From a bacterium (GTDB lineage Bacteria; Patescibacteriota; Microgenomatia; Daviesbacterales; UBA10151): a stretch of DNA of 53,792 nt. The DNA lies in assembly GCA_030647265.1 (NCBI GenBank), contig JAUSJM010000013.1, positions 1-53,792 on the forward strand, given 5' to 3'. The translations under genes were made by a program, and so were the position numbers. The notes beneath the pieces were generated by a model. That model was not told the origin of the DNA. It saw only the letters and a list, made by a program, of their open reading frames with translations, and did no database searches. Of this stretch, positions 1 to 53,792 are shown one piece after another. Every line of letters begins with the position of its first letter. Position 1 is the stretch's first letter.

Positions 1-95
1 TCTCCCACCTCCACCACGGTACCAATATTTTCTTTGACCGCTTCCAGCTTCAGATCTTTAATCTGTTTTTCTACTAAACTTAAAATATCACTCAT
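1..95 (-). CDS. atpA: ATP synthase F1 subunit alpha, N-terminal fragment
   Basis: Only the first 31 codons are inside the window; the gene continues past the left edge. The peptide begins MSDILSLVEKQIKDL and ends at the window boundary in a VGTVVEVG-like stretch (NIGTVVEVG), the first beta strand of the alpha-subunit crown domain. The ATG at 95 overlaps the atpH stop codon by 8 bases, so the two are translationally coupled. Position after atpH is the standard F1Fo gene order. The catalytic-core motifs of alpha are outside the window, so the call rests on the N-terminus and the context. Confidence 0.85.
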   Translation of the reverse strand, partial: MSDILSLVEKQIKDLKLEAVKENIGTVVEVG

Positions 96-486
96 GGATT
101 GCCTCCTTCAGTTGCAAAACTTTTTTTCCTACCGAGTCATCGTAAACCAAGTCGCTTATTTTAACTCTCATACCTCCTAAAAGGCCCGGGTTAACACTGT
201 TTTTGACCTTGGTAATGGAGAAGTGAATCTTCATCCCGGAAACCACTTTTTGTACCTGCTCTGCCGTTAAAGGCACAGCGCTTTCTATTTCCAAAGTTGT
301 TTTTGTCATCTCTCTTTTAACTCCTTTCCAATACTCAGTCAGAGCAGCGATAGCTTTTGGTAAGGGTAACTGTTTTAAAACACCTAAACATTTCCTCACC
401 TTTTCTTCCACCACCTCACCCTTGCCGTTAAAGCTCTCCGAAACAAGTTTCATTACTAAAAGTTTTATCTGTTTATCTTTTTTCAA
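88..486 (-). CDS. atpH: ATP synthase F1 subunit delta (OSCP), short form
   Basis: Delta/OSCP is the peripheral-stalk clamp joining the b subunits to the top of F1. This protein has 132 residues, while the family is usually about 175-180. The C-terminal signature is clear (NPGLLGGMRVKISDLVYDDS, residues about 98-117, matching the LLGG-x-V-x-IGD-x-V-x-D-x-S pattern). The N-terminal six-helix domain that binds alpha is reduced to a short helical stretch. The start is a TTG overlapping the atpF stop by 4 bases, and the stop overlaps the atpA start. Truncation could be a lineage trait or decay; the intact operon coupling favours a working short form. Confidence 0.85.
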   Translation of the reverse strand: MKKDKQIKLLVMKLVSESFNGKGEVVEEKVRKCLGVLKQLPLPKAIAALTEYWKGVKREMTKTTLEIESAVPLTAEQVQKVVSGMKIHFSITKVKNSVNPGLLGGMRVKISDLVYDDSVGKKVLQLKEAIHE

Positions 487-977
487 GCCAGTCCTTCCAC
501 AGATCTTTGAATCATCTCTTTTTGGTCTTTCGTGGTAATAATCTTCCCTGTTACCTTCTGCAGACTTGCTGCTACCAAATCTGCCAGCTCTCCCCGGATT
601 TCCTGGTGCAACTTACCCCGTTCCTGCTCCATAGCATCCTTTGATTTCTCCATTAATTTTTTAATATCATGACCTGCTTTAAGGTGGGCTTCGGCCACAA
701 TCCTATCCGCAGTCTTAGCAGCCTCAGCTAAAATCTCCTCCGCCTCCCTGGAAGCCTTTTTTAACCTCTCTTCACGCTCCTTGGTAGTTTGCTCCAGCCT
801 CTTCTCAATCTCTTCGGCATTCCTTAAACTGTCAGCAATCCGCTGCTTTCTCTGATCCAGGGCCTTCAAAAGTGGTTTATAAAGAAACCTCTTTAAAATA
901 AAGAGCAGGATCAAAAAATTGACGACCTGCGCCATCAATAAAATTGGTTTAACACCAAAATTAGTTAAAATATCCAT
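483..977 (-). CDS. atpF: ATP synthase Fo subunit b
   Basis: Subunit b forms the peripheral stalk. The 164-residue product has one N-terminal membrane helix (ILLMAQVVNFLILLFILKRF, residues about 12-31), then a KPLLKALDQRKQRIADSL region and a long charged coiled coil rich in E, K and A, as in all bacterial b subunits. I chose the ATG at 977 over an in-frame TTG three codons earlier because it gives the usual MDILTNFG start. It sits between atpE and atpH. The gap to atpE (987-1046) holds a palindromic repeat element, unusual inside an atp operon. Confidence 0.93.
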   Translation of the reverse strand: MDILTNFGVKPILLMAQVVNFLILLFILKRFLYKPLLKALDQRKQRIADSLRNAEEIEKRLEQTTKEREERLKKASREAEEILAEAAKTADRIVAEAHLKAGHDIKKLMEKSKDAMEQERGKLHQEIRGELADLVAASLQKVTGKIITTKDQKEMIQRSVEGLA

Positions 978-991
978 AATATACAACTGTC

Positions 992-1044
992 ATTCCCGCC
1001 CGCTTCGTCGGAGCTTCAGCGAGGCGAGCGAAAGCAGGAATCCA
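992..1044. repeat. REP-like inverted repeat between atpF and atpE
   Basis: The ends ATTCCCGC and GCAGGAAT form imperfect inverted arms around a GC-rich core containing GCGAGGCGAG (1019-1028). The same 10-base core recurs inside gyrA at 50678-50687, and CGAGGCGAG recurs at 2032-2040 in the atp promoter. It fills almost the whole atpF-atpE gap. The element is seen; its mobility is inferred. Confidence 0.65.
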
Positions 1045-1046
1045 TG

Positions 1047-1253
<207 letters not shown>

Positions 1254-1283
1254 TTAATAACTCCTTTCTTTAATTTAATCATT

Positions 1284-2015
1284 TTATTCTCCCTGTTTTT
1301 CCGATAAAAGCACCATAAAAGTCAGTGTCAGCATCATAAACACCGCTGCCTGCACAAAACCCACAATAATTTCCAAAAAATAAAAGGGGAGAGGAACAAC
1401 AAAAGCAAAGATCCCGGCAATTGTTGCCAACACAATCTCTCCTGCAAATATATTACCAAATAACCGGAAGGAAAGGGAGACTATCTTGGTAAATTCTCCC
1501 ACTAACTCTAAAAGTCCCACAAATAAAAAGATGGGGTTTAAATTAAACCACTTTTTAAAATAATCTAAAATGCCAAGATACCTTACAGCTAAAATATGGG
1601 TAGCAATAACAGAGATCAAAGCTAAGGCTAGGGTGGTATTAAGGTCAGCATTAATAGAGCGTAAAAGTGGCACAAAAACTTGCTTGCCTTTGTGAATCTC
1701 GTTGAAACCGATGGTACCAAACCCAGGTAAAAGCCCCAGCCAATTGGCAGTAATAATAAAAAGGAAAAAAGTCATGATCAGGGGGAAAAATACTTTAGCC
1801 TTGGAATGGGCTAAATCCTCAGTTAAGTCATAAACTGCTTCAATGGCAAATTCAAAAACGTTCTGTAAACCGGCCGGGACTACTTGAACACTGCGGGTAG
1901 CAAAAATTGCCACCGCGGAAAGTAAAATAGTTGTCACAAAGGTTACCAACATAGAGTTAGTAAGAGGGATTGGTCCTAAATGACCGATGGTTTCTGCAGC
2001 GAGTTGGATTTCCAC
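1284..2015 (-). CDS. atpB: ATP synthase Fo subunit a
   Basis: Subunit a provides the proton half-channels. The 243-residue product has 5-6 hydrophobic helices, with the conserved helix containing the essential Arg (LSFRLFGNIFAGE) followed by the C-terminal helix EIIVGFVQAAVFMMLTLTFM. The open frame extends upstream to 2237, but that part is antisense to another gene and has a repetitive Q/L composition. I place the start at the GTG at 2015, which gives a normal length and lies 8 bases after a -10 box (TAAAAT) with a TTGACT -35. It is the first gene of the atp operon. Confidence 0.92.
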   Translation of the reverse strand: MEIQLAAETIGHLGPIPLTNSMLVTFVTTILLSAVAIFATRSVQVVPAGLQNVFEFAIEAVYDLTEDLAHSKAKVFFPLIMTFFLFIITANWLGLLPGFGTIGFNEIHKGKQVFVPLLRSINADLNTTLALALISVIATHILAVRYLGILDYFKKWFNLNPIFLFVGLLELVGEFTKIVSLSFRLFGNIFAGEIVLATIAGIFAFVVPLPFYFLEIIVGFVQAAVFMMLTLTFMVLLSEKQGE

Positions 2016-2023
2016 AACAGTAC

Positions 2024-2053
2024 ATTTTACCCGAGGCGAGCTTGGAGAGTCAA
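2024..2053 (-). promoter_or_regulatory. Promoter of the atp operon
   Basis: On the minus strand: TTGACT (2053-2048), an 18-base spacer and TAAAAT (2029-2024), ending 8 bases before the GTG start of atpB. The transcript would be leaderless or nearly so. The spacer contains CTCGCCTCGGG, related to the CGAGGCGAG repeat core found at 1019 and 50678. Confidence 0.65.
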
Positions 2054-2060
2054 GGCCGTA

Positions 2061-2089
2061 TTGACGTTTTAGTATGCTGTACTTAATAT
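2061..2089 (+). promoter_or_regulatory. Promoter of the Pro/Ala-rich miniprotein gene
   Basis: TTGACG (2061-2066), a 17-base spacer and TAATAT (2084-2089). Downstream lies a strong Shine-Dalgarno site, GAGGAGGTGA (2111-2120), in front of the ATG at 2126. This is a conventional leader, unlike the leaderless pattern of most neighbours, and suggests high expression. Confidence 0.65.
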
Positions 2090-2125
2090 AAAAGGACAAA
2101 CTGCTTTTGAGAGGAGGTGAATTTA

Positions 2126-2341
2126 ATGGACGATCCAACACAAGTACCAACAACTGATACTCCTGTTGTTCCAGCTGCAGATCCTGCTGCTCCAGCAGCT
2201 CCAGTTGAACCAACAGAGCCCGCAGTTCCTGCACCAACTATACCTGATCCAGCTGCTCCGGCAGCATCAGAACCAGCAGCTTCCGAACCCGCACCACAAG
2301 GTGAGGCAGGGGAAGAGGCAGGAAACGGAGGTATGCAGTAG
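2126..2341 (+). CDS. Proline/alanine-rich acidic small protein
   Basis: A 71-residue low-complexity protein made almost entirely of Pro, Ala, Glu, Thr and Val (for example PAAPAAPVEPTEPAVPAP), ending in GEEAGNGGMQ. It has no signal peptide, no membrane segment and no recognisable domain, and is probably disordered. The start at 2126 is chosen because an ideal Shine-Dalgarno site (GGAGGTGA) lies just upstream. It has its own promoter and Rho-independent terminator, so it is a stand-alone transcript divergent from the atp operon. Such dedicated signals argue that it is real and well expressed. The function is unknown. Confidence 0.7.
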   Translation: MDDPTQVPTTDTPVVPAADPAAPAAPVEPTEPAVPAPTIPDPAAPAASEPAASEPAPQGEAGEEAGNGGMQ

Positions 2342-2360
2342 TATATGTTTACCTACAAAT

Positions 2361-2406
2361 AAAACTGCTCGGGGAGCCAATACTTTCGAGAACCCGAGCA
2401 GTTTTT
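2361..2406 (+). terminator. Rho-independent terminator
   Basis: Perfect arms ACTGCTCGGG (2364-2373) and CCCGAGCAGT (2393-2402) with a 19-base loop, flanked by AAAA and followed by TTTT. It closes the miniprotein gene 20 bases after its stop codon. It could also work on the minus strand for the CAP gene ending at 2418, because the stem is flanked by A and T runs on both sides. Confidence 0.85.
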
Positions 2407-2417
2407 ATGTAAACTTT

Positions 2418-3050
2418 TCAAGGTGTCCAACTTTCATAGGTATAACAGTTGTTGCTGAAAGCTATACATCCGTAGGTAGTGTTAGCTCGAAGGTTAGCAG
2501 CATGACCGGAAGAAGCAATCCAGACAGGAACCACACCTTGATAGTTTGAGTTCATGGCAATATTTTCCACAATTTTATGATACGAGGGATAAGGAAGATT
2601 CTTGCTGTTTACTCTGTTAGTAAAACCATCATGGTTAAAGTTAGCAGTGACTTCAGAAGCCCTGACAGCAGCAAAGTTACAAGTGTATAAATCAGTTTTA
2701 ACCTCTGCTAAACCCTGGGACTGTCGATAATCATTGATCTGCTTCATTATATAATCCCTTTGGGAGAGGGTAGGTAATGAGGTGGGAGTTATTGGAATTT
2801 TGGTAGGTGTAGGAGTAGAAACTTTTGCTGGGGTTAATGTAGGAGTTAAGGTAGGTTTAGATATTGGCTTTACAGGCAAAGAGGGGATAATAGGCACTGG
2901 AGGTATAGTTGGTATACTGGGCAGTGGCATGGCCTGTGAAAACTTTTCACCTTCCCACATGGAGTGTGGGAACTCAAATTTAGATAAAACTCCCAATATT
3001 AAGGGAGTAGATAATAGTATGGAAACAAAAATGGCAGGCAGTATGGGCAA
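2418..3050 (-). CDS. Secreted CAP (SCP/PR1)-domain protein
   Basis: 210 residues. The N-terminal hydrophobic segment (ILPAIFVSILLSTPLILGVLS) is a signal or anchor. A Pro/Thr/Ser-rich linker with TPTLTP-type repeats follows to about residue 95, then a CAP domain. CAP marks are NDYRQSQGL, the HDGF motif, VENIAMN and IASSGHAANL, as in bacterial YkwD-like proteins; the role is extracellular and not established. The start is a TTG at 3050, 11 bases after the -10 TATATT. Residues about 26-35 (FPHSMWEGEK) are encoded by a palindromic repeat of the family that brackets the nearby transposase. Confidence 0.75.
   Translation of the reverse strand: MPILPAIFVSILLSTPLILGVLSKFEFPHSMWEGEKFSQAMPLPSIPTIPPVPIIPSLPVKPISKPTLTPTLTPAKVSTPTPTKIPITPTSLPTLSQRDYIMKQINDYRQSQGLAEVKTDLYTCNFAAVRASEVTANFNHDGFTNRVNSKNLPYPSYHKIVENIAMNSNYQGVVPVWIASSGHAANLRANTTYGCIAFSNNCYTYESWTP
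2944..2972. repeat. REP-like palindrome, family A, inside the CAP gene
   Basis: TTTTCACC followed by TTCCCACA, TGGAG, TGTGGGAA (arms 2952-2959 and 2965-2972). The 21-base hairpin is the exact reverse complement of those at 5407-5427 and 5627-5647. It is translated as FPHSMWEG between the signal segment and the linker. Confidence 0.85.
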
Positions 3051-3061
3051 AGCTGAAGGAT

Positions 3062-3090
3062 AATATAAGGCAGTTAAAAATCTTTGTCAA
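3062..3090 (-). promoter_or_regulatory. Promoter of the CAP-domain gene
   Basis: On the minus strand: TTGACA (3090-3085), a 17-base spacer and TATATT (3067-3062), 11 bases before the TTG start at 3050. It is close to consensus and supports that start. Confidence 0.65.
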
Positions 3091-3174
3091 ACTAAACATG
3101 TAGGTGATTTTAATAATCTTTATCTTTGTAAAAGTAAAAGGATTTTATGAACCTGTGTTATAATCTTGGATAAG

Positions 3175-3516
3175 ATGAAAGAGCAAGTAAGTGAAAGAGC
3201 AATCACTTCCGATCAATATTTGATCCAAGCTAATTGTCCTCACCGTTACCGTGATGGGCTTCCATTAAAATGTACCGCAGCTAGCGGGCGCTGCAAGCTA
3301 CGCGAAGCTTTATCCTCACCCAACCCCTTTTGTGAAGGATCTAGACTTAGCACCCGTGCATGTCCTATTGTGAGTGAGGTTTTACATCAACTCGTAACAA
3401 TACAACTTCACGACGACCGTATATCAGTTAACCTAGTTGAAACATTGATGAGTGAGATTATTGGACAACAACCAATATCTTCTCTTAAAGAAAACGCCAA
3501 CCTGTTTAAAAAATAA
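3175..3516 (+). CDS. Cysteine-rich hypothetical protein
   Basis: 113 residues with five cysteines in the N-terminal half (C21, C33, C40, C53, C63), the first in an NCPHRYRDG context. This hints at a small zinc or iron-sulphur site, but I do not recognise the family. The C-terminal half is an amphipathic helical stretch (VSEVLHQLVTIQLHDDRI). The start is the ATG at 3175, 10 bases after an extended -10 element (TGTTATAAT, 3156-3164). It ends one base before the ABC transporter gene that converges from the other strand. No export signal is seen. Confidence is moderate because it has a proper promoter but no known relatives. Confidence 0.55.
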   Translation: MKEQVSERAITSDQYLIQANCPHRYRDGLPLKCTAASGRCKLREALSSPNPFCEGSRLSTRACPIVSEVLHQLVTIQLHDDRISVNLVETLMSEIIGQQPISSLKENANLFKK

Positions 3517-5340
3517 TTATTGGTAACCTTTAGCCTGGAGTTTAAAAAGAGAGGCATATTGACCATCTAATTTCATTAAACTTTGGTGTTCTCCTGATTC
3601 AGTAATAGCTCCATTTTTAATAACATAAATTTTATCAGCATTCCTCACTGTGGAAAAACGGTGGGAGATGATAACAACGGTTTTTTCTTTGGAAAGCCTT
3701 TCCACTCTGCTAAAAATCTCTGATTCTGCCTTGGCATCAATAGAAGCTGTGGGCTCATCAAGTACTAATACCGGAGCATTTCTAAAAAAGGCTCTGGCCA
3801 AAGCGATCTTTTGCCATTGCCCACCTGACAACTCAATCCCTTCCTCAAAGGTTTTACCCAGCATCTGTTCATATCCTTTATCTAAAGTTTTAATCATCCG
3901 ATGAGCTCCGGCGGAGGTAGAGGCTTTGATCACCTCAGCCAGTCCAGCTTCTTTGTAGGATCTTCCAAAAGCAATATTCTCCCGGACTGTATGATCATAC
4001 TTATTAAAATCCTGGAAGAGGATTCCCAAAGCCTTGTACCACCCTTCCAAATCAAGATCTTTAATGTTTACTCCGTTGATTAGAATCTCACCCCCATCCA
4101 CATCATAAAACCTGGCTAAAAGCTTGATAACGGTAGATTTACCTGCTCCGTTTTCTCCCACAAATGCCACTTTCTCTCCAGACTCTATCACTAAAGAAAA
4201 CCCCTTGAGGATATACTTTTCACTCTCCGGATATTTAAAATCAACATTTTTAAATTCAATTCTGGGAGCTTTAGCCAGATTTAAAGCCACAGGATGTTCT
4301 GGAATCTTAATTATAGATTCCAGCTCCAAAACCTCAAAGATGTTTTTTATATACAGACTGTTATCAAAAATTCCATTGATGTTTCTAAATAGCCCTCCTA
4401 AACCATTTTGAAAGTTAGAAACTACCCCGGTATAAAAGTTGATATCACCAACAGTCACTTTTTTGGTTAAAGCCTCAAAGATAACAAAGATTTCTACTCC
4501 TACAAACACTGCTGTAGAAAGACCATTAAAGATTAGATTCAAAAAGTAGTTCCTTTTTGCCAAGCCGGTATTATCCTCATAAAACTTCTGCTGAATACCT
4601 TGGATCTCTTTAATAAATTGTTTTGCTAAACTAAAAAGTTTTATCTCTTTGGCCTCTCTGGGACCCTGGAGGATATGCTGCAGGTAACCATGTCTTTTCC
4701 TATAAGGAGTGTTGTCAGACCAAATTCCCCAGGCCAGTTTAGATTGCTTAGACTGATTAATAAACTCAGGAATAGCTACTAAAGACACTAAAACCACCAA
4801 AAACCAGTTCAGCTTAGCAATAGCCACAAAGGCTATCATTACTTGGAGTAAATTCTGAAAGCCAAAGAAAAGTTGGTCTACCAGCTGCTGGGGACGGTAA
4901 TTATAACTTTCCCGAGCTTTATCTATAAGATCCCTAAATTTGCTGTTTTCAAAGTAATGGACATCCAAAGAAGTAATTTTATTCAACATCAGTTCACTAA
5001 TGACCATCGGAACCTTAGTCCAAAGTATTCGTTCCACTAAGTCCTGAGTCCTGAAGGCTACCTCCTGGAAAAAATAAGTGGCAACCCGAAGGGCGAGAAG
5101 CGGATAAAACTTGCTGGGATCAAAAGGGGTTCCGCTTACCACTCCCACCACCAAATCAATCACCAGTTTATAAATATAGATATTGATAAAGGGGATAAAG
5201 GCAGGGACCAAGGTAGAACCAGCAGCTCCTAAAAAGAGCCAGCGGTCCACTTTCCAAACCAGCTTTAAAAGCTGCCAGGAAACTTTAGCAGTATCTTTAA
5301 TTTGATCAAGCTTTTTTGTCGGGGTTTGTTCGGGTTCCAT
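3517..5340 (-). CDS. ABC exporter, fused permease-ATPase
   Basis: 607 residues in the half-transporter layout: an N-terminal membrane domain with about six helices (residues 35-330), then an ATPase domain. ATPase motifs are Walker A GENGAGKST (about 395), the signature LSGGQWQKIALARA (about 500), Walker B VLVLDEPTAS (about 525) and the H-loop IISHR (about 560). It would act as a homodimer in the cytoplasmic membrane. Family members export lipids, peptides or drugs, and the substrate cannot be told from sequence. It stands alone with no partner subunit next to it and converges with the Cys-rich gene. Confidence 0.88.
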   Translation of the reverse strand: MEPEQTPTKKLDQIKDTAKVSWQLLKLVWKVDRWLFLGAAGSTLVPAFIPFINIYIYKLVIDLVVGVVSGTPFDPSKFYPLLALRVATYFFQEVAFRTQDLVERILWTKVPMVISELMLNKITSLDVHYFENSKFRDLIDKARESYNYRPQQLVDQLFFGFQNLLQVMIAFVAIAKLNWFLVVLVSLVAIPEFINQSKQSKLAWGIWSDNTPYRKRHGYLQHILQGPREAKEIKLFSLAKQFIKEIQGIQQKFYEDNTGLAKRNYFLNLIFNGLSTAVFVGVEIFVIFEALTKKVTVGDINFYTGVVSNFQNGLGGLFRNINGIFDNSLYIKNIFEVLELESIIKIPEHPVALNLAKAPRIEFKNVDFKYPESEKYILKGFSLVIESGEKVAFVGENGAGKSTVIKLLARFYDVDGGEILINGVNIKDLDLEGWYKALGILFQDFNKYDHTVRENIAFGRSYKEAGLAEVIKASTSAGAHRMIKTLDKGYEQMLGKTFEEGIELSGGQWQKIALARAFFRNAPVLVLDEPTASIDAKAESEIFSRVERLSKEKTVVIISHRFSTVRNADKIYVIKNGAITESGEHQSLMKLDGQYASLFKLQAKGYQ

Positions 5341-5397
5341 CCTACCATGCTAACATAAACTCTAGATATTTCAAGAAGAAAATATATAATCCCAACA

Positions 5398-5434
5398 ATT
5401 TTCACCTTCCCACACTCCATGTGGGAATCTAAAA
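5398..5434. repeat. REP-like palindrome, family A, 3' of RAYT 1
   Basis: A 37-base unit, starting ATTTTCACC and ending TCTAAAA around the hairpin TTCCCACA-CTCCA-TGTGGGAA (5407-5427). It is repeated identically at 5618-5654. It lies 4 bases beyond the transposase stop codon. Confidence 0.9.
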
Positions 5435-5437
5435 ACT

Positions 5438-6103
5438 TTACACCTCTTCATCAATAGATAGGGAATACAGGGTAGGATCTTCTATCTCTGTTTCTTCAAC
5501 AAAGGCTTGATAACTTAAATTAGGATTAGTCTTAGAAAAATAAGAGATAATTGTCTCAATATCACAAAATGGGTGTTGTTTACCAGAGATATAAGCTCTA
5601 TATGATGAATAGTAGTTATTTTCACCTTCCCACACTCCATGTGGGAATCTAAAACCCAAGGGATTCCTATGGATGTATTTAGAAAGCTGAAGGAGATATT
5701 CTTCATTTTCAATTAACCTGGCTTTAAATGGACCCTGAAAGAGAGAGCCAACACGTTCATATTTGGTGTTGAAGTACCTTGTATAGCTATCAGAAACTTT
5801 CCTCAAAAAAAGTGTCACGCCTCCGTCCTCAAGCTGTTGAATTAAGAGGTGAAAATGGTTTGGCATTAAACAAAAACAGTATATTCTTATCATCTCTTTT
5901 TGATCTTCTATCTTCTTCATCTTTATCACACCTCTTCTAAAATCTGAAAGTTTCATTGGGACTGGTTCTCTTCGGTAATAGTCCAAGGTTTCCAAAAAAC
6001 GCCAATAATCTCTCTTACCCATAAAAATTCCTCTCTTTTCCACACCTCTGTTGTAGATATGATAAAACTCACCAGAAACAAAAGGAGGATTTAACATACT
6101 CAT
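5438..6103 (-). CDS. REP-associated tyrosine transposase (RAYT), Y1_Tnp family
   Basis: 221 residues from the ATG at 6103. HUH-superfamily marks are YHIYNRG near the N-terminus, the metal-binding HxH in CFCLMPNHFHLL, and a tyrosine helix (KVSDSYTRYFN) followed by RVGSLFQGPFKARLI and SKYIHRNP. RAYTs are single-strand nucleases that recognise REP hairpins. The frame is open upstream to 6142, through a palindrome giving FPLEVWEGE, so translation could begin there. A second copy inside the gene encodes FPHGVWEGE. The gene is bracketed by family A palindromes and carries one internally. Mobility is likely on family grounds but was not observed. Confidence 0.9.
   Translation of the reverse strand: MSMLNPPFVSGEFYHIYNRGVEKRGIFMGKRDYWRFLETLDYYRREPVPMKLSDFRRGVIKMKKIEDQKEMIRIYCFCLMPNHFHLLIQQLEDGGVTLFLRKVSDSYTRYFNTKYERVGSLFQGPFKARLIENEEYLLQLSKYIHRNPLGFRFPHGVWEGENNYYSSYRAYISGKQHPFCDIETIISYFSKTNPNLSYQAFVEETEIEDPTLYSLSIDEEV
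5618..5654. repeat. REP-like palindrome, family A, inside RAYT 1
   Basis: Exact copy of the 37-base unit at 5398-5434, hairpin at 5627-5647. It is translated on the minus strand as RFPHGVWEGEN in the C-terminal part of the transposase, after the conserved IHRNPLG block. Confidence 0.9.
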
Positions 6104-6110
6104 ATGATAT

Positions 6111-6152
6111 ATTTCACCTTCCCACACTTCAAGTGGGAACACGAAAATAATT
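6111..6152. repeat. REP-like palindrome, family A variant, 5' of RAYT 1
   Basis: TTCCCAC-ACTTCAA-GTGGGAA (6119-6139) with the same TTTCACC left flank as the other copies. Its right flank GTGGGAACACGAAAATAATT (6133-6152) is identical over 20 bases to one inside murC at 46632-46651. It lies between the RAYT start and the tyrS promoter. Confidence 0.85.
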
Positions 6153-6174
6153 TTAGGTTCTATTAAGGTTGGTA

Positions 6175-6180
6175 TATAAT
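6175..6180 (+). promoter_or_regulatory. -10 element of tyrS (leaderless start)
   Basis: Perfect TATAAT ending exactly 6 bases before the ATG at 6187, so transcription should begin at or next to the A of the start codon. No clear -35 is seen. Confidence 0.7.
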
Positions 6181-6186
6181 CAGGAT

Positions 6187-7308
6187 ATGACTAGTGAAGA
6201 AAAATTTAATCTCATCACCAGAAACTTAGAGGAGGTTTTAACTCCGGAAGAGCTTAAGGCTTTAATTGAATCTGGAAAACCCTTAATCCACTATATAGGT
6301 TTCGAAATTTCCGGAAAAGTTCACTTAGGTCAAGGTATCGCTGTCATGCAAAAAGTCAAAGAGATCCACGAGTCCGGAGCAAAGACAATTATCTGGTTAG
6401 CAGATTGGCATGGGTGGATTAACAACAAACTTGATGGCACACTAGAGACCGCTCAAAAGATGGCCCGAGAATTTTTTTCTGAAGCCATGAAAGCTGCCTA
6501 TATCTGTGTTGGAGGAAATCCGGATGACTTAGTTTTTATGCAGGGAAGTGAGATTTATAGTGAGCACCCTGAATTTTGGGCCAAAACAATTAAAGTGGCA
6601 AAAGGCACAACAATTTCCCGAATGATGCGTTCCACAGATATTATGGGAAGAGTAGCTGGGGAATCCTCAAACACTGCCACACTTTTTTATCCTGCTATGC
6701 AGGCTGCAGATATTTTTCAACTAGGAGTCAATATCGCCCATGCAGGAACTGATCAAAGAAACGTTCATATCGTCGCCAGAGATGCAGCAAAGGACTTGGG
6801 ATTTGAAAAACCAATTGCCATTCACCATCACCTTATCATGGGTCTAAAACCCTTAGGAGAAAAGAACGACCAGAATTTTAATAAAAGCTTGTCTTATGAA
6901 GAGAAAGCTGATCTTATAACAGCTTTAAAGATGAGTAAATCCAAGCCCGATACAGCTCTTTTTATTACTGATTCTCCTGAAGAGATACAAAGAAAGGTTA
7001 ACAATGCATATTGCCCGGAGGGGGAAGTGGAATTTAATCCTATTTTAGATTGGACCAAATATTTAATCTTTTACAATCCCACCACTTTTACTGTTAAAAG
7101 AGATGAAAAGTGGGGAGGGGATCTAACATACACTTCTTATGAAGATCTGGAAAGGGATTATGCTGAGAAAAAACTCCACCCTCAGGATTTAAAAACTACT
7201 GTAGCTGAATGGTTAATAGAAAAGCTGGAACCAGCGAGGATTTACTTTGAAGATCCTCAAAGAAAAGCAGCTTTAGAGGAAATTGAAAGACTTACTGTAA
7301 AGAGTTAG
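6187..7308 (+). CDS. tyrS: Tyrosyl-tRNA synthetase, archaeal/eukaryotic type
   Basis: Charges tRNA-Tyr. 373 residues. Class I motifs are HLGQ (46-49, the HIGH equivalent, in GFEISGKVHLGQG) and KMSKS (about 248-252). Other family marks are LADWHGWIN, YPAMQAADIFQLGVNIAHAG followed by TDQRN, and the C-terminal PEEIQRKVNNAYCP and KLHPQDLKTTVAEWL. These fit the compact archaeal-type TyrRS, which lacks the S4-like C-terminal domain of typical bacterial TyrRS. An in-frame TTG at 6169 lies before the -10 box, so the ATG at 6187 is the start. This gene type in a bacterium points to ancient transfer, as is known for some candidate-phylum lineages. Confidence 0.92.
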   Translation: MTSEEKFNLITRNLEEVLTPEELKALIESGKPLIHYIGFEISGKVHLGQGIAVMQKVKEIHESGAKTIIWLADWHGWINNKLDGTLETAQKMAREFFSEAMKAAYICVGGNPDDLVFMQGSEIYSEHPEFWAKTIKVAKGTTISRMMRSTDIMGRVAGESSNTATLFYPAMQAADIFQLGVNIAHAGTDQRNVHIVARDAAKDLGFEKPIAIHHHLIMGLKPLGEKNDQNFNKSLSYEEKADLITALKMSKSKPDTALFITDSPEEIQRKVNNAYCPEGEVEFNPILDWTKYLIFYNPTTFTVKRDEKWGGDLTYTSYEDLERDYAEKKLHPQDLKTTVAEWLIEKLEPARIYFEDPQRKAALEEIERLTVKS

Positions 7309-7317
7309 AATATACTC

Positions 7318-7425
7318 ATGGATGGTTTTACTAAGAAATACAGAATCATTTGGATAATAATTACTGCCCTAGGTACAATTTCTATTCTCCTTTTTTCCCT
7401 TTTACCACTTTTTAGTAATTTTTAA
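7318..7425 (+). CDS. 35-residue single-span membrane peptide
   Basis: A short frame 9 bases after tyrS. It starts MDGFTKKYRIIWIIITALG and continues hydrophobic (TISILLFSLLPLFSNF). The layout is a positively charged N-terminus followed by one membrane helix of about 23 residues. The in-frame structure and tight spacing suggest a small membrane protein, possibly read through from tyrS. It is too short for a family assignment, and it could be a chance frame. Confidence 0.45.
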   Translation: MDGFTKKYRIIWIIITALGTISILLFSLLPLFSNF

Positions 7426-7434
7426 CGAGGACAA

Positions 7435-8490
7435 CTACACAGGTAGGGGAGAAGAATTTTCAGGTAACCGGAGAGAGAATAAACGCAAGGCTCTCTGGCA
7501 CCCCAAGACCATCTTCTCCTTAAATCGAGCTAAAAATCCACCTTGAGGAACTTTCTGAGCATCTTGAGCTTCCCATTTTTTTCTCATATCTTGAACCTCC
7601 CTGAGTACACCTATACCTTGTGCCTTCCTCCACTCTAGAACAGCCTCAGACTGATGAGCTTTAGCAGTAGAAATAAGATTCAGCATAAACCGGTCATGTC
7701 CCCTGTAGCTTCCCAACTGCTCTGGCCTCCTTGCTAATGCTGTTTCATATAATTTAGAAAGGCTAACTCTTTCCCTCTCACTCCTCTCTCCGACTTGAGT
7801 CAAAACCATGGTATCTTGTTCCGCATCTAGCCCTGTCTTTCTATCATCCAAAATTACGCGGGAAATGGTATCATGGTAAGTTTTATCCCTGCGGTCTAAT
7901 CTTCGCAGTGCTATCTCTAAACATTGGATATTATCTTCAACCTTTCCTTGATTACTGAGGTAAGATAACCAGGGGTCAAAACGTTCCTTCCCTCTTTGAT
8001 CACCCCTCTTCTCATCTCTTAAACTTCGCCTGGCCGCCCTTAATTGATCACTCTTGTCCACAGTATCACGAGCCAGAGAAACTATATTTTGGTCCATTGA
8101 GTCTTCACCAGCAATTAATCCTTTTCTATAAGCCCGGATCAGACAACGCCCTCTTGACTTCGCCATCCTTAAAGGGTCCTCTGTATATCTCCTACTGGCC
8201 CTAAAGAGATCTCTTCCTCCAACAAAAAACCTTTCTCTGCCCATACATTGCTCCCCTAAAGAAGTTTCCAACTCCGCTTTCTTCTCCCCTAGGAAAGAAA
8301 TTTGGGATTGCCAATCCTCCACACCCTGTTTCTTTCGAGCTAATCGTCCTAAAATTATTTCTTTAGCTTGTTCCACACCTAAATAAACTTTCCCTGGCTC
8401 CATTCTACCCCCTACTGGAAAAGGGATAACCTTGGCTAAAGCCCCGGGCTCTCTAGAACTCTCGGATGGCACCATTTCTGTTAATCTCAT
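7435..8490 (-). CDS. Basic, helical hypothetical protein
   Basis: 351 residues, very rich in Arg, Lys and Glu, and mostly predicted helical (for example DQLRAARRSLRDEKRGDQRG). No signal peptide, membrane span or motif that I recognise. The N-terminal 30 residues are Pro/Gly-rich, and the C-terminus is basic and ends LRLPENSSPLPV. A near-consensus promoter (TTGACA, 17 bases, TATTAT) lies just upstream, so it is an expressed single gene. It converges with the 35-residue peptide gene. Coiled-coil or nucleic-acid-binding roles are possible from composition only. Confidence 0.65.
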   Translation of the reverse strand: MRLTEMVPSESSREPGALAKVIPFPVGGRMEPGKVYLGVEQAKEIILGRLARKKQGVEDWQSQISFLGEKKAELETSLGEQCMGRERFFVGGRDLFRASRRYTEDPLRMAKSRGRCLIRAYRKGLIAGEDSMDQNIVSLARDTVDKSDQLRAARRSLRDEKRGDQRGKERFDPWLSYLSNQGKVEDNIQCLEIALRRLDRRDKTYHDTISRVILDDRKTGLDAEQDTMVLTQVGERSERERVSLSKLYETALARRPEQLGSYRGHDRFMLNLISTAKAHQSEAVLEWRKAQGIGVLREVQDMRKKWEAQDAQKVPQGGFLARFKEKMVLGCQRALRLFSLRLPENSSPLPV

Positions 8491-8515
8491 AAATAAAAAC
8501 TACAACAATGTTGAC

Positions 8516-8544
8516 ATAATATCCCTATAGGCCTCAAGTGTCAA
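8516..8544 (-). promoter_or_regulatory. Promoter of the basic hypothetical gene
   Basis: Minus strand TTGACA (8544-8539), a 17-base spacer and TATTAT (8521-8516), about 25 bases before the ATG at 8490. The flanks GTTGACA (8510-8516) and TGTCAAC (8539-8545) also form inverted repeats around the -10 region, a possible operator. Confidence 0.7.
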
Positions 8545-8591
8545 CTGGACAAAATGGTATCATACAAGAAGTCAGCTTGCTGTGATTTACT

Positions 8592-9284
8592 TCACCTTTT
8601 TAAGACCTTAGAAAAAACCAATAGGCTTAAATTTAAACCTATAGGAACCAGTAATAATTTATCAACAGTTATCAAAAATGAGGTCAGTCCAGAAAAGTTT
8701 AGGAATCTCAAACTTTCTAACCAGGAAAGGTTCTTGGTAAGATATAAACCTGCCAGGCTTAATATCGCCACAGAGAGAAAAGCTCCTAAAAAAGCCAAGG
8801 CTCCCTCCAAGTCTTTTTTACTGGAGAACATGGTATTAGAGATCTCAAATACAGTATAAAAGGTTAGAAGTACCTGCCAGAGGGGAAGTTTGCCACTTAA
8901 GCTATCTTGTCCCCAGATGAGAATGAGAAGTATTATCCCTAGTCCTACCAAGATGGGAGCCATACCAATAATGAGTCTTCTTAACATATCTGTTTGCCCA
9001 ATTTCCGCACTTCCCAGCCTAATATTATCTCCTTCCATTACCGGGAATATCTCAATCTCTCCTACAGGTACAAACATCAAAGCTGCCACCAGCATATGTG
9101 CCAGTTCATGAATGATGGTTCCAGGAAGATAAAGAAGGGCTAAAAAGGAGACTGTGAAACTTCGGCTTCGGGTCAATCTATAAAACGCTCGAGCAAAATA
9201 AGAGGTGAGTAAATGAGAAAGCCAAAATAAGAGGAATAATTCCCCCACAAAAACTACAAAAAAAACCCACCAGGAGATTACCAT
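8592..9284 (-). CDS. Membrane zinc-metalloprotease-like protein (HExxH)
   Basis: 230 residues with about five hydrophobic segments. A HELAH motif sits in the second (LPGTIIHELAHMLVAALMF, about residues 53-71), the arrangement of intramembrane or membrane-embedded metalloproteases of the M50 kind. A second block, GMAPILVGLGIILLI (about 107-121), resembles the region before the third ligand, but no clear NPxxD/DG motif is present, so catalytic competence is uncertain. The ATG at 9284 follows TATACT by 7 bases (leaderless). The gene is divergent from the giant-protein operon, with only 88 bases between starts. Confidence 0.6.
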   Translation of the reverse strand: MVISWWVFFVVFVGELFLLFWLSHLLTSYFARAFYRLTRSRSFTVSFLALLYLPGTIIHELAHMLVAALMFVPVGEIEIFPVMEGDNIRLGSAEIGQTDMLRRLIIGMAPILVGLGIILLILIWGQDSLSGKLPLWQVLLTFYTVFEISNTMFSSKKDLEGALAFLGAFLSVAILSLAGLYLTKNLSWLESLRFLNFSGLTSFLITVDKLLLVPIGLNLSLLVFSKVLKR

Positions 9285-9291
9285 TTATTTG

Positions 9292-9297
9292 AGTATA
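9292..9297 (-). promoter_or_regulatory. -10 element of the HExxH gene (leaderless)
   Basis: TATACT on the minus strand, 7 bases before the ATG at 9284. Confidence 0.6.
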
Positions 9298-9313
9298 GAG
9301 GCAGGGGAACTCC

Positions 9314-9343
9314 TTGACAACCTTTTCTTATTAATGAAATACT
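9314..9343 (+). promoter_or_regulatory. Promoter of the giant-protein operon
   Basis: Consensus TTGACA (9314-9319) with AATACT (9338-9343) after 18 bases. The leader then carries the Shine-Dalgarno site GGAAGGTGAG (9360-9369) in front of the ATG at 9373, so this transcript has a real 5' leader. Confidence 0.55.
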
Positions 9344-9372
9344 GGATATATTCAAGAAAGGAAGGTGAGTTA

Positions 9373-9789
9373 ATGGACGATAATCAAACAGCAACTCAAG
9401 ATGCTGTTCCAACTAGTAGAGCACTTAGTATTCCATCTGAAGTCAGAAGTTTTCTAGAAGGTCTCCTGCAAGATGCAGGGATGAATGCACTAGACGCGGA
9501 AATGAAAGAGGAGATGATGAAAGAGCTTTGTGCCCGTTTAGATAATTTTCTCACCTCTACCATAATAGATAATTTACCAGCAGAAAATCTGGACACTTTC
9601 ATTCAAATGAACGAGGAGAAGAAGCCAAAGTCAGAAATTGAGCAATTTCTAAAGGAGCATATGCCAAATACAGAGGATGTATTTGCAAAAGCTTTTATGG
9701 AATTTCGCGATCTTTATTTAGGAAATGTTTCTGTGGCCAGAAATGCCCCAAAAGCAAGTGACCAAGCTGTAAAACCGGCTGAGGCGTAA
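9373..9789 (+). CDS. Small acidic helical protein (DUF5663-like)
   Basis: 138 residues, acidic, entirely helical in appearance, with a disordered N-terminus (MDDNQTATQDAVPTSRAL) and an Ala/Pro/Lys-rich tail. The core EVRSFLEGLLQDAGMNALDA and the ENLDTFIQMNEEKKPKSEIE region resemble the DUF5663 small proteins I associate with candidate-phylum genomes; that name is from memory and should be checked. The start at 9373 is chosen for its Shine-Dalgarno site. It is followed after 4 bases by the 1869-residue gene, so the two are surely co-translated and perhaps partners. Confidence 0.7.
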   Translation: MDDNQTATQDAVPTSRALSIPSEVRSFLEGLLQDAGMNALDAEMKEEMMKELCARLDNFLTSTIIDNLPAENLDTFIQMNEEKKPKSEIEQFLKEHMPNTEDVFAKAFMEFRDLYLGNVSVARNAPKASDQAVKPAEA

Positions 9790-9793
9790 AGCT

Positions 9794-12700
9794 ATGGATA
9801 ACACAGTAGAGATTGGAACTGGAATACCTACTACCGAGGCAAGTAGGACTGCAGAGAAGCGTGAAACTCGGGAACAAGTTGTGGAGGCGTTAAATGCCTC
9901 CTATGCTGTTTTGGAAAAAGTTCCTGAAGATAAATTAACCCCAAAAGAACAAGCAGCCCGAGAATTGATCCGTGGAGCCAAGGCTAAAACAATCGACCAA
10001 GACAGATTTTATTATCTTAATCATTTTAAGGACGAGCAGGGCCACGAGTATCGTCAACGGGAATACATGCCGGTTGACGAACTGATTGATTTTTTAACCG
10101 AACAGATTAAAAGCGATAAGCTTTCCGAGGATGAGGTGAACCAGTACCAAGATTACCGTGGCATCCTTATTAGAAACAGTAAGTCTTATTACCGAATTCC
10201 CAACCGAACCCAACGAGCACGTCTAAATGCCAGGGTAAAACAAGAATACGACAGGATACAAGTTGATCCGAGGCTCACAACAGGCAATCCTCAAGAGGAC
10301 TATTTCCAAGCCTCCCAAACTATTACTAAACGCCGGGAACTTGTACCTCCACCTAAACAAAAAGAGAAACAGCAAGAGGATCAGCATCATCAAGATAACC
10401 AGCATGATGACGGAAGTACTGTTCAGGAAATTCGCCGGGATTTTGTGATTGCCAGACGGGACGTCGATATTCGAAAGCGCGCAGCTGAGCTTGCCGAAGA
10501 GCAACTTAGAGGTGAGATGCGTCGAGGGAGTGCCTTTAATCCATTAAATTGGCCAAGAAAGATCCGCTTAAGAATCCTCGAAGAATATTACCGCCAACAA
10601 TATATAGGTAGAGCTGAAAGCGCGATGATTGCCAATAACAACTCTTACCTAGATATGGACGTTGTGCATAACGCCATGAAGAATGCCAATGAAAATATTG
10701 ATAGGGAGAGAGTAGCCGGACGATCCAAGGTAGAGCAAATTAAAACCCAGGCTCAAGAGGGAATTAACCTTGAAGGGACCACTCTTCGTGAAGCAACCGG
10801 AGCCCTCAAGGAATCCATCATGAGTGACATTATCAGGCCGATTGTAAACGGCGCCGACAGCCCTCTTCTTGGTGCACAAATTCAAAATGCGGCTGATGTA
10901 CAAAGAGTTCTAAGAGCCTTTGTCGAGCAACACCAAAATAATCCTGATGTCCAAGCTATTTTTGGTAGAGATGCCACACAATTTGGGAGACTGGCAAATT
11001 ATTTTGCTTCTGATATCTTAGAAACAGCTGAGGCAGTTCGAGCAGACTTAGCTGCTCACAAATATGCCATAGAACAACTAAACGAGGTTGTTAGAATCCA
11101 ACTGGCCAACACCAGTTGGGCAGCCGAGACTCAAGCCAACTTTAATCAGGTAGACCGGGCTGTAGCTTGGGCAGAAAGACACAGGCTAACAGGAATTTTA
11201 ATTAACCCCGCCACTATCGGAATTGCCTTTTCTTTGGGTACCTATGGATTAATGCGTGCAGCAAACATGGGTGCCAAAGCTATGGTCTGGGTTCCCGGAG
11301 CAGGGATGCTTGCAGGAGGACTTTTTGCTGCTTTCCGCCGAAATTATGATCTCAAAGTCGACAGAGCTTCTTATCAGGTAGAAAATGTTGCCTATAATGC
11401 TCAATTTGATTCCAACACCGCCCACCGACGAGAAGCGCTGCAAAGATATGATTACAATGTCGCCTCAGTAAATGAACTCTTAAATGGCGGCGGGCAGGAA
11501 ATGCTTACCACCACAGACCGTAGGTCAATGCAGGAATTACTGGCGGCTGATTTGACTGTCGCAGCGAACCAAGAAGCGCTGACCCGCCGAATGACTGAGA
11601 TTAGGACACGTCTTGATTTTTCTGCCCGTGAGAAAGTTGATTTAATTAAGTTTACAGGAGGACGTCCAGATGTTTATGGCCGAACCTTGGTAGAACAAGG
11701 CCGGCTAGAGTTAGTCAAAGCCATAGTTCAAAGTACCAAAGCTTTAAGAGATGCTGGTCTTTCGGAAGTTGATATTACGGCACTGTCTAATCGCTTTTCC
11801 GGAGAGTGGAGCAATCGTTTTACTAAAAACCGTGAGCAACAGGACCGGGCATTTGCTCACTACAGATTAAGAAATGCTATCGGAGCGGGAGTTTTCGCAG
11901 GTGTTGCAGGATTTGCCGGGGGACTAATTACTCAAGAAGCTTGGGCCCAAATAGGCAGACACGTCTTTAATCAGCAAATCGGGGATACGGTACTGGAGAA
12001 ACTGACCAAGGGAGATCTTTCCTGGAATCCCTTGGACTGGATGAACCCAACCAGAGCCCAAGGATTTGCTTCGGATACCGCTAAAGAGCTTTATAACCAC
12101 CCTGGAAATACTCCAATTAGCCACGATCTAACCATGCGCACCTTCTTTGATCAAAGCACAGGAGAACACAAAGTAGACTTCCTTGATACCAACCAGCACC
12201 AAATAACTGGGCCACCCATGCATCTTACCCCAGATGGTCATATTATTACCTCCGGAGATGTTAGTAACCTTCCTTCTAATGTTAGACAATTTGTGGAAGG
12301 ATCAGGATGGCAAAATCATGCTTATACCAATCCAGATTTGAATATTCATGAAAAAATTCAGGATTATATAAGTGGGAACCAACATGAAATCTTTACCCAT
12401 GGCAATACAATCATTAATTTAGACGCACCAAATCACACCATTGCCATTGAGGACTGGCCAACCAAAACCATCGCTCATGGAATAATTAATCCTGACGGCA
12501 GCTTTACTTTTGATAAAGCCAACCCTGAAAATGCCAACATTGACTGGACTGTATTCACCGACCGTCTTCATAATGAAGCTTGGGGAATTCATACTGAAAT
12601 CATTAACTCTCAAGCTTCGGGAGGAACAGTTTTGGACCAGCTCCTTAGCCAAAACCCAGATGCCCTAAAAACCCGAGGCATTATTGAAACTGATCAGTTT

Positions 12701-15403
12701 AAAAAGACCTGGAACTTTCATGTCCTGCGACCAGATATTGTTTCAGCAACAGGAAATCACACCCATAATGAATTAACTTTGCACCTGGGAGGAGAATACC
12801 AAGTCGGTGTTATGAAAGACGGTCAGGTAATTCCCGGTGACTTACGACACGGTATGGGTAACCCAGGTGAACTAAATTTTGGCGGGGAAATCCACGGAGG
12901 GTTAATCCAATCGCACTTAACAGGAGTTGCGCCAGCTGATGACCCACAACTCGACAGGTTAATCCAGAATAATCATGGACTAAGACTTTCCGATATGGTT
13001 TTTGTGGTCGATCTGACAAATGGTAAGCAAATCATGGTCCCCTCTGATGCTCTTGGTAATGCTAAACTGCCTACAGAGTTGTTTGATCCCTCAAACGGTC
13101 ACCTGCGAGGTGTCGAGTCTATTGCCTCAGCCTTCCTGGAAAAACAGGATGGTACATTGCTTAAAGCAGGTGACTTAGTAAATTCCGGACAAGTCCCCGG
13201 AGGCACCATACTTCATTCACTAACCTCTGAGCGCTTTTTACCAGGTGAGGTACCACCTCTTCCTCCGGTAACTCATGAAATTATCAATATAGACCCACCA
13301 AATGCCACAGAGTTTACTCCGCCGCCGCCAACTGAACTTGCACCTCCACCGATTATTCCCATACCCTTTGCCCCCAGACATCCCTTGGAACCTATAGACA
13401 GGAGAATTATTATTTATTACCCAGGAGGTGAACCTACCGCAGAAGAAAGGTCGTTTTACGAACAAAGAAGATCTCCAAGATTAAATTCTAACCCTCAGGG
13501 AACACTAAATGCCAATGAGGAGATTGATTGGTATTTATCACAACAATCACCGGAATATAAACAAGAGTTGGAAAGAATGAATAGTACTATCGGTGAACCA
13601 ATGACCAGTGAATGTAGGGTAGCTGTTTGTATTGCAGCAGCATCACACCAAGAAGGAAAGAATATCTATAAAACACTGCTTCAATATACTGATCAACGAG
13701 ATTCTAAGGGTAACTTAATCGATCCAGGTAAATACGAAATCATTCTTTTTTTGAATAGACCAGACGGTACCACTCCAGATAATACCGCTTCAGAAGTTAA
13801 GAAGTTTCAAAGAGAGCATCCGGAGATTAAGGCTCGGATAATTGAAAAAGTCTTTCCTGCTCGTCAGCCAATGGGAATAATCTCTAAGTATGTTGCCGAC
13901 ATGGCACTACTCCGATCAAGGAAAAGAACCAACCCAATTCATGCGGATCTAATTATGGCCACCAATGATGCTGATGCTGAGCTTGTCTCTAAGGGTTATA
14001 TCAATGCCATCATCCGCGATTACGAGAATCCCCAAAAAAAGCATATCGACGCCGCCTTGGGCAAAATTGATTGGGATCCTGAATCGTTTATTCAATACCC
14101 AGGATTCCATGTCGCTAATCGCTTCATTCAGTATATTGATGCCACCATACGACATTCACCAAGTAAAAGGGCTATCGGTTCATCTGGAGCTAACTTCACC
14201 ATGAAATCTTCTATCTATGCGGCTATTGGCGGATACATTGAAGATCACGGCGCCGGTCAAGATGTCGATCTTTCCAAAATGATTAAGGATGGAAGACGTC
14301 CTAGAAATGGAGGCTTAACAAAAGATAATTTTCCCATTGATTACATTAATCCTGCATGGATTGTGACAAATCCAAGGAGGGGCGTAAGTTATTACCGTCA
14401 AGGTAGGCCTATTGTTCGTCAATGGAGTGACTTTGATTCCCGTCAGGGAATCCGAGAAAATGATTGGCGTTCAAAAACTGTAGCTGCAGAATCTATAGAT
14501 ACTATGGATATTGAGCATCTGCAAAACGATATCAACGCTACAATTGAAGACTACGGAGTAGGAGTAAACTCTGACAATGTAAAGAGGGCTCTCGGTTTCC
14601 TCAACATCAAATATAAAGTAGAAAGCGGTAAAGTTATCCTGATTGATATTTCTAAATTGAAAGAAGACTTAAGAGAGTACGCTAGAGAGAGTAGGAACCG
14701 AATTAATGAACTTAAAAATCAAAAGCTAACAGGAGGGACCATTCCAACTCCAGCTGTAAGCTCTGGACGTGCTGGCAGGAGATCAACAAGTACAGCCAGA
14801 ACCCCAACACCTTCTCCCATAGTTATACCTTCTGCATCACCAACTCCAGTAGCTACAGTTATAACCCCAACCATAGCTCCAGCTGTTCAGCCAACAACTA
14901 CCATACAACCAATAACGGTAGAAGCAACTCGCCCCCAACCCGAAGCCTTACCTGCCCGGATAGATAGAGAACTTGCCGAAAGTCCCAACCCTACTGCCAG
15001 TCCCAAGGCTACTCCTCAAGAGGTAGTTAATTATTTAAAAACTATTCCGTTGGGTTCAGGCGCGCATATTGAAGAACTGATTCCACGTATGGATAACGGT
15101 CAACTTTTTCTAAGCGGAAAAATACCAGTTAAAAAATTTGGTGCTCCCGTGGGCAGTGCAAAATTTAATATTAGGATCGATAACAATCCCACTGGAGGAG
15201 TTTCAGTTATCCCACTGCAAATGGAGCTAACAGGCGCTGTAGTGTTAAAAAGAGCGGAGATTGATAATGCTATCTCCAATATCAACACGTTAATCACAGC
15301 TCAGCTTAATAAGCAAATTAGCGACAAATCCTGGGAAGCAACTGGCTTTCATATAGCCGGAGATGAATTGGCTTTTGACTTCAGAAAGAAACCTACTCCA
15401 TAA
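9794..15403 (+). CDS. Giant membrane-associated protein with embedded GT2 glycosyltransferase domain
   Basis: 1869 residues. Visible layout: a charged helical region (1-460); hydrophobic pair (about 465-515, TIGIAFSLGTYGLM and MLAGGLFAAF); more helices; a third hydrophobic stretch (about 695-716, GAGVFAGVAGFAGGLI); a beta-rich, Asn/His-rich region (720-1150); a Pro-rich linker (1153-1199); a GT-A glycosyltransferase domain (about 1272-1547); a helical stretch; a Ser/Thr/Pro linker (1650-1740); and an alpha/beta C-terminal domain. The GT marks are VAVCIAAASHQEG, a DxD (NDADAE, D1392 and D1394) and GSSGANFTMKSSIYAAIGGY. No signal peptide is visible. I know no described family with this order. 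Probably an envelope-linked sugar transferase; substrate unknown. Confidence 0.8.
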   Translation: MDNTVEIGTGIPTTEASRTAEKRETREQVVEALNASYAVLEKVPEDKLTPKEQAARELIRGAKAKTIDQDRFYYLNHFKDEQGHEYRQREYMPVDELIDFLTEQIKSDKLSEDEVNQYQDYRGILIRNSKSYYRIPNRTQRARLNARVKQEYDRIQVDPRLTTGNPQEDYFQASQTITKRRELVPPPKQKEKQQEDQHHQDNQHDDGSTVQEIRRDFVIARRDVDIRKRAAELAEEQLRGEMRRGSAFNPLNWPRKIRLRILEEYYRQQYIGRAESAMIANNNSYLDMDVVHNAMKNANENIDRERVAGRSKVEQIKTQAQEGINLEGTTLREATGALKESIMSDIIRPIVNGADSPLLGAQIQNAADVQRVLRAFVEQHQNNPDVQAIFGRDATQFGRLANYFASDILETAEAVRADLAAHKYAIEQLNEVVRIQLANTSWAAETQANFNQVDRAVAWAERHRLTGILINPATIGIAFSLGTYGLMRAANMGAKAMVWVPGAGMLAGGLFAAFRRNYDLKVDRASYQVENVAYNAQFDSNTAHRREALQRYDYNVASVNELLNGGGQEMLTTTDRRSMQELLAADLTVAANQEALTRRMTEIRTRLDFSAREKVDLIKFTGGRPDVYGRTLVEQGRLELVKAIVQSTKALRDAGLSEVDITALSNRFSGEWSNRFTKNREQQDRAFAHYRLRNAIGAGVFAGVAGFAGGLITQEAWAQIGRHVFNQQIGDTVLEKLTKGDLSWNPLDWMNPTRAQGFASDTAKELYNHPGNTPISHDLTMRTFFDQSTGEHKVDFLDTNQHQITGPPMHLTPDGHIITSGDVSNLPSNVRQFVEGSGWQNHAYTNPDLNIHEKIQDYISGNQHEIFTHGNTIINLDAPNHTIAIEDWPTKTIAHGIINPDGSFTFDKANPENANIDWTVFTDRLHNEAWGIHTEIINSQASGGTVLDQLLSQNPDALKTRGIIETDQFKKTWNFHVLRPDIVSATGNHTHNELTLHLGGEYQVGVMKDGQVIPGDLRHGMGNPGELNFGGEIHGGLIQSHLTGVAPADDPQLDRLIQNNHGLRLSDMVFVVDLTNGKQIMVPSDALGNAKLPTELFDPSNGHLRGVESIASAFLEKQDGTLLKAGDLVNSGQVPGGTILHSLTSERFLPGEVPPLPPVTHEIINIDPPNATEFTPPPPTELAPPPIIPIPFAPRHPLEPIDRRIIIYYPGGEPTAEERSFYEQRRSPRLNSNPQGTLNANEEIDWYLSQQSPEYKQELERMNSTIGEPMTSECRVAVCIAAASHQEGKNIYKTLLQYTDQRDSKGNLIDPGKYEIILFLNRPDGTTPDNTASEVKKFQREHPEIKARIIEKVFPARQPMGIISKYVADMALLRSRKRTNPIHADLIMATNDADAELVSKGYINAIIRDYENPQKKHIDAALGKIDWDPESFIQYPGFHVANRFIQYIDATIRHSPSKRAIGSSGANFTMKSSIYAAIGGYIEDHGAGQDVDLSKMIKDGRRPRNGGLTKDNFPIDYINPAWIVTNPRRGVSYYRQGRPIVRQWSDFDSRQGIRENDWRSKTVAAESIDTMDIEHLQNDINATIEDYGVGVNSDNVKRALGFLNIKYKVESGKVILIDISKLKEDLREYARESRNRINELKNQKLTGGTIPTPAVSSGRAGRRSTSTARTPTPSPIVIPSASPTPVATVITPTIAPAVQPTTTIQPITVEATRPQPEALPARIDRELAESPNPTASPKATPQEVVNYLKTIPLGSGAHIEELIPRMDNGQLFLSGKIPVKKFGAPVGSAKFNIRIDNNPTGGVSVIPLQMELTGAVVLKRAEIDNAISNINTLITAQLNKQISDKSWEATGFHIAGDELAFDFRKKPTP

Positions 15404-15434
15404 CTTGATATAAGCAAAGCTTGAAAACTTCGTT

Positions 15435-15440
15435 TATAAT
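15435..15440 (+). promoter_or_regulatory. -10 element of recG (leaderless)
   Basis: Perfect TATAAT, 7 bases before the ATG at 15448. It decides that ATG over the in-frame TTG at 15421. Confidence 0.6.
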
Positions 15441-15447
15441 TCCTTCT

Positions 15448-16098
15448 ATGGAGTTAACCACATCCTTGAAATATCTTTCTGGAGTAGGGCCTGCTATAGC
15501 TAAGAGATTAGAAAGGCTAGAACTTTTTACTGTAGAAGATTTAATTAATCATTACCCCTTCAGGTATGATGATTTTTCTAAGATCTCTAAAATCTCTGAA
15601 GCTAAATTTGGTGACACTGTAACTTTTAAAGGTGATGTCTGGGCCATCAAAAATACTTATACCAGATTCAGAAGAGTTCTTACCAAAGCCACCTTAAATG
15701 ATGGAAGTGGCTCTATCGAGCTGGTGTGGTTTAACCAACCCTGGCTTATAAAGAATTTAAAAGTTGGTGATAAGATCCAAGTTTCAGCCAAAGTAGACCG
15801 TTCTGGTTCAAAACTTACCCTCGTTTCTCCAGAATGGGAGAAAGTAACACCAACTCCCGAGGTTGAGGATTTTAAACCTCGGGAGTTAGGTCTCCATACC
15901 GGAAGATTGGTTCCCATCTATCCGGAAACTTATGGCATCAACTCCAAGTGGCTTCGCATAAAGATCGCCGCAGTTTTACCCCACGCCTTACCTCAAATTG
16001 AAGATCCTATACCGGACTTTATTCAGCAGAACCTACTACCACTTTCCAAGGCCATAGAACAAATTCATTTTCCCCAAAAATTTGATCAATCTAAATAA
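15448..16098 (+). CDS. recG: RecG helicase, N-terminal part (ends at an in-frame TAA)
   Basis: RecG is a branch-migration helicase for stalled forks. These 216 residues are the wedge domain: YLSGVGPAIAKRLERLELFT, NHYPFRYDDF, and an OB fold with TFKGDVWAIKN and ATLNDGSGSIELVWFNQPW. The frame stops at TAA (16096-16098), but reading on in the same frame gives AKKRLSCDELFYIQLATQ, the conserved RecG A-[RK]-x-RL-x-x-[DE]EL block, and runs without a break into the helicase part. So this is one gene with a single nonsense codon. A perfect 13-base inverted repeat (15852-15887) is inserted in the OB-fold region. Confidence 0.85.
   Translation: MELTTSLKYLSGVGPAIAKRLERLELFTVEDLINHYPFRYDDFSKISKISEAKFGDTVTFKGDVWAIKNTYTRFRRVLTKATLNDGSGSIELVWFNQPWLIKNLKVGDKIQVSAKVDRSGSKLTLVSPEWEKVTPTPEVEDFKPRELGLHTGRLVPIYPETYGINSKWLRIKIAAVLPHALPQIEDPIPDFIQQNLLPLSKAIEQIHFPQKFDQSK
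15852..15887. repeat. Palindromic element inside recG
   Basis: Arms AACTCCCGAGGTT (15852-15864) and AACCTCGGGAGTT (15875-15887) are perfectly complementary, with a 10-base loop. It is translated as TPEVEDFKPREL. The CCCGAGGTT core also occurs in the palindromes at 24268 and 53231 beside RAYT 2 and RAYT 3. Confidence 0.85.
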
Positions 16099-16221
16099 GC
16101 TAAAAAACGACTATCTTGTGATGAACTATTCTATATCCAGCTAGCTACTCAAAAGACAAAATTACAGTGGAGAGAAAAGAAACTTACCCATTCTTTTGAA
16201 GTAGAGAAGGATTCTCTTGAC

Positions 16222-17487
16222 ATGTTTTTTACCAGCTTATCATTTCAGCTTACTGATGCCCAAAAAAGAGTTATTCAGGAGGTAGTTACAGACTTATCCA
16301 AAAATTTCCCCATGAACCGCTTAGTTCAGGGAGAGGTTGGTTCAGGAAAAACTGTGGTGGCAGCAGCCGTTATTTACTTAGCACACTTAAACAATCTTAA
16401 ATCGATCATTATGGCTCCCACCGAAATTTTAGCTTTCCAGCATTTTGATACTCTATCCAGATTACTGGAACCTTTTGGAATCAAGGTGGGAATTTATACC
16501 GGAAGCAGGAAAAGGATACAGGGTGATCTTCCTGTTATTGTTGGCACCCATGCCCTTCTTTCTAAAAGCCTGGAGCTTAATAACGTTGGGCTGGTGGTTG
16601 TTGATGAGCAACAAAGATTTGGAGTAGAGCAAAGGACTCTTCTTAGAGACAAAGCAGAGTCTCCTCATTTTTTAACAATGACTGCTACCCCTATTCCCAG
16701 AACTGTGGCTTTAACCATCTATGGTGATCTGGATCTCTCAGTGATTGATCAGATGCCGGTGGGGAGAAAAGTTGTTCGAACATATTTTGTCCCCCAAAGC
16801 AAGAGATTGGATGCCTATAAATTTATTGAAAACCATATCAAGGAAGAGGAACAAGCTTACATTATTACCCCGTTGATAGAAGAATCAGAAACTCAAGCTT
16901 CGGCTAAAGCTGCCAAGGTAGAATACGAAAGGTTGCAAAAGCAGGTTTTTCCCAAATTAAGACTAGGACTTTTACACGGAAGACTTAAGTCTAAGGAAAA
17001 AGAGGCGGCTATTAATGCTTTTAAAAACCACGAGCTGGATATTCTAGTCTCTACTTCAGTTGTAGAGGTGGGAGTTGACGTACCCAACGCCACTATAATG
17101 GTTATTGAGGGAGGTGAGAGGTTTGGGCTAGCTCAACTACACCAGCTCAGAGGGAGGGTAGGAAGGGGAGAACAACAATCATACGCTTTTCTCTTCACGG
17201 AAGAAGAAAACCCTCAAGTGATAAACCGTCTGAAAAACCTGGAAAGGATTCATGATGGCCTCACTTTATCTGAGTTAGACCTGAAAATTCGGGGCGGGGG
17301 AGAGGTTTTCGGCACCGCCCAAAGCGGTCGTTGGAATCTGAAAATAGCCTCGCTTTCCAATCTCTCGCTGATTGAAAAAACTAGAGCTGCAGCCCAAAAA
17401 GTTTTGGCTCAAGATCCTAGCCTTGACAAATACCCCAATCTTAAGCGAAAATTGTCTAGCTTGGCGCCGGAAGTCTCACCGGACTAA
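16222..17487 (+). CDS. recG: RecG helicase, motor part (after the in-frame TAA)
   Basis: 421 residues carrying the complete helicase motor: FQLTDAQKRVIQEV (Q-motif region), Walker A GEVGSGKTVVA, motif II DEQQRFGVEQR, motif III TMTATPIPRT, and motifs V-VI VSTSVVEVGVDVPNA and LRGRVGRGEQQSYAF, then a C-terminal QSGR-type tail. In this reading it would start at the ATG at 16222, but the frame is open back to the TAA at 16096, and residues between are RecG-like. Either the locus is a recent pseudogene, or the TAA is read through or is an assembly error, or the two halves work as separate chains. rpmF follows after 13 bases. Confidence 0.85.
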   Translation: MFFTSLSFQLTDAQKRVIQEVVTDLSKNFPMNRLVQGEVGSGKTVVAAAVIYLAHLNNLKSIIMAPTEILAFQHFDTLSRLLEPFGIKVGIYTGSRKRIQGDLPVIVGTHALLSKSLELNNVGLVVVDEQQRFGVEQRTLLRDKAESPHFLTMTATPIPRTVALTIYGDLDLSVIDQMPVGRKVVRTYFVPQSKRLDAYKFIENHIKEEEQAYIITPLIEESETQASAKAAKVEYERLQKQVFPKLRLGLLHGRLKSKEKEAAINAFKNHELDILVSTSVVEVGVDVPNATIMVIEGGERFGLAQLHQLRGRVGRGEQQSYAFLFTEEENPQVINRLKNLERIHDGLTLSELDLKIRGGGEVFGTAQSGRWNLKIASLSNLSLIEKTRAAAQKVLAQDPSLDKYPNLKRKLSSLAPEVSPD

Positions 17488-17500
17488 GGTCAAAAAAATT

Positions 17501-17701
17501 ATGCCGCAAGAACCGAAAAAAAAACACAGCAAAGCCAGAAAACGCACCAGACGGGCCTCTATCAAGCTGGAGGAGATGGGGTTGTTACGCTGTAAAAACT
17601 GCCAGGAACTAACCATTCCGCATCAGGTTTGTAAAAATTGCGGTTATTATGGCGGTAAGGCAGTCTTAGCAAAAGTAAAGACCAAGGTTACCAGAGCTTA
17701 A
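17501..17701 (+). CDS. rpmF: 50S ribosomal protein L32
   Basis: 66 residues. Basic N-terminus PKKKHSKARKRTRRA, then a zinc ribbon with two CxxC pairs (LLRCKNCQEL and VCKNCGYYGG), the zinc-binding form of L32. The ATG at 17501 gives the family start; a longer overlapping frame is spurious. It lies between recG and nusB in one transcription direction. Confidence 0.93.
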   Translation: MPQEPKKKHSKARKRTRRASIKLEEMGLLRCKNCQELTIPHQVCKNCGYYGGKAVLAKVKTKVTRA

Positions 17702-17712
17702 GAAGGTTAATA

Positions 17713-18081
17713 GTGAAAACTTCCCGTGATGTCAGGCATAAGAGGAGAAAACATGTTGTCCAAGATCTCTTTGCTTGGGGATTTTCTCCGCAGCAGGAAC
17801 CTAAACTGCAACAAAGCAAAGAGGTCGTTGCTAATTTGTCTGTCATCGACAAGGAGATTGTTCAAGCTGCACCGGAATGGCCTCTTACCCAAATTAACCG
17901 CATTGATTTAAGTATCTTGCGTTTAGCAGTTTTTGAGTTAATAATTAAAAAAGACGCGCCTTTTAAGGTGGTGGTGGATGAGGCAGTAGAACTGGCTAAA
18001 GAGTTTGGTTCAGAATCCAGCTCTGCCTTTATAAATGGAGTTTTAGGAAAAGTAATTGAGAACAATAAACTAAACAAATAA
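17713..18081 (+). CDS. nusB: Transcription antitermination factor NusB
   Basis: NusB binds boxA RNA with S10 in rRNA antitermination. 122 residues with the family pattern RRKHVVQDLFAWGF at the N-terminus and INRIDLSILRLAVFELI, PFKVVVDEAVELAKEFG and SSAFINGVLGKV in the C-terminal half. The start is a GTG at 17713, 11 bases after rpmF. The ACP-like gene follows after one base. Confidence 0.93.
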   Translation: MKTSRDVRHKRRKHVVQDLFAWGFSPQQEPKLQQSKEVVANLSVIDKEIVQAAPEWPLTQINRIDLSILRLAVFELIIKKDAPFKVVVDEAVELAKEFGSESSSAFINGVLGKVIENNKLNK

Positions 18082-18082
18082 T

Positions 18083-18319
18083 ATGGCTGATCAACAACAA
18101 ATTATTGAAGCAATAGCGGAAAACCTGACTCTACCGGTGGCAGATATTGATATGGAAGCTTCACTTCAGGATGACATGGGACTAAACCCGGTAGAAGTGG
18201 CAGACCTTTTGGCAGATTTAGCCCACCGCTTTAAGATTGTTTTTGAACCGGGAGAGGTTGAACATATCAAGACCATTGGTGATGTAGTGGAGCTTATTGA
18301 AGACAAATCCCTGGAGTAA
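18083..18319 (+). CDS. Acyl-carrier-protein-like protein lacking the phosphopantetheine serine
   Basis: 78 residues aligning end to end with AcpP: a four-helix acidic fold with DMEASLQDDMGLNPVEVADL where normal ACPs have a DSL motif. The serine that carries 4'-phosphopantetheine (Ser36 in E. coli) is Pro36 here, with Asn35 before it. It cannot carry an acyl chain in the usual way. It sits directly before rnc, the classical acpP-rnc order, so it is likely a descendant of true acpP kept for another role. Fatty-acid synthesis is generally missing in such genomes. A structural or RNase III-related role is possible but unproven. Confidence 0.85.
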   Translation: MADQQQIIEAIAENLTLPVADIDMEASLQDDMGLNPVEVADLLADLAHRFKIVFEPGEVEHIKTIGDVVELIEDKSLE

Positions 18320-18338
18320 TACTTTAGGTTGGAAAAGC

Positions 18339-19037
18339 ATGAATGATGAATTTGTACAGATATTAAATAACCTCCGTTTAAAGCCAAACAACCTTTCTTT
18401 TTATCGGACAGCCTTTACTCACCGTTCTTTTCTTAATGAAGCCAAAGAGGTTAAAGAATCCAATGAGAGGCTGGAGTTTTTAGGCGATGCCATCTTGTCT
18501 TTTATCACTTCCGGTTTTCTTTTCCACAAAAGGGCCCACGATGCGGAAGGGGACCTCACAAATTTACGCTCTTATATTGTTAAAACGGAAAGTTTAGCCC
18601 GCGTCTCTCAAAAGTTGTCCTTAGGAAAATTTCTCCGCATGTCCAAAGGAGAGGAGTTTTCCGGAGGACGGCAAAACCCCCAAATATTGGCCAACACTTA
18701 TGAGGCTCTCTTGGGGGCGATCTTTATGGATTTGGGGATTGAAGCAGCTCAAACTTTTATTTACCAGACTCTTTTGCCTCTGTTTGCCACAGAAATTACT
18801 AAAGGTGCTCCCCGGGATCCTAAAAGCGAGTTGCAGGAGATGGTTCAGGAAAAGTTTCAGGTGTCCCCTAAGTATAAGATTATCGGCACAATAGGTCCCG
18901 ACCACGCCAAAAAATTTACCGTGGGTGTATTTGTCAAAGACGAATTACTCGGACGGGGAAGCGGTTCCAGCAAGCAACAGGCTGAAGAAGACTCTGCTAA
19001 AGAGGCTTTAAAAAAACTCACCGAACACCTCACATGA
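18339..19037 (+). CDS. rnc: Ribonuclease III
   Basis: Cuts double-stranded RNA in rRNA and mRNA processing. 232 residues. The catalytic signature is NERLEFLGDAIL (about residues 40-51), with the second acidic site in NTYEALLGAIFMDLG. A C-terminal dsRNA-binding domain starts at DPKSELQEMVQEKF and ends with GSGSSKQQAEEDSAKEALKKL. The ATG at 18339 gives a normal length; the frame is open to a TTG at 18297 inside the ACP-like gene. Its stop overlaps the next start (ATGA). Confidence 0.95.
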   Translation: MNDEFVQILNNLRLKPNNLSFYRTAFTHRSFLNEAKEVKESNERLEFLGDAILSFITSGFLFHKRAHDAEGDLTNLRSYIVKTESLARVSQKLSLGKFLRMSKGEEFSGGRQNPQILANTYEALLGAIFMDLGIEAAQTFIYQTLLPLFATEITKGAPRDPKSELQEMVQEKFQVSPKYKIIGTIGPDHAKKFTVGVFVKDELLGRGSGSSKQQAEEDSAKEALKKLTEHLT

Positions 19038-19966
19038 AGCAAAAAGAAGAAAGTAAAGTTTACGATCTTTCCATTGTTATTCTCAGCTTCAATGTTAAAG
19101 AGTTACTACTGAACTGTCTCCGCTCAATCTATGAAAATAAAGATGCTAAAGACTCCTGGCAGGTCATGGTGGTAGACAACGGTTCCTCTGACAACTCTTT
19201 AGAGGCAGTCAAGAAGGCTTATCCCCGGATAGAAAGCTATCAAACAGGACAAAATTTAGGTTTTTCCAAAGGCAATAATTATACCATCCCTTTCCTTAAA
19301 GCCCCGGCTGTTTTATTTTTAAACCCAGATACCAAAATTGTCGGTGATGTCATCCAAAAATCCCTTGATCTTTTAAACTCTGATCCCCAAATCGGAGCTT
19401 TAACTTGCCGGGTAGAGCTGCCTAATGGTAAATTGGATTACTCCTGCCACCGGGGTTTTCCCACTCCCTGGAACTCCTTAACCTACTTTTTAGGGCTGGC
19501 CAAAAGATTCCCTAAACTTAAGCTTTTCTCAGGTTATACTGCTACTTACTTGGATATTAACACCACCCATGAGATGGAGTGCGGCAGCGGGACATTTCTC
19601 ATGGTAAAAAGAGATGTCGGAGATAAAATAGGCTGGTGGGACAGTGACTACTTTTGGAACGGGGAAGATATTGAGTTCTTTTACCAGGTCAAAGAATTAG
19701 GATATAAAACTTATTACTATGCTGGAGGAAAAGTTATCCACTATAAAGGCTCATCTTCCGGACTCCAATCCACCTCCCAAGCCGTCGTTCCCAAGGAAAG
19801 AAAGATCACTTCAGCCAAACATGCCACGGAAGCAATGAGGATCTTTTTTATGAAACATTACTATCACCAGTACTTTCCGGGCCTACGGGAGTTTATCCTT
19901 TTAGGGATATATCTTTTAGAAAAAATGAGAATTCTTAAAATAAATAGTGGCTTAAAATATGAATGA
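19034..19966 (+). CDS. GT2 family glycosyltransferase (rhamnosyltransferase-like)
   Basis: 310 residues. GT-A fold marks: LSIVILSFNVKELLLNCLRS at the N-terminus, VVDNGSSDNS, NLGFSKGNNYTI, the DxD equivalent FLNPDTKIVGD, CGSGTFLMVKRDVGDKIGWW and the acceptor-side GEDIEFFYQVKELGYK. These match WbbL-like transferases that add rhamnose or related sugars to cell-surface glycans on the inner face of the membrane. It overlaps rnc by 4 bases and the next GT gene by 8, forming a three-gene glycosyltransferase run. The sugar donor cannot be read from sequence. Confidence 0.85.
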   Translation: MKQKEESKVYDLSIVILSFNVKELLLNCLRSIYENKDAKDSWQVMVVDNGSSDNSLEAVKKAYPRIESYQTGQNLGFSKGNNYTIPFLKAPAVLFLNPDTKIVGDVIQKSLDLLNSDPQIGALTCRVELPNGKLDYSCHRGFPTPWNSLTYFLGLAKRFPKLKLFSGYTATYLDINTTHEMECGSGTFLMVKRDVGDKIGWWDSDYFWNGEDIEFFYQVKELGYKTYYYAGGKVIHYKGSSSGLQSTSQAVVPKERKITSAKHATEAMRIFFMKHYYHQYFPGLREFILLGIYLLEKMRILKINSGLKYE

Positions 19967-20876
19967 TTTAAACCTTTCTGTTATTGTTTTAAGTTTTAAC
20001 ACCAAAGAGATCACTGATGAGTGTCTGAAAAGACTTCAGTCGTCAGTCGTCAGTTGTCAGAAAAAATTGCGAAACAAGATTGAGGTGATCGTGGTGGAAA
20101 ATGCTTCCTCTGATGGTTCCCTGGAGATGGTTCAACAAAGACACCCTTGGGTAAAGTTGATTGTCTCTCATGAGAACACCGGTTTTTCTAAAGGTAACAA
20201 TATCGGCATGAAAGCCTCCCAATACCCTTATATCCTACTTTTAAACTCAGACTCTTATGTTGAAGAGGGTACTTTAGAAACATCTCTCCGCTACTTTGAG
20301 AGCCACCCCAATTGCGATGCCTTGGGCTGCCGGCAAATTCTGCCCAATGGCAATATTCAAGTCAGCGCAGGATTCTTACCAACACCTTTAAACACCATCC
20401 TTTGGATCAGTGGCTTAAACATCATTCCGGGGGTAGAAAAGTTGGTCAAACCAATACACCCCAGGGACAAATCATTCCTGAATCATGAGCATCAGGCAGA
20501 GTGGGTCATGGGAGCTTTTTTTATGATGACCAGAGAAGTTTATGAAAAAACAGGAGGTTTTGATGAATCCATCTTTATGTATGGAGAAGAGGTGGAACTT
20601 TCCAAAAGGATTAATGATTTAGGCTTTCAAATATTTTATGTTCCTTCCATTACCATTACCCACCTGGATAAAGCCAGCAGCCAGCATCTTTGGGAAAAAC
20701 CTCTTTTGAATGAAATCAAAGGTCTGGTACGTTTTTTTAAGCAACACTATCCCCAAAGCTACTTTCTCATTAAAATAGTATTGGCCTTATCGCTGGCTCT
20801 TAGACTAGTAATCTTTACTTTATTAAGAAACACCCAAAGGCAAAAAGCTTACTGGCAGGCCTTAACTGTAATCTAA
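19959..20876 (+). CDS. GT2 family glycosyltransferase
   Basis: 305 residues, a paralogue of the preceding gene: LSVIVLSFNTKEITDECLKR, VVENASSDGSLEMVQ, NTGFSKGNNIGM, LNSDSYVEEGTLE, and the C-terminal MGAFFMMTREVYEKTGGFDE and GEEVELSKRINDLG. A hydrophobic stretch near the C-terminus (FLIKIVLALSLALRLVIFTL) suggests membrane attachment. A 7-base tandem repeat (20036-20060) is inserted after the first helix and encodes LQSSVVSCQ, lengthening the loop between the first strand-helix unit and the second strand. It overlaps the next gene by one base. Confidence 0.85.
   Translation: MNDLNLSVIVLSFNTKEITDECLKRLQSSVVSCQKKLRNKIEVIVVENASSDGSLEMVQQRHPWVKLIVSHENTGFSKGNNIGMKASQYPYILLLNSDSYVEEGTLETSLRYFESHPNCDALGCRQILPNGNIQVSAGFLPTPLNTILWISGLNIIPGVEKLVKPIHPRDKSFLNHEHQAEWVMGAFFMMTREVYEKTGGFDESIFMYGEEVELSKRINDLGFQIFYVPSITITHLDKASSQHLWEKPLLNEIKGLVRFFKQHYPQSYFLIKIVLALSLALRLVIFTLLRNTQRQKAYWQALTVI
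20036..20060 (+). repeat. Heptamer tandem repeat inside a GT2 gene
   Basis: TCAGTCG, TCAGTCG, TCAGTTG, TCAG: 3.6 copies of a 7-base unit. Seven is not a multiple of three, so gain or loss of one copy would shift the frame: a possible phase-variable site. Confidence 0.8.
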
Positions 20877-22699
20877 TGAAAAAAGTAGCTGTTATTACTG
20901 TTAACTATAACGGAGAGAAAGATACCTTAGAGTTTTTGGAGTCTCTAAAAAAATTAGAAACCACAGGCTTGGAAATTAAAACCATCGTGGTAGACAACGG
21001 TTCCTCTGATAACGGTACTCAGGAAACCCTTAAAGCATACCCTGGGATAGATCTACTACAAACAGGGAGTAATACCGGCTTTACCGGAGGGTACAATCGG
21101 GGCTTGGAATATGCCCAAGCCTGGGATGCTGATTATTATTTTATTATCAACAACGATACTTTAATTGACAGCCCAAATCTTTTATCTGAGCTTATCAAAA
21201 CCCTGGACTCTGATCTTCAAATAGGCTTAGTCAGCCCTAAAATTTACTTTGCTCCGGGGTTTGAATTCCATAAAGAAAATTACAAAAAAGGAGATCTTGG
21301 TAAAGTTATTTGGTATGGGGGAGGGGAGTTTGATTGGGATAATATCATTTCAAAGCATTGGGGAATAGATGAGGTGGATAGTGGTCAGTTCAGTAAATTG
21401 CAGCAGGTTAACTTTGTCTCTGGATGCTGTCTGCTCATTAAAAAAGAGGTTTTACAGAAGGTGGGAACTTTTGATGAAACTTTTTACGCTTACTTTGAAG
21501 ATAACGATCTGTCCCAAAGGATTACCAGAGCCGGATTTAAAAAATATTATAATGGAACCGTCAGTATTTTTCATAAGGTCTCCCAAACCAGCGGTATCGG
21601 TTCACCGATTACCGATTATTATGTCACCAGAAACAGGCTTATCTTTGGTTTTAGGTATGCCAGATTAAGAACCAAGTTTGCCTTGCTTCGCCAGGCCTTT
21701 GGATTTCTCCTCACCGGTAGACCAGCCCAAAGGCAGGGAGTGATAGATTTCCTTTTAGACAACAGAGGCCCCAGCCCTCAGTTCCAGCAAGACTCTCCTC
21801 GTCCCTTTTATCCCGTTAAGCTTTCCCTGGCCATTGTTAATTACAACACTGCAGACTTAACTCAAAAAATGCTCCAAAGCATCTACAAAAAAACCTCCGG
21901 TATTCAAGATCAGCTTACCGAGGTAGTGCTTTTAGATAACGGACATATTGACCCTTGCGATAAGTTAGTTAAGAATTTTCCTGAGGTTAAGTACCTCCAA
22001 AATGAAGAAAACACCGGCTTTACTAAAGGTTACAACCGGGCTATGAGATACTGCCGGGGGGAGTATATTCTCATGCTCAACTCTGACATGGAGGTCAGGG
22101 ACAACTGTCTTTCAGAGATAACTAAAGCTGCTGACAATTTTGAGGGAAAGGCTGTTTTAGGAGGCAGATTATATTTCCCAGATGGCAGTTCTCAAGATTC
22201 AGTTTATCATTTTCCCACAATTTGGGGAGTAATTAAGGAATACTTTTTAAATATCAAGGGGGCTTTCTTTATGTATGTTCCCAAACCAGAAGCAGTTACC
22301 GAAGTAGAGGGAATTGTGGGAGCCTGTATGTTAATCCCCAGAAAAATTATAGATAGAATAGGCTTTCTAGATGAGAACATCGTTTCTTATTTTGAAGACC
22401 ATGAATACTGCCGGAGGCTCGCTAGAAATAATATCCCTGTCTATTTTATCCCTTCTGCTAAGTTTATCCATCACCATGGGGCCTCTTTCAAGCAGTTAGG
22501 GACCCAAAGTTTAGAAATCCATAGAAAGTCTTCCATCTATTATTATGGAAAACTTTATTACATTCTTTTATACTTCACCCTGCTCTTTGTCCAAAAGATC
22601 ACAGGCAAAAGACCTCCTGGAAGCATGGAACCTTCTGCCACCAAAACCACCCTCTTCCAAAAATTTAATAACTTAATAAGAAATCTAAACCCCAAATAA
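20876..22699 (+). CDS. Fused double GT2 glycosyltransferase
   Basis: 607 residues with two complete GT-A domains in tandem. The first (1 to about 300) has VAVITVNYNGEKDTLEFLES, VVDNGSSDNGTQ, NTGFTGGYNRGLEYA, INNDTLID and FDETFYAYFEDNDLSQRI. The second (from about 313) has KLSLAIVNYNTADLTQKMLQ, VLLDNGHID, NTGFTKGYNRAMRYC, LNSDMEV and SYFEDHEYCRRLARNN. The two domains could add successive sugars, as in bifunctional polymerases. It is the last of the three GT genes downstream of rnc; a TTTTGCT/AGCAAAA hairpin lies 30 bases after the stop (22730-22751) without a T run. Confidence 0.88.
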   Translation: MKKVAVITVNYNGEKDTLEFLESLKKLETTGLEIKTIVVDNGSSDNGTQETLKAYPGIDLLQTGSNTGFTGGYNRGLEYAQAWDADYYFIINNDTLIDSPNLLSELIKTLDSDLQIGLVSPKIYFAPGFEFHKENYKKGDLGKVIWYGGGEFDWDNIISKHWGIDEVDSGQFSKLQQVNFVSGCCLLIKKEVLQKVGTFDETFYAYFEDNDLSQRITRAGFKKYYNGTVSIFHKVSQTSGIGSPITDYYVTRNRLIFGFRYARLRTKFALLRQAFGFLLTGRPAQRQGVIDFLLDNRGPSPQFQQDSPRPFYPVKLSLAIVNYNTADLTQKMLQSIYKKTSGIQDQLTEVVLLDNGHIDPCDKLVKNFPEVKYLQNEENTGFTKGYNRAMRYCRGEYILMLNSDMEVRDNCLSEITKAADNFEGKAVLGGRLYFPDGSSQDSVYHFPTIWGVIKEYFLNIKGAFFMYVPKPEAVTEVEGIVGACMLIPRKIIDRIGFLDENIVSYFEDHEYCRRLARNNIPVYFIPSAKFIHHHGASFKQLGTQSLEIHRKSSIYYYGKLYYILLYFTLLFVQKITGKRPPGSMEPSATKTTLFQKFNNLIRNLNPK

Positions 22700-22764
22700 A
22701 GTATATTTTTATTCACTCATCTCTAACCATTTTGCTAAGAGTTGAGCAAAAAGATAAATAAACT

Positions 22765-22770
22765 TATAAT
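22765..22770 (+). promoter_or_regulatory. -10 element of the 240-residue hypothetical (leaderless)
   Basis: Perfect TATAAT, 6 bases before the ATG at 22777. Confidence 0.65.
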
Positions 22771-22776
22771 TTGCAA

Positions 22777-23499
22777 ATGAGGGTAGAACTGGAAGAGGAG
22801 CTCTTACCTAAACTTATAGGAAGGGTTTTTGTACCTAAAAATAGACAACCCCGGTATATCCCTAAAGGTATTGACGGGAAACGTCTTCCTAAATTAATGG
22901 TCTGTCCACAATACCAACTAATCGCTCGTTGTACTGATCTAACTTTAGGTAAACATGAATTATCTAGAGAACCCAATTATTGCGGATGGCAAGTCGAATA
23001 TTGGGAGCATCCAACTACAAGCAGAAGAGTAGCCATCTATAACCCCTGGCCAGCTTGTGGCATAATTTTGGTTAAGTTACGCTCTAGATTGGATACAATC
23101 ATTGAAAATAGCGAAGAGGATTTACCGCTAGTTCCTCAAGATGCCCTAAAAGTAGAGACGATACTGAGGAATCGACTCTTGTCCCAAAGAAAGAAAAACC
23201 AGCTAATTGACGATATCCCCAAAAGTGCCTACTACTTGCAAGAGGGCCTTTTTACTCGTTGGGTTTTATCGTACCTTGCTAACATAGATTGTGGCTCAAG
23301 ATCAATAATTCTTAGATTAGAACAACTTACAGCTAAAGATATTATTGATTTTGCCAGAATTAATTTAAGAGATTTAGAAGAGATTACAGGTAAAGACTTT
23401 GTTCTCGATAGTGAGTTCACTGCTGAAGGTTGTCCTCTTGCCCCTATTTACCACAGAATAGCTGAACCACCCCAAATTCCATCTTCTCTTAATTTGTAA
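22777..23499 (+). CDS. Hypothetical protein
   Basis: 240 residues, soluble, with no recognised family. It begins MRVELEEELLPKLIGRVFVP. Its N-terminal half has Cys and aromatic residues (MVCPQYQLIARC and NYCGWQVEYWEHP); the C-terminal half is helical (TAKDIIDFARINLRDLEEIT). No signal peptide or membrane helix. A consensus -10 box 6 bases before the ATG supports expression and this start over the in-frame TTG at 22771. It sits between the glycosyltransferase run and a transposase, so it may be accessory DNA. Confidence 0.6.
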   Translation: MRVELEEELLPKLIGRVFVPKNRQPRYIPKGIDGKRLPKLMVCPQYQLIARCTDLTLGKHELSREPNYCGWQVEYWEHPTTSRRVAIYNPWPACGIILVKLRSRLDTIIENSEEDLPLVPQDALKVETILRNRLLSQRKKNQLIDDIPKSAYYLQEGLFTRWVLSYLANIDCGSRSIILRLEQLTAKDIIDFARINLRDLEEITGKDFVLDSEFTAEGCPLAPIYHRIAEPPQIPSSLNL

Positions 23500-23504
23500 T
23501 TATT

Positions 23505-23521
23505 CTAACCCCAGGGGTTAG
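23505..23521. repeat. Palindrome 5' of RAYT 2
   Basis: CTAACCCC-A-GGGGTTAG, perfect 8-base arms, 64 bases before the transposase start. Similar in sequence to the palindrome beside RAYT 3 (53231-53251). Confidence 0.8.
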
Positions 23522-23584
23522 TTAGCTTCCAACCTCAGGATGTTCTACTTGTAAAATAGAACTACTGGCAATACTATAAAATAA

Positions 23585-24262
23585 GTGCCTACAAGAAGTA
23601 TTATCTTTGCCCAGAATCAGGTTTACCATATCTTCAATAGGGGTGTTGCTCATCTGCCAATCTTCTATTCAATTAATAACTACTCTAGATTTTTAGACAC
23701 TCTGAACTATTACCGTTTTACAAATACACCTACAAGTTTTTCCCAGTTTATGAAATCACCACTAGATTCAAGACGGCAAATTACAGATAACCTCCAGAAA
23801 GAGAATGATCTTTTGGTAGAAATATTGGCCTTCTGTTTAATGCCTAACCATTTTCACCTTTTATTAAAGCAAATCTCAGAAAAGGGAATCATTAATTTTA
23901 TGGGAAATGTCCAAAATAGTTATGTTAAATATTTAAACATCAAAGAGGGTAGGATAGGGCCTTTATTCCAATCAGCTTTTAAAGGTAAAAGAATAGAAAC
24001 AGATGAGCAACTTCTTCATGTTTCCAGATATATTCATCTAAATCCTTCCACAAGTTATTTAGTAGAACAGGAAAAATTCGCTGAATATCCCTGGTCCTCA
24101 TTACCAATTTACATATCTAACTCATCCACATATAACACTTTTGTTAACCCAAGGCTAATTTTAGAGTTCTTCAAGAGTGGAGAAAAATATAGAGAATTTC
24201 TCGACGACCAAGCTGGATATCAACAGGAATTAGCAAATATTAAACACCTAACTATGGAATAG
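23585..24262 (+). CDS. REP-associated tyrosine transposase (RAYT), second copy
   Basis: 225 residues of the Y1_Tnp family: VYHIFNRGVAHLPIF, the HxH motif in AFCLMPNHFHLLLKQ, the tyrosine helix GNVQNSYVKYLNIKEG, and RIGPLFQSAFKGKRI with HVSRYIHLNPS. It starts at a GTG with TATAAA 4 bases upstream. It is clearly diverged from RAYT 1 (different ends and different flanking palindrome), so it is not a recent duplicate. A toxin-antitoxin pair lies directly downstream. Confidence 0.9.
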   Translation: MPTRSIIFAQNQVYHIFNRGVAHLPIFYSINNYSRFLDTLNYYRFTNTPTSFSQFMKSPLDSRRQITDNLQKENDLLVEILAFCLMPNHFHLLLKQISEKGIINFMGNVQNSYVKYLNIKEGRIGPLFQSAFKGKRIETDEQLLHVSRYIHLNPSTSYLVEQEKFAEYPWSSLPIYISNSSTYNTFVNPRLILEFFKSGEKYREFLDDQAGYQQELANIKHLTME

Positions 24263-24267
24263 TTACT

Positions 24268-24283
24268 AAACTTCCCGAGGTTT
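24268..24283. repeat. Imperfect palindrome 3' of RAYT 2
   Basis: AAACTTC-CC-GAGGTTT, arms paired with one G-U position, 6 bases after the stop codon. It shares the CCCGAGGTT core with the recG and RAYT 3 palindromes. Confidence 0.5.
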
Positions 24284-24372
24284 GAAGCCAAACAACATCA
24301 GGGGTTAAAAGTTAGTAGAAGCTAGCAGAAATAATTTTCCATTTGGTCCTTGAAAAGTCCTGGAAATGGTGA

Positions 24373-24378
24373 TAAAAT
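24373..24378 (+). promoter_or_regulatory. Extended -10 of the toxin-antitoxin pair (leaderless)
   Basis: TGATAAAAT (24370-24378), ending 6 bases before the ATG at 24385. Confidence 0.6.
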
Positions 24379-24384
24379 TAACTC

Positions 24385-24645
24385 ATGATTACTGAGCAAA
24401 CTCAAATTAAGGTCAATCTTCCTTTAGCCCTAAAGGAGTTTTTAGAAAGCAAGGCCAGCAAATTTGGTATGCCACTAGCAGGCTATATTAGACACTTAAT
24501 TTTGAAAGATGTTGAAGAAATGACCTATCCAGAGTTTGAACTTTCTGAGAGATCTGAGAAAGCATTTAAAAAAGCCTTGAGAGAGGAAAAGGCAGGTAAG
24601 TTAATCAGGGTAGAAGATATTGATAAATTTTTTAGGGATCTTTAA
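24385..24645 (+). CDS. Ribbon-helix-helix antitoxin
   Basis: 86 residues. The N-terminal TQIKVNLPLALKEFLESKAS (a beta strand then a helix) and FGMPLAGYIRHLILKDVEE fit a MetJ/Arc-type ribbon-helix-helix DNA-binding domain. The charged C-terminal tail (KAFKKALREEKAGK) is the usual toxin-wrapping part. Five bases separate it from the toxin gene, the standard antitoxin-first order, so it probably represses the pair's own promoter. Confidence 0.8.
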   Translation: MITEQTQIKVNLPLALKEFLESKASKFGMPLAGYIRHLILKDVEEMTYPEFELSERSEKAFKKALREEKAGKLIRVEDIDKFFRDL

Positions 24646-24650
24646 CTTAG

Positions 24651-24923
24651 ATGAAATTTTATTTAACGACTGATCTTGTTAAGGAGTTAAATAGCCTAAG
24701 AGTTAAAAATCCTAAATTATTCAGAAAAATTCAGAAGCAACTAAAATTTTTCCGTCAGAATCATCTACATCCATCCTTAAGAAACCACAAGTTGAAAGGG
24801 GGACTTGCAGAAAGATGGAGTATTTCAATTGAGGAAAATCTCAGAATGCTTTACTACCTCAGAAAGGATGAGGCAATCTTTTTCGACCTCGGCACTCACG
24901 ATGAGGTTTATCGCAAAAGATAA
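24651..24923 (+). CDS. RelE/ParE-superfamily toxin (YafQ/HigB-like)
   Basis: 90 residues. Family pattern: helices LVKELNSLRVKNPKLFRKIQ, then the beta core HKLKGGLAERWSISIEENLR, MLYYL, and the C-terminal FFDLGTHDEVYRKR with the His and Tyr typical of YafQ-type mRNA interferases. The reaction would be ribosome-dependent mRNA cleavage, on family grounds. Together with the upstream gene it forms a type II toxin-antitoxin module inserted between RAYT 2 and rpsP. Confidence 0.8.
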   Translation: MKFYLTTDLVKELNSLRVKNPKLFRKIQKQLKFFRQNHLHPSLRNHKLKGGLAERWSISIEENLRMLYYLRKDEAIFFDLGTHDEVYRKR

Positions 24924-24980
24924 ACAACCATAGATTTTCCTAGCTTGAATCAAAACTTAAGATCAGTTATACTTATCTTC

Positions 24981-25487
24981 ATGGTCAAAATAAGACTGAT
25001 GAGAATCGGAGCTAAAAAGAGGCCCTTTTACCGGGTAGTAGCTGTGGATGAAAGAAAGAAAAGAACCGGGGCTTACCTCGAACTTTTGGGAACTTACAAC
25101 CCCTTAACCGAACCCCATGAAGTTATTTTGAAAAAAGACCGTTTGGATTTTTGGGTCAAGCAGGGAGCAGTGCTTTCTGACGGATACCTTAGAATGACCA
25201 AGCAGGCCCCCCAAAGACCCCCCAGAAAGCCCAAGAAGGAGAAAGAAGAGAAGAAGAAGCCTGAAGTTCCTGCCAAACAAGTGGAAGAGAAGGCTCAGGA
25301 AAAAACAGCAGAGGAACCAGAAGTTGAAACTTTAGCAGAAGAAACTGCGGAAGAAAATCAAGAGATTACTGCGGGTGACGCGGAGGAGAGGTCTCAGGCG
25401 TCGACCACAGCAAGTGAAACGAGCAAGGACGCACCTGAGACACCGAAGCGGCAGGACCCGCAAGAAGCTGAAAAAGAAGCAGAATGA
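24981..25487 (+). CDS. rpsP: 30S ribosomal protein S16 with long charged tail
   Basis: 168 residues. The first about 85 are a normal S16: MVKIRLMRIGAKKRPFYRVV, RTGAYLELLGTYNPL, DRLDFWVKQGAVLSDG. A tail of about 80 residues follows, rich in Lys, Glu, Pro and Ala, twice the family's usual length. The tail includes a GC-rich inverted repeat (25391-25441) encoding SQASTTASETSKDAPE. The ATG at 24981 lies 7 bases after TATACT and fits the family start; the TTG at 24945 does not. The stop overlaps khpA (ATGA). Confidence 0.92.
   Translation: MVKIRLMRIGAKKRPFYRVVAVDERKKRTGAYLELLGTYNPLTEPHEVILKKDRLDFWVKQGAVLSDGYLRMTKQAPQRPPRKPKKEKEEKKKPEVPAKQVEEKAQEKTAEEPEVETLAEETAEENQEITAGDAEERSQASTTASETSKDAPETPKRQDPQEAEKEAE
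25391..25441. repeat. Inverted repeat inside the rpsP tail
   Basis: GTCTCAGGCGTC (25391-25402) and GACGCACCTGAGAC (25428-25441): 8-base perfect outer arms plus CGTC/GACG with a 2-base bulge. It is more GC-rich than the surrounding gene, consistent with an inserted element. Confidence 0.65.
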
Positions 25488-25726
25488 AAGATCTCTTAGA
25501 GTATATTGTTAAAAACTTAGTTTCCAAACCTGAAGCAGTAAAAATTGAAGAGGAGAAAGAGGAGAGTCTTTTAAACTTTAATCTTACAGTTGACCCAACT
25601 GATATGGGAGTAGTTATCGGCCGTTCCGGCCAAACCATTAAAGCTATTCGTAAGCTTTTAATCACCCGGGCCATGGCAGAAAACAGTCACCTGAGAGTCA
25701 ATGTAAACTTACAAGAGGTCAAGTAG
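25484..25726 (+). CDS. khpA: KH-domain RNA-binding protein KhpA
   Basis: 80 residues with a single KH fold and the GxxG loop in GVVIGRSGQTIKAIRKLL. This is the small KH protein (also called YlqC) found between rpsP and rimM/trmD in many bacteria, where it binds RNA with KhpB. Coupled to rpsP by a 4-base overlap. rimM, normally next, is absent and trmD follows after 7 bases. Confidence 0.9.
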   Translation: MKDLLEYIVKNLVSKPEAVKIEEEKEESLLNFNLTVDPTDMGVVIGRSGQTIKAIRKLLITRAMAENSHLRVNVNLQEVK

Positions 25727-25733
25727 TAAGCCC

Positions 25734-26426
25734 GTGCAAATTACCATCATTACTCTCTTTCCCGAGCTTTTCCTACCATTTCTTTCCTCTTCTATCTTAG
25801 GTAGAGCTGCCAAAAAAAGTCTGGTAGAATACCGGCTTTTGAATATTAGGAACTTCGGAGAAGGAAGACACCAGGTGGTTGACGGTAGACCTTTTGGAGG
25901 AGGACCGGGAATGGTTTTAAAAGCCGATATCCTGGCAAAAGCCTGGAAGAAAGCCGCGGGCAGAGAACGGAAAAATAAAAGCATCAAAACTATTCTCATG
26001 TCTACATCCGGACCTGTTTTTAAACAAGCTAAAGCCAAAGAGTACTCTCTTTTAAAAAACCTTATTATCGTCTGCGGCCACTATGAGGGAGTGGATCAGC
26101 GCTTTATTGACCACTACGTTGATGAGGAGGTATCAGTAGGAGATTTTGTCTTAACGGGCGGAGAGTTGCCTGCTTTAATCATCACCGATGCTATTGTCAG
26201 ACTTCTTCCCGGTGTTCTAAAAAAAGAGGAGGCAACTTTAGAAGAGAGCTTTTCTCTATCTTTAAAAGGGAGGCTGGAATATTCCCAATACACCAGGCCA
26301 GAAGTCTTTGAAGGAGAAACTGTTCCCCAAGTACTTGTCTCAGGTAACCATCAGGAAATTGCAAAGTGGCGGGAGGATCAGTCTTTGCAAAGAACCCTCA
26401 AGGTCCGTCCCGATCTTCTAGCCTAA
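25734..26426 (+). CDS. trmD: tRNA (guanine-N1)-methyltransferase TrmD
   Basis: Methylates G37 of tRNAs. 230 residues with the SPOUT trefoil-knot motifs: GRPFGGGPGMVLK, CGHYEGVDQRFIDHYVDEE, SVGDFVLTGGELPAL and TDAIVRLLPGVL, and a C-terminal helical domain with YTRPEVFEGETVPQVLVSGNH. The start is a GTG at 25734. It ends 4 bases from the convergent pilO gene. rplS, often the next gene in this operon, is not here. Confidence 0.95.
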   Translation: MQITIITLFPELFLPFLSSSILGRAAKKSLVEYRLLNIRNFGEGRHQVVDGRPFGGGPGMVLKADILAKAWKKAAGRERKNKSIKTILMSTSGPVFKQAKAKEYSLLKNLIIVCGHYEGVDQRFIDHYVDEEVSVGDFVLTGGELPALIITDAIVRLLPGVLKKEEATLEESFSLSLKGRLEYSQYTRPEVFEGETVPQVLVSGNHQEIAKWREDQSLQRTLKVRPDLLA

Positions 26427-26430
26427 GGTT

Positions 26431-27135
26431 TTACTCAAAAGGATCGTTTTTACCCAAAGGAACAGAAGAGGTGTCAGTTTGGCTCAAAGATACGGCTTTG
26501 GGAATAAGTTTGGTAAGTTTAGCCAGCAAGGCTTTTTCTTTATCACTCAATTGCGGTATCGGTTTATCGGGAGATAGATTTCCCACATTCATAGTAGGAT
26601 CATAGAAAACAGCAATGGGCAAGGTAACATCCATCAAGCCATCCCTCTGAAATTGGGCACTGATCTGACCTACTTGAAAGACCCGGGGAGATTCCTGTAA
26701 GTTGGCTAAAAAATCTTTGACACTTTCTACCGATCCCACAATCTCAACATCAAAAAGAAAGTTGCTTTTACCTCCCTCTGATATTCGTGAGGGCACATAA
26801 GCAGCATTTTTCAAAAGAAGTTCCGACTCGCCAATAACACTTTGTAATACCGCCATGGATTGCGGTACATCTGCCTCTCTGGGTAAAATTGTCAAAGCTA
26901 TCTGAAGATTTTCTCTGTTGGCAGCATCGTCAACCTGCTGTAAATTTTGAGCCTTAACCTCAAGAGTAGAAGTCCTTTTTTCCAGCTCGGTAATTTCATT
27001 TTGAATATTAAGATAAGCAAAAAGTTGGGGGATAACAACTAAAACAAGAATGGCAAGAGAGGATAAACCCACACAAAAGGGCCAGACAATTAGTTTATAT
27101 CTTAAATATAGCTCTTTTATTTTTTCCACTTCCAC
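26431..27135 (-). CDS. pilO: Type IV pilus inner-membrane protein PilO
   Basis: 234 residues: a short cytoplasmic N-terminus, one membrane helix (LIVWPFCVGLSSLAILVLVV, about 14-33), a coiled coil (QNEITELEKRTSTLEVKAQN) and a ferredoxin-like domain with VEIVGSVESVKDFLANLQES. PilO pairs with PilN on the outer face of the membrane and links PilM to the pilus. It is the last gene of the pilus locus, 5 bases after pilN. The C-terminal 50 residues (DKPIPQLSDKEKALL onward) go beyond the usual domain. Confidence 0.82.
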   Translation of the reverse strand: MEVEKIKELYLRYKLIVWPFCVGLSSLAILVLVVIPQLFAYLNIQNEITELEKRTSTLEVKAQNLQQVDDAANRENLQIALTILPREADVPQSMAVLQSVIGESELLLKNAAYVPSRISEGGKSNFLFDVEIVGSVESVKDFLANLQESPRVFQVGQISAQFQRDGLMDVTLPIAVFYDPTMNVGNLSPDKPIPQLSDKEKALLAKLTKLIPKAVSLSQTDTSSVPLGKNDPFE

Positions 27136-27140
27136 TTCCT

Positions 27141-27701
27141 TTAAGGTCCGATCTTTAACGATAACCGGTAAAGGGAACCTTTGCTCACCGATAACCCATC
27201 CAAATCTATCCTGGCAACGAAATCATCATTTTCCTGACGGGTAAGGCTGGCAAGTAAAGCATCTATTGATTCCAAAGATCCACTGGTTAAAGAGATATTC
27301 ACTTTCCCTTTTTTATCTATACTCAAATCGGTAATCTGGACTCCGGAAGGGAGAGCCGAGAGGATCAGGTTGAAGACAGCCCGCGTTGTGATATCAGCGC
27401 CTTGCAAAGATTCAATTGTTGCCAATCGTTGTTTCAAAAAAGCAATATTGGCCTCTTTGTTCCCTAATTGAGAAATTTGGGACTGGGCATAAACCAAAGC
27501 TTGTTCGGATTTTTGCAGCTTATTGTTTTGAGTAAAGCGCAAGGTTAAGGTAGCCGAAGTAAAAAAGATGAGTACTATTAAAACTCCCACACTAATTCTG
27601 TTGATAGCAATAAGTCTGGCATCATGCCTCCTTTGTTGAAGAATTTCCGGAGGCAGGAGGTTGATCGCTACTTTACTGACAGAGGTGTTTGTTATATTCA
27701 T
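27141..27701 (-). CDS. pilN: Type IV pilus inner-membrane protein PilN
   Basis: 186 residues. The N-terminal cytoplasmic segment carries the PilM-binding motif INLLPPEI (residues about 13-20, the INLLP signature of PilN). Then follow a membrane helix (SVGVLIVLIFFTSATLTL), a coiled coil and a small alpha/beta domain (ILSALPSGVQITDLSIDKKG). The INLLP tail docks in a groove of PilM. It lies between pilM and pilO. Confidence 0.88.
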   Translation of the reverse strand: MNITNTSVSKVAINLLPPEILQQRRHDARLIAINRISVGVLIVLIFFTSATLTLRFTQNNKLQKSEQALVYAQSQISQLGNKEANIAFLKQRLATIESLQGADITTRAVFNLILSALPSGVQITDLSIDKKGKVNISLTSGSLESIDALLASLTRQENDDFVARIDLDGLSVSKGSLYRLSLKIGP

Positions 27702-27705
27702 CTAG

Positions 27706-28734
27706 TTACTCCTCATACATCGCCAGCCCCACAGCTACAGCATACTGCATGGTGTTAGCCAGCTGTCTTACTTGCAGAGACTTATCCTTACCGACATAGG
27801 CCCAAGGATCAGCTTCTTGAATTTCCAATCCTAAGTTAGTGGCAAGATATATCACTAAACCGGGAAGCTTAGCACCACCTCCCGCCAACACCACCCTCTT
27901 GATGGGATTTTGGGGATACTTAGTCTGAAAAGCCTGCATTACCCGCCGCGCCTCGGAAACGATTACTTCCGCCAGAGGTTTCAAAGTCTGATAAATTTTC
28001 CCTCCTAACTGGTCCTCAAGAAGTCCATAAACTTTTTTATATTCCTCAGCCTGTTGAGGCTCAAAATTAAGGTACTGAGAAATTACCCTGGTTAAAGCTA
28101 ACCCTCCGGTACCGATTGATCTGGTAAGAAGGATCAGGGATTTAGAAACCACGGCAAGATCAGTGGAACTTGCCCCTAACTGAATGATCAAAGTGGTGGG
28201 GGCAAAGGGGTTACTTCCTACCAAAGCGCGGGTTACCGCCACCAGGTCCGTTTCAATAGCTATCGGCTTCAGCTTTGCCATTTCTAAAACCTTCAGATAT
28301 TTGGCAACCGAATTTTTGGGAGAAGCTACCACAAAAACAGTGGTATTGTTTCTCTCTTTAGAACGGTTAATGATTTGCCAGTATAAATTTACCTCATCAG
28401 AGGGGAGAGGGACAAACTCTTCAGCCGAATAATGAATAGAGGAGGCCAGCTCGTCATCGGATAGATATGGGAAATCGTTTATCACCCTGGTAAAGATTTT
28501 TGATTCCGGCAAAGAAACAACTACTAAAGAATTAGAAGCTTTTAGAGAAACCATCAAATTTTTAATGGCATGCCCTACCACTTCTAGATCCATATCCGTC
28601 TCAGATACCATACCAGGCTGGGGAGTGGCCACAGCTCCGAAAGCGATAAGCTTTGGCGGTTTTTCCCGGTGGGAGAGCACCACCGCTTTAATGGATGATG
28701 AGCCAATGTCGATTCCGGTTACAAAGTCAGCCAT
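27706..28734 (-). CDS. pilM: Type IV pilus assembly ATPase-fold protein PilM
   Basis: 342 residues with an actin-like fold of the PilM/FtsA group: phosphate 1 motif FVTGIDIGSSSIKAVVL at the N-terminus, IQLGASSTDLAVV (phosphate 2, about residue 182) and VVLAGGGAKLPGLVIYL (adenosine motif, about 276). It is cytoplasmic and joins the motor to the PilNO pair. The gene order pilM-pilN-pilO is conserved, but pilP and pilQ do not follow, as expected for a cell without an outer membrane. Confidence 0.93.
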   Translation of the reverse strand: MADFVTGIDIGSSSIKAVVLSHREKPPKLIAFGAVATPQPGMVSETDMDLEVVGHAIKNLMVSLKASNSLVVVSLPESKIFTRVINDFPYLSDDELASSIHYSAEEFVPLPSDEVNLYWQIINRSKERNNTTVFVVASPKNSVAKYLKVLEMAKLKPIAIETDLVAVTRALVGSNPFAPTTLIIQLGASSTDLAVVSKSLILLTRSIGTGGLALTRVISQYLNFEPQQAEEYKKVYGLLEDQLGGKIYQTLKPLAEVIVSEARRVMQAFQTKYPQNPIKRVVLAGGGAKLPGLVIYLATNLGLEIQEADPWAYVGKDKSLQVRQLANTMQYAVAVGLAMYEE

Positions 28735-28770
28735 AGGTTAGGTTTATTCTATCTTAGCATAACTTCTTTA

Positions 28771-30558
28771 TTACTTTAACTGATAGGTGCCTTTAACAAC
28801 TGAAAAAGACCCGCCAGGACCGGCAGAGAAAAAAGTACTCACTAAACCACTATCATAAGTGAGTATTGTCCCCGTTCCCATGTTAATTCCCCAAGCTACC
28901 GCCTCTTTAAAGTTAGCATTATTACTCAAAGAGATAATCCCGAAAGGCGCATATAAAATACCGGTGATCGAGCTGTTTCCGGTGTTTATGGCGACAGTTC
29001 CCGAAGATCGGGAATCGTATACCGAGAGGAGGGTTAGATAGCTCCCGGATTGGCCGGTTCCCAGTAAATTATCCGAGTTTTGAAAGGTAGTCGTCCCATC
29101 GACAATAATTACTCCTGAGGAGGAACCTAAACTTGGATCCATCTGAAAGATCGTGGAGTTACCAAAAGTGAGATTGCCGGTAATCCAAATGGGTGTGGTC
29201 ACGGTAATAAGACAATTATTATCAGTGATAATATTGGCATCAATTTTACCCGGACCTAAAGTTGCCGGACAACCTGTAATATCTGTCGAAGATATGAGAC
29301 CATATATTTCAGCATCGGATCTCCATTTATCAATATTTGACTGGGAGATGGGCATGGGCATAGGTTGAGGATCGGGATACCCCTGATGGGAAGTCCCCAA
29401 AACCGTAGAATCGGAAATCAACTGGTAGTAGGCATCTTTATTCACAGTGATACCACCAATGGTATGGGCCCGGACATCACCTCTGACCACCGAACCGTTA
29501 TTCATGGAGATAGAGGTAGCAACACCTCCCATCCATGTCTGAAAAGCAAAATCACCGGCCACAGCACTCCAGGAAGGATTTTTGGCCTGCCAGTTAGCCG
29601 ACCAGGCGGGGGAACCGTCAATATAACCAAATGAGGTATCTTCTGCTAAAATCCAATAATCAGAGTTATCTAAATTCTGAGGAGCTACCACAAGCCAATA
29701 GGTAGTTCCGGTGGTAAGCGTAGAAGAAGAAGTAAAAACCACATCAACCAATCCGTTCTGCGGGTACTGCGTGGTTACCATGTTAGCAGATAACGTTCCT
29801 ATAGCCAAAATACTATTTTTATTAGGAGCACCGTTATTGTCAGCCAAAATCATTACCGGAGCGTTTGCCGGAGAACCGACCTTTTTAAGTTTTAGAGAGA
29901 CTTTGTTAATAACCGCCGTAGTTGCAGGTTTAAAGCTTTGGGCTACATCCAAGCGGTCGTTTCCCCCGATACTTGCTCCGAAAGCAAAATCAGTACAGGA
30001 GGTACAATCACTTTGCTGGTCAGAGTCAGGCTGGGTCCCTCCCGCCACGATGGCATCGCCAGTGATCAGCTCATTATTTCCTCCCAGGATACTGTTGTTA
30101 GCGTAAATCGAACCGTTGATCGTCGAACCGTTACCCATGGTAATTCCTCCTTCACCAACCAATATTCCATAAACAAAGGAAATTCCCACCCCTTGGGAAA
30201 CCTCCACCGAAACGGTTCTTTTAACTTTAGGACTGGTTTTATTAGGTATATACCCGGTAGCCTTAATAATATCAGTTGAAGCATCCTTGGTAGTAATCTC
30301 CACACTGAAAGATCCGGGACCAAGGGGTGTCTCGCTCTCTCCGTTATACCCTTCGGGGTTGGCATTTAAAGAGGCCAGAGCTTTATCCACCCCCGCTTCG
30401 GCAATGTTTAAAGCCTGGGATGATTGAACTGAGTAAGTGCTGTTTTGGAAAAAGATTAACGACCCTCCCGCAATGAGGATGGTGTTCACCATTACCAATC
30501 CCACCACCACTAAAGCCAGTACCAAAACTTGCCCTTTTTCCTTCGATTTACTTTTCAT
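28771..30558 (-). CDS. Large pilin-like protein with beta-rich passenger (tip adhesin candidate)
   Basis: 595 residues. The N-terminus is a prepilin-like leader, KSKSKEKG followed by QVLVLALVVVGLVMVNTILI, with no Glu at mature position 5. Then QALNIAEAGVDKALASLNAN, the PilX/GspK-like helix. Residues about 190-345 (FAFGASIGGNDRLDVAQSF to QTWMGG) look like a jelly-roll domain of the choice-of-anchor R type. The flanks have repeated GNGSTINGSIYANNS-like strands resembling beta-helix sheets. The lack of Glu5 and the large passenger suggest a tip subunit. First 4 bases overlap the upstream minor pilin. Confidence 0.72.
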   Translation of the reverse strand: MKSKSKEKGQVLVLALVVVGLVMVNTILIAGGSLIFFQNSTYSVQSSQALNIAEAGVDKALASLNANPEGYNGESETPLGPGSFSVEITTKDASTDIIKATGYIPNKTSPKVKRTVSVEVSQGVGISFVYGILVGEGGITMGNGSTINGSIYANNSILGGNNELITGDAIVAGGTQPDSDQQSDCTSCTDFAFGASIGGNDRLDVAQSFKPATTAVINKVSLKLKKVGSPANAPVMILADNNGAPNKNSILAIGTLSANMVTTQYPQNGLVDVVFTSSSTLTTGTTYWLVVAPQNLDNSDYWILAEDTSFGYIDGSPAWSANWQAKNPSWSAVAGDFAFQTWMGGVATSISMNNGSVVRGDVRAHTIGGITVNKDAYYQLISDSTVLGTSHQGYPDPQPMPMPISQSNIDKWRSDAEIYGLISSTDITGCPATLGPGKIDANIITDNNCLITVTTPIWITGNLTFGNSTIFQMDPSLGSSSGVIIVDGTTTFQNSDNLLGTGQSGSYLTLLSVYDSRSSGTVAINTGNSSITGILYAPFGIISLSNNANFKEAVAWGINMGTGTILTYDSGLVSTFFSAGPGGSFSVVKGTYQLK

Positions 30559-31163
30559 TGAGCATTCCTTAAACTGGTTGTCATAGTTGCTGATCTTGAA
30601 GAGGAGATTTGACCGCTTTTTTGTATCACCGAGAGTATAACCTTTACCTTCACAGCCTGGGAGGGGGAAACCGCAGCACTGCTTTCGTCAAGGTAGTAAA
30701 ACTGGACGGAATTTAAAATTGTACTTAAAACGATATTCTTGGAGGCACGGGTGCTTTGGGCATCAGGAAAAACTTGTAAGCGCAACACCTGGGGAAGTGA
30801 AGTATCGGCAGAGACTACCAGGTAATCATAAGCGTCGCTGATAACGCCGGAGCCGGAGGTAGCAGGTAGTTTCAGGACTAAGGTGTTATCTCCGGTAGTA
30901 TAGGTAGTAGAATCCACCTCATAACTTACAACCACGCCTGCAGCTTCCCGCACTCCGTCATCAATCTGGCGTATCCCGTCATTTAAATTTAAACCCTCGC
31001 CTACAAGTTCAGTCTGTTTTGTAAAAAGACCGCTATTGTTTACCAAAATAGCCACAAGTAATCCTCCCACCACTACTGCAATGACCGAAACGAGCAGTAT
31101 TTCAATCAAAGTTGTGCCTTGCTCCTGTTTCATCTGATCCTTAGAGACCTCCTTCGCTGACAA
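30555..31163 (-). CDS. Minor pilin (PilW/GspJ-like)
   Basis: 202 residues. Prepilin motif QEQG followed by TTLIEILLVSVIAVVVGGLL, with Glu5 present. The globular part has the DGIRQIDDGVREAAGVVVSYE and LVLKLP...YDYLVVSAD pattern of PilW/GspJ-type minor pilins. Its start lies 23 bases inside the preceding gene, so the two are translationally linked. It is predicted to be cut and N-methylated by PilD. Confidence 0.8.
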   Translation of the reverse strand: MSAKEVSKDQMKQEQGTTLIEILLVSVIAVVVGGLLVAILVNNSGLFTKQTELVGEGLNLNDGIRQIDDGVREAAGVVVSYEVDSTTYTTGDNTLVLKLPATSGSGVISDAYDYLVVSADTSLPQVLRLQVFPDAQSTRASKNIVLSTILNSVQFYYLDESSAAVSPSQAVKVKVILSVIQKSGQISSSRSATMTTSLRNAQ

Positions 31164-31560
31164 TTGTTACAAGTTCCACGGATTTTGCATCCCCGGACTC
31201 GTTCCAGGAAACCTTAACGGTGACCTTTTTTGCTTCCTCCGATTGTTGACAAACCTCCGAAGGACAATTTTCTACCTTGTAAACAGCACTGCCCGAAGAT
31301 AAGTTGGAGAGATCGGTATCGGGAAAAGCGGTTTCTCCGTCGGTTAAATTAAGATTAGTAAATCCCTGCTTTCTTAGATTTTCTATCTGTCTACTTACGA
31401 TGTCTTTTGCTTCCGAAGTATGTCGGCTTTTATTAATGGAAGAGAGGGAGGAGGGAAGATTAGCAATTAAAAGCGCCAAAAACCCCACCATCAAAATTAC
31501 CAAAATAATCTCCACTAAAGTTGAACCTTTTTCCTGAAACGAGCAGAATTTCTTTTTCAT
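31141..31560 (-). CDS. Minor pilin (PilV/GspI-like)
   Basis: 139 residues with prepilin motif FQEKG followed by STLVEIILVILMVGFLALLI, Glu5 present, and then SRQIENLRKQGFTNLNLTDG, a short-pilin helix. Two cysteines (VENCPSEVCQQ) probably form a disulphide loop. It sits between the PilX-like gene and the PilW-like gene, the usual minor-pilin order. Confidence 0.8.
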   Translation of the reverse strand: MKKKFCSFQEKGSTLVEIILVILMVGFLALLIANLPSSLSSINKSRHTSEAKDIVSRQIENLRKQGFTNLNLTDGETAFPDTDLSNLSSGSAVYKVENCPSEVCQQSEEAKKVTVKVSWNESGDAKSVELVTIVSEGGL

Positions 31561-31562
31561 AT

Positions 31563-32489
31563 TTAACGGGTCGCTTTACTTAAACTTCCAGCCGAAAATA
31601 GTACATAATCAAAATAGTGGGGCAAAACCGAAGATTGCTGGAAAACCTGCAGCCTCCTCTGGGATTTACCGGCGGTTCCCGTGGAACGGTAAATACCAGC
31701 CTGGGGGGGCAGGGAACCGGAGACAGGTTTCACCGCCACCGGGTGAGCTAAATTAGTATAAAGAACTCTTACCCTGGCCATGACCAGGTAGTGGGTAGCG
31801 TCCACTGTAAAGCCGTCAGGGTCAGGAGGAACGGTCACCTTACAATAAAAGGAACTTTGAGCCGATGTTGAATCATTAGTGGTAATAGCAGGAGGATTCA
31901 ACGGGTTACAACCTCTCCAGCTAGGGTTACGGGCACTGTTTCCCGTCCCTGAGTAGGAATCATAAAAATACTTTTTATCCTCATAGAAGGTTCCATTTCT
32001 TCTGATTACATGAACTTCAATAGCCGGCTTCTCATCAGGAATAGAGCGGTAATAACTGCCGTCCGGGTCGTCAGGTTTACCGAAGTAAACCTCAAAACTG
32101 TTTTGGTTATAGCAGGGCACAGAACAAGGTGGAAAACCTGCATCCAAAGGGGCAGTATAGTTGGCAAACCAAAATTGGGCAAAGCCCTCTTTACCGAAGG
32201 GAGGGTATTCTAAAGCGGTATTTGCCAGGGGTAATTGGGAGGTACTGACATTGGCCTGGGACTGATTATTAAAGGCCACAGTGGGGACAGGGTTCCCTAT
32301 AGGAGTCTGAAAAGCTTTTTCTAAACCTGCCTCAGCCGCGGAAAAAGCCCGGCTGGAGTCTTCCGTTTTAGAAGAAGTGGAAATTTCCGTAATGCTTCTA
32401 CCCACCACCGAGAGTCCTACTGCCAAAGACACCACCATCACCAAAAGCAGAATAATTACCACCTGTCCCCGTTGATTTATAGATTTCAT
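31563..32489 (-). CDS. PilX/GspK-like minor pilin without Glu5
   Basis: 308 residues. Leader NQRG followed by QVVIILLLVMVVSLAVGLSV; position 5 is hydrophobic, not Glu. The helix SKTEDSSRAFSAAEAGLEKAF is the PilX N-terminal signature. The rest is a Pro/Asn-rich globular part with four or more Cys. Subunits lacking Glu5 (GspK and PilX types) cap the fibre tip in related machines, so this may sit at the tip. It overlaps the GspJ-like gene by 4 bases. Confidence 0.78.
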   Translation of the reverse strand: MKSINQRGQVVIILLLVMVVSLAVGLSVVGRSITEISTSSKTEDSSRAFSAAEAGLEKAFQTPIGNPVPTVAFNNQSQANVSTSQLPLANTALEYPPFGKEGFAQFWFANYTAPLDAGFPPCSVPCYNQNSFEVYFGKPDDPDGSYYRSIPDEKPAIEVHVIRRNGTFYEDKKYFYDSYSGTGNSARNPSWRGCNPLNPPAITTNDSTSAQSSFYCKVTVPPDPDGFTVDATHYLVMARVRVLYTNLAHPVAVKPVSGSLPPQAGIYRSTGTAGKSQRRLQVFQQSSVLPHYFDYVLFSAGSLSKATR

Positions 32490-33172
32490 CTGGACCCCCT
32501 GACTTTCACGGTAGTAGCAAACGGTACCCCTCCCGATTCCACCTGGGACTCATAGGTTCCTCCCGCCCTCTTGCCTTCAGAGGCTTGGAAGGTAACAGTC
32601 ACCAAATCCCCATAACCTGCCTGGTAATCCCAGTCAAACACTGGAGTAATATTGTCCTCCCGTGACAGAGAAACTCCTCCTGTTGAACTTAGATCCGAGA
32701 GGTAGTTTTTACCTGACGGTTGGGGAGCAGAGGAGACACAAAGGTTACCAAAGACACTGGTGATATTTTGGGCATCTTCTAAAGAGAAAGTGTCGGAAGC
32801 GATGTAGCCGTTTGAACCTGGGGTGGCATTATAAAATCTGAATCTGGTATAGCCGTTTCCCGTAATTTGGGCACTGGGTGTACCCACCAAAGCGTTTTGC
32901 CCGAAGATAACCAGGGTGTCGTAATCATTGGGAGCGGTTGTATTATGGTCGGTGCAAACTACTTTTTCTGCCTGGCGGATCTCCGAACTTAATTTTTCCA
33001 AAATCACCTGCCCGTTTTGTTTTACCTGGTTGATAACTTTAACCTTACTTTGGCCCCGCAGTGACTGAGTCAGAACATCTGTAGTAATGAGTCCCAGTAT
33101 CACTACTACAACCGTGACTATCATTACCTCAATTAAAGTAAAACCTTCAAACTGGCAAAGCTTTTTTTTCAT
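32486..33172 (-). CDS. Minor pilin (PilW/GspJ-like)
   Basis: 228 residues. Prepilin site FEG followed by FTLIEVMIVTVVVVILGLIT (Glu5 present), then VKQNGQVILEKLSSEIRQAEKV, the GspJ/PilW helix. The C-terminal half is beta-rich (YGDLVTVTFQASEGK). The second PilW-like gene in the locus, diverged from that at 30555, which suggests two minor-pilin sets. Confidence 0.82.
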   Translation of the reverse strand: MKKKLCQFEGFTLIEVMIVTVVVVILGLITTDVLTQSLRGQSKVKVINQVKQNGQVILEKLSSEIRQAEKVVCTDHNTTAPNDYDTLVIFGQNALVGTPSAQITGNGYTRFRFYNATPGSNGYIASDTFSLEDAQNITSVFGNLCVSSAPQPSGKNYLSDLSSTGGVSLSREDNITPVFDWDYQAGYGDLVTVTFQASEGKRAGGTYESQVESGGVPFATTVKVRGSR

Positions 33173-33177
33173 CTTCT

Positions 33178-33690
33178 TTAGCGGGGCGTAATAATTGTCT
33201 GTAAGTTCGACTCATGGCTCCCCGAGCTGTCGGTCCATTTTACCTTGACGGTCACCTGTTTTTGCAGTGCAAAGCTTGTTGCATCATCCCAAAACATGAT
33301 CTGCCTGGATAAGCCGTCGCCTAAATCTACATCTGATGAGGCCACCGGGACCTGGGAAAGAGAAAGGCTGCCCACCCCTAAAGTAAAATAAGACGAATCT
33401 GTACTAGCTGAGATTTGAACACTCCACAAATCTGAAAATTTGGCCACCGAAGTACTGCCAAAATTGGCTGTCACCGCTACATCCCGGTCCCGGATTCCCC
33501 GGATTTTATCTATTGCCTCCTGGGCATACTTAGTGGCCTGGGATTGTTTTTGGGCAAATTGGGAATTTTTTAGCCCGGTGAGAATGGTGATAATGAGAGC
33601 CGTGATAACTAAGGCTGCGACCACCAAGGCCACTAAAACTTCGATTAAACTTTGTCCCGATTCCCGATCTTTAGTGTCTTTAGATATCAT
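33178..33690 (-). CDS. Minor pilin (PilV/GspI-like)
   Basis: 170 residues. Prepilin site RESG followed by QSLIEVLVALVVAALVITAL, Glu5 present, then KYAQEAIDKIRGIRDRDVAV, the PilV/GspI helix. Paralogue of the 31141 gene. Five bases separate it from the GspJ-like gene downstream and two from the GspH-like gene upstream. Confidence 0.82.
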   Translation of the reverse strand: MISKDTKDRESGQSLIEVLVALVVAALVITALIITILTGLKNSQFAQKQSQATKYAQEAIDKIRGIRDRDVAVTANFGSTSVAKFSDLWSVQISASTDSSYFTLGVGSLSLSQVPVASSDVDLGDGLSRQIMFWDDATSFALQKQVTVKVKWTDSSGSHESNLQTIITPR

Positions 33691-33692
33691 CT

Positions 33693-34337
33693 TTAGTTGG
33701 TGTAAATTGCTCCTCCTTTTTCAATAGTCACCTCCCGGGTTTGGGCGGGATCTCCATCAAGCTGCAAGGTAATGACCATCCTGTTTTGAGGCTGAAAAGC
33801 AGGACAGCCGGAATTAGTGCTGTCAAACTGAAAAGTTACCAAGTTAGTGATCGTACCAAAGAACACCTCAGCTCCGAAATTAGTCAGGTCTATTCCGTGG
33901 CAAGCACTAACCTCAATGCCGGTATGAGCAGGAGGAGACGTTTTATTTTTAATACTCACCCCTGTAGGCAGATTATAGGTAGTGGGAGTGGGGGTTGTGC
34001 CATCAGAGCATTTAGGACCGATCTGGTAAGATTTAACTGAGGATGAAGGAGTATCGTAGATAAAACTTAGGTACCAAGAGGAAGCAGAGATCCCGTCAGA
34101 GCATTTAGTACTGGATGAGGCGTTATTTTGAGCTGCGCGGAGGGATGACTGCAGCTGCTCCATTCCGTCCTGTAAAGATCCGTAAGTTGCATATTTGGTC
34201 AATTGGGGTAAAACTAAAGTCACCAGTCCTGCCATAATAGCTACTGCTACCAAAAGTTCCATAAGGGTGAAACCCTTACAAGATCTTTTGCGAAGCAAAA
34301 GTAGACTTATAAGGGTGAAACCGTTTACCTTGGGCAT
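33693..34337 (-). CDS. GspH-like pilin with a duplicated prepilin site
   Basis: 214 residues. The mature pilin begins at CKG followed by FTLMELLVAVAIMAGLVTLV, with Glu5, and the GspH/FimT helix MEQLQSSLRAAQNNASSS. Upstream is a second, partial prepilin motif (VNG followed by FTLISLLLLRKRS) made by a 14-base duplication around a small hairpin (34261-34322). Charged residues (RKRSCK) inside the first motif make it unusable as a membrane helix, so the second site must be the working one. Confidence 0.8.
   Translation of the reverse strand: MPKVNGFTLISLLLLRKRSCKGFTLMELLVAVAIMAGLVTLVLPQLTKYATYGSLQDGMEQLQSSLRAAQNNASSSTKCSDGISASSWYLSFIYDTPSSSVKSYQIGPKCSDGTTPTPTTYNLPTGVSIKNKTSPPAHTGIEVSACHGIDLTNFGAEVFFGTITNLVTFQFDSTNSGCPAFQPQNRMVITLQLDGDPAQTREVTIEKGGAIYTN
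34261..34322. repeat. Insertion with 14-base direct repeats in a pilin gene
   Basis: ATAAGGGTGAAACC at 34261-34274 and again at 34309-34322, enclosing a hairpin CTTTTGC-GAA-GCAAAAG (34285-34301). It looks like a palindromic element that duplicated its target, here the prepilin-site codons. Confidence 0.7.
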
Positions 34338-34372
34338 ACTTTAACCGTACCAGCTTTTAGGTTAACTTTCAA

Positions 34373-34924
34373 TCAGGGAGGAGAAAGACCAATCTTACAG
34401 GTTGTAGAATTACAAGTTTGAGGGGAACCACAAGCAGAGGGAACCTCATAAGTGCCAGTACCTTCCTGCCAGGCACATAAGGCATAACTTACACACTCCC
34501 CATAGGCTTCACAGGGAGCGGGAGAGACCGGTAAAGCTAGGTAGACATATCCCTGTCCAGTGCTGGGATCTTTCGGCACCTGATCTAAATAGGTTTTACC
34601 ATTACTACCATCTGCTTTTTTACAGGGAGATCCAGAGCTGTCTGGAGAACAGAGAGGGGAACCGGGAGCAGGAAAGGCAGTAGAAGCAGGGTAATAATGC
34701 CAATCGTGACGGTACAGCTCTAAGGCCTTGGAGATTGAACCCAAATCCAGAAGTCTTCTCTTGTCATGGTTATTTTTTAAGGTTGAAGAAAAAACAGAAG
34801 CTCCGATAGCTACAAGAAGCGTCAGTATGGCTACTGTTACTAGCAGCTCAATGAGAGTGAATCCCTTCTTGGCCCTACTGTTCAAGCCACGTCGAGAACA
34901 TCTTACTATTTGTCTTCTCATCAT
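34373..34924 (-). CDS. Type IV pilin (GspG-like)
   Basis: 183 residues. Prepilin site AKKG followed by FTLIELLVTVAILTLLVAIG, Glu5 present. Then KRRLLDLGSISKALELYRHDWHYYPAST, the classic GspG/PilA segment, and a C-terminal loop with several cysteines (CSPDSSGSPCKK, CEAYGECVSYALC). It overlaps the neighbouring pilin gene by 4 bases. One of four GspG-like pilins in a row with diverged C-terminal parts. Confidence 0.85.
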   Translation of the reverse strand: MMRRQIVRCSRRGLNSRAKKGFTLIELLVTVAILTLLVAIGASVFSSTLKNNHDKRRLLDLGSISKALELYRHDWHYYPASTAFPAPGSPLCSPDSSGSPCKKADGSNGKTYLDQVPKDPSTGQGYVYLALPVSPAPCEAYGECVSYALCAWQEGTGTYEVPSACGSPQTCNSTTCKIGLSPP

Positions 34925-35484
34925 GGAGATATGACCTCATACCCATCAACGGTAGGGTCATAAGTATTAGGGCAAGCAGTATCTTGCTTATCCGAAGTTT
35001 TCTCCATCTTGGCATAAAGACAATAAATTACACACTTTGTGGTAGCTGAAGTGTTATCACACTCAGTTTGAGGACTGAGACTGGCATAAGGGTGATATAG
35101 AAAGGGAGTAGTAGCAGTGAGATCTACTGGCAGTTTACTAGAATAATTTTTAGTAGGATTAGGGCTGCTACAAGGATTAATATTGGGATTGCCGGTACAG
35201 TTAGTCAAGGAAGATCCAAAGGTTAAGGGGTTAGGCGCTGGGGCCAGGGCAGGGAAAAACCCCTGGTCGGAGTAATACTGCTGCAGCAGGCTCTGGATAA
35301 CCCCTAAATCCGACCTTCTTTTATCATCTCTAGCTCCTTTCTGAAAGCTGGAAAAAGTGCTGATGGAGATGATTATCAGGATAGCCATAATGGTAATAAC
35401 TACCAGCAGTTCAATAAGAGTAAACCCGCTCAAATTTGTTCTTAAATTTGTTCGGGTAAAGCCTTTATCCTTCATGACTTTCAT
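34921..35484 (-). CDS. Type IV pilin (GspG-like)
   Basis: 187 residues. Prepilin site NLSG followed by FTLIELLVVITIMAILIIIS, then ARDDKRRSDLGVIQSLLQQYYSDQGFFPA. The leader has an extra KGFT a few codons earlier (KDKGFTRTNLRTNLSGFTL), separated by a 12-base tandem repeat (35432-35453), similar in style to the duplication in the GspH-like gene. Cysteines CTGNPNINPC and CDNTSATTKCVIYC are disulphide candidates. It overlaps both neighbours by 4 bases. Confidence 0.85.
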   Translation of the reverse strand: MKVMKDKGFTRTNLRTNLSGFTLIELLVVITIMAILIIISISTFSSFQKGARDDKRRSDLGVIQSLLQQYYSDQGFFPALAPAPNPLTFGSSLTNCTGNPNINPCSSPNPTKNYSSKLPVDLTATTPFLYHPYASLSPQTECDNTSATTKCVIYCLYAKMEKTSDKQDTACPNTYDPTVDGYEVISP

Positions 35485-36014
35485 CTTTCTAGACTAGATA
35501 AACAAAAAGGGGGTGATTCTTGATCCAAAGCAGCACAAAGCGTCCAGGATTTAACATTTACCGGAGTGGTATTGCCTAAATCCCCTGTGCTACTGATAGC
35601 AGAGCTAACTTTATCATAATGAGATCCTCCACAGTTAAGATCGGTAGGACAACCTCCGCTTGGCCAGAGGTTAGTAGCAGCAGTGCAATCAGTAGGCACA
35701 CTAATAGGAACGGCAGTACTGGTGCTGATACAATAATTTCTGGTCCCGGAAGGATCGTTAGGAATGACACCACCGTTACTGGGAAAATCGGTAGCAGCGG
35801 TAGCGATTGTATACCTGTAAACCCGGTTGGTAAAATCCTTGGAAGATTCAATAGAATCGGTAATAGATTTAATTTCTGCTTTCCTCCTACCGTCATTAGC
35901 CTTACCCCTTGCCACTCCATAAGCTGTTAAACCAATAACCGACAAAATAGAAATTATACCAATCACCACCATCAGCTCAACCAAAGTAAAACCTTTAGAA
36001 GAATTATTTTTCAT
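35481..36014 (-). CDS. Type IV pilin (GspG-like)
   Basis: 177 residues. Prepilin site SKG followed by FTLVELMVVIGIISILSVIG, then ANDGRRKAEIKSITDSIESSKDF. The C-terminal half is Thr/Ser/Pro-rich with paired Cys (CPTDLNCGG). Similar to the 36106 gene in the DGRRKAE helix and the CISTST block, so the two are likely duplicates. Confidence 0.85.
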   Translation of the reverse strand: MKNNSSKGFTLVELMVVIGIISILSVIGLTAYGVARGKANDGRRKAEIKSITDSIESSKDFTNRVYRYTIATAATDFPSNGGVIPNDPSGTRNYCISTSTAVPISVPTDCTAATNLWPSGGCPTDLNCGGSHYDKVSSAISSTGDLGNTTPVNVKSWTLCAALDQESPPFCLSSLER

Positions 36015-36105
36015 AAGGGCAGCTTATTTTAGTATCATCTCTTTAGGGTACCATGTCAATGTCTTAAAAATGAAAGATAAGGGGAGGAGAATTTATTAAC
36101 CAGAT

Positions 36106-36624
36106 CTACTGAACGTTTGTTCTACAGAATAGTTCACCAGTACCACGTTTCTCCAACCTTGTACATAGCCTCCATGAAACTGTGGTATTCAAAGGATTCG
36201 AACCATTTATCAAATTATATGTTGTTCCTGTAGCGGGGCAGGCAGGAACAGTAGTAAAACCATAGCTAGGTCCTGCATCTGTTGCCTGACTTGGAATAGT
36301 CGAGGTAGTACTAGCAGCAATACAATAAGGATAAGTAGAGGGATCTAAGGCAGTAGAACCTCCACCAGGGAACGCTCCACCTCCAAACATTGTTGCTGCT
36401 ACTAAAGGCACATACTTACCTGTAGCTGTATCTTTGTTAACCTCCAAAGCATTGGCAATGGCTTCCATCTCAGCTTTTCTTTTACCATCCCTGGCATCTG
36501 CTTGAACATTGGAATAAAGAGTAATAGCAATGACTGAGATAATGGCAATGATGGCAATCACTACCAGCATTTCAATGAGGGTAAAACCAGAAGTCTTCTT
36601 AAGGTTGGGCAGGTGGATATTCAT
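36106..36624 (-). CDS. Type IV pilin (GspG-like)
   Basis: 172 residues. Prepilin site TSG followed by FTLIEMLVVIAIIAIISVIA, then ARDGKRKAEMEAIANALEVNKD. The globular part resembles the 35481 product (CIAAST, TVSWRLCTRLEKRG). The 91 bases between this gene and 35481 show nothing beyond a possible promoter. It is separated by 45 bases from pilD. Confidence 0.85.
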   Translation of the reverse strand: MNIHLPNLKKTSGFTLIEMLVVIAIIAIISVIAITLYSNVQADARDGKRKAEMEAIANALEVNKDTATGKYVPLVAATMFGGGAFPGGGSTALDPSTYPYCIAASTTSTIPSQATDAGPSYGFTTVPACPATGTTYNLINGSNPLNTTVSWRLCTRLEKRGTGELFCRTNVQ

Positions 36625-36669
36625 AAATTTATCTTACTATAACTAGAATTACATAATTAAAAAACCCTG

Positions 36670-37590
36670 TCAATACCCCAGTTTGAAGCTGGAAAAATAC
36701 AAATTTAAAATTTGTGGGGCCCAAAGAAAGGCTAAGACAGCCCCCAAACTGAGGAATGGTCCAAAGGGAATAGTTTGCCCAAAACTTTTCCTTCCCAGAG
36801 CAATCAGTCCCAGGGAAAATACAGCCCCTAAGAGGAAGGCCAGGAGAAGGGCTACCATAATTTGAGGAAACCCTAAAGCCAGACCTAAAAAGAGAACAAA
36901 CTTCACATCCCCCCAACCCATGCCTCTTCCTTTGGTGACAACTATTAACAGTACAAAGAGCAGGGCCATCCCTAAGGCCCAACTGATATCCCAAACCTTG
37001 TTTAAAACTAACCTTTGAACAACATCAGAAAAGTAGTGGGAACGGGGAGGTAAAAGATAACTGCCAAAAGGCGAGGAGAGGATACTTTGATAAAAAGTCC
37101 AAATCTTTAACCCTAAAGAAACTAAGATATAAGCAGCGCTTATCAACACAGCAGGATATGTAATACGATCCGGAATTAACCCTGTCTTTAAATCCGTCAA
37201 AAAAACAACGGCTAAAACAACCACTGTAAATATTTTAAACAGCAGGTCTAAAAGCAGGGAAACGTTGTCCCAGGTAAAATTCATCGGAAAGACCAGGGCA
37301 GAAGGAGTACTGGCAAAGATAAAAGCTACCGTTACTCCTAAAACTATCTCTACTCCTAAATTTAAGGAAGGAATTTTCTTATGGCAGTAACGGCACCTGC
37401 CTTTTAATAAGAGATATGATAAAACAGGAAAAAGGTCGTACCAGGCAAGCTTTCTCTTGCAACTTAAACAGTACGACCTTCCCCAAAAAGATACCTTTTT
37501 TGTACTTCGGTCTGCCAAAGCTTTTGCTAAACTTCCTAATATTGTCCCAAGTACAAAACCAAAAACAATTAATCCTAAGCTATTGTTCAT
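36670..37590 (-). CDS. pilD: Prepilin peptidase / N-methyltransferase PilD
   Basis: 306 residues, polytopic. The N-terminal cytoplasmic domain has a zinc-binding pair of CxxC motifs (C41-C44 and C66-C69). The aspartate-protease centre is D133 in FLTDLKTGLIPD and D228 in the GxGD-type motif GMGWGD. It cuts the leaders of all pilins here after Gly and methylates the new N-terminus. The ATG at 37590 is chosen over a TTG two codons upstream. It lies between two pilin genes. Confidence 0.93.
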   Translation of the reverse strand: MNNSLGLIVFGFVLGTILGSLAKALADRSTKKVSFWGRSYCLSCKRKLAWYDLFPVLSYLLLKGRCRYCHKKIPSLNLGVEIVLGVTVAFIFASTPSALVFPMNFTWDNVSLLLDLLFKIFTVVVLAVVFLTDLKTGLIPDRITYPAVLISAAYILVSLGLKIWTFYQSILSSPFGSYLLPPRSHYFSDVVQRLVLNKVWDISWALGMALLFVLLIVVTKGRGMGWGDVKFVLFLGLALGFPQIMVALLLAFLLGAVFSLGLIALGRKSFGQTIPFGPFLSLGAVLAFLWAPQILNLYFSSFKLGY

Positions 37591-37601
37591 ACCCAACCTA
37601 A

Positions 37602-38171
37602 TTACGGACTATAGGTACACGACCCTCCGCTAGGAGCAATCAGAGTCAAGTCTGATCCCACCTCATATTTATCAGGTTCATTTCCTCCATCATTCCCATC
37701 ACGATCATTTGCAATCGCTTGCTGGTCAGATTCTAAAATCGAATCAATCTCCCAAGCGCTGCCGTCAGAACAATAGGTGTAATGGGCAGTAGCGTCATTA
37801 ATGGGATCAACCGGCAAGGTTGGAACAGAAACACTCTTCTGAGCACTTAAATTCACCTTTATCCAACCGCTTCCGTTGGAATTCCTTCCATCCGAACCAT
37901 TACTTCTTCCTGGACAAGGCAAAGTAAGGGGTGTGCCGGGATTACTGGCATCATAACAAAGGATAGCATCACCTGAACTGGTTGCTTCCTGAGCAGCCAC
38001 ATTAATAGCTTGTTGTAAATTAGCCAAGTCGGTGAATCTGGCAGCGTCACGGCTTCGCTTCATAAGTTCCAGAGGATTAATAATCAATACCACAATGGCT
38101 GCCAATACAGCGATAATGGCAATAACCACCAAAAGTTCCACAAGTGTAAAACCACGGGCAGTTTTTCTCAA
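37602..38171 (-). CDS. Type IV pilin, likely the major subunit
   Basis: 189 residues. Prepilin site RKTARG followed by FTLVELLVVIAIIAVLAAIV, Glu5 present. Then INPLELMKRSRDAARFTDLANLQQAIN, typical for abundant GspG-like pilins. It starts at a TTG (38171) preceded by the strongest Shine-Dalgarno site of the locus (GAGGAGGTGAG). It follows pilC after 73 bases holding a possible promoter (TTGACT, 18 bases, AACAAT). These signals make it the best candidate for the major pilin. Confidence 0.85.
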   Translation of the reverse strand: MRKTARGFTLVELLVVIAIIAVLAAIVVLIINPLELMKRSRDAARFTDLANLQQAINVAAQEATSSGDAILCYDASNPGTPLTLPCPGRSNGSDGRNSNGSGWIKVNLSAQKSVSVPTLPVDPINDATAHYTYCSDGSAWEIDSILESDQQAIANDRDGNDGGNEPDKYEVGSDLTLIAPSGGSCTYSP

Positions 38172-38244
38172 ATTATCTCACCTCCTCTTCTCTAATCTAT
38201 TGTTGTCACAGTTTTCGATTTCAGTCAATACCAAACTTTTAACC

Positions 38245-39453
38245 TTACTTAATATTTGTGGTCAACTGGTAAATCGGCAAAATAACCGAGATCACCAAAA
38301 AGGCCACTCCCACACCCAGTATCACTAACACCACCGGTTCGATAAGAGTGGTAATGTTTTTTAGAGAGTGGTCCGACTCGGACTCAAAATAGTCGGCCAT
38401 CTTAAAGATAATCTCATCAATTTTTCCTGTTTCTTCGCCGGTTTTCATCATCTGTCCTACAATGTGGGGAAAAACCGGCAGTATTAAAAGCTGGCTGGAA
38501 AAGGAGAGACCCCGCTCTACCCCTCTGTAAGCTATATCCAGTCCGTCTTTATAAATCCTGTTACCTACTACTTCAGCAGAAATTTTAATGGCTTCCAAAA
38601 TAGAGAGCCCCGAAGAAACAAGCAGGGCAAAGGTCCTGGTGAAGTTAGTAAGAATCACCAGATTCACAATTCTCCCCACTATGGGAGCTTTAAGCAGTAA
38701 ACGGTCAAAAATCAGTCTTCCTTCATTCGTCGCCTGGTATCTTTTCAAAGCTATAGTTCCCACAATGGCGAGAATGGCTAAAGCCCACCAAAAATTACCC
38801 ACAAAGCCGGTAAACGCTAAAACAATTCTTGTCGGTAGAGGAAGTTCTATCCCTGAATCTTTATACAAGGCCATGAGCTTGGGCATGACGAAAAAGACCA
38901 TAATGAGCATCACCATTCCCATCATACCCATCACTACCACAGGGTAAACCATGGCGCCTTTCACACGGCTTTTAAATTCCCTCTCTTTTTCTAAGTTCTC
39001 CGAGAGGTTTATAAGGATCGTATCCAATTTTCCCGAAGCCTGTCCGGCCCGCACTAATTTGGAATAAATGTTAGGAAAAACATCGGGATGTTTTTCCAGA
39101 GCCGAAGCAAAATCAAGTCCTCCTTTAATGGAAGAAGAAACTTCACCTAAAACTTTTTTGAACGTCGGATTTTCCTGCTGCTCTTCCAAAATATCCAAAG
39201 CTTCAGAGAGCACCAGTCCCGCCCCGATCATCGTCGCAAGCTGCCTGGTCATCATCACCACCTCGTTAAAAGAAACACGGTTAAAATATTTATCCCAAAT
39301 TTTGCCGCTGGATTTTTTCTCCGCTTTAATGGAGATAACAATTAATGACTTGCGTCTTAGCAGTTCAGCCGCATGATGCTCGTCAACGGTTACCACATCC
39401 CCCCGGTGGTATTCACCCTGCATATCTTTGGCAATATATGAAAAATTCGGCAT
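38245..39453 (-). CDS. pilC: Type IV pilus platform protein PilC
   Basis: 402 residues, the polytopic inner-membrane platform on which the motors act. Two GspF domains: LATMIGAGLVLSEALDILEE with GGLDFASALEKHPDVFPNIY, and TFALLVSSGLSILEAIKISA with FSSQLLILPVFPHIVGQMMK. TGEETGKIDEIIFKMADYFE and the terminal helix are conserved. It lies between pilT and the major-pilin gene. Confidence 0.95.
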   Translation of the reverse strand: MPNFSYIAKDMQGEYHRGDVVTVDEHHAAELLRRKSLIVISIKAEKKSSGKIWDKYFNRVSFNEVVMMTRQLATMIGAGLVLSEALDILEEQQENPTFKKVLGEVSSSIKGGLDFASALEKHPDVFPNIYSKLVRAGQASGKLDTILINLSENLEKEREFKSRVKGAMVYPVVVMGMMGMVMLIMVFFVMPKLMALYKDSGIELPLPTRIVLAFTGFVGNFWWALAILAIVGTIALKRYQATNEGRLIFDRLLLKAPIVGRIVNLVILTNFTRTFALLVSSGLSILEAIKISAEVVGNRIYKDGLDIAYRGVERGLSFSSQLLILPVFPHIVGQMMKTGEETGKIDEIIFKMADYFESESDHSLKNITTLIEPVVLVILGVGVAFLVISVILPIYQLTTNIK

Positions 39454-39456
39454 CGC

Positions 39457-40512
39457 TTAGGCTCCCACCAGTTTTGCTAAAAGATCGGGCCGGAGAACAT
39501 AATTTTGAGCAGTTTCAAAATTAACCTCACCACCCCGGATGAGTTTGGCCAAAGAAGTCTCTAAGTTCACCATTCCTAACTCTCCGGAAGTTTGAATAAG
39601 GTTATCAATAAGATGAGTTTTACTATCCCTGATTAGTGAAGCCAGGGCCGGGGTACGCAGTAGTAATTCCACTGCCAACGCCCGACCAGGAGAGACGGTG
39701 GGTATGAGCCGCTGCGAGATAACCGCTTCCAAAACTGCCGCCAACTGTAATTTAATCTGAGGTTGTTGATTTTCGGGAAAACCATCAATTATGCGGTCAA
39801 CTGTTTGGGCAGCCGAGTTAGTATGCAGGGTAGCCAAAACCAAGTGTCCGGTTTCGGCAATGGTAATGGTGGTGGAAATGGTTTTATAATCCCTCATCTC
39901 GCCAACCAGCACCACATCCGGATCTTCCCTTAAAGCTGCCCTTAAAGCGTTCTCCCAATCCTTGGTATCCACCAACATCTCCCGCTGGGAGATCAAAGCC
40001 TTCGCTTTGGGATAAACATATTCAATAGGGTCCTCAATAGTTAAAACGTGGGTGGCCCGGGTTTTGTTAATGCGGTTAATCATAGCCGCCAAAGTTGTCG
40101 ACTTACCGTGACCGGTTGGTCCGGTTACCAGAATCAGACCCTGCTTTAAATTAACCAGTTTCTGGACAGGCGGGGGCAAACCTAAACTTTCCAGCTCGGG
40201 GATAGTCACGGGGATAAGTCTCAAAGCAGCACACATATACCCCTGCTGCTGAAAAATGTTAATCCTAAATCTGGCTTTACCCTGAAAAGAGATTGCCAAG
40301 TCCAGCTCCAGGTTTTGGTCATAAACTTGCTTCTGCTCCGGATTGAGGACCGTCACCACCAAGCTTGCCACTTCGGCTTGGGTTAAAACGGGGCTTCCGG
40401 CAACAGGAACGAGCTCTCCGTGGATACGAAGCATCGGCGGATACCCCACCACCAAATGCAAGTCGGAAGCGTTGCGGGCAATAGTCAGTTCTAGTAATTG
40501 ATTTATGTTCAT
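39457..40512 (-). CDS. pilT: Pilus retraction ATPase PilT
   Basis: 351 residues from the ATG at 40512. Motifs: Walker A GPTGHGKSTT (His replaces the usual Ser), Asp box IEDPIEY, Walker B VLVGEMRD, His box TGHLVLATLHTNSAAQTVDR and the C-terminal retraction motif ALASLIRD (the AIRNLIRE equivalent). Presence of PilT means the pilus can be retracted, so it serves in attachment, twitching or DNA uptake. The stop lies 3 bases from the pilC start. Confidence 0.93.
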   Translation of the reverse strand: MNINQLLELTIARNASDLHLVVGYPPMLRIHGELVPVAGSPVLTQAEVASLVVTVLNPEQKQVYDQNLELDLAISFQGKARFRINIFQQQGYMCAALRLIPVTIPELESLGLPPPVQKLVNLKQGLILVTGPTGHGKSTTLAAMINRINKTRATHVLTIEDPIEYVYPKAKALISQREMLVDTKDWENALRAALREDPDVVLVGEMRDYKTISTTITIAETGHLVLATLHTNSAAQTVDRIIDGFPENQQPQIKLQLAAVLEAVISQRLIPTVSPGRALAVELLLRTPALASLIRDSKTHLIDNLIQTSGELGMVNLETSLAKLIRGGEVNFETAQNYVLRPDLLAKLVGA

Positions 40513-40585
40513 ACAAGAATTCAAAATTCAAAAGTTTCAGTACTTTTACACTTTTTACTTGCACTTTTAACTTTTACCTCTTGAC

Positions 40586-42298
40586 TTAGTCTTCGGCGAC
40601 CCTCAAGACCTCCTCCAGGGTTGTCACCCCTTCTAAAACCTTCATATATCCATCCTGCTTCAAAGTGATCATCCCCTCTGCCCGGGCAGTTGCTTCAATA
40701 GCTTGGGCGGAAGCCCTTTCTAAGATAAGGTCCATAATTTTTGGAGACACCGGCAAAACTTCAAATATTCCCACCCGCCCTAAATACCCCACATGACCGC
40801 AAGCATCACAACCCAAACCTTTATAAAGTTTGATCTCTTTACCAACAGAGGAAAGTTTGCCCAAAATTTGCTGAATATTTCCTGCAACCTCCGGAGGAGG
40901 GGTAAAGGTGGTCCGGCAGTGGGGACAGATACGGCGCAAAATCCGCTGCCCCACCACCCCGTTCATGGAAGAGGCCAAAAGAAACGGTTCCATCCCCATA
41001 TCCAAAAGACGGGGCAAAGATCCGGAAGCAGAGTTGGTGTGCAAAGTTGAGAACACCTGGTGACCGGTTAAAGCCGCTTGGATAGCCAACTCCGCTGTTT
41101 CCGTATCACGGACCTCTCCCACCAACATGATATTCGGATCCTGGCGTAAAAACGAGCGCAGAGCCGAGGCAAAGGTAAGACCGATCTGGGGATTTGCCTG
41201 AACCTGATTTGCTCCGGAGATCTGGTACTCAACCGGGTCCTCAATAGTTACCACGTTCACCCTGGTAGTGGTAAGTTTACTGAGGATCGAGTAAAGGGTG
41301 GTCGTTTTTCCGGAACCGGTCGGTCCGCAAATCAGAATGATACCGTGAGGACGGAGCACCTGAACTTCCAAATTTTTCAGGGCACTACCCCGGAGTCCCA
41401 ACTCAGGGAGAGTGGGGGCAACGTTACTTTTGGGCAACAACCTCATGACCACCTTCTCCCCGAAGATGGTCGGCACAGTGGAGATACGGAGATCATAAAC
41501 CTCTCTGCCCGAGGTGAAAGTGAAACGCCCATCCTGAGGAAGTCTTTTTTCTTCAATTTTTAGATTGGAGAGAATTTTGATACGGGAAACCAAAGCATCA
41601 TGCACCCCCCGGGGCAGAATTATCTTCTCATGTAAAATACCGTCTATACGGTACCTGACCCTGGTTTTATCTTCCAACGGCTCAACATGAATATCGGAGG
41701 CCCGGGAATGAACAGCAAATTCCAAAAGCTGGGTAATAATATTTGCTACAGGCGCCTCCTTAATAACCTCAGCCTTATCATCCGGTTCCTCTATAACCGG
41801 TTTTTGTAAAGCTGTAACCTCCTCTAATGCCGATGTCACCTCGGTGGTTAAATTTTGGGAATACTGGTCATTGATAGCTTTGTTTATATCCTCCATGGAA
41901 GCCAGGTAAGGCTTGATGAAAAGAGCGGATTTTTTCTCTACGAACTGCAGAATTTGCAGGTCTAAAGGATCTACCATGGCCACAAAAAGCTTGTCACCTT
42001 TTTTATCAAAGGGGATGAGGTGGTATTTTTGAGCCACGGGTTCGGGGACAAGATCCAGAACTTCAGTAGAAATAGCCTTACTTTCCAAATTAATAAAGGG
42101 TACTCCTAAAAGCTGGGCCCGGGCGGCCAGAATTTTAGGGGCAGGTACCAGCTGATGTTGGGTAATTACCTGTTCTGTGGACAATCCGCTGTTAATCGCT
42201 TCCAGCTTGATAGAGGAGAGCTGGTCGGCACTAAGCAGTCCCTGCTTAAAGAGGATATCTTCTACGCCTAATTGATCATTTTGAGTATCTTGTGCCAT
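40586..42298 (-). CDS. pilB: Pilus extension ATPase PilB
   Basis: 570 residues. N-terminal GspE_N/MshEN domain (KILAARAQLLGVPFINLESK), then the motor with Walker A GPTGSGKTTT, IEDPVEYQISGANQVQ, Walker B MLVGEVRDTETA and the His box TGHQVFSTLHTNSA. A zinc-binding four-Cys element (CPHC and CDAC) sits near the end. It powers pilus growth on the cytoplasmic face. First gene of the locus, with its own promoter. Confidence 0.95.
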   Translation of the reverse strand: MAQDTQNDQLGVEDILFKQGLLSADQLSSIKLEAINSGLSTEQVITQHQLVPAPKILAARAQLLGVPFINLESKAISTEVLDLVPEPVAQKYHLIPFDKKGDKLFVAMVDPLDLQILQFVEKKSALFIKPYLASMEDINKAINDQYSQNLTTEVTSALEEVTALQKPVIEEPDDKAEVIKEAPVANIITQLLEFAVHSRASDIHVEPLEDKTRVRYRIDGILHEKIILPRGVHDALVSRIKILSNLKIEEKRLPQDGRFTFTSGREVYDLRISTVPTIFGEKVVMRLLPKSNVAPTLPELGLRGSALKNLEVQVLRPHGIILICGPTGSGKTTTLYSILSKLTTTRVNVVTIEDPVEYQISGANQVQANPQIGLTFASALRSFLRQDPNIMLVGEVRDTETAELAIQAALTGHQVFSTLHTNSASGSLPRLLDMGMEPFLLASSMNGVVGQRILRRICPHCRTTFTPPPEVAGNIQQILGKLSSVGKEIKLYKGLGCDACGHVGYLGRVGIFEVLPVSPKIMDLILERASAQAIEATARAEGMITLKQDGYMKVLEGVTTLEEVLRVAED

Positions 42299-42332
42299 GA
42301 CAAAACTTTCCCAGAACCCGGGACCTAACTTT

Positions 42333-42362
42333 ATTATGGCCAGATTTTTTTTAAGGTGTCAA
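42333..42362 (-). promoter_or_regulatory. Promoter of the pilus locus
   Basis: Minus strand TTGACA (42362-42357), an 18-base spacer and CATAAT (42338-42333), about 35 bases before the pilB ATG at 42298. It overlaps no gene and lies back to back with the holB promoter. Confidence 0.65.
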
Positions 42363-42385
42363 TGAGGAAGGGGAGACTAGTCTGA

Positions 42386-42391
42386 TATAAT
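42386..42391 (+). promoter_or_regulatory. Extended -10 of holB (leaderless)
   Basis: TGATATAAT (42383-42391), perfect TATAAT with a TG extension, 6 bases before the ATG at 42398. Confidence 0.7.
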
Positions 42392-42397
42392 CACCTC

Positions 42398-43075
42398 ATG
42401 ATTTCAACTATTCTCGTTTATGCAAATACGAAGGAACGCCAGCAGGAAGCAGAAAAGATGCTTTTGGAAGCAGGATTTAAACAAAATCATCCTGATCTTT
42501 TATGGTTGGGGGAAGAGGAGAAGCTGGGAATAGAGCAAGTTCGGCAGATCCAGCAGTTTTTAAGCTTAAAACCTTATCAAGCCAGAGGTCATGCTGTAGT
42601 TTTAATATCAGCAGATCACTTAACTTTGGAAGCTCAAAATGCTTTTTTAAAAACTCTGGAGGAGTCGCCGGAAGAAACCCTTATCATCTTAGGAGCATCT
42701 TCAGAAGATGTCTTTTTACCGACAATCCTCTCCCGCTGCCGGATTTCTTACCCGGAAAAAGCTTCTTCCCAACAAAAGAATCTTTCTGAAAAAGAGGCTT
42801 TAGAGATAGAAAAACTTTTAAAATCTTCCCTGGAAGAACGTTTTGTTTTTGTTGAAAAACTCAAAGAAAAAGAGGAGTTTTTGTTAAATTTAATTATCTA
42901 CTTCAGGCACAAACTTCTAGAAAAATCCTTAGGTGTCAATACAAATCCACCTCCGAGGTGGAAGGCAGAAACTATCCAGAGTTTTCTAAAAGACCTTCTT
43001 CAAGCGGAGAAGTGGAAAGAACAAAATATCAGCATTAGAGCTATCCTGGAGCACCTCATGCTAAAAATGCCTTGA
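42398..43075 (+). CDS. holB: DNA polymerase III delta-prime-like clamp-loader subunit
   Basis: 225 residues. AAA+ domain without a Walker A motif, as in delta prime: KLGIEQVRQIQQFLSLKP, VVLISADHLTLEAQNAFLKT, LEESPEETLIILGASSEDVF and the arginine-finger SRC motif (TILSRCRISY). It is part of the complex that loads the sliding clamp. A 15-base palindrome (42947-42961) encoding NPPPRW lies in the C-terminal collar domain. It stands 67 bases before gyrB. Confidence 0.85.
   Translation: MISTILVYANTKERQQEAEKMLLEAGFKQNHPDLLWLGEEEKLGIEQVRQIQQFLSLKPYQARGHAVVLISADHLTLEAQNAFLKTLEESPEETLIILGASSEDVFLPTILSRCRISYPEKASSQQKNLSEKEALEIEKLLKSSLEERFVFVEKLKEKEEFLLNLIIYFRHKLLEKSLGVNTNPPPRWKAETIQSFLKDLLQAEKWKEQNISIRAILEHLMLKMP
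42947..42961. repeat. Palindrome inside holB
   Basis: CCACCTCCGAGGTGG, 6-base arms. It is the exact reverse complement of the palindrome at 49778-49792 in the ddl remnant. Confidence 0.75.
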
Positions 43076-43130
43076 TTAGAGCTTTAGAACAACCTAATCT
43101 TTTATGACATTCTTGCATAAAATAGCTTAA

Positions 43131-45876
<2,746 letters not shown>

Positions 45877-45912
45877 ATATTTTAAATCTCACCATTTCTT
45901 GTCCAAATAAGC

Positions 45913-45918
45913 TAAAAT
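45913..45918 (+). promoter_or_regulatory. -10 element of murC (leaderless)
   Basis: TAAAAT, 7 bases before the ATG at 45926. Confidence 0.6.
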
Positions 45919-45925
45919 ACCACTA

Positions 45926-47230
45926 ATGAAGCATGTACATTTCTTAGGGATCGGGGGAAGCGGAACATCAGCTGCTGCTGCCATTGCTCAAGCTCAGGGA
46001 TATAAGATCAGTGGCTGTGACAAAGACCCTCAAGCTGACTTCCTAAAATTTTTTCCTAAAGAACAAATTTTTATTGAACATTCACCAAAACACTTAAAAG
46101 GTGTCAATATTTTAGCTACCACTCCGGCAGTTTTTTCTTTAGATCCCCATAATCCCGAGCTTTTGGAAGCCCAGAAGAGAGGTTTGGAAGTTCTTACCTG
46201 GCAGGAATTTATGGGAAAATATTTGGAAAAAGATAAGTTTGTTATTGCTATTTGTGGTACCCATGGGAAAACCACTACCACAGCGATGAGCAGTCTACTT
46301 TTAGAAGAAGCTAAATTTGATCCAACTGTGGAGCTGGGGTCAGTTATTCCTCAGTGGGGTACTAATTACAGAATAGGAAAAGGGAAGCCTGTCCTGAGCG
46401 GAGTCGAAGGATATTTTATTACTGAAGCTGACGAGTTTAGTGATAATTTTTTAGCCAGCCATCCGGATATCACCATTCTAACTTCTGTTGAAATGGATCA
46501 CCCTGAGTTTTTCAAAGATTTTACTGACTACAAAAAAAGTTTCCAGAAATTTCTTTCCCAAACTAAAAAAACAATTATTGCTAACCTGGCAAACTCAGGA
46601 GTAAAAGAAGTTTTAGCTTCCCACTCGTCGAGTGGGAACACGAAAATAATTGACTATTCAGACAAACTTATCGATTTTCCACTTCAGGTGTTGGGACAAT
46701 TCAACATCCTAAATGCATCTGCTGTTTACCAACTGGGTCTAGCCCTAGGAATTAACCCGGAAATTATCAAAAAAAGCCTCAGTTCTTACCAGGGGACCGG
46801 CAGAAGGTTTGAATACTTGGGAAAAGTAGGTAAAACAGAGATCTACTCTGACTTCGGCCATCACCCCACAGAAATTAAGCTAACCATAAAAGCAGCCAGA
46901 GAGAAGTTCTCTGACAAGAAAATTCTTCTGGTATTCCAACCCCATATGTTTTCCCGAACCAAGGCTTTATTTACTGATTTTGTAAAAGTATTAAGTAATG
47001 TTCCTGTAGATAAAACATATCTTTTGGATATATACCCCTCCAGAGAAATAGACACTGGTTTGGTAAGCAGTCAGGAGTTAGTAGAAGCTGTCAATAAACC
47101 TAACTTCCGATATTTAGAAAAAGAAAAGATTAAAGAAACACTCCATCATGAAGCTTCAGATTATGACATCATCATCTTTATGGGGGCAGGGGATATTGAT
47201 AAGATAGCCAGAGGATTTGTAAACCAATAG
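45926..47230 (+). CDS. murC: UDP-N-acetylmuramate--L-alanine ligase MurC
   Basis: 434 residues. N-terminal UDP-binding motif HFLGIGGSGTSAAAAIAQ, ATP-binding CGTHGKTTTTAM, EADEFSDNF, the conserved DHPEFF segment and the C-terminal DFGHHPTEI and FQPHMFSRTKAL. It adds the first L-Ala of the stem peptide. Two short repeat-derived insertions are visible: PVLSGVEG (from 46388-46410) just before the EADEF strand, and SHSSSGNTKII (from 46618-46651) in the central domain. Both keep the frame, and all catalytic motifs survive, so it is probably active. Confidence 0.93.
   Translation: MKHVHFLGIGGSGTSAAAAIAQAQGYKISGCDKDPQADFLKFFPKEQIFIEHSPKHLKGVNILATTPAVFSLDPHNPELLEAQKRGLEVLTWQEFMGKYLEKDKFVIAICGTHGKTTTTAMSSLLLEEAKFDPTVELGSVIPQWGTNYRIGKGKPVLSGVEGYFITEADEFSDNFLASHPDITILTSVEMDHPEFFKDFTDYKKSFQKFLSQTKKTIIANLANSGVKEVLASHSSSGNTKIIDYSDKLIDFPLQVLGQFNILNASAVYQLGLALGINPEIIKKSLSSYQGTGRRFEYLGKVGKTEIYSDFGHHPTEIKLTIKAAREKFSDKKILLVFQPHMFSRTKALFTDFVKVLSNVPVDKTYLLDIYPSREIDTGLVSSQELVEAVNKPNFRYLEKEKIKETLHHEASDYDIIIFMGAGDIDKIARGFVNQ
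46388..46410. repeat. In-frame repeat element in murC (family D)
   Basis: Begins CCTGTCCTGAGC and ends GAGTCGAAGG; 23 bases, translated as PVLSGVEG. Its CTGAGC...GAGTCGAAG skeleton recurs in murD at 48793-48821. Confidence 0.7.
46618..46651. repeat. REP-like palindrome, family A, inside murC
   Basis: TTCCCACTCG-T-CGAGTGGGAA, perfect arms, followed by CACGAAAATAATT. The last 20 bases (46632-46651) are identical to 6133-6152 beside RAYT 1, 40 kb away. Confidence 0.85.
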
Positions 47231-47233
47231 CTT

Positions 47234-48370
47234 ATGTTTAACAACCTTTTAAAGCTTTTCAAAAAAGAATACCTCACTTTAAATAAAATTGAGATTTCTA
47301 AGTCAGCACTAACCAGCAACTATCATTATCTATCCTCTCTCAGCCCGAAGCTAAAAATTACTCCCGTTTTAAAAAGCAACGCTTATGGGCACGGGATTAT
47401 CGAGGCAGCAAAAATCCTTGACCCGGAGAAGGCTCCATATTTTTGTGTGGACAGCCTCTATGAAGCTTATCAGCTATTAAAAGCCAAAGTAAAAACTCCT
47501 ATTTTAATCATGGGCTATACCAATCCCCAAAACTTCAAGGTTAAAAAACTGCCCTTTACTTTTGCTGTTTATGATCTCACGATGGCCAAGATTTTAAACA
47601 GTTATCAGTGGGATGCTAAAGTTCATATCAAGGTGGATACCGGCATGCACCGCCTGGGTGTTCCTTTAAAAGATTTGCCCCAGTTTTTAAAGGAGATAAA
47701 GAAATTAACAAATCTTAAAGTGGAAGGTTTAATGTCCCACTTTGCTTCCGCCAAAAATACCCGAGATCCTCTCTTTCTAAAACAGGTGGGAAATTTTAAA
47801 AGAGCCCGGCAGATGGTAAAGATGGCAGGTTTTAATTTAAAGTGGTCCCATCTCACAGCTTCCGAAGGGTTGCTAAATCCTGAGGCTAGGAAGATTATTA
47901 CCCAATTTACCAACCTTGCCAGAAGCGGACGTGCTTTATATGGAATTCCACCCTCAGAAAAGGTGACCAGGCTTCAACCAGTATTAAAGCTTGTCACCCA
48001 TATTGCCCAAATTAAAACCATCGCTAAAGGGGAAAGGGTAGGTTATGACGGAACCTACATTGCTAAAAAGGAAACTACCTTGGGACTTTTGCCCATTGGT
48101 TATTTTGATGGAGTAGACCGAAGATTATCAAACAAAGGATTTGGGATGATAGATGGTGTAGAATGTCCTATCACTGGAAAAGTGAGCATGAACATTACTG
48201 CAGTAGATATTACCAAGGTAAAAAACCCTGAGTTGGGGCAGGAGGTTGTGGTCTATTCCAACCATACTGAAGATAAAAACTCGGTTTTTAACAACGCTAA
48301 AATTTGCCAGACCATCCCTTACGAGATTTTGGTTCATCTGGTACCATCAACCAGGAGGGTTATCGTTTAA
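47234..48370 (+). CDS. alr: Alanine racemase
   Basis: 378 residues, makes D-Ala for peptidoglycan. PLP lysine Lys47 in PVLKSNAYGHG. Other marks are KVDTGMHRLGV, the LTASEGLL and RSGRALYGI blocks, and the C-terminal GYDGTY, LPIGYFDGVDRRLSN and GKVSMNITAVDIT. An N-terminal extension of about 15 residues precedes the family start. It sits between murC and murD with 3 and 0 bases spacing, an uncommon placement that groups D-Ala supply with the Mur ligases. Confidence 0.93.
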   Translation: MFNNLLKLFKKEYLTLNKIEISKSALTSNYHYLSSLSPKLKITPVLKSNAYGHGIIEAAKILDPEKAPYFCVDSLYEAYQLLKAKVKTPILIMGYTNPQNFKVKKLPFTFAVYDLTMAKILNSYQWDAKVHIKVDTGMHRLGVPLKDLPQFLKEIKKLTNLKVEGLMSHFASAKNTRDPLFLKQVGNFKRARQMVKMAGFNLKWSHLTASEGLLNPEARKIITQFTNLARSGRALYGIPPSEKVTRLQPVLKLVTHIAQIKTIAKGERVGYDGTYIAKKETTLGLLPIGYFDGVDRRLSNKGFGMIDGVECPITGKVSMNITAVDITKVKNPELGQEVVVYSNHTEDKNSVFNNAKICQTIPYEILVHLVPSTRRVIV

Positions 48371-49729
48371 ATGTCGGAAAATCATTTCAAAAATAAAAAG
48401 GTGCTCATCCTGGGTCTGGGGTTAAACCAGGGGGGAGTGGGGTCAGCTAAGTTTTTTACCCAATTAGGTGCCAAAGTCAAAGTCACCGATATAAAAACAG
48501 CCGGAGAACTTCAGCCATCCTTAGATCAGCTGAAGGAATTTCCTATGATTGAATATGTTTTGGGAGAGCACCGTTATGAAGACTTAGATTGGGCAGATAT
48601 TATCATCAGAAACCCCTCCTTAAAACCTGATAACCCCTATAGGATTTATGCTGAAAAATCAGGTAAGAGGGTAGAGATGGACATGGGAATTTTTCTACAG
48701 TTTATTAAACCTGAGCAGATTATCGGAGTTACCGGAACCAAGGGCAAGTCCACCACTGCTTCGCTAATTTATGAGGCCCTAAAAGAAGCTTGCACTGAGC
48801 AATCGTTAGCGAGTCGAAGTGTAGTTTTTGCCGGTAATATCGGTAAAAGTGTTTTAGATACCATCCCTATGGTAAAAAAAGACACTTTAGTGATTTTAGA
48901 ACTCTCTTCTTTCCAGTTGGAAGCCTTTGAGGAACATCAGATTTCTCCCAAATGGGCAGTGATTACCAATATTTTTCCCGACCACTTAAACTACTATCAA
49001 ACTATAGAACAATATACTGCTGCCAAAAGAGTCATTGCCCAGCATCAAAAACCGGAAGATTTCTTATTCATTAAAAGTGGTGACAAAGTTGTGGACAACA
49101 ATAATTTTCTTCAAGGGCTCGAAGGACAGATCATCAGGTTTTCACCATCTGACCTGCCGGCTGAATTCCAGCCAAAACTGCCGGGAGAACATAACCTTGC
49201 TAATATAGCAGCTGCCCTGGCTGTCTCTCAAAAAATCAGTTTAGCTTCGCAAGAGGACCTCTTGGAGGCTCTAGAAAATTTTCCTGGAGTTGAGTTCAGA
49301 TTGCAGCTTATTTACAGCAAAAGGGATCTGAGAATCTACAACGACAGCGCTGCTACCAACCCTGATGCTACTATCCAAGCTTTAAAAAGTTTACCCAACT
49401 CTATTTTAATCACCGGGGGAGTGAATAAAAATTTACCTTATGAGGAGATGGCCCAAACCATCAATAAATATGCCAAGGCGGTCTTTTTCCTGGAAGGCAC
49501 AGCTACAGAAGAAATACTACAGATGTTAAAATCCATCGGGCATCAGTCAGCAGATCAAAATATGGGAATTTATAATAATTTAGAAAAACTTTTAAGGGAT
49601 ATTAAAGACATTTTAAAACACGGAGATGTTATTTTATTCTCTCCAGGAGCAGCTTCCTTTAACCTCTTCCAAAATGAATTTGATCGGGGCAGAAAATTCA
49701 ATGAAGCAGTAGAAAAAGTATTCGGATGA
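48371..49729 (+). CDS. murD: UDP-N-acetylmuramoylalanine--D-glutamate ligase MurD
   Basis: 452 residues. ATP motif GVTGTKGKSTTASLI, LELSSFQLEAF, ITNIFPDHLNYY, the catalytic NDSAATNPDAT and the C-terminal FSPGAASFNLFQNEFDRG. It adds D-Glu to the stem peptide. A short insertion, CTEQSLASRS, encoded by a repeat element (48793-48821), lies between the Walker A helix and the FAGNIG strand. It starts right after the alr stop codon. Confidence 0.93.
   Translation: MSENHFKNKKVLILGLGLNQGGVGSAKFFTQLGAKVKVTDIKTAGELQPSLDQLKEFPMIEYVLGEHRYEDLDWADIIIRNPSLKPDNPYRIYAEKSGKRVEMDMGIFLQFIKPEQIIGVTGTKGKSTTASLIYEALKEACTEQSLASRSVVFAGNIGKSVLDTIPMVKKDTLVILELSSFQLEAFEEHQISPKWAVITNIFPDHLNYYQTIEQYTAAKRVIAQHQKPEDFLFIKSGDKVVDNNNFLQGLEGQIIRFSPSDLPAEFQPKLPGEHNLANIAAALAVSQKISLASQEDLLEALENFPGVEFRLQLIYSKRDLRIYNDSAATNPDATIQALKSLPNSILITGGVNKNLPYEEMAQTINKYAKAVFFLEGTATEEILQMLKSIGHQSADQNMGIYNNLEKLLRDIKDILKHGDVILFSPGAASFNLFQNEFDRGRKFNEAVEKVFG
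48793..48821. repeat. In-frame repeat element in murD (family D)
   Basis: Begins CACTGAGC and ends GAGTCGAAGTG (29 bases), with CACT/AGTG terminal inversion. Translated as TEQSLASRS. Related to the murC copy at 46388. Confidence 0.7.
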
Positions 49730-49737
49730 AAATTCTG

Positions 49738-49937
49738 ATCATTATAGGATAGATTTCATAGTCTCAGATCTAGCTTTCCACCTCGGAGGTGGCAGGCTAA
49801 TTCCCTATGTACTAGAGGTTAACATTATTCCTGGTTGGACTCCAGAAAGTTTATTTCCCAAGGCAGCCAAAGCAGCAGGAATCAGTTTTGAGGAACTAAT
49901 AAAAAAACTAATTCAAATTAGCCTCAAATTGGGCTGA
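49738..49937 (+). pseudogene. ddl: Remnant of D-alanine--D-alanine ligase (C-terminal piece)
   Basis: No start-to-stop gene is present, but one frame gives YRIDFIVSD, then PYVLEVNIIPGWTPESLFPK and AAKAAGISFEELIKKLIQIS before a TGA at 49935-49937. This is the last about 55 residues of Ddl, including the LEVN metal-binding strand and the TPxSLFPKAAxxxG tail. The rest of the enzyme (more than 200 residues) is missing. A CCACCTCGGAGGTGG palindrome (49778-49792) interrupts it. The position after murD fits a mur/ddl cluster, so this is a decayed ddl. A functional ligase must lie elsewhere if the peptidoglycan is normal. Confidence 0.75.
49778..49792. repeat. Palindrome inside the ddl remnant
   Basis: CCACCTCGGAGGTGG, reverse complement of the holB copy at 42947-42961. 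Confidence 0.75.
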
Positions 49938-49938
49938 A

Positions 49939-49953
49939 AAAGCTTGCGCTTTT
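49939..49953 (+). terminator. Weak terminator-like hairpin before gyrA
   Basis: AAAAGC, a TTGC loop and GCTTTT, then ATCTT, directly after the ddl remnant. The stem is short and the T run is interrupted, so efficiency is doubtful. Confidence 0.35.
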
Positions 49954-50011
49954 ATCTTAAAAAAGGTACAATAACTATGCCCAACAGGGCGTTTTTCTTG
50001 CCTTAACTTCT

Positions 50012-52606
50012 ATGTCTAACATCGGAAAAGTGGAGCTAGTACCAATAGTTGATGAGATGAAACGGTCGTACCTTGACTATGCCATGTCTGTCATTGTAGC
50101 CCGGGCTCTTCCTGATGTCCGGGATGGCCTAAAACCGGTCCAGAGAAGGATTGTTTATGCCATGTCCCAGCAAGGATTACATCATACCTCGAGGCATCAA
50201 AAATCAGCAGCTGTAGTGGGTGAAGTTTTGAAAAACTACCACCCCCATGGTGATGTCCCGGTCTATGATGCCATGGTGAGAATGGCCCAGGATTTTTCCA
50301 TGAGGTACATGCTCGTTGATGGCCAAGGTAACTTTGGTTCAGTAGATGGAGATTCTCCGGCTGCCATGAGGTACACCGAAGCCAGGCTTTCTGCTATTGC
50401 TGATGAGCTTTTAAGAGATATCCACAAAGATACTGTTGATTTCATCGACAACTACTCCGGCACCACCCAAGAACCGGTCTGGCTGCCTTCAGTAATCCCT
50501 AATCTTTTACTTAACGGGGCCTCCGGAATTGCTGTAGGCATGGCTACCCAAATCCCTCCTCACAATCTAGGTGAGGTCATAGATGCTTTGGTTTACATGA
50601 TTGACCGGGCCACTAAGGAAACAGGCAAGAGCTTACCTGCCGACAAAGCAGGGCAACAGGCCCGCTTCGCCGACTCTGCGAGGCGAGTAAAAGATGGAGA
50701 AGTACTGCCTAGTGCCTCCGACCTAGTACCTAAATTTACCAGTGAAGCCAATGTAGAGGAGTTTATGCAGTTTATCAAGGGTCCTGACTTCCCAACCGGG
50801 GGTTCAATATATGATCATTCCGAGATCTTAAATGCCTATGCCACCGGGAAAGGGAGGATTGTCATGCGGGCCAAAGCAGAGATTGAAGAGGCTAAAAATG
50901 GCAGGTTTGACATCATCATCACTGAACTCCCTTATCAGGTAAATAAAGCCAACCTGGTCACCAGAATTGCCGAGTTGCACAAAGAAAAAAAGATCGAAGG
51001 CATAGCAGACTTACGTGACGAGTCAGACAGGCGGGGCATGAGGGTAGTCATCGAACTCAAGCGTGACGCCAAACCCCAATCCCTTTTAAACAACCTTTTT
51101 AAACACACCGCCATGCAATCTGTCTTTAACGTTAATACAGTGGCTTTGGTGGACGGAGTGCCACGTCTCTTGTCCTTAAAGCACGTCCTAGAAGAGTTTG
51201 TTGCCCACAGACAGCGAGTGGTTAGGAGAAGATCGGAATTCGAACTCTCGGAAGCCAAAGCCCGGGAACACATTCTGGAAGGCTTAAAGATCGCTGTTGA
51301 TAACATTGATGCTGTCATTGAAACCATCAAAAAGTCTAAGGATGCTGATGAAGCCAAAGTAAACTTGATTACCAGGTTTAAATTAAGTGAGCTCCAGGCT
51401 TTAGCCATCTTGGATATGCAGCTTCGCCGCTTAGCAGCTTTAGAGAGACAAAAAATCGAGGACGAGCTAAAGATGATCCGGGAAACCATCGCTTATTTGG
51501 AAGATCTTTTAGCCCACCCGGAAAAAATTCTTAAAGTTATTAAAGATGAACTGCTTAAGGTTAAGGAAAGATACGGGGATGACCGGAAAACCAGGGTTTA
51601 CAAACAAAAAGTGGGAGAGTTTTCTGAAGAAGATCTCATTGCTGATGAACCAACCATTGTCACTATCACTGATGGCGGTTATATCAAAAGACAACAACCA
51701 AGCACTTTTCGCGTTCAGGCCCGGGGTGGTAAAGGAGTCTCCGGTATTACCACCAAGGAAGCAGACGCTGTGAGCCATATCTTCTTCACCCAAACTTTGG
51801 ACAACATCCTTTTCTTCACCGATAAGGGCAGGACTTTTCAACTCAAGGTCTGGGAAATTCCCGAGGCTTCCAGAATAGCTAAAGGACAGGCCATTGTTAA
51901 CCTTATAAATATTGATCAGGGAGAAAAGATCACTGCCATCTTAACTTTAAGACAAAAGGATAAGATAAAGTTTCTCTTTATGTGTACTAAAGAAGGTAAT
52001 GTTAAGAAAACTCCCATTGAGGAGTATGCTTCTATCAGAAGAAACGGGCTTATTTCCATTAAGTTAGACAGCCAGGACACCTTAGGCTGGGTGACTCCCA
52101 CCAACGGGGAAGATGAGTTGATTATTATTTCCAAACTCGGGCAATCCATCAAATTCTCAGAAAAGGGTGTCCGTCCCACTCACCGTGATACTTCAGGAGT
52201 GAGAGGCATCAAGCTGGGCAAAGAGGACAGTGTTGTTTCTCTTAATAAAATCCATGATCCTAAAGCAGATCAGTTGTTGGTAATTATGGCCAACGGGCTA
52301 GGCAAGAAAACTCTAGTTTCTGCCTGGAGCAGGCAGGGGAGGGGGGGACAAGGAGTAAAGGCTGCCCAGGTGACAGAAAAAACCGGGGCCATTGTGACAG
52401 CCCAACTGGTAGACAAAGACGGAGACACTTTAGTTTTGACCTCCAATAAAGGACAGATCATCAAGATCAATATTAAAGATGTCCCCACTTTACAAAGACA
52501 GACCCAAGGAGTGATACTAATGAGGATGAGAGAAGGCCTGCCTGGTGGTAAGGCAGGGGAGAGGGTAGCTGCCGCCACTATCATCTCAACTAAAGAAAAG
52601 GAATAA
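50012..52606 (+). CDS. gyrA: DNA gyrase subunit A
   Basis: 864 residues. Catalytic Tyr121 in [15 protein letters not shown]-terminal [19 protein letters not shown] and [17 protein letters not shown]. The C-terminal pinwheel domain contains the GyrA-box QARGGKG, which marks gyrase rather than topoisomerase IV, plus QGRGGQG in a later blade. About 38 extra residues lie between DALVYMID and [11 protein letters not shown], partly encoded by a repeat element (50661-50688, ARFADSARR). At the position of E. coli Ser83, the main quinolone contact, there is Val82. Confidence 0.95.
50661..50688. repeat. In-frame REP-like element in gyrA (family C)
   Basis: Begins CCCGCTTCGCCGACTC and contains GCGAGGCGAG (50678-50687). 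The CCCGCTTCG start and GCGAGGCGAG core both occur in the atpF-atpE element at 992-1044. Translated as [10 protein letters not shown]. Confidence 0.75.
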
Positions 52607-52612
52607 GTTTAA

Positions 52613-52819
52613 TTGGAAAAGAAACTGACCACTTTTGCCATCATTTACTTTATTATCGGGCTCGTCTTTGCCATCTCTTTTGCTCTCTTTTATCACTGGC
52701 CAGGCCGCTCTTTTTTCAGCCCCGGGTTTTATGTGGTAGTCCTCACCTGGCCCATTCAGATCCCGGGATATCTTTCTGACTTCCAAATCTATGGTCTAGC
52801 CGGCAAAACCCTCATTTAA
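52613..52819 (+). CDS. Small membrane protein, hypothetical
   Basis: 68 residues from a TTG start 6 bases after gyrA. Two hydrophobic segments: FAIIYFIIGLVFAISFALFY (about 8-27) and FYVVVLTWPIQIPGYL (about 39-54), then a short polar tail. No recognised family. The close spacing to gyrA suggests co-transcription. No ATG is available, which lowers confidence slightly. Confidence 0.55.
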   Translation: MEKKLTTFAIIYFIIGLVFAISFALFYHWPGRSFFSPGFYVVVLTWPIQIPGYLSDFQIYGLAGKTLI

Positions 52820-52840
52820 TCCTGTGCTAAAATCAAAATT

Positions 52841-52909
52841 ATGAAAGTGTTCACAATGTTAAATACTTTTTTGATAATAGTGTTGTTGAAGGCTCTAATT
52901 TACCTCTAA
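52841..52909 (+). CDS. 22-residue hydrophobic peptide frame (doubtful)
   Basis: MKVFTMLNTFLIIVLLKALI plus two residues, a signal-peptide-like sequence ending in TAA. It is preceded by an extended -10 (TGCTAAAAT) 7 bases before the ATG. It may be the severed leader of the next frame, but the frames differ and more than one change would be needed to join them. Confidence 0.3.
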   Translation: MKVFTMLNTFLIIVLLKALIYL

Positions 52910-52926
52910 CATCTTCCTAAGACGTT

Positions 52927-53229
52927 GTGATAAGAGGGAAGTTAATTGAAGTAGAAAACAAAATTGTCTGTGAAAAGAATCCTTGTCCAGATAGTATTAA
53001 AACTCGTTTCCTTCAGGATACCAATGACCCAAGCTATAAAATTCAACTAGTAAACAGCTTAGTAAATCCCAATTCCTGGGTTTTTAGATTAGATCTTAAC
53101 AATACATACACCTTTAAAGGAAAATTATGGAAAAAGCAGTATAGGGTTAGTAGAAATACTTCAGGCTATAGAACAGAGATTGGTCACTTTGAAATACAAA
53201 GCATCATAAACTCCAGCCCTCTTCAATAA
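52927..53229 (+). CDS. Hypothetical small protein, possibly 5'-truncated
   Basis: 100 residues from a GTG. Beta-rich in appearance: GKLIEVENKIVCEKNPCPDS with two Cys, then FRLDLNNTYTFKGKLWKKQY. No family recognised. There is no Shine-Dalgarno site near the GTG, while a hydrophobic leader-like frame lies just upstream (52841-52909). The pair may therefore be a broken secreted-protein gene. It is followed at once by the palindrome of RAYT 3. Confidence 0.4.
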   Translation: MIRGKLIEVENKIVCEKNPCPDSIKTRFLQDTNDPSYKIQLVNSLVNPNSWVFRLDLNNTYTFKGKLWKKQYRVSRNTSGYRTEIGHFEIQSIINSSPLQ

Positions 53230-53230
53230 T

Positions 53231-53251
53231 ATCTAACCCCCGAGGTTAGAT
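53231..53251. repeat. Palindrome 3' of RAYT 3
   Basis: ATCTAACC-CCCGA-GGTTAGAT, perfect 8-base arms, 3 bases beyond the transposase stop. Resembles the RAYT 2 palindrome at 23505. Confidence 0.85.
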
Positions 53252-53254
53252 AAA

Positions 53255-53792
53255 TTATTCCTCCTCAAGCAGTAGATGTTTCATAATCTCTAGCTCCTTA
53301 GCATAATCTCCATGCCCTCCAACAAAATCCTTATAATCGTTACTATTTTTAAAGTTGTTTAGAACAGAATCCGCTACACATAACTGATCATGATCAACAT
53401 CTATAAAGTGCTGGTAAGATGAGTAAGGATAAAGCTTCAATTCTTGAACCAACTCACTCACATAAGGATTAAGGTGAATATAACGAGAAACATGAAGCAG
53501 TTGGATCTCATCTTCTATTAAAACTGTTTTAAATACTCCCTGGAATAGTGGTCCCACTCTTGTATGCTTAGTGTTGAAATATTTAGTATAGCTGTTCAGT
53601 ACTTTTCCTATGAATTCCGAAATACCGTTATCTTGCAGCTGCCTAACTAGGAGATGAAAGTGATTAGGCATGAGGCAGTAACAGATAACCTCTACAACTT
53701 TAGGATTATGGCTAAAATCATTAATTTTAAAGCGGTTACGATCTGAAAAAGGGGGCTTAGGTCCAGTAAACTGATAATAATAAAGCGTCTTT
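53255..53792 (-). CDS. REP-associated tyrosine transposase (RAYT), third copy, 5' end outside the window
   Basis: At least 178 residues, open to the right window edge on the minus strand. The visible part runs from TLYYYQFTGPKPPFSDRNRF through the HxH motif in CYCLMPNHFHLLVRQ, the tyrosine helix GKVLNSYTKYFNTKHTRVGP and LFQGVFKTVLI to HVSRYIHLNPYVSEL. The first 30-40 residues, with the YHIYNRG motif, must lie beyond the edge. Clearly diverged from RAYT 1 and 2. Confidence 0.88.
   Translation of the reverse strand, partial: KTLYYYQFTGPKPPFSDRNRFKINDFSHNPKVVEVICYCLMPNHFHLLVRQLQDNGISEFIGKVLNSYTKYFNTKHTRVGPLFQGVFKTVLIEDEIQLLHVSRYIHLNPYVSELVQELKLYPYSSYQHFIDVDHDQLCVADSVLNNFKNSNDYKDFVGGHGDYAKELEIMKHLLLEEE

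What the first reader, a model, noticed from the sequence alone, without database searches (positions are those of the whole stretch)
9373..15403. Two-gene operon for an 1869-residue protein with a buried glycosyltransferase domain
A 138-residue acidic helical protein with a strong Shine-Dalgarno site is followed after 4 bases by a giant protein. The order is a long helical region, hydrophobic segments, a large beta-rich region, a Pro-rich linker, a GT2 domain with DxD, a Ser/Thr/Pro linker and a novel C-terminal domain. At 5.6 kb it is by far the largest gene here. I know of no described system with this order. It could be a membrane-spanning machine that makes or attaches a surface glycan, with the small protein as regulator or chaperone. 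A membrane HExxH gene is divergent from the same intergenic region.
Basis: partly seen in the sequence, partly recalled or inferred. Interest (0 to 1): 0.72.

Follow-up and report, generated by a model that had tools for sequence, protein, structure and literature searches.

The report
Two-gene module with giant glycosyltransferase-bearing protein
A small acidic protein and an 1,869-residue giant protein form a gene pair that recurs across the Patescibacteria (ultrasmall, mostly uncultured bacteria); the giant carries a genuine sugar-transferase domain near its far end, probably outside the cell, and what it does there is unknown.

Summary
ORFs 9373-9789 (138 aa, pI 4.4) and 9794-15403 (1,869 aa) form a two-gene unit in a Daviesbacteria-like Patescibacterium, divergent from an M50-like HExxH membrane gene. 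The small protein is DUF5663, found in no paper searched. In loci chosen by DUF5663 alone, 19 of 22 strong hits are followed by an ORF of at least 800 aa (background 4/115). The giant has no Pfam, NCBIfam or PDB sequence relative, but its scaffold recurs in many families. Behind the scaffold sits a GT-A/GT2-like domain (AlphaFold, Foldseek; DxD kept in 13 of 19), elsewhere accompanied or replaced by other enzyme domains such as a kinase or GT9. K+R density falls across the third hydrophobic segment in 15 of 15 homologues (clearly in 13), suggesting N-in/C-out, which would put the GT outside. A DUF5663 paralogue sits directly before secF in 11 of 11 family members read, suggesting a Sec-linked export factor. 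The most novel open reading is a chaperoned platform presenting enzymes to a host cell.

The parts
9373..9789 (+). Small acidic helical protein, 138 aa, DUF5663 (PF18908); proposed dedicated export/assembly chaperone of the giant
   Evidence: PF18908 E=3.4e-9, above its cut-off; adjacency to a giant ORF 19/22 vs 4/115 background; paralogue before secF 11/11
9794..15403 (+). Giant protein, 1869 aa
   Evidence: ORF; homologues in relatives and other families
9794..10393 (+). Scaffold N-terminal domain, residues 1-200
   Evidence: own profile SCAF_N recurs in relatives; AF2 blocks mostly 72-88 pLDDT over residues 21-190
11186..11338 (+). Gly/Ala-rich hydrophobic helical hairpin, residues 465-515
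   Evidence: hydropathy; basic flanks on both sides in most homologues; two helices 472-496 and 501-533 in the model, parts of them below 50 pLDDT
11870..11932 (+). Third hydrophobic segment, residues 693-713; proposed inside-to-outside crossing
   Evidence: K+R falls across it in 15 of 15 homologues, by about 30-60% in 13 and only about 15-20% in L028 and L219; the model shows a long helix 658-723
12056..12610 (+). Beta-rich domain, residues 755-939 (region extends to about 1164)
   Evidence: AF2 pLDDT about 75-89, no PDB fold match at E<=0.001
13286..13468 (+). Pro-rich linker, residues 1165-1225
   Evidence: 26.7% Pro
13469..14713 (+). GT2-like GT-A domain, residues 1226-1640; NDAD at 1391-1394, GAN at 1465-1467, QD at 1489-1490
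   Evidence: AF2 mostly above 90 pLDDT; Foldseek 6yv7 E=7.4e-8; hhalign to canonical GT2 prob 96%, E=2.3e-9; motif survey
14714..14929 (+). Ser/Thr/Pro linker, residues 1641-1712
   Evidence: 31.9% S+T, 16.7% P; pLDDT <50 over model residues 422-488
14930..15400 (+). C-terminal alpha/beta domain, residues 1713-1869, possibly TULIP-like lipid-binding
   Evidence: recurs at the C-terminus of other giants and in smaller ORFs; weak Foldseek hits to SPLUNC1/BPIFA1 and P47; no Pfam hit
8592..9284 (-). Divergent membrane protein with HExxH (M50/site-2-protease-like)
   Evidence: HE..H and a downstream MFSSK(K/Q)D motif invariant in 9 relatives; Pfam M50 only E=0.24

Best explanation
The pair is a dedicated chaperone (DUF5663) plus a membrane-anchored giant. 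Shown: the conserved adjacency, the shared scaffold, the GT-A fold and the secF-linked DUF5663 paralogue. Inferred: the N-terminal 690 residues are cytoplasmic, marginal Gly/Ala-rich segments anchor the chain, and the beta region, GT-A domain and C-terminal domain lie outside. DUF5663 keeps the long, weakly hydrophobic chain competent for Sec/SecDF export, and the neighbouring M50-like protease may trim or release it. Outside, the GT-A and possibly lipid-binding modules act on glycans or lipid-linked glycans at the cell surface or at the contact with a neighbouring cell.
For: Pair conserved phylum-wide, Fisher p=1.4e-16 on loci picked by DUF5663 alone. Scaffold followed by a GT2-like domain in several families inside and outside the class. 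GT-A fold; DxD kept in 13 of 19 domains. K+R 10-20% before the third segment, 5-12% after it, falling in 15 of 15 homologues and clearly in 13; Cys 0.11% vs 0.65% in other ORFs. DUF5663 directly before secF in 11 of 11 loci read, with secD upstream in ten and a conserved ~290-aa gene between; in L282 no secD appeared in the rows printed. Sortase domain, normally an extracytoplasmic enzyme, in one DUF5663-linked giant. LCP genes, some with Tat-like N-termini, next to the giant in G021, G003 and G012.
Against: A GT-A enzyme, kinases and APH need nucleotide substrates that are not normally outside a cell. Stand-alone relatives of the GT and C-terminal modules in G021 and G037 show no signal peptide and no convincing membrane segment, which fits a cytoplasmic site. 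The hydrophobic segments are marginal, and some homologues have none above 1.35. The scaffold model is poor (mean pLDDT 62). secF linkage was examined only in the window's own family.
Confidence: 0.4

Rival explanations
1. Cytoplasm-facing envelope-glycan machine: the hydrophobic segments do not cross the membrane an odd number of times, the GT uses nucleotide sugars inside to build a lipid-linked glycan, and LCP proteins attach it to the envelope.
For: Stand-alone GT/C-terminal module ORFs without signal peptides; LCP genes adjacent in three relatives and an LCP-like ORF between tyrS and recG in L105; read by hand from the positions, LCP lies within about 15 kb of the giant in 8 of 38 genomes, against a rough expectation of about 2; GT9, APH, kinase and ATP-grasp/GNAT modules suit glycan decoration.
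Against: K+R drop across segment 3. The initiating sugar transferase PF02397 lies elsewhere in the genomes. DxD is lost in the f7 lineage although the domain is kept. Four of the eight LCP cases are one family (f60).
Confidence: 0.3
2. Host-directed effector: the giant is an insertion/delivery scaffold whose exchangeable C-terminal enzymes act in or on a host cell, with DUF5663 as its cognate chaperone.
For: C-terminal modules vary behind one scaffold: GT2, GT9, Ser/Thr kinase, with GT2+APH on the next ORF in L076; PP2C and sortase sit in giants whose scaffold my profiles do not match. Marginal hydrophobic segments and a small acidic partner encoded just upstream. Patescibacteria are thought to live on other cells (PMC11665869).
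Against: Fixed position between tyrS and recG in five f1 carriers; the GT2-like module is an old recurring part rather than a random cargo; no immunity-like gene recognised; no link to a T4SS tested.
Confidence: 0.22
3. Structural or adhesive giant whose GT-fold domain mainly binds glycans; catalysis is secondary.
For: DxD lost in five f7 genomes and L081 with the domain kept; giant proteins in Patescibacteria have been proposed as adhesins (PMC10066038).
Against: DxD kept in 13 of 19 domains, including the window, together with most of the GAN/ED-type motifs.
Confidence: 0.08

Closest known systems
GT2 / GT-A glycosyltransferases (PcManGT 6yv7, hyaluronan synthase, mannosylglycerate-type synthases)
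   Same: GT-A fold, DxD, GxN and (E/Q)D motifs
   Different: Embedded at residue 1226 of a giant protein; weak sequence identity (14% to 6yv7); the window domain itself has no Pfam hit
DUF5663 (PF18908)
   Same: Window small protein matches above the curated cut-off
   Different: No function known; here resolved into a giant-linked and a secF-linked group
Giant proteins of Omnitrophota and Patescibacteria (PMC10066038, PMC12419801)
   Same: Very large membrane proteins; the Omnitrophota ones can include polysaccharide-biosynthesis domains
   Different: The Omnitrophota ORFs exceed 20 kb and are poorly conserved; here 1-2.5 thousand residues with a recurring scaffold and a dedicated partner. 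Homology not tested
Small acidic chaperone encoded upstream of a large secreted protein (T3SS chaperones, Eag-Rhs, LXG partners; own knowledge)
   Same: Gene order, acidity, small helical partner
   Different: No sequence relation found or tested; no such secretion system identified here
LytR-CpsA-Psr glycopolymer ligases
   Same: Neighbours of the giant in some relatives
   Different: Separate genes, absent next to the window's giant

Membership tests
DUF5663 (PF18908) | Profile match above gathering score | tested here: met
   37.6 bits vs 23.7
GT2 / GT-A glycosyltransferase | GT-A fold | tested here: met
GT2 / GT-A glycosyltransferase | DxD and acidic base motif | tested here: met
   NDAD 1391-1394, QD 1489-1490 in window
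GT2 / GT-A glycosyltransferase | Curated Pfam match for the window protein | tested here: not met
   0 families; relatives L081 and L034 do match PF00535; profile comparison prob 96%
GT2 / GT-A glycosyltransferase | Sugar transfer activity | not testable with these tools
   needs enzyme assay
M50 site-2 protease (neighbour) | HExxH in a membrane protein | tested here: met
   invariant in 9 sequences
M50 site-2 protease (neighbour) | Curated profile match | tested here: not met
   PF02163 11.1 bits vs 27.2
LmeA / TULIP (C-terminal domain) | Profile match | tested here: not met
   no Pfam family for the window member; PF11209 absent from 137 genomes of the class
LmeA / TULIP (C-terminal domain) | TULIP fold | tested here: inconclusive
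   weak Foldseek hits, E 0.03-0.2
Polymorphic toxin / delivered effector | Constant N-terminus with exchangeable C-terminal enzymes | tested here: inconclusive
   seen for GT2, GT9 and kinase; GT2-like module also recurs widely
Polymorphic toxin / delivered effector | Delivery to another cell, immunity partner | not testable with these tools
   no experiment; no immunity gene recognised

The most novel reading that the evidence does not exclude
DUF5663 and the giant are a phylum-wide patescibacterial export platform: a secF-linked small-protein family has given rise to dedicated chaperones that export membrane-anchored giants whose exchangeable outer enzymes (GT-A, GT9, kinase and others) act on a host cell.
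Probability: 0.2. Interest if true: 0.88.

Novelty: new variant of a known kind. Interest (0 to 1): 0.62.

Why it matters
Patescibacteria are abundant and hardly any of their cell-surface machinery is understood. A conserved small-protein/giant-protein module with a Sec-linked paralogue and swappable enzyme domains gives a concrete, testable handle on how these cells build their surface or act on neighbours. It also gives a first contextual clue to DUF5663, which no paper in the searched library mentions.

Tried and rejected
DUF5663 vs PDB 8vd6 (E=2.1e-7) is an artefact of a designed repeat protein. GT profile vs triosephosphate isomerase (about 1e-4) disagrees with the predicted fold and was discarded. 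LmeA identity of the C-terminal domain was my guess and is unsupported. The ~290-aa secDF-operon protein is not homologous to the giant's N-terminus. The scaffold fold search gave nothing at E<=0.001. A scan of genome contigs with the giant itself found nothing. Canonical surface-glycan genes near the giant: PF02397 lies elsewhere; the PF00535 list was truncated, so its proximity was not settled. Weak DUF5663 hits upstream of UvrD helicases were treated as unrelated.

Full report
Observation. The two ORFs are as described. The genome (784,921 bases, 35 contigs) belongs with Ca. Daviesbacteria: recG of close relatives finds Daviesbacteria contigs first, and G003 corresponds to CP066688.1 in length and gene content.

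The giant. It has no Pfam or NCBIfam match and no PDB sequence relative. Homologues exist in 10 of 57 genomes of the first search, the window's own included, and, with a scaffold profile, in 26 of 280 genomes of the class from several families. My profiles divide it into scaffold N, scaffold M (hydrophobic segments), beta region, GT2-like and C-terminal parts. The order scaffold, GT2-like, C-terminal domain is kept in four f7-family giants paired with DUF5663 and in one (L088) without a detected DUF5663; scaffold plus GT2-like recurs in others, including other classes.

GT domain. AlphaFold gives mean pLDDT 83 for residues 1226-1869, mostly above 90 in the GT part. Foldseek places it among GT-A enzymes, profile comparison with the genome's own canonical GT2 domains gives 96%, and relatives reach PF00535. 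DxD is kept in 13 of 19 domains and lost in f7 and L081.

Variation. Behind a scaffold matched by my profiles I found GT2-like, GT9 (G037; in G012 on the following, overlapping ORF) and a Ser/Thr kinase after GT2 (G021). In G143 the GT2-like domain is on the next ORF, fused to APH. PP2C (L091) and sortase (L213) are in giants that my scaffold profiles do not match; the L091 giant is on the opposite strand from its DUF5663. ATP-grasp/GNAT is on the ORF after the L218 giant.

Small protein. DUF5663 profile A5 hits 103 of 381 genomes of the phylum. Among 22 strong hits in loci chosen by DUF5663 alone, 19 have an ORF of at least 800 aa within 300 nt downstream on the same strand; background 4 of 115, Fisher p=1.4e-16. 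The 300-nt and 800-aa limits and the E<1e-15 split were mine, set after seeing the data. In the window's family very strong hits (E<=1e-35) occur in 8 of 45 genomes and weaker ones in nearly all. The weaker copy was read in 11 genomes: it is directly before secF in all 11; secD with a conserved ~290-aa gene lies upstream in ten, while in L282 no secD appeared in the rows printed.

Topology. K+R content is 10-20% before the third hydrophobic segment and 5-12% after it. It falls in all 15 homologues, by about 30-60% in 13 and only about 15-20% in L028 and L219. This, the low Cys content and the sortase case suggest N-in/C-out. The segments are only marginally hydrophobic, however, and stand-alone module proteins lack export signals, so this remains an inference.

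Neighbourhood. In five f1 genomes the unit sits between tyrS and recG, where three Daviesbacteria contigs have the two genes with no such unit between them. The M50-like gene accompanies the pair in f1, f38 and others, but is also found without it in about a dozen f1 genomes. LCP genes adjoin the giant in three f1 genomes; proximity elsewhere was read by hand.

Literature. No paper in the library mentions DUF5663. Giant proteins in related lineages have been proposed as adhesins or predation factors.

Verdict. A real, conserved and undescribed two-gene module; GT-A domain shown; export chaperone, orientation and substrate inferred.

Noticed in passing
window 15421-17487: recG is read as two ORFs: a single in-frame TAA near 16096-16098 interrupts an otherwise continuous frame; nonsense change or sequencing/assembly error.
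   Followed up: partly
window 19034-22699: Three GT2 genes (four PF00535 domains) lie between genes that are closer together in relative L029, suggesting an insertion near the giant.
   Followed up: no
L277:3694-4569 and equivalents: A highly conserved ~290-aa protein of unknown function lies between secD and DUF5663-secF; no PDB relative.
   Followed up: partly
L030:8308-15322: In G012 the giant is split into two overlapping ORFs (1134 and 1214 aa), frameshift or fission; the second carries GT9.
   Followed up: no
L028:2643-9627: Three ORFs after the giant share a ~180-aa domain combined with GT2-like, nothing recognised, or the C-terminal domain.
   Followed up: partly
L215:8958-15413: In G313 DUF5663 is separated from its giant by two ORFs, yet the giant's GT2-like domain scores 6.6e-134 to the profile built mainly from the window's family, a possible transfer between classes.
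   Followed up: no
window 7435-8490 minus: 351-aa basic, Arg-rich helical ORF without family match; no counterpart seen in the same slot of the relatives read.
   Followed up: no

What the first reader, a model, noticed from the sequence alone, without database searches (positions are those of the whole stretch)
18083..18319. ACP-like protein with Ser36 replaced by Pro, kept in front of rnc
The protein aligns with AcpP end to end, and the DSL motif has become NPV. Without the serine no 4'-phosphopantetheine can be attached. The gene has an intact frame and keeps the ancestral acpP-rnc neighbourhood. This suggests a descendant retained for a non-lipid job, perhaps through binding a partner such as RNase III or another co-expressed protein.
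Basis: partly seen in the sequence, partly recalled or inferred. Interest (0 to 1): 0.62.

Follow-up and report, generated by a model that had tools for sequence, protein, structure and literature searches.

The report
Serine-less carrier protein beside RNase III
Many tiny CPR bacteria keep, between the genes for NusB and RNase III, a small protein shaped like the fatty-acid carrier ACP but lacking the serine every working carrier needs, so an old lipid protein has probably been kept for a different, protein-binding job.

Summary
Window 18083..18319 (+) encodes a 78-aa ACP homologue (PF00550, 38.3 bits; predicted ACP fold) with NPV in place of DSL, between nusB and rnc. It is not a private decay. 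A copy next to both nusB and rnc was read in 149 genomes: 44 of the window's family (titles: Candidatus Daviesbacteria), 79 elsewhere in its class and 26 in other classes of the phylum. Site 36 is Ser in 4 of 149 and the DS pair occurs in 0 of 149. ACP domains elsewhere in these genomes are the internal control: 19 of 25 have Ser36. The window's genome has no detectable holo-ACP synthase or ketoacyl synthase. Where the gene is absent, nusB abuts rnc (29 of 30 loci read). In 5 genomes of two families NusB and the ACP-like domain are one open frame. Helix II keeps its acidic residues.

Best reading: a relic of the rpmF-plsX-fab-acpP-rnc cluster, kept as an apo-only protein-binding module, probably for the NusB/RNase III machinery. 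Loss of the acyl role is well supported; the partner is inferred. Closest precedent: Plasmodium mitochondrial ACP (Ser to Phe), which binds Isd11. My paper searches found no bacterial counterpart.

The parts
18083..18319 (+). Serine-less ACP-like protein (called ACP* here), 78 aa; NPV at the DSL site (residues 35-37)
18185..18193 (+). Codons for N35-P36-V37, the site of the DSL motif
   Evidence: sequence; ungapped alignment
17713..18081 (+). nusB, one base upstream of ACP*
   Evidence: PF01029 89.3 bits; TIGR01951 98.6 bits over cut-off 88.35
18339..19037 (+). rnc (RNase III), starting 19 bases after the ACP* stop
   Evidence: TIGR02191 242.9 bits over cut-off 166.25 (run from 18342)
17501..17701 (+). 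rpmF (ribosomal protein L32-like), remnant of the rpmF-fab-acpP-rnc neighbourhood
   Evidence: translation and synteny; name by recall and by the cluster in PMC5049393
15421..17487 (+). recG, upstream end of the conserved block; interrupted by an in-frame TAA at 16096-16098
   Evidence: synteny; translation; codon; name by recall

Best explanation
ACP* is the direct descendant of acpP in the ancestral rpmF-plsX-fab-acpP-rnc cluster. After fatty-acid synthesis was lost in CPR ancestors, the fab and plsX genes went, nusB came to lie upstream, and the carrier lost its phosphopantetheine serine but kept its fold and the acidic helix II that ordinary ACPs use to dock on partners. It now works only as apo-protein: a small acidic docking subunit, made together with NusB and RNase III and most likely acting with one of them in rRNA transcription or processing. 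Shown here: homology, fold, loss of Ser in nearly all copies, fixed neighbourhood, absence of the modifying enzyme in the own genome, natural fusions to NusB. Inferred: that it binds a protein, that helix II is the binding face, and that the partner is NusB or RNase III. My confidence is about 0.95 for 'no acyl-carrier role', 0.8 for 'retained by selection as a binding module', and 0.4 for 'partner is NusB or RNase III'.
For: Beside both nusB and rnc, 149 genomes carry the gene; site 36 is P 68, E 26, D 20, A 9, L 5, N 4, S 4, M 3, R 2, T 2, Q 2, G 2, K 1, I 1, and DS occurs in 0 of 149. ACP domains elsewhere in the same sample have Ser36 in 19 of 25 and DS in 17 of 25 (Fisher p 1.2e-16, not corrected for relatedness). 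AcpS (PF01648) is absent from the own genome and found in 4 of 95 relatives, with the control ringing in 10 of 14 known genomes. Genomes with AcpS still have a non-DSL copy at nusB-rnc (e.g. G006). Seven genomes with a DSL domain inside an 832-879 aa ORF all have AcpS on the same contig within about 4 kb. NusB and ACP* form one open frame in 5 of 149: G070 and G085 of one family, G055, G106 and G187 of another; Pfam finds NusB in all three tested and PP-binding over its cut-off in two, 20.3 against 20.8 bits in the third. In G106 and G187 the motif stretch itself is gapped. Helix II is kept: residue 41 is acidic in 134 of 149, residue 38 in 122 of 149, D31 in 127 of 149. The old DSL site reads as a helix start: residue 35 is S/T/D/N/G in 134 of 149, 36 is P/E/D in 114 of 149, 38 is E/D/Q in 131 of 149, with the predicted helix beginning at 36. 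Near relatives differ less at non-synonymous sites in ACP* (pN 0.15-0.23) than in NusB (0.25-0.33), although synonymous sites are near saturation. PMC5049393 (passages) describes the rpmF-plsX-fab-acpP cluster with rnc in diverse bacteria.
Against: The gene is dispensable in many lineages: 29 of 30 loci read from genomes without a match have nusB abutting rnc with nothing between. Ser36 does occur in 4 of 149 (G191, G200, G356, G534), one of which (G534) has AcpS, so a rare modified form is not excluded there. Fusions can arise by loss of a stop codon without functional coupling. No direct binding evidence exists. The mirror-tree favours RNase III over NusB, against the fusions. The presence/absence contrast found no NusB or RNase III columns clearly standing out from RecG. 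A tree of the domains is unresolved, so descent of every nusB-rnc copy from one Ser-less ancestor is not shown.
Confidence: 0.55

Rival explanations
1. It is a fading relic with no function: the serine went when fatty-acid synthesis was lost and the small frame survives by chance in a tight operon.
For: Patchy presence: 29 of 30 match-free loci read have lost it cleanly. Site 36 is one of the least constrained positions of the motif region.
Against: Reading frames are intact across the class and in other classes of the phylum; core positions and the helix II acids are conserved; protein divergence among near relatives is no greater than for NusB while synonymous sites are near saturation. No half-decayed copy was seen between nusB and rnc in the loci read, only intact or absent.
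Confidence: 0.15
2. It binds a partner outside this operon (for example a cysteine desulfurase, an RNA polymerase or ribosome factor, or a stress enzyme), as ACP does in other systems; the nusB-rnc position is only inherited.
For: ACPs dock on many unrelated proteins; human Nfs1-Isd11-ACP complexes are among the structural matches. The acpP-rnc neighbourhood is old (PMC5049393), so position alone says little. Neither the presence/absence test nor the tree singled out a partner.
Against: Two families carry NusB-ACP* fusions; 149 genomes keep the gene beside both nusB and rnc, and lineages that lack it lose only it, not its neighbours.
Confidence: 0.3
3. It still carries a group, attached to another residue or by another enzyme, and works in lipid scavenging.
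For: Some relatives have ketoacyl-synthase-like genes (10 of 95), AcpS (4 of 95), or an AMP-binding/carrier/acyltransferase protein.
Against: The own genome has neither AcpS nor ketoacyl synthase. The window protein has no Ser, Thr, Cys or Tyr in residues 31-50, that is helix II and its start. Where AcpS exists, it often sits beside DSL-bearing carriers elsewhere, and the nusB-rnc copy lacks DSL.
Confidence: 0.04

Closest known systems
Mitochondrial ACP of Plasmodium falciparum (mACP) and other Apicomplexa, PMC8547962 (passages read)
   Same: ACP fold with the Ppant serine replaced (Phe113), in a compartment that lost fatty-acid synthesis and the phosphopantetheine transferase; retained and essential; there shown to bind a protein partner.
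   Different: Mitochondrial, bound to Isd11-Nfs1. That paper's BLASTP search for Ser-less ACPs outside Apicomplexa found only Vitrella. ACP* is bacterial, sits in a nusB-rnc operon, is sometimes fused to NusB, mostly carries Pro, Glu or Asp at the site, and has no known partner.
AcpP of type II fatty-acid synthesis (TIGR00517, PF00550)
   Same: Homologous sequence, same fold, same rnc-side neighbourhood as in diverse bacteria.
   Different: No serine, no modifying enzyme in the own genome, score far below the AcpP cut-off.
rpmF-plsX-fab-acpP-rnc cluster of diverse bacteria, PMC5049393 (passages read)
   Same: rpmF on one side and rnc on the other.
   Different: In the window all fab and plsX genes are gone from the block and nusB lies between rpmF and the ACP gene.
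NusB and RNase III (PF01029, TIGR02191)
   Same: Share the operon; NusB is naturally fused to ACP* in 5 genomes.
   Different: No described NusB or RNase III partner with an ACP fold was found in the searches made.

Membership tests
Functional acyl carrier protein (AcpP) | Sequence match to the carrier domain PF00550 | tested here: met
   38.3 bits, cut-off 20.8
Functional acyl carrier protein (AcpP) | Score over the AcpP equivalog cut-off (TIGR00517) | tested here: not met
   31.1 bits, cut-off 70.45
Functional acyl carrier protein (AcpP) | Four-helix ACP fold | tested here: met
   AlphaFold2 model, Z 13.8 and TM up to 0.88 to solved ACPs
Functional acyl carrier protein (AcpP) | Phosphopantetheine serine in a DSL motif | tested here: not met
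   NPV in the window; DS in 0 of 149 copies at this locus
Functional acyl carrier protein (AcpP) | Holo-ACP synthase in the genome | tested here: not met
   PF01648 absent from G000 (92% complete); 4 of 95 relatives
Functional acyl carrier protein (AcpP) | Fatty-acid synthase genes in the genome | tested here: not met
   PF02801 absent from G000; 10 of 95 relatives. Other fab genes were not searched
Ser-less ACP acting as a protein-binding module (apicomplexan mACP type) | Serine replaced across the lineage, with the fold kept | tested here: met
Ser-less ACP acting as a protein-binding module (apicomplexan mACP type) | Binds an LYR protein (Isd11) | not tested
   No LYR or Isd11 search was made; that LYR proteins are eukaryotic is recalled
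Ser-less ACP acting as a protein-binding module (apicomplexan mACP type) | Demonstrated binding to any partner | not testable with these tools
   Needs pull-down or complex prediction

The most novel reading that the evidence does not exclude
CPR bacteria turned acpP into a dedicated subunit of their rRNA-making machinery: an apo-only ACP fold that docks on NusB and/or RNase III and couples antitermination to rRNA cleavage, a bacterial parallel to the malaria mitochondrial ACP.
Probability: 0.3. Interest if true: 0.82.

Novelty: new variant of a known kind. Interest (0 to 1): 0.63.

Why it matters
CPR genomes are described as lacking the ACP machinery (PMC7242380, passages read), yet many carry an ACP-shaped gene that is easily annotated as an acyl carrier and misread as a lipid pathway remnant. 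If the protein binds NusB or RNase III, it shows how a metabolic carrier can be turned into a structural part of an RNA machine, and gives a second, independent case of an ACP outliving its chemistry after the malaria mitochondrion. The fused NusB-ACP* proteins make the idea directly testable with recombinant protein.

Tried and rejected
Simple decay in one genome: rejected, since the state is shared by the whole family. Misalignment hiding a serine: rejected for the window (no Ser in residues 28-75); for G106 and G187 the motif stretch is gapped and the site is ambiguous. Real carrier with Ser lost by assembly error: rejected, since independent genomes agree. Absence from the one family genome without a match (G014): that genome also gave no RNase III match, so the region is probably missing from the assembly.

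Led nowhere: mirror-tree with RecG as control, with partial correlations ACP*-RNase III 0.41-0.49, ACP*-NusB 0.14-0.24, NusB-RNase III 0.11-0.23, suggestive but not specific, since RNase III is a good species-tree proxy; contrast of NusB, RNase III and RecG columns between 110 loci with and 29 without the gene (RecG: 96 and 23), no standing-out patch; maximum-likelihood tree of 69 nusB-rnc copies and 13 Ser-bearing domains, at most 8 of 13 together with support 61; formal dN/dS, spoiled by synonymous saturation.

Rows dropped or not read: one stop-riddled second match in G023 was not read; 2 of 32 RNase III loci of match-free genomes (G072, G094) were not fetched; G175 (contig ends before rnc) was left out of the 149 and out of the 25. 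The 149 genomes are not independent (effective number about 79 for the first 138 at 62% identity). The position numbers printed are one too high.

Literature: nine searches gave no description of this gene in their listings; only passages of PMC7242380, PMC4736985, PMC12455944, PMC8547962, PMC4419217 and PMC5049393 were read. Most subscription journals and preprints are not in that library.

Full report
What is there. The open frame at 18083..18319 (+) encodes 78 residues. Pfam PF00550 matches over its full length with 38.3 bits against a cut-off of 20.8; 13 NCBIfam models match, all but one of them named acyl carrier proteins, and all below their cut-offs; solved ACPs match without gaps, with N-P-V where they have D-S-L. 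AlphaFold2 on 35 sequences gives an ACP bundle (pLDDT 82.8, pTM 0.65), confirmed by VIA (Z 13.8, 76 residues, rmsd 1.4) and Foldseek (TM 0.74-0.88 on the query's length among the 50 rows shown). Upstream lie recG, rpmF and nusB, downstream rnc.

Whose genome. The window is contig 1 of a 784,921-base assembly, 92% complete.

How general it is. A single-sequence search of 95 relatives matched 57, including 44 of 45 of the family. In all 57 the gene lies on the same strand between nusB (fused in two) and rnc; rpmF and recG were seen in 55 of 57, the exceptions being L014 and L028, the latter at a contig end. None of the 57 has Ser at site 36; in the family it is Pro in 39 of 44, Leu in 3, Ala in 1, Arg in 1. 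The only family genome without a match (G014) also gave no RNase III match. A profile search matched 111 of 281 genomes of the class and 56 of 379 of the phylum. All matched genomes were then read. 149 genomes hold a copy next to both nusB and rnc: 44 in the family, 79 elsewhere in the class, 26 in other classes of the phylum. One of these (G051) was found only through its rnc locus.

The serine. At this locus Ser36 occurs in 4 of 149 (G191, G200, G356, G534), never preceded by Asp; two further copies (G106, G187) are gapped at the motif. In 25 carrier-domain matches elsewhere in the same sample Ser36 occurs in 19 and D-S in 17. So the loss belongs to the locus, not to the organisms. The holo-ACP synthase family PF01648 is absent from the own genome and present in 4 of 95 relatives; in 22 chosen genomes it is present in 8. 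All seven genomes with a DSL domain inside an 832-879 aa frame that were included have it on the same contig within about 4 kb, and five of these seven also hold a nusB-rnc copy, without DSL in each. The own genome also lacks the ketoacyl synthase domain PF02801, found in 10 of 95 relatives.

Presence and absence. Of the 95 relatives, 63 hold the gene (57, five more, one more), 29 have nusB abutting rnc with no frame between, two loci were not read, and G014 has no rnc match. The gene is thus either intact or cleanly gone, which fits a dispensable but selected function.

Selection. Between the window and its seven nearest relatives the proportion of non-synonymous differences is 0.15-0.23 for ACP*, 0.25-0.33 for NusB and 0.21-0.28 for RNase III, while synonymous sites are near saturation in all three. 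In 149 copies residue 41 is acidic in 134, residue 38 in 122, and D31 is kept in 127. The former DSL site looks like a helix start: residue 35 is S, T, D, N or G in 134, residue 36 P, E or D in 114, residue 38 E, D or Q in 131, and the model's helix II begins at residue 36. That Pro and acidic residues favour the first turn of a helix is established knowledge, recalled. I read this as the docking helix being kept and stabilised after its serine was no longer needed; that is inference.

Fusions. In G070 and G085 (one family) and in G055, G106 and G187 (another) NusB and ACP* share one open frame. Pfam finds NusB in the three tested, and PP-binding at 24.9, 22.9 and 20.3 bits against a cut-off of 20.8. 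In L047 the last NusB helix runs into the first ACP helix with hardly any linker (sequence); in L122 there is a Met at the join, so a separate start is possible. Fusion in two families suggests that NusB and ACP* can act side by side, but loss of a stop codon between adjacent genes is a simple event.

Which partner. Mirror-tree partial correlations, with RecG as control and subsampled columns, are 0.41-0.49 for ACP*-RNase III, 0.14-0.24 for ACP*-NusB and 0.11-0.23 for NusB-RNase III. The contrast of 110 loci with and 29 without the gene shows no NusB or RNase III columns clearly above RecG. The partner therefore stays open between NusB, RNase III and something else.

Comparison with what is known. 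PMC5049393 (passages) reports the rpmF-plsX-fab-acpP cluster with rnc in diverse bacteria, so the neighbourhood looks like an eroded form of it. PMC7242380 (passages) reports that enzymes that make or need ACP were not identified in its CPR genomes. PMC8547962 (passages) describes the malaria mitochondrial ACP, whose serine became Phe, which binds Isd11-Nfs1 and is essential; its authors' search outside Apicomplexa found only one other Ser-less ACP, in Vitrella. PMC12455944 (passage) reports an acpP transfer into Patescibacteria, which may concern the other, Ser-bearing type. ACP* works most like the malaria protein; it is not filed as a functional ACP, because the serine test is not met.

Verdict. 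It is much more widespread than one genome, and the NusB fusions are a new lead. The partner remains to be shown.

Noticed in passing
window 16096-16098: The recG frame (15421..17487) is interrupted by one in-frame TAA while homologous sequence continues on both sides; real pseudogene, split gene or assembly error not decided.
   Followed up: partly
L137 1829-4324 (G006); similar-length DSL frames in G152, G164, G096, G211, G534, G526: An 832-aa protein with AMP-binding, carrier (DSL) and acyltransferase domains, with AcpS nearby: perhaps a self-contained acyl activation and transfer module for scavenged fatty acids in some CPR. Only L137 was tested for domains.
   Followed up: partly
G081 (L128), G129 (L104), G378 (L194), G335 (L207), G340 (L218), G495 (L220), G394 (L223), G305 (L224): Free-standing DSL-bearing ACP frames in genomes where PF01648 finds no holo-ACP synthase (0 of these 8).
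   Followed up: no
window 17713-18081: NusB matches only positions 53-132 of the 133-position Pfam model; the N-terminal part is diverged, and the three fusions tested also match only from about position 44-51.
   Followed up: no
G004, G010, G013, G014, G019, G020, G022, G029, G038, G043: Ketoacyl-synthase C-terminal domains in 10 of 95 relatives, 9 of them without AcpS; role unknown.
   Followed up: no
window 9794-15403: A single 1869-aa frame upstream of recG, not analysed.
   Followed up: no
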